Under the pieces are notes generated by a model, which saw only the letters and a list, made by a program, of their open reading frames with translations, did no database searches and was not told where the DNA came from. Shown one piece after another: positions 1 through 13,617 of a stretch of 13,617 nucleotides of DNA. Positions within the stretch are counted from its first letter, which is position 1, and each line of letters starts with the position of its first letter. Origin of the DNA: Stephanodiscus triporus (taxonomy: Eukaryota > Bacillariophyta > Thalassiosirophyceae > Thalassiosirales > Thalassiosiraceae); NCBI GenBank assembly GCA_036939755.1, contig JALLAZ010000589.1:1-13617 (forward strand), in the 5' to 3' direction. A program made the translations under genes and the position numbers.

Positions 1-20
1 TATTATTTTCAACCATTACC

Positions 21-48
21 AAGCCGGGGGCGCAGCCCCTATCGGCTT
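21..48. other. GC-rich interrupted hairpin
   Basis: An inverted repeat is visible directly. The outer arms are AAGCCG (21-26) and CGGCTT (43-48). The inner arms are GGGGC (27-31) and GCCCC (35-39) around a three-base loop, and a three-base TAT bulge lies on the right side. It is an isolated GC-rich island in otherwise AT-rich sequence. It could belong to the 3' end of a gene lying left of the window, or be a remnant of a dispersed repeat. The rest of 1-271 is AT-rich and holds no gene I can support. Confidence 0.5.
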
Positions 49-271
49 GTTCTCCTAAAAAAACTTTTAATTTTGGGTCGACGTACGATATTTATTATTT
101 ATTTACTTATTTTTGTAAATTTTAGACGAATTGTTTTGAAATTTCTGAACACGATTTAAGACGAAACCGTGAGAAAAATCTAAAAAAGTTCTGCCAACAC
201 CGGCCGACGACACCATCGTTGCACATTACATACCATATATTATTTCTCTCTTCAAGCGTCGTTGAATTCGG

Positions 272-1300
272 ATGGTGGCGGATGATGGGACGGCAACGAA
301 GACGATGATGGGCGGCGGCGGCGGCGGGGGTGGGGGTGGTGGTGGGCTCAACGCCATCCTCGTTGGCCGTCTCGGGATGATCCAAACGCCCCTGTCGCCC
401 GTCCTCAACAACGTCGTATCCACCCTGATCACGATAGCGTACGTCAAGTTCGCGCTCGAGGTCGGATCCTACGTCCGCGTCAAGTACGGCGTGACGGAAC
501 TGTCTCGAAAGTTCGTCCACTTGTGCGCGTGCTCGTTCGTGGTCTTCTGGCCCCTGTACGACGCCGGTCACTGGGGATGGCGACTGAACGTCACGGTCCC
601 GGCGGTCATGTCGTTGCGGCTGATTTACAAGGTGGGGAGATTTTTTTTGGGGGGGATTAGGGTTCTTCTTCATCGTTTGTTTTTTTCGCTTTTCGTACGC
701 GCACCCTTGCATAACTCTCTCCTCTCTACATAGCCGCCGACCAACCCTCTTATCCCTCCTATTATTTTACTTCGATTGTCACGCATCTTCTCTCCTCATC
801 GCGAAATAACAACAATCGCACATGAATAGGGAGCCATACTGAAGGATCCCGAGGACGAGGACGTGCGATCCATGTCGCGCACGTCGTCCCCGTCCGAGCT
901 GCTTTTCGGTCCGCTCCAAATGACCCTGATCATGTGCCGCATAGGCCTAACGAGGTTCATGACCGAGATCGGCGTCGTCGTCATGGCGTCGTTGGTCGGG
1001 GACGGCGTGGCGGCGATGGTCGGGATCGAGTACGGAAAGCGCGCGTACAGGATGCCGTTGGTTGGCGGGGACAAGTCGGTGGAGGGAACGATCGGGTGCG
1101 CGCTCGGGACGATGGGCGCGATACTTTTCTTCTCGTACATGTGCGGGGTCGAGGTGACGGGGGGGTACAGGATGCTCGTCGCGTACGGTATCGTGTCGGC
1201 GATCGTCGAGGCGACGGCGTTGCGCAATTTCGACAATCTGCTATTGGCCCTGGCGATGGAGATGGCGGTCAAGCATCACGCCAAGCTCGGACCGTCGTAA
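272..1300 (+). CDS. Phytol/dolichol kinase family protein (CTP-dependent polyprenol kinase), two exons
   Basis: Exons are 272-631 and 830-1300. The intron (632-829, 198 bases) has donor AAG|GTGGGG and acceptor AATAG|GGAG in phase 0, and a TAG at 827-829 rules out a longer second exon. The product is 276 aa. After a 12-Gly tract (residues 14-25) come hydrophobic segments. The family signature lies in exon 2: GDGVAAMVG (177-185), then the conserved Lys-Ser and Glu-Gly of DKSVEGT (201-207), and a late Asp-Asn (255-256). RKFVH (79-83) matches the conserved N-terminal region. Members such as VTE5, FOLK and SEC59 use CTP to phosphorylate phytol, farnesol or dolichol in membranes. I cannot tell which alcohol is used. 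The N-terminus lacks an obvious signal plus plastid transit peptide, which weakly argues against a plastid phytol kinase. The exon junction reads RLIYK|GAILKDP and is smooth, so the model is firm. The start is the first ATG of the frame. Confidence 0.85.
632..829 (+). other. Intron of the polyprenol kinase gene
   Basis: The intron begins GTGGGGAG and ends in a pyrimidine-rich stretch, then ATGAATAG. A nearer AG at 732-733 keeps the frame only until the TAG at 827-829, so the distal acceptor is required. It is the longest confidently placed intron in the window. It contains T and G homopolymers near its 5' end. Confidence 0.8.
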
Positions 1301-1916
1301 AGGAGGAGGGGATGGTGATATCGGATTTTATTTTACCCGCGTCGTAGTACGATGGATGACGGATTAAGGGCGGGACCTCGTGATATATCTGGATCAAATA
1401 AGTGAGACCGGTCCCCGAGTATCTCCAATGATGGGGCCTGTTAGCCGGAGTGCTTGCTATCGAAAACACGCGTTTTCCCCTTCATCCAGTGATGTATTAA
1501 GTCGCCGCTTCGTAACTGACGCGATGACTAATCCATACCATCGTCTCGTAGTCGCCGAGTGGGAGTCGTTTGATTCTCTTTGCCATGAACGATGTTGCTA
1601 AGTATAGTACCAATGGGGACCTTTTTAGGTTAGAAAAAAGCTAGAATATTAGTCTTCCCGGCTGCTTTTGGGGGGGGTGCTCTCATGGTCTATCGGTCTC
1701 TATCGTCATCATGCCTATCACAATAACACTATTGACAAAACCCATAGCTTCTGTTAACCATTCTGTGCATCCTGCTCAGTTTGTTTAATCCAATAAATAT
1801 ACCCCAACCTAGCGCCATCCTTTCGACCTGCGGACTGTTTTGTATAATTCAATCTGCGCAATTTACATTTATCGTTCATAAAAACTTCGTCAAATCAAGC
1901 TTACCTGATACGACCG
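1301..1916. other. Intergenic gap between converging genes
   Basis: This stretch separates the stop of the polyprenol kinase gene from the stop of the large minus-strand gene and should contain both 3' UTRs. Short open frames exist but show no recognisable domain or sensible codon pattern. A 6-base inverted repeat (GAAAAC at 1462-1467 and GTTTTC at 1472-1477) is present. A strong donor-like site, CAG|GTAAGC on the minus strand at 1904-1899, lies 12 bases past the minus-strand stop codon. I see no RNA gene here. Confidence 0.6.
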
Positions 1917-2100
1917 CTATGTCTTTTTGGCTCGAAAAGCACTCTGTCTTCGAAAAGATCTTCGAAAATTCATTGCATTGTGCCCCTCGTCATGGCCGTC
2001 TCTATCGCACATCTTGACAAAGTCTTTGATCTCATCGGCAACAACATCATCGCCAAAATGAACCAAACTTTGCCTCCGAAGATTCGTGACGCCCCGGAGC
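1917..2100 (-). other. Last exon of the MLO-like gene
   Basis: The intron is 2182-2101 (82 bases), donor AG|GTAAGG and acceptor CTAAAAG|GCTCC, in phase 2. Splicing replaces the immediate stop of the unspliced frame and adds 60 residues, including VHFGDDVVADEIKDFVKMC and a basic tail ending RAKKT. The added part continues the helix WCRTIAR without a break. The stop is TAG at 1919-1917. Confidence 0.7.
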
Positions 2101-5100
2101 CTTTTAGCAGATTACGAAATCAAATGATTAGCAAATATACGACAATACTCAATCATGACACTTCTCGCGGACAAAACCTTACCTAGCGATGGTGCGACAC
2201 CACACATTTGCCTCCGCACCGACGTGCGCTGTTATATTCGAACTATTATCGCCAGAATTTGAAACCTTGCTCTTGTGCTCCATTTCCTTCAGGTCCGCCA
2301 CGAAGCGCAAGAACAAAGTTTGGTGTTTGAAACGGATCTTCAATCTGTCTTCATTGACATGGCGCCAGCGCTTATTCATGGAGCTGACTTGATAACCTTC
2401 ACTCGATATGTTACCGCCCTGCCAATATTCCGGAAGATTGTCACTATTATTCACCTCAACATCTTCGCCGAAAATGTTGTTTTGGGTGATGGCAACTCTA
2501 TGCTCAATTTCCAAAAGTTCAATCTCATCGAGGTTAAATTGGCTCACAATCTTCCGCCCTCTGGCGATATCGCACAGGTGCATCCCCTTGCCTCCATTAA
2601 TGAAGTTGGTTATTGCATGACCTGGTGCTAAGCTGTCTACTGCGCCATCATCGAGAGCGTTAAAAAGAATCAGTTCATGGCTCGTGAGTGCTGCATCGAC
2701 AACCGTCCATTCGTCCAAAAACGGTAGCAATATCCTTTCGCATCGTCGCATTCTGCGAATCAAACGCGCCATCGGATATGAAAAATCATCGAAGGTTACA
2801 ATATCATCGGCACGGTGCTCTCTACTCGACATACAATAAGAGTGAATGCGATTGACTAGTTGTCGGGATGGATGATGAACTGCGCCCCCCTCTGAAATTT
2901 GGTCCTGGCTAGTTTGATTCTCAACCATGTTGCCATTGTCGGAGTTTTGATCATCTCTAACAGATGTTTCCAACTCCTTGCACTCGTCAATATTTTTCCT
3001 GGAGAATATCCCGAGCATGCATTGTAGCATCTCTCCTGAGAACAAACCAAACATTTCCGCTACCTCGCTATGGACGCCTATCGCTGTCAGCCAAAAAGTT
3101 CGCATTTTATCCAAATCAATACCATGGTGCCCATGATGATGTGACCACTTGTGTTTATCCTTCTGCTTCTCATTTTCGGCTTCATTTCCAAATAACGCAA
3201 CGATGCACGATGCAAAAAGAAATCGCATCGGGTACAACACAATGAGTGATGTAAAAGGCTCAATTTCACCGAGTCCTCCATATTTACGAGTGCCGAATTT
3301 CGGACAGCATGCAATGTCCTCCAGTGGTGAATCATCAATATAATCATTATTTGAAGATTCGGATGCCAACAGCCGGTGGCCAACCTCAGCTTCGTGGATC
3401 CCCTCCGCCACATCGCTGTTGTCTTGACAACACCGTTTCGTTTCGGCGATGAATAGCAGTAGCATGCATAGCAATATGATCATAAGACCGAACACAGCAG
3501 CAGAACAGGAGAACAATGATCTTCCCCTGCCTCTATCGTTCATAAATACTGCTAGGACCAACAACATCTCAATAATCATGAGGCAGTACCAGGACACCTC
3601 AATCCAAAAGAATTCTTCTAGAAGATGAATCCAAAGTTCTGTTTGATCTTTGAAAAGGCCTTCGGATACGTTGAACATTTCAATGCGCCTGTGCGGTAGA
3701 TCCCCCGGGGTGTTATTTGAGGGAGACTCACAAAAATAAAAATTCATTGGTAAGTAACACAAATACATGCTTACATTCTAAATGCGTAGGAAGGATGGCA
3801 CATGATAGCAACAAACATGATGAGCCCGTATAAATCCATGCGAAGGTATAAACACCAATTACAACATGCGACTCACGCTATGATCCAGAAGCATATCATC
3901 GGTCCACATACAAACGATATGGTATGGTACTGTGAACTCTGGAAGAATTTTATGAGATCGTTGCCTCTGACAAAGGCTTTCATCTTCTCTTGCCTTGTGG
4001 TAGTGGTCGCATCCGAAAGTATAGCTTCTGGTACATCATCAATATCACTTTCACCATCATCATCATCAAGAGCAAAGACATCCGGGGGCTGTTCTGATGA
4101 AAAGATTGATTTGCTTTCGAAAGAATCATTTGCTAAAATTGTGTCTCCGTTTTTTTTCTCTAGTGATTCCTTACTTTGAGATATTGTAAACGTGTTGGAC
4201 GCCGCTGCTGACACATGTGCAGGTCGCTGTCTATTTTTTAAGGGTATTTGATCTCGTGCAAACCCTGCGATTATATCGGCAGCAACTATTGGGCCTTTGT
4301 CTTCACTTGCCGCGCGTTTCGACGGTCTAAACGGTGGAATCTCTGGCAAATCCTGCAATGATTCCAGCAGCAATGATTAGGAATAAGAATCAGTGCAATA
4401 AAAATCATACTCTATATGGTAAACCGACCTTGACTGATAGCTGTGTGAGCTTTGACAGGGCAACGAGCTTCTCAGAACCCTTCTCAATTTGTAAATCAGT
4501 ATTTACTCCCGTCAACTCGTCCATGGCTAAGCCCGCAGACTGGGGCTTAGGTATCTTTGGTTCGTGCAACTCTAATGACAGATCTGAATGCGCATTGGAA
4601 AGGGGCTCGAAATTTTCACTGACAATATCCGTCTCCTTGATACTCCATGCAGCTGGGTGCGAGCGGCGATTGTGTGGTCCTCCCGACGACACACCTCGAT
4701 CCCCCCTCTCCCACCAGTCGCATCGGTCATCTAAAGGATCAGAATTCACGGATCTCATTAAAGCTACACCATCGGATACTGATTTTCTATTCTCGCGCGA
4801 ACGCATTGGTTTCAACTGTCTCCGGTGACTCACCGCTTCAGATTGCGCAGCAGCAGTTATCAGTTGTGATGCGCAATCATTTGGGGGGTGGGAGTCAGAG
4901 GAAACCAGATTTTTGTTACTAATGCTCCGCATGATGGAGGCCCTCATGGCATGAACCCCATCTGACAGCACCTTCGTCCTATTATGATGGATCTAGACGG
5001 AGTTGAACCAAAACAACGAGTATGAGCATTGTAATGTGTGTGATCGAAGCCCACTAAAAGAGAGTGAATTGAAATTAGCACAAGACTTGCCTTGGTTGTG

Positions 5101-7089
5101 CTTTTGAGGATCTGCCGAGGTTTCCTTGTTTCAGAGGCCGCCTTGACATTTTGAATCTCGATCTTTTTCCTCCGTCTTGCAATCTCTTCTTCGGCCTTCT
5201 TCTCTTCTTCAATTGACTCCTTCTTTCGAATCTCCTCGCTCAACCTCTGTTTTGCCACTGTCTCGTCAAGCCTATCAAAACCCGGTTGAAAATGGAAGGC
5301 GTCAAGATGGACAGTGGAACATAAAGTAAGTTGACGTCGCATTCGCACTCACATCTCTTTGTTTACAAGCTGACCCAAGCTGGTACATAGAGTATACCTA
5401 AATAAGGTATGAGATATCAGTAATGGGAAGATTCGATTGGATGTGTTCAAAGCATAATAAGATCGAACGCACCAGGGAAGGATATCCGAGATGAGCTTGA
5501 TAAAAATTGAATAGGAGAGAAATATTATTAGCAGGAGGAATTCCATGTGTGCGATTACTTCATAACCTTGCCAACTCTTCGAAAAAGAAAACACTCCGGC
5601 AAAACCAAGCGCATACCCAAACTGAAGGAACTGGGTGATCACAATAACGACGCGCGGATTTGAGCACCAGAATAAGTCAAGCTGATCGAAGGACGTAGTG
5701 GTGCCTTTATTCAATGCAGTGAACCTCCATGCTGCCGAAGAAATGAGATTGTTAGTGAATAATTCTACCCAGACGAAGAACTGGAAAAGACAAACTGACT
5801 CAACTTTTGGTGTTGTTTCGGTCATCATCAATAACATTATCGAGCTGCAGATGTTGTATCTTGTAGAAGATGTACCTCATTTTGAAATACAACACAGTCA
5901 TAATAGCCACGAAAACAACCATCAGCGACATGAAGGTGAGTACGAGGAATTTCTCGACTGTTGGTATTGTATGAGTGTTGTTCAAAATCATCCCCGCGAT
6001 GTAAAAAAGCAAATTGCCAATGGCCATGACGCTTATCCATGCCAGAGGGGAGATATGTACGAAGTCAACCAAGACACTTCTCAAAGACCGATCGAGGTAG
6101 GACGATACTTTGAAATTGGGTGGTAAATTGTTACACTCGATGAAGTGAACGCGTAATTCGTGGAAACGAATAATTGTCAATAGCTCATTCCTTCGTCGGT
6201 ATAGACGAGGATGTCGTATTCTCAATGCTAGATCAGACACCGAACTTTTGAAGGACTCCCGACGGGACGATGATTGGGAATCATTTCCACCAGTTGGCCA
6301 TGCACGTTCGGTGAGGCTGCCCATGTACTGGGGGTTAAGATGTTTTATTTTTCGTTCCAGGCGATCGAATTCCTTTCTGATGGCAACGTAGTGAGCGACC
6401 TCTATGTCTTCCGCCATGAGCCAAGTCTTGTCAGTTCTTCGCACCGTTAAGAGCCGAACTAAGCAGCTTTGGATTGCATTTAATATGGCTGTGTAGAACA
6501 GCATGAAATGGACCTGCGTAAAAGTGGCTGCCAAAAAAGTGCGGAGTGGTGTTGGGATAATTTTGAGAAAACATCGATACTTATGTTACGGGGGTCGCAC
6601 CTTCCCATTGATAGTTCAACCCCACCTCGTACGTGTGCAAAATATGAAGAAACAATTCACTGGCGGATGGAATGCATGGTGTGAGAAGAATAGCGGCAGA
6701 TGATGAAATAAGTAGTAACACAAATCATTAGTAAATCTCACACGATACCCAGAGTGGTTATCTCGCGATAAATCAACTCCAACACCGTCTGAAAAAATAC
6801 ATGCCCACGTGCTGCCACGTCGAGCTTCAAACACGATGCAAAACAAAATGGATAGTTCAGTCTGCAGAGTTGACGATTACAGAATTATTACAAAGATATA
6901 AAGGGGGAAACTTACACCATGTCGTATCACCTCGACCATGAGGAGGAGGGCCAACGTAAGGACGAAGACGCCGATGACGGCATGGTCGACATAATACTCC
7001 TCTTCCTCGGCGGATGCGAGAAGACGATGCATGGATTCGCCGTCGTGGAGCCCGGAATAGGTTGAGTTATGGTATTCGTAATCGTCCAT
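1917..7089 (-). CDS. MLO-like multi-pass membrane protein with long C-terminal extension and PH-like domain
   Basis: Exons on the minus strand: 7089-6916, 6824-6742, 6659-6601, 6527-5805, 5731-5473, 5397-5353, 5271-5091, 4992-4429, 4352-3877, 3688-2183 and 2100-1917. Phases agree throughout, giving 1418 codons (1417 aa). The start ATG at 7089 follows AACCAAACC. MLO-like features are a helix at about 37-54; LDVAARGHVFF then VLELIYREITTLGIVEL (59-88), like the MLO E-L-LG-IS block; VDFVHISPLAW (259-269); LDLFWCSNPR (364-373), like LFWF-RP; and YTLCTSLGQLV (434-444) after helix 7. A charged, likely coiled-coil stretch (449-490) and a low-complexity tail (509-830) follow. Further helices lie at about 838-855, 882-904, 913-935 and 999-1021, then a His-rich loop (1036-1044) and a PH-like region (about 1174-1370). 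Plant MLO proteins are calmodulin-binding membrane proteins linked to calcium signalling. Function here is inferred. Weak points are the donor at 5804, the GC donor at 5090 and the 3688 exon start, where 3769 is an alternative. Confidence 0.72.
2183..3688 (-). other. Exon 10 of the MLO-like gene: extra membrane helices and start of PH-like region
   Basis: This is the largest exon and is open for 501 codons (residues 856-1356). Three hydrophobic segments lie at about 882-904, 913-935 and 999-1021. Between the second and third are a predicted extracellular HRLLAS motif and two Cys pairs. A His-rich run (WSHHHGHHG) follows helix 11. From about residue 1174 the pattern of short beta-type stretches and a final helix containing Trp resembles a PH fold. 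The exon ends GCT AG|GTAAGG, a strong donor two codons before the in-frame stop that would otherwise end the reading frame. It could instead be a separate gene starting at ATG 3768, but that upstream part is AT-rich and intron-like. Confidence 0.6.
5091..5271 (-). other. Exon 7 of the MLO-like gene: charged putative coiled coil
   Basis: This exon follows the last MLO-type helix and codes for residues 449-508. The sequence is dense in Glu, Lys and Arg with few helix breakers until a Lys-Pro-Arg near the end. It is predicted cytosolic, where plant MLO proteins carry the calmodulin-binding helix. The exon seems to end AAG|GCAAGT, a non-canonical GC donor in otherwise perfect donor context. The next exon then starts at 4992 (CGTCTAG|ATC) in phase 0. 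Confidence 0.6.
6825..6915 (-). other. Intron 1 of the MLO-like gene
   Basis: The donor is GGT|GTAAGT and the acceptor TTTGAAG|CTCGAC, in phase 0. The AAG acceptor is unusual, but it is needed. It adds LDVAARGHVFFQ, which continues the MLO-type juxtamembrane segment, whereas a nearer-consensus TTTCAG 39 bases further in would delete it. Size is 91 bases. Confidence 0.75.
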
Positions 7090-7644
7090 GGTTTGGTTTT
7101 GAGTGGTTATGCATTTGACTAGATAATTTTCTCCGTCTTCAATCACTCCACTGTCGATGCATGTATCTATTTCCCCCCACTAACTGGTTTTGGGTGGGAG
7201 TGGAATCCAAGCGAGGCAGATCAGATGAACGATCCGGATCGTCTTCCGAAGGGAATCTTCAGGGCATTTGATGATGATTGGAATCTTTTCTCTAATGAAT
7301 CTAGTATGACCAGCGACAAGAGAGAGAGCGATTACCCGTTGGTACGAGAGCAGAACACTAAAAAAAAGCTTCGTAGCGCGCCATATTTTAGAATCTTCGG
7401 ATCTTTTCCCGCCGCGCCGATTCCCCGACGTCAATCACGAATCGACATCGATTTTCGCGTAAGTACGTAACTAGGAATAGTATGAACCCGCCGACCCGCT
7501 GATCAGCCTCAACTTCGTCCATGATTTGTGCGCCTTACCACCATATTTTTGGCTAAAAAAAGCAAACCAAATATATTGGATTCACCAACGAACGCTGAGC
7601 CCCTCAGAGCATCATTATATTCACATCATCGTAACATAATCATC
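7090..7644. promoter_or_regulatory. Head-to-head promoter interval between MLO-like gene and GFAT gene
   Basis: The two start codons face away from each other across 555 bases, so the interval must hold both 5' UTRs and promoters. I see no convincing TATA box. TTTTCCCGCC at 7404-7413 matches the general E2F/DP consensus (TTTCCCGC), but one site of this length can occur by chance. Short open frames on either strand here show no domain and start with non-ATG codons or lack context. Confidence 0.45.
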
Positions 7645-10301
7645 ATGCTCGCCGCCTCCAATTCGCGTCTGGCGGCCCTCGGGCGCATCGCCTCGCGGCA
7701 GTCGGCGTCGTTGTCGGCGTCGTCGTCGTCCCAGCTCCGCGCGACGATCGGGACCGCCGCCGTCGCCTCGGACGCCTCGAGCGACGGACGACGCGCGGAT
7801 GCCGGCCTCGGCGCGGCCGCCATCGCCGCCCTGGCGGCGGCGATGGCGACCGCGGGAGGCATAGCGTCGTTCGGGGGGAGGAATTCGGGGGGAGGGGAGA
7901 AGGCGGGGTGCATGGCGATAACGGCAGTCGTGGGGAAGGGAAATTTCGATGCCAGGTAAAAAAAAAAAACTCGCACTGATCGCGATTGGGGTTGATATTG
8001 GCAAATTCCACCCGGTCTGAAAGTGAATGCATCGTCTTCTTTCAATCTCTGGCGTTTTTTTTTTCCTTTTCCTTTCTTCTCCTGAAAACTCTCTTTCACT
8101 CTTTCTCACACACACCCGCCGATCCCTCCATTGTTTGCAAGGAAATATCTACTGGATGGGCTCGATAAGATCAAATCCAGAGGATACGACGGCGCGGGAT
8201 TCGCCACGATGGAGCCTGCGAGGGGCGACATGGTAAGAAGGAACTTTCTCGACCGACAAGGCGATGGAGATGATGTGTTCGTCGACATCCTCTTGCCCCT
8301 CCCTGAATCGCATCATTTTCTCACATTCATTGCTTTCGTTTTTTGTCCCACTCCAGGAAATCGTCAAGAAATCCAGTGTCGACGACAAGCTCGATCCCAT
8401 CCGCATGGTCCGCGAGTCGTCCCGTTCGAGCCTGGGTCATTCCATCGGCATCGCGCACACCCGATGGGCCACCCAGGGGAGCATCACCGATCGCAACGCG
8501 CATCCCCACCTCGACGCCACCGGCAAGGTCGCGGTCGTGCACAACGGTAGCGTCTTCAACAAGCAGGACCTGCGCAAGGAATTGAAGGCGTTGGGGTACA
8601 CCTTCGAGGGACAGACCGACACCGAGGTTATAGCGAAGCTCATCGGACACTACTACAAGGAGGGAGCGGTGGACATACGCGACGCCACCAGCAGGGCCAT
8701 GAAGAGGTGCGTCGGTGCCTCGGGTGTGGTGGTCATGTGCTCCGACAAGCCGGACGAGCTCGTAGTATTCTGCAACGGCTCGCCGCTGTACATCGGCGTC
8801 GGCGAGAACGGCTCCTTCGTGGCCAGCAATCCCGCGGCGTTCAAAGATCAGTCGAGGAATTACATCAAGCTGGACGACAGGGAGGTGGCGACAATCACAG
8901 TCGATGGTAGGAATCTGGACCTGACGAGGCAGGTCAGCGCCGATGTGAAGGACGACGTTGGGCCGGCGAGTCCCGCCCCGTATCCTCACTGGTTCATCAA
9001 GGAGTGAGTATTGTCGGTCATAATTTGTAATTTTGGTGCAGTCCGGCACTCTCGTTCTGGTCTTTCGCTCATTCCATTCCACCACCATCCTCGCTATTCT
9101 CGTCCAGGGTCATGGAGCAACCGCAGGCCATCGGCAGGGCACTGGGCTTCGGTGGACGCCTCTTCCTCGATACCGCCATGCTCGGGGGTCTACAGGACAA
9201 GTACGAGAAACTCAAGAATATCGAGAATCTCCTCGTCGTTGGATGCGGGAGCAGTTTCAACGCCGCGAGCTACGGCACCAAGCTCCTGAGGCACACGGGG
9301 GTCTTCACGAATGTCGCGGCCATAGACGCCGACAGCACCGAGGAGTCCGATTTTCGGGTCCACAACGATCCATCGAGGTCGGGACTCGTCGTGGTGTCGC
9401 AGTCCGGCGAGACGAAGGAGCTAGTCGACGTGGTCAGGCTTGCGCAGCAACGCGATGTCCCCGTGATCAGCATTATCAACACCGTCGGGAGCACGATTGC
9501 GAACTTGACGAAATGTGGCGTTTACACGTTCGCCGGACCGGAGCATTCTGCGTCGAGCACGAAATCGTTCACGACGCAGGTCGTGTGCCTGGCCTTGATG
9601 GCTTTGTGGTTCAGGCAGACAAAGGCTAAAGAGCATGGATGGGGGACGTCTAATGAACAAACCTCCCTTGCAGAAGCATTGCAGAGGTTGCCGATAACGT
9701 TCGGCATGCTCATGAGGACGCAGAGTAGCTGTAAGGTTGCGGCGAAGAAACTCGTTGGCAAAGAGCACTGCTTCGTGCTGGGAAAAGGTGAGTCCATGGT
9801 TGAAACTGCGAGCGATTCGCACTTTACATTCTATTACGTTTCTTGTTGATGGACATATTTTTTTTCTATTTTGTAGGGTTCGGGGAACCCATCGCGATGG
9901 AGGGAGCACTCAAGTTGAAAGAGGTTGGCTATCTTCACGCAGAGGGCTACAGCGGTGGGGCGCTCAAGCATGGTCCATTCGCTTTGATCGAGGATGACAA
10001 CAATGGCAAGCAGGGAGCCACTCCCATCATCATGCTCGTCCTGGATGATAACCACGCCCACCACATGCGCACGGCCTGCGAGGAAGTCAAGGCAAGAGGC
10101 GCCGAGCTGATCATAATCACGGACAAAAAGAGGCTGGCGGAGGGACTGGATGACAATCCGATTATAATCCCCTCCAATGGTCCGCTCACTGCACTTGGCG
10201 CTATGGTGCCCTTGCAGATGATTGCATATGAGTTGGCAATGCTGAAGGATAACAATCCGGATGCGCCAAGACACTTGCGCAAAATATACGCGGACAAATA
10301 A
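7645..10301 (+). CDS. Glutamine--fructose-6-phosphate aminotransferase (isomerizing), five exons
   Basis: Exons: 7645-7955, 8142-8232, 8357-9003, 9108-9787 and 9877-10301. Donors are GTAAAA, GTAAGA, GTGAGT and GTGAGT, and all phases agree. The product is 717 aa. It converts fructose-6-phosphate and glutamine to glucosamine-6-phosphate, the first committed step to UDP-GlcNAc. The class II glutaminase domain has RGYDGAG (117-123), HTRWATQG (168-175), NG (197-198) and the conserved Asp of DTE (222-224). The first SIS domain has [10 protein letters not shown] (393-402) and SQSGET (447-452). The second SIS domain has EGALKLKE (585-592), KHGP (607-610) and the C-terminal Lys 712, equivalents of the isomerase residues. 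Without the 88-residue extension, length (629) is close to bacterial GlmS (about 609). Residues 1-40 are Arg/Ser/Ala-rich without acids, as in mitochondrial presequences, and an Ala-rich hydrophobic stretch follows (55-75). Oddly, the expected Cys-Gly-Ile reads Cys89-Met90-Ala91-Ile92. ATG 7645 is the first in-frame ATG. Confidence 0.93.
7956..8141 (+). other. Intron 1 of the GFAT gene
   Basis: The donor is AG|GTAAAA and the acceptor TTGCAAG|GAAAT, in phase 2. It restores ...[12 protein letters not shown], the standard GFAT continuation. The intron holds an A tract near the donor and a long T/C-rich stretch. Size is 186 bases. The other GFAT introns are 8233-8356 (124), 9004-9107 (104) and 9788-9876 (89). 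Confidence 0.88.
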
Positions 10302-11154
10302 GCAGAATGTTTCATGTTTTCGTGTGCCATCGGTAGTGACCAACTGTGGTCTTGTGGGGGTATTGATTAGGAATAAGCAGGGCAGTAAAACTGTTGGGCT
10401 GCTCTCTGACGAAACGATTAATTATTTTAGACTCACAAATAACAAAAACATTACAACTTCTCATGCTGGGATGTGAACATTGTCGAGTATTGAAATAATG
10501 GTGTCAATTGCAGATGAACATAAATGCGCATGAGGATCTCCTTCTCATTAAAAAAAATCATCAATAAAATCAAATAAGTACTGCGCAAGGTGAAAAACAT
10601 TACTTAATCTCTTGACATAAATGTAACATCCCATGGGAATACTCCCTCCCCGTCCACATCCAACATAATGTTGGTGGTGGGGATGATGACCTTGCGCATG
10701 AATTTTTCTGGCATTGCAATGCAAAGTTCAAAGTGTGACATCGCTGTGCCACAGCTTCCTGTTGATGTTTATTTAACCATATATTCAATTAAGTCGGATA
10801 AGGAGTATTAACTCTAAGTATTGAGATGAGGAGTTGAGTTCTATCCCACCATACAACGCCACTTGTGAAAAGGAGGGCAATGTCTTTTGTAGATGGGTGC
10901 TATGCGCCAAGGCTCATCATAAAGGCAAATGTGGATAGATGCAAACCTAAATTATTCTAAATATCTAGATAATACACAATGCTCTCGTGCTGGATGAATC
11001 GGCCAAACTGTTGCCTCTTCGACGAGCAAAACATGAATAAAGGGGCCAGCAGACATAAGAGCAAAGGCTCCTAATCTCTCATCGAATACTTCTTTAGTAC
11101 CTCTTGTTGACAGCTGCGATGAATAGATCCCTTGACCCATCATCAATTGTCAAG
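10302..11154. other. Intergenic gap between converging genes
   Basis: This AT-rich stretch lies between the GFAT stop and the stop of the Cys/His-repeat gene and should contain both 3' UTRs. I see no open frame with a recognisable domain and no tRNA-like fold. A perfect 7-base inverted repeat around a single base, CCAACAT-A-ATGTTGG, lies at 10660-10674. It is flanked by partly pairing CAC/GTG. Confidence 0.6.
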
Positions 11155-12174
11155 TCATTTTCGCGCCCAGTTCTTGTACACCCAGGCTGCAATTTTATCA
11201 TCTTCATCGGACAAATCTGCGGCCATGGCAGAAGGGAGGAGGGAGTGTGATTGGCAACCGATGGCATGACTGATATTCGTTTGCGGATCGCACACGCCAA
11301 TTTTCTCGCTCCCTCTGGCGATGGCACCTGCAGTCTCGGCATTGCGGCCCTTGGGGGGCTGGTGGGGGCGTTCCACTTCTCGTGAGGCGGTTACGAGAGA
11401 CTTCGCGTCATGCCTATGGCAAACACCGCCACTAACGGCTCCATTTGCGCACTTCTCGTGGCTGCGGCGTTTTACTCTCATGCCATGCCTATGACAAACT
11501 CCTCCCTTTCGGGCTTGGTTGGAGCATCCCTCTTGGCTGCAGCGTTTCACACTCGCACCATGTGTGACACACGTTCCTCCCTTAATGGCTCCATTGGCGC
11601 AACCGTCATGGCTGCAGCGTCTTACCTTCACCATCGCTCCGTGCTTTATACAAACACCTGCCTTTTGGGCATACTTTGTGCACCCCTCGCGGCTGCAGCA
11701 TTTCACCTTCGCGCCATGCCTCATACAAACTCCTCGACTTCGGGCTCGGTTGACGCACCCCTCATGGCTGCAGCGTTTCACCATCGCGCCATGGGCGATG
11801 CAAACTCCGCCTATTAAGGCTCCATTAGCGCATCCCTCGTGGCTACAGAGTTTCACCTTCGGCTTCGCGCCATGCCTACGACAAACTCCTCCCTTTCTGG
11901 CTTTGTTGAGGCATCCCTCGTGGCTGCAGCGTTTCACCTTCGCGCCATGCCTGATGCAAACTCCGCCTATAACGACTCCATTAGTGCATCCCTCATAGCT
12001 GCAGCGTTTCACCTTCGCCTTCGAGCCATGCCCATGACAAACTCCTCCATTATAGGCTTGGTTGACGCATCCCTCGTGGCTGCAGCGATTGTCCTCCGCG
12101 ACGTGAGCGATACAAACTCCTCCTCGAATGGCTATATTGGCGCAACTGTCGTGGCTGCGGCGTGTTTTGCCCAT
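11155..12174 (-). CDS. Tandem Cys/His-repeat (WRKY19-like) zinc-binding protein
   Basis: This intronless frame of 339 aa starts at ATG 12174 in good context (GCAACCATGG). The frame is open further upstream but has no earlier ATG. From residue 4 to about 245 it is an array of ten repeats of 23-25 residues. The consensus is K-R-C-S-H-E-G-C-x-N-x-A-x-x-G-G-V-C-x-x-H-G-A-K, giving a Cys-Cys-Cys-His set that suggests one zinc per repeat. The first and last repeats have Arg in place of the first Cys. Such repeats occur at the N-terminus of plant WRKY19-type proteins and in large diatom families annotated by that similarity; no WRKY domain is present here. After the array comes a polar linker and an acidic-aromatic C-terminus (LSDEDDKIAAWVYKNWARK). 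The role is unproven. Nucleic-acid or protein binding is inferred from the repeat type and high Lys/Arg content. Confidence 0.85.
   Translation of the reverse strand: MGKTRRSHDSCANIAIRGGVCIAHVAEDNRCSHEGCVNQAYNGGVCHGHGSKAKVKRCSYEGCTNGVVIGGVCIRHGAKVKRCSHEGCLNKARKGGVCRRHGAKPKVKLCSHEGCANGALIGGVCIAHGAMVKRCSHEGCVNRARSRGVCMRHGAKVKCCSREGCTKYAQKAGVCIKHGAMVKVRRCSHDGCANGAIKGGTCVTHGASVKRCSQEGCSNQARKGGVCHRHGMRVKRRSHEKCANGAVSGGVCHRHDAKSLVTASREVERPHQPPKGRNAETAGAIARGSEKIGVCDPQTNISHAIGCQSHSLLPSAMAADLSDEDDKIAAWVYKNWARK
11365..12165 (-). repeat. Coding tandem repeat, ten units of 69-75 bases
   Basis: The DNA repeats with the protein. On the plus strand each unit contains a variant of CATCCCTCGTGGCTGCAGCG and GCGCCATGCC. 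Units with and without an extra Lys-Val/Lys-Pro pair give 75- or 69-base periods, partly alternating. This architecture favours unequal exchange and copy-number change between alleles. Confidence 0.8.
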
Positions 12175-12810
12175 GGTTGCCAAATTATTCGTGGAGTTGA
12201 CGATGCAAAGGTCACGCGCCCCGCCCTTATTGCCCCCAACAACCGATGAGCCGCAATGAGAGAAGAGATGGACCGGACTCCCTGCGTTGATTTCTCATGA
12301 TTGAAAACGATGAAGAATCGCGCATGCTCGATTCAAATTTGCTATTGTCACATGATAAAATATATCAAAAACACGCCGAATCGCACGTCGCAATTGCTCG
12401 ATTCAAATTTGCCGTTGTCACATGGTATTTGAGGGTCAGGTAGAGATAGATCGGGCGATGGGGTCTCTACGCTCTGCTGCGTTCAATCGTTCGTATTGTT
12501 GTGCTGGAGTTTTTTATTTTTTTACCAATTTTCGGCGGTTAAGAAGAAAGCACTTGCGAGCTGGAGAAAAGGAGAGTGGAAACTCTTCAAAACAGGACGA
12601 GCAAACAGAGGGGCGGGCGCGAACACACAATGTGAGAGCGGCCTCTGGAAGACACTGGATTTGGGGGGGGGAGTTTGAGGGCGCCCCCCAAAAATGGTTT
12701 TGGCGCGACTCCTTATTTTCTTGTGCGATCGCCAATATCAAGAAGGGAAATGTCTAAATCGAGAAACCAACGCATGACCCGACTTCTAGCGTCCTGCCGA
12801 CAGCAGGTCA
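12175..12810. other. Gene-free upstream region of the Cys/His-repeat gene
   Basis: This stretch should hold the promoter of the minus-strand repeat-protein gene. It contains the 70-base-spaced direct repeat listed separately, T-rich and G-rich runs (such as 12663-12671) and no supportable gene. Short frames here lack domains. Confidence 0.5.
12325..12424. repeat. Two-copy direct repeat, copies 70 bases apart
   Basis: TGCTCGATTCAAATTTGC followed after two variable bases by TTGTCACATG occurs at 12325-12354 and again at 12395-12424. Twenty-eight of 30 positions are identical and the offset is exactly 70. It lies about 150-250 bases upstream of the Cys/His-repeat gene start. It could be a duplicated promoter element or a small tandem duplication. 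Confidence 0.75.
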
Positions 12811-12940
12811 TTTTGGTATAGGACTGGTCAGTTTGGTATAGCTTGGTGTAGCCTGGTATAGACTGGTATAGCCTGGTATAGCCTGGTATAGCCTGGTATA
12901 GCCTGGTATAGCTTGGTATAGCCTGGTATAGTTTGGTATC
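12811..12940. repeat. 10-base minisatellite (GCCTGGTATA), 13 units
   Basis: Thirteen consecutive 10-base units with consensus GCCTGGTATA run without any length change. The central units (12871-12910) are identical copies and the units at both ends are diverged (for example GGACTGGTCA and GTTTGGTATC). Because ten is not a multiple of three, every frame is open on the minus strand and gives a 10-residue peptide repeat. I regard that as incidental. Confidence 0.95.
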
Positions 12941-13034
12941 GTTTGCGGCACTCGGAAATGTTGTTCTGCATCGTTCTGCTGTCTGCGCGCAGAACAAAAA
13001 AAATTGGCGACGAGACGAGTGTGATTGACTCGCG

Positions 13035-13049
13035 GTTCTGCTGCAGAAC
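13035..13049. other. Palindrome GTTCTGC-T-GCAGAAC
   Basis: Two copies of the satellite heptamer face each other across a single base. A looser version of the same arrangement is at 12973-12995 with a 9-base spacer. To the right of this point the heptamer occurs only in the GCAGAAC orientation. Confidence 0.75.
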
Positions 13050-13179
13050 GTAAACACAACATGGTTATTTTGGCGACCAAAACTGAATCACATACAACAA
13101 CAATCAAAATGGCTTATTCTGCGTTGATGGACAAACGTACAGAATGCTGCCAGAACGCTTAGCGCCAAGGCGGCATCAC

Positions 13180-13219
13180 TGTGTGAGTTGTCGCCAAAGA
13201 GAGAGCAACAACTCACACA
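13180..13219. other. 12-base perfect inverted repeat
   Basis: TGTGTGAGTTGT (13180-13191) and ACAACTCACACA (13208-13219) are exact reverse complements separated by 16 bases. It sits at the left edge of the satellite and is not repeated in the later units. Confidence 0.8.
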
Positions 13220-13617
13220 TCGCGCCGCCGCCGCAGAACAAAACAAATGGCAGGCGCGATGGCAGAATGCTGCAGCGCTCGACGATTGTGGATGCAGCAG
13301 GGGGGGGATTGGCAGAACATTGTAGCGCCACCACAGAACCAAACAATCAAATGTGAAAAAACAGGCGCAATGGCAGAACGCTGCAGCGCTCAACGATGGT
13401 GAATGGACTGGAAGAATGATTTAGCGCCGCCGCACAACAAAAACACAACAATCAAATGGGAAAGTGCCGGCGCAATGGCAGAACGCTGCAGTGCTTGATG
13501 ATGGTGGAGGCACAATGCAAGGGGGGGACTGGCAGAACGTTGTAGCGCCGCCGCAGAACAAAAGGGAAAGCGCAGGCGCAATGGCAGGACTCTGCAACGC
13601 TCAACGATGGTGAATGC

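What the first reader, a model, noticed from the sequence alone, without database searches (positions are those of the whole stretch)
1917..7089. MLO-like seven-helix protein fused to four more helices and a PH-like region
The minus strand encodes, in about 11 phase-compatible exons, an MLO-type module (ITTLGIVEL, HISPLAW, LDLFWCSNPR and the segment after helix 7). Some 950 more residues follow: a charged coil, a disordered tail, four helices and a PH-like region. Plant MLO proteins stop at about 500-600 residues after helix 7. If it is one protein, it has 11 helices with the N-terminus outside and the PH-like region in the cytosol, so a calcium-linked membrane module would be joined to a possible lipid-binding one.
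Basis: partly seen in the sequence, partly recalled or inferred. Interest (0 to 1): 0.78.

Follow-up and report, generated by a model that had tools for sequence, protein, structure and literature searches.

The report
Diatom MLO-like protein with PH tail
This diatom gene most likely makes one long membrane protein: an MLO-like seven-helix part joined to a second four-helix part and a PH-type domain, an arrangement found in many diatoms, although what it does has not been tested.

The parts
1917..7089 (-). whole gene, 11 exons, 1417-aa protein, stop codon included
   Evidence: model; relatives; junctions
5250..7002 (-). MLO-like seven-helix module, residues 30-455; helices mapped to residues 36-63, 67-96, 102-145, 266-290, 293-331, 373-395, 409-439; longest cytosolic loop between helices 3 and 4
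   Evidence: model of relative P0076 mapped to the window protein; Pfam Mlo in 32 of 65 relatives; coordinates
3936..5249 (-). cytosolic linker, residues 456-835: charged stretch after helix 7, then mostly low-conservation sequence
4945..4980 (-). linker repeat copy 1, residues 513-524, serine 518; fits the strict form but has valine in place of the first S/T
4756..4791 (-). linker repeat copy 2, residues 576-587, serine 581; has the K-S-x-S-D-G-V core but asparagine in place of the first R, so fits the loose form only
3193..3935 (-). second membrane bundle, residues 836-1020: helices 8-11 (836-863, 878-907, 910-938, 998-1020); interrupted by intron 9 (3876-3689)
3304..3432 (-). predicted outer loop between helices 10 and 11 with near-invariant cysteines 941, 942, 982, 983
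2016..2781 (-). PH-fold domain, residues 1158-1385, with a near-invariant basic first strand (R1166, R1169, R1170, R1173)
4993..5090 (-). intron 7, read as GC-AG; the least certain junction

Best explanation
This is one gene for a single 11-helix membrane protein of a diatom family. Its N-half is a divergent MLO-like seven-helix module with the N-terminus outside. A cytosolic linker with a conserved serine-containing repeat joins it to a four-helix membrane bundle, whose outer loop is probably held by disulfides, followed by a cytosolic PH-fold domain. Most likely working (inferred): the MLO-like half is a regulated membrane signalling unit, possibly Ca2+-permeable as reported for some plant MLOs; the linker repeats are sites for basophilic (AGC/CaMK-type) kinases or a docking partner; the PH domain reads an inner-leaflet or protein signal, so that both membrane parts are switched together. 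Shown here: the gene model, conservation of the whole architecture, and the repeat. Predicted by model: helices and PH fold. Inferred: topology in the cell, transport, phosphorylation and the ligand of the PH domain.
Against: The window protein has no Pfam Mlo match (E<=1 whole; E<=10 for the N-half, where 2 of 6 members match). The PH domain lacks the usual phosphoinositide motif (0 of 63) and has no Pfam PH match; Foldseek gives nothing at E<=0.001 for it (best 2.0e-3). P0148, a 710-aa MMETSP protein labelled type:complete, begins in the linker and could be a free-standing C-half. P0072, a 712-aa Fistulifera protein, stops just before helix 8. The public model of this very gene is 295 aa. 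The loop between helices 2 and 3, predicted outside, is as basic as the least basic inner loop (13.0 against 12.6%), and only 10 of 20 relatives checked have a glycosylation sequon before helix 1. The window's two repeat copies are each imperfect. No RNA data were available for this gene.
Confidence: 0.65

Rival explanations
1. Two neighbouring genes: an MLO-like gene ending in the linker and a separate four-helix/PH gene starting near 3768, fused only by the reader's splicing.
For: The public annotation stops the window gene at 295 aa (P0106). P0148 (710 aa, MMETSP, type:complete) starts in the linker. P0072 stops before helix 8. Intron 9 (3876-3689, 188 bases) is the longest; the other nine are 73-98 bases.
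Against: 58 of 72 sequences have both halves in one protein, including MMETSP-labelled P0016 and P0019. The genome's own paralogue is annotated as one 1351-aa protein. P0106 skips exons 2-3, whose residues most compared relatives keep, and runs into intron 4.
Confidence: 0.06
2. The protein is a tether or scaffold rather than a channel: the MLO-like half does not transport, and the PH domain and linker repeats gather partners at a membrane contact or secretory site.
For: PH domain conservation includes invariant W, V, D, T and E residues besides the basic strand, as for a protein-binding surface. PH domains and charged linkers are common in scaffolds (general knowledge). No tested transport exists for any member known to me.
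Against: Conservation is highest in the N-half (mean pairwise identity 0.52, against 0.42 for the second bundle and 0.49 for the PH part), which suggests a working membrane core.
Confidence: 0.3
3. Helices 8-11 are a voltage-sensor-type domain, so the protein couples voltage to the MLO-like half and the PH domain.
For: Four-helix bundle with both ends predicted inside. Helix 11 has basic residues at 1007 in 81% and 1010 in 98% of 58 sequences, and 49 of 58 have two basic residues three apart in this stretch. 42 of 58 have three or more arginines in the helix 11 columns.
Confidence: 0.05

Closest known systems
MLO family of land plants (Pfam PF03094)
   Same: Seven predicted helices, N-terminus predicted outside, long cytosolic loop between helices 3 and 4, cytosolic C-terminal tail, profile match in relatives.
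   Different: Here about 960 more residues follow: linker repeats, four helices, PH domain. No cysteines in the predicted outer loops of the MLO-like half; plant MLOs are recalled to have four conserved ones. The window protein alone is not found by the profile.
MLO-like proteins and MLO fusions of algae and other protists (Kusch et al. 2016, doi 10.1093/gbe/evw036)
   Same: Recalled, not seen: the abstract reports MLO-like proteins with diverse topologies in Chromalveolata and several fusion events.
   Different: Not held in the library, so whether this diatom architecture is among those fusions could not be checked.
PH domain of Bruton's tyrosine kinase and other PH domains
   Different: Longer loops, near-invariant basic first strand, no [KR]-x-R in strand 2 in 63 sequences, no sequence match in PDB up to E 10.

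Membership tests
Mlo (PF03094) | Profile score above the curated cut-off of 24 bits | tested here: inconclusive
   Of 6 relatives scanned, P0001 (32.4 bits) and P0011 (35.6) pass, P0006 (22.8) fails, P0014, P0016 and P0036 do not match; 32 of 65 relatives at E<=0.01. The window protein itself: no match.
Mlo (PF03094) | Seven membrane helices with the longest cytosolic loop between helices 3 and 4 | tested here: met
   Model of relative P0076 (pLDDT 80.0, pTM 0.76) mapped to the window protein. A prediction.
Mlo, land-plant type | Four conserved cysteines in outer loops (recalled feature) | tested here: not met
   Cysteines of the N-half lie at 127, 237, 369, 437, none in a predicted outer loop. 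So it is filed as MLO-like, not as a canonical plant MLO.
Mlo, land-plant type | Calmodulin-binding stretch after helix 7 | not testable with these tools
   A charged stretch follows helix 7; binding was not tested.
Mlo, land-plant type | Ca2+-permeable channel activity (reported for some plant MLOs, PMC9810639, passages seen) | not testable with these tools
   Needs expression and recording.
PH domain | PH fold: seven strands and a C-terminal helix | tested here: met
PH domain, phosphoinositide-binding type | K-x(n)-[KR]-x-R motif across strands 1 and 2 (recalled) | tested here: not met
   Strand 1 is basic, but [KR]-x-R occurs in residues 1177-1192 in 0 of 63 sequences; 46% have a single basic residue at 1181.
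PH domain (Pfam) | Pfam PH profile match | tested here: not met
   None in 6 members at E<=10 nor in the whole window protein at E<=1. The claim rests on fold, not on sequence.
Voltage-sensor domain (Ion_trans, PF00520) | Three or more basic residues every third position in the last helix | tested here: not met
   0 of 58; two in register in 49 of 58.
Voltage-sensor domain (Ion_trans, PF00520) | Pfam profile match | tested here: not met
   None in 6 members at E<=10.

The most novel reading that the evidence does not exclude
A diatom-wide two-part membrane signalling protein in which an MLO-type calcium conductance is controlled in one chain by a kinase-target linker with a repeated motif not known to me from any description (R-x-K-[ST]-x-S-D-G-V-x-x-M) and by a non-canonical PH domain set on a second membrane bundle: a calcium-to-lipid or calcium-to-partner switch that land plants, by contrast, would have to build from separate proteins.
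Probability: 0.25. Interest if true: 0.72.

Novelty: new variant of a known kind. Interest (0 to 1): 0.56.

Why it matters
MLO proteins are known mainly from plants, where they bear on mildew susceptibility and pollen-tube calcium. A diatom family that keeps an MLO-like module fixed to a second membrane bundle, a kinase-type repeat and a PH domain offers a Rosetta-stone clue to what MLO works with, and two single-chain targets (the repeat and the PH domain) that could be mutated in tractable diatoms. It also shows that the public model of this gene stops after a fifth of its length.

Tried and rejected

Many of these hits look like exon-wise or truncated gene calls.

Literature, eight searches. 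'MLO' with 'diatom': 14 papers, 13 listed, none about diatom MLO proteins by title and start of abstract. MLO with pleckstrin homology, domain architecture, stramenopile: 19 papers, 17 listed; MLO with Rosetta stone, fusion, chromalveolata: 7 listed; none to the point by title. Broader ones listed 20 of 57, 20 of 78, 10 of 29, 10 of 17 and 1. Kusch 2016 is not held. PMC9229925: passages seen.

Full report
Gene model. I rebuilt the coding sequence from the minus strand. With the start codon at 7089 and 11 exons ending at 1917 it reads 1417 residues without an inner stop. Nine of 10 introns are GT-AG. Intron 7 reads GC-AG; by inspection of the DNA a GT-AG alternative (exon end at 5082) exists and would add three residues. 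Pairwise alignment with nine relatives, not all covering every junction, supports junctions 1, 2, 5, 6, 8, 9 and 10; junctions 3 and 4 are less clear and junction 7 lies in unconserved sequence. Several relatives carry one more residue at junction 9, and P0001 lacks the residues around junction 2.

One protein. A search of about 5.8 billion proteins gave 71 relatives at E<=0.001, with 7993 candidates scored. P0002 of Cyclostephanos and P0005 of Stephanodiscus cover 98% of the query. By block occupancy 58 of 72 aligned sequences (window included) hold residues 215-450, 840-1010 and 1140-1380; of the other 14, nine lack the PH part and five lack half or more of the scored N-half block. Of the 58, 22 also hold most of residues 30-130; the others are short at the N-terminus, which I take for gene calls that start late. 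P0016 and P0019, whose names carry MMETSP transcriptome labels, align from residue 35 to 1395 and from 22 to 1401. Distances of the N-half and the PH part correlate at 0.87, 0 of 1000 permutations as high; shared species history would give the same, so this only agrees with fusion. Against: P0148 (MMETSP, type:complete, 710 aa) starts in the linker, and P0072 stops before helix 8.

Where it is from. P0106, annotated in Stephanodiscus triporus as ACHAW5_006397 (295 aa), matches the window at 100% over its residues 59-295; its first 58 residues equal exon 1 by inspection. It skips exons 2 and 3 and ends in intron 4, so the public model is truncated. P0005, from the same species, is the paralogue on contig C636 (99.5% over a 201-residue exon) and is annotated as one 1351-aa protein with both halves.

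The N-half. Pfam Mlo matches P0001 (32.4 bits) and P0011 (35.6 bits), over the cut-off of 24; P0006 scores 22.8; P0014, P0016 and P0036 do not match. Among 65 N-half relatives 32 match at E<=0.01, best 1.2e-10. Database records carry the Mlo label in 8 of 71. The window protein alone gives no match. A model of P0076 (pLDDT 80.0, pTM 0.76), mapped to the window, shows seven membrane helices with the long loop between helices 3 and 4. Fold comparison gave no usable match; see Tried and rejected. I therefore call it MLO-like.

The linker. After helix 7 comes a charged stretch and then mostly low-conservation sequence in which a short repeat stands out. The loose form S-[DEN]-[GSN]-[VI]-x-x-[MLIW] occurs 2.72 times per linker (158 in all) against 0.023 in shuffles, in 57 of 58 linkers; before its serine, R stands at -5 in 129, K at -3 in 138, and S or T at -2 in 113 of the 158. 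The strict form [RK]-x-[KR]-[STAV]-x-S-[DE]-G-[VI]-x-x-M occurs 120 times in 58 linkers (three linkers have none), never elsewhere in these proteins, and in none of the block shuffles. The window has one strict copy (513-524) and one loose copy (576-587). The resemblance to basophilic kinase sites is recalled knowledge and inference. In the own genome an exact DNA pattern for K-S-x-S-D-G-V-x-x-M has two hits, this gene and its paralogue. A DDVP or DDIP stretch before helix 8 is present in 38 of 58.

How it probably works. Some plant MLOs mediate Ca2+ influx when co-expressed with a kinase-pathway component (PMC9810639, passages seen). By analogy the MLO-like half may be the conducting or sensing core, the linker repeat a kinase or docking switch, and the PH domain a reader of lipid or partner at the inner leaflet. 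None of these activities is shown here. A scaffold without transport is the main rival.

Novelty. MLO-like proteins outside plants and MLO fusions are recalled to be reported by Kusch et al. 2016, which is not held. In the held library I found, by title and start of abstract, no paper on diatom MLO or, by title, on MLO with PH domains. I rate it a new variant of a known kind.

Noticed in passing
   Followed up: partly
L012 (G000:C555:4500-8500), bases 1591-2063: A broken partial copy: pieces matching residues 894-1006 and 1362-1412 lie next to each other, with stops. P0144 (ACHAW5_002863, partial) looks like another decayed copy.
   Followed up: partly
L013 (G000:C761:4800-6800), bases 972-1040: A 23-residue stretch 83% like residues 600-622 of the linker, alone; source unclear.
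   Followed up: no
window 7089-1917, public model ACHAW5_006397: The public annotation ends this gene at 295 aa by skipping exons 2-3 and running into intron 4.
   Followed up: yes
window 8237-10301 (+): Glutamine amidotransferase plus two SIS domains in three open frames: a glutamine-fructose-6-phosphate transaminase-type gene in several exons.
   Followed up: partly
window 830-1300 (+): Weak CTP_transf_1 match (17.6 bits, cut-off 24), perhaps a phytol or dolichol kinase-type gene together with 266-733, which had no match.
   Followed up: partly
window 11155-12294 (-): WRKY19-type zinc finger repeats, seven matched stretches, in one open frame (E 4.5e-48).
   Followed up: partly
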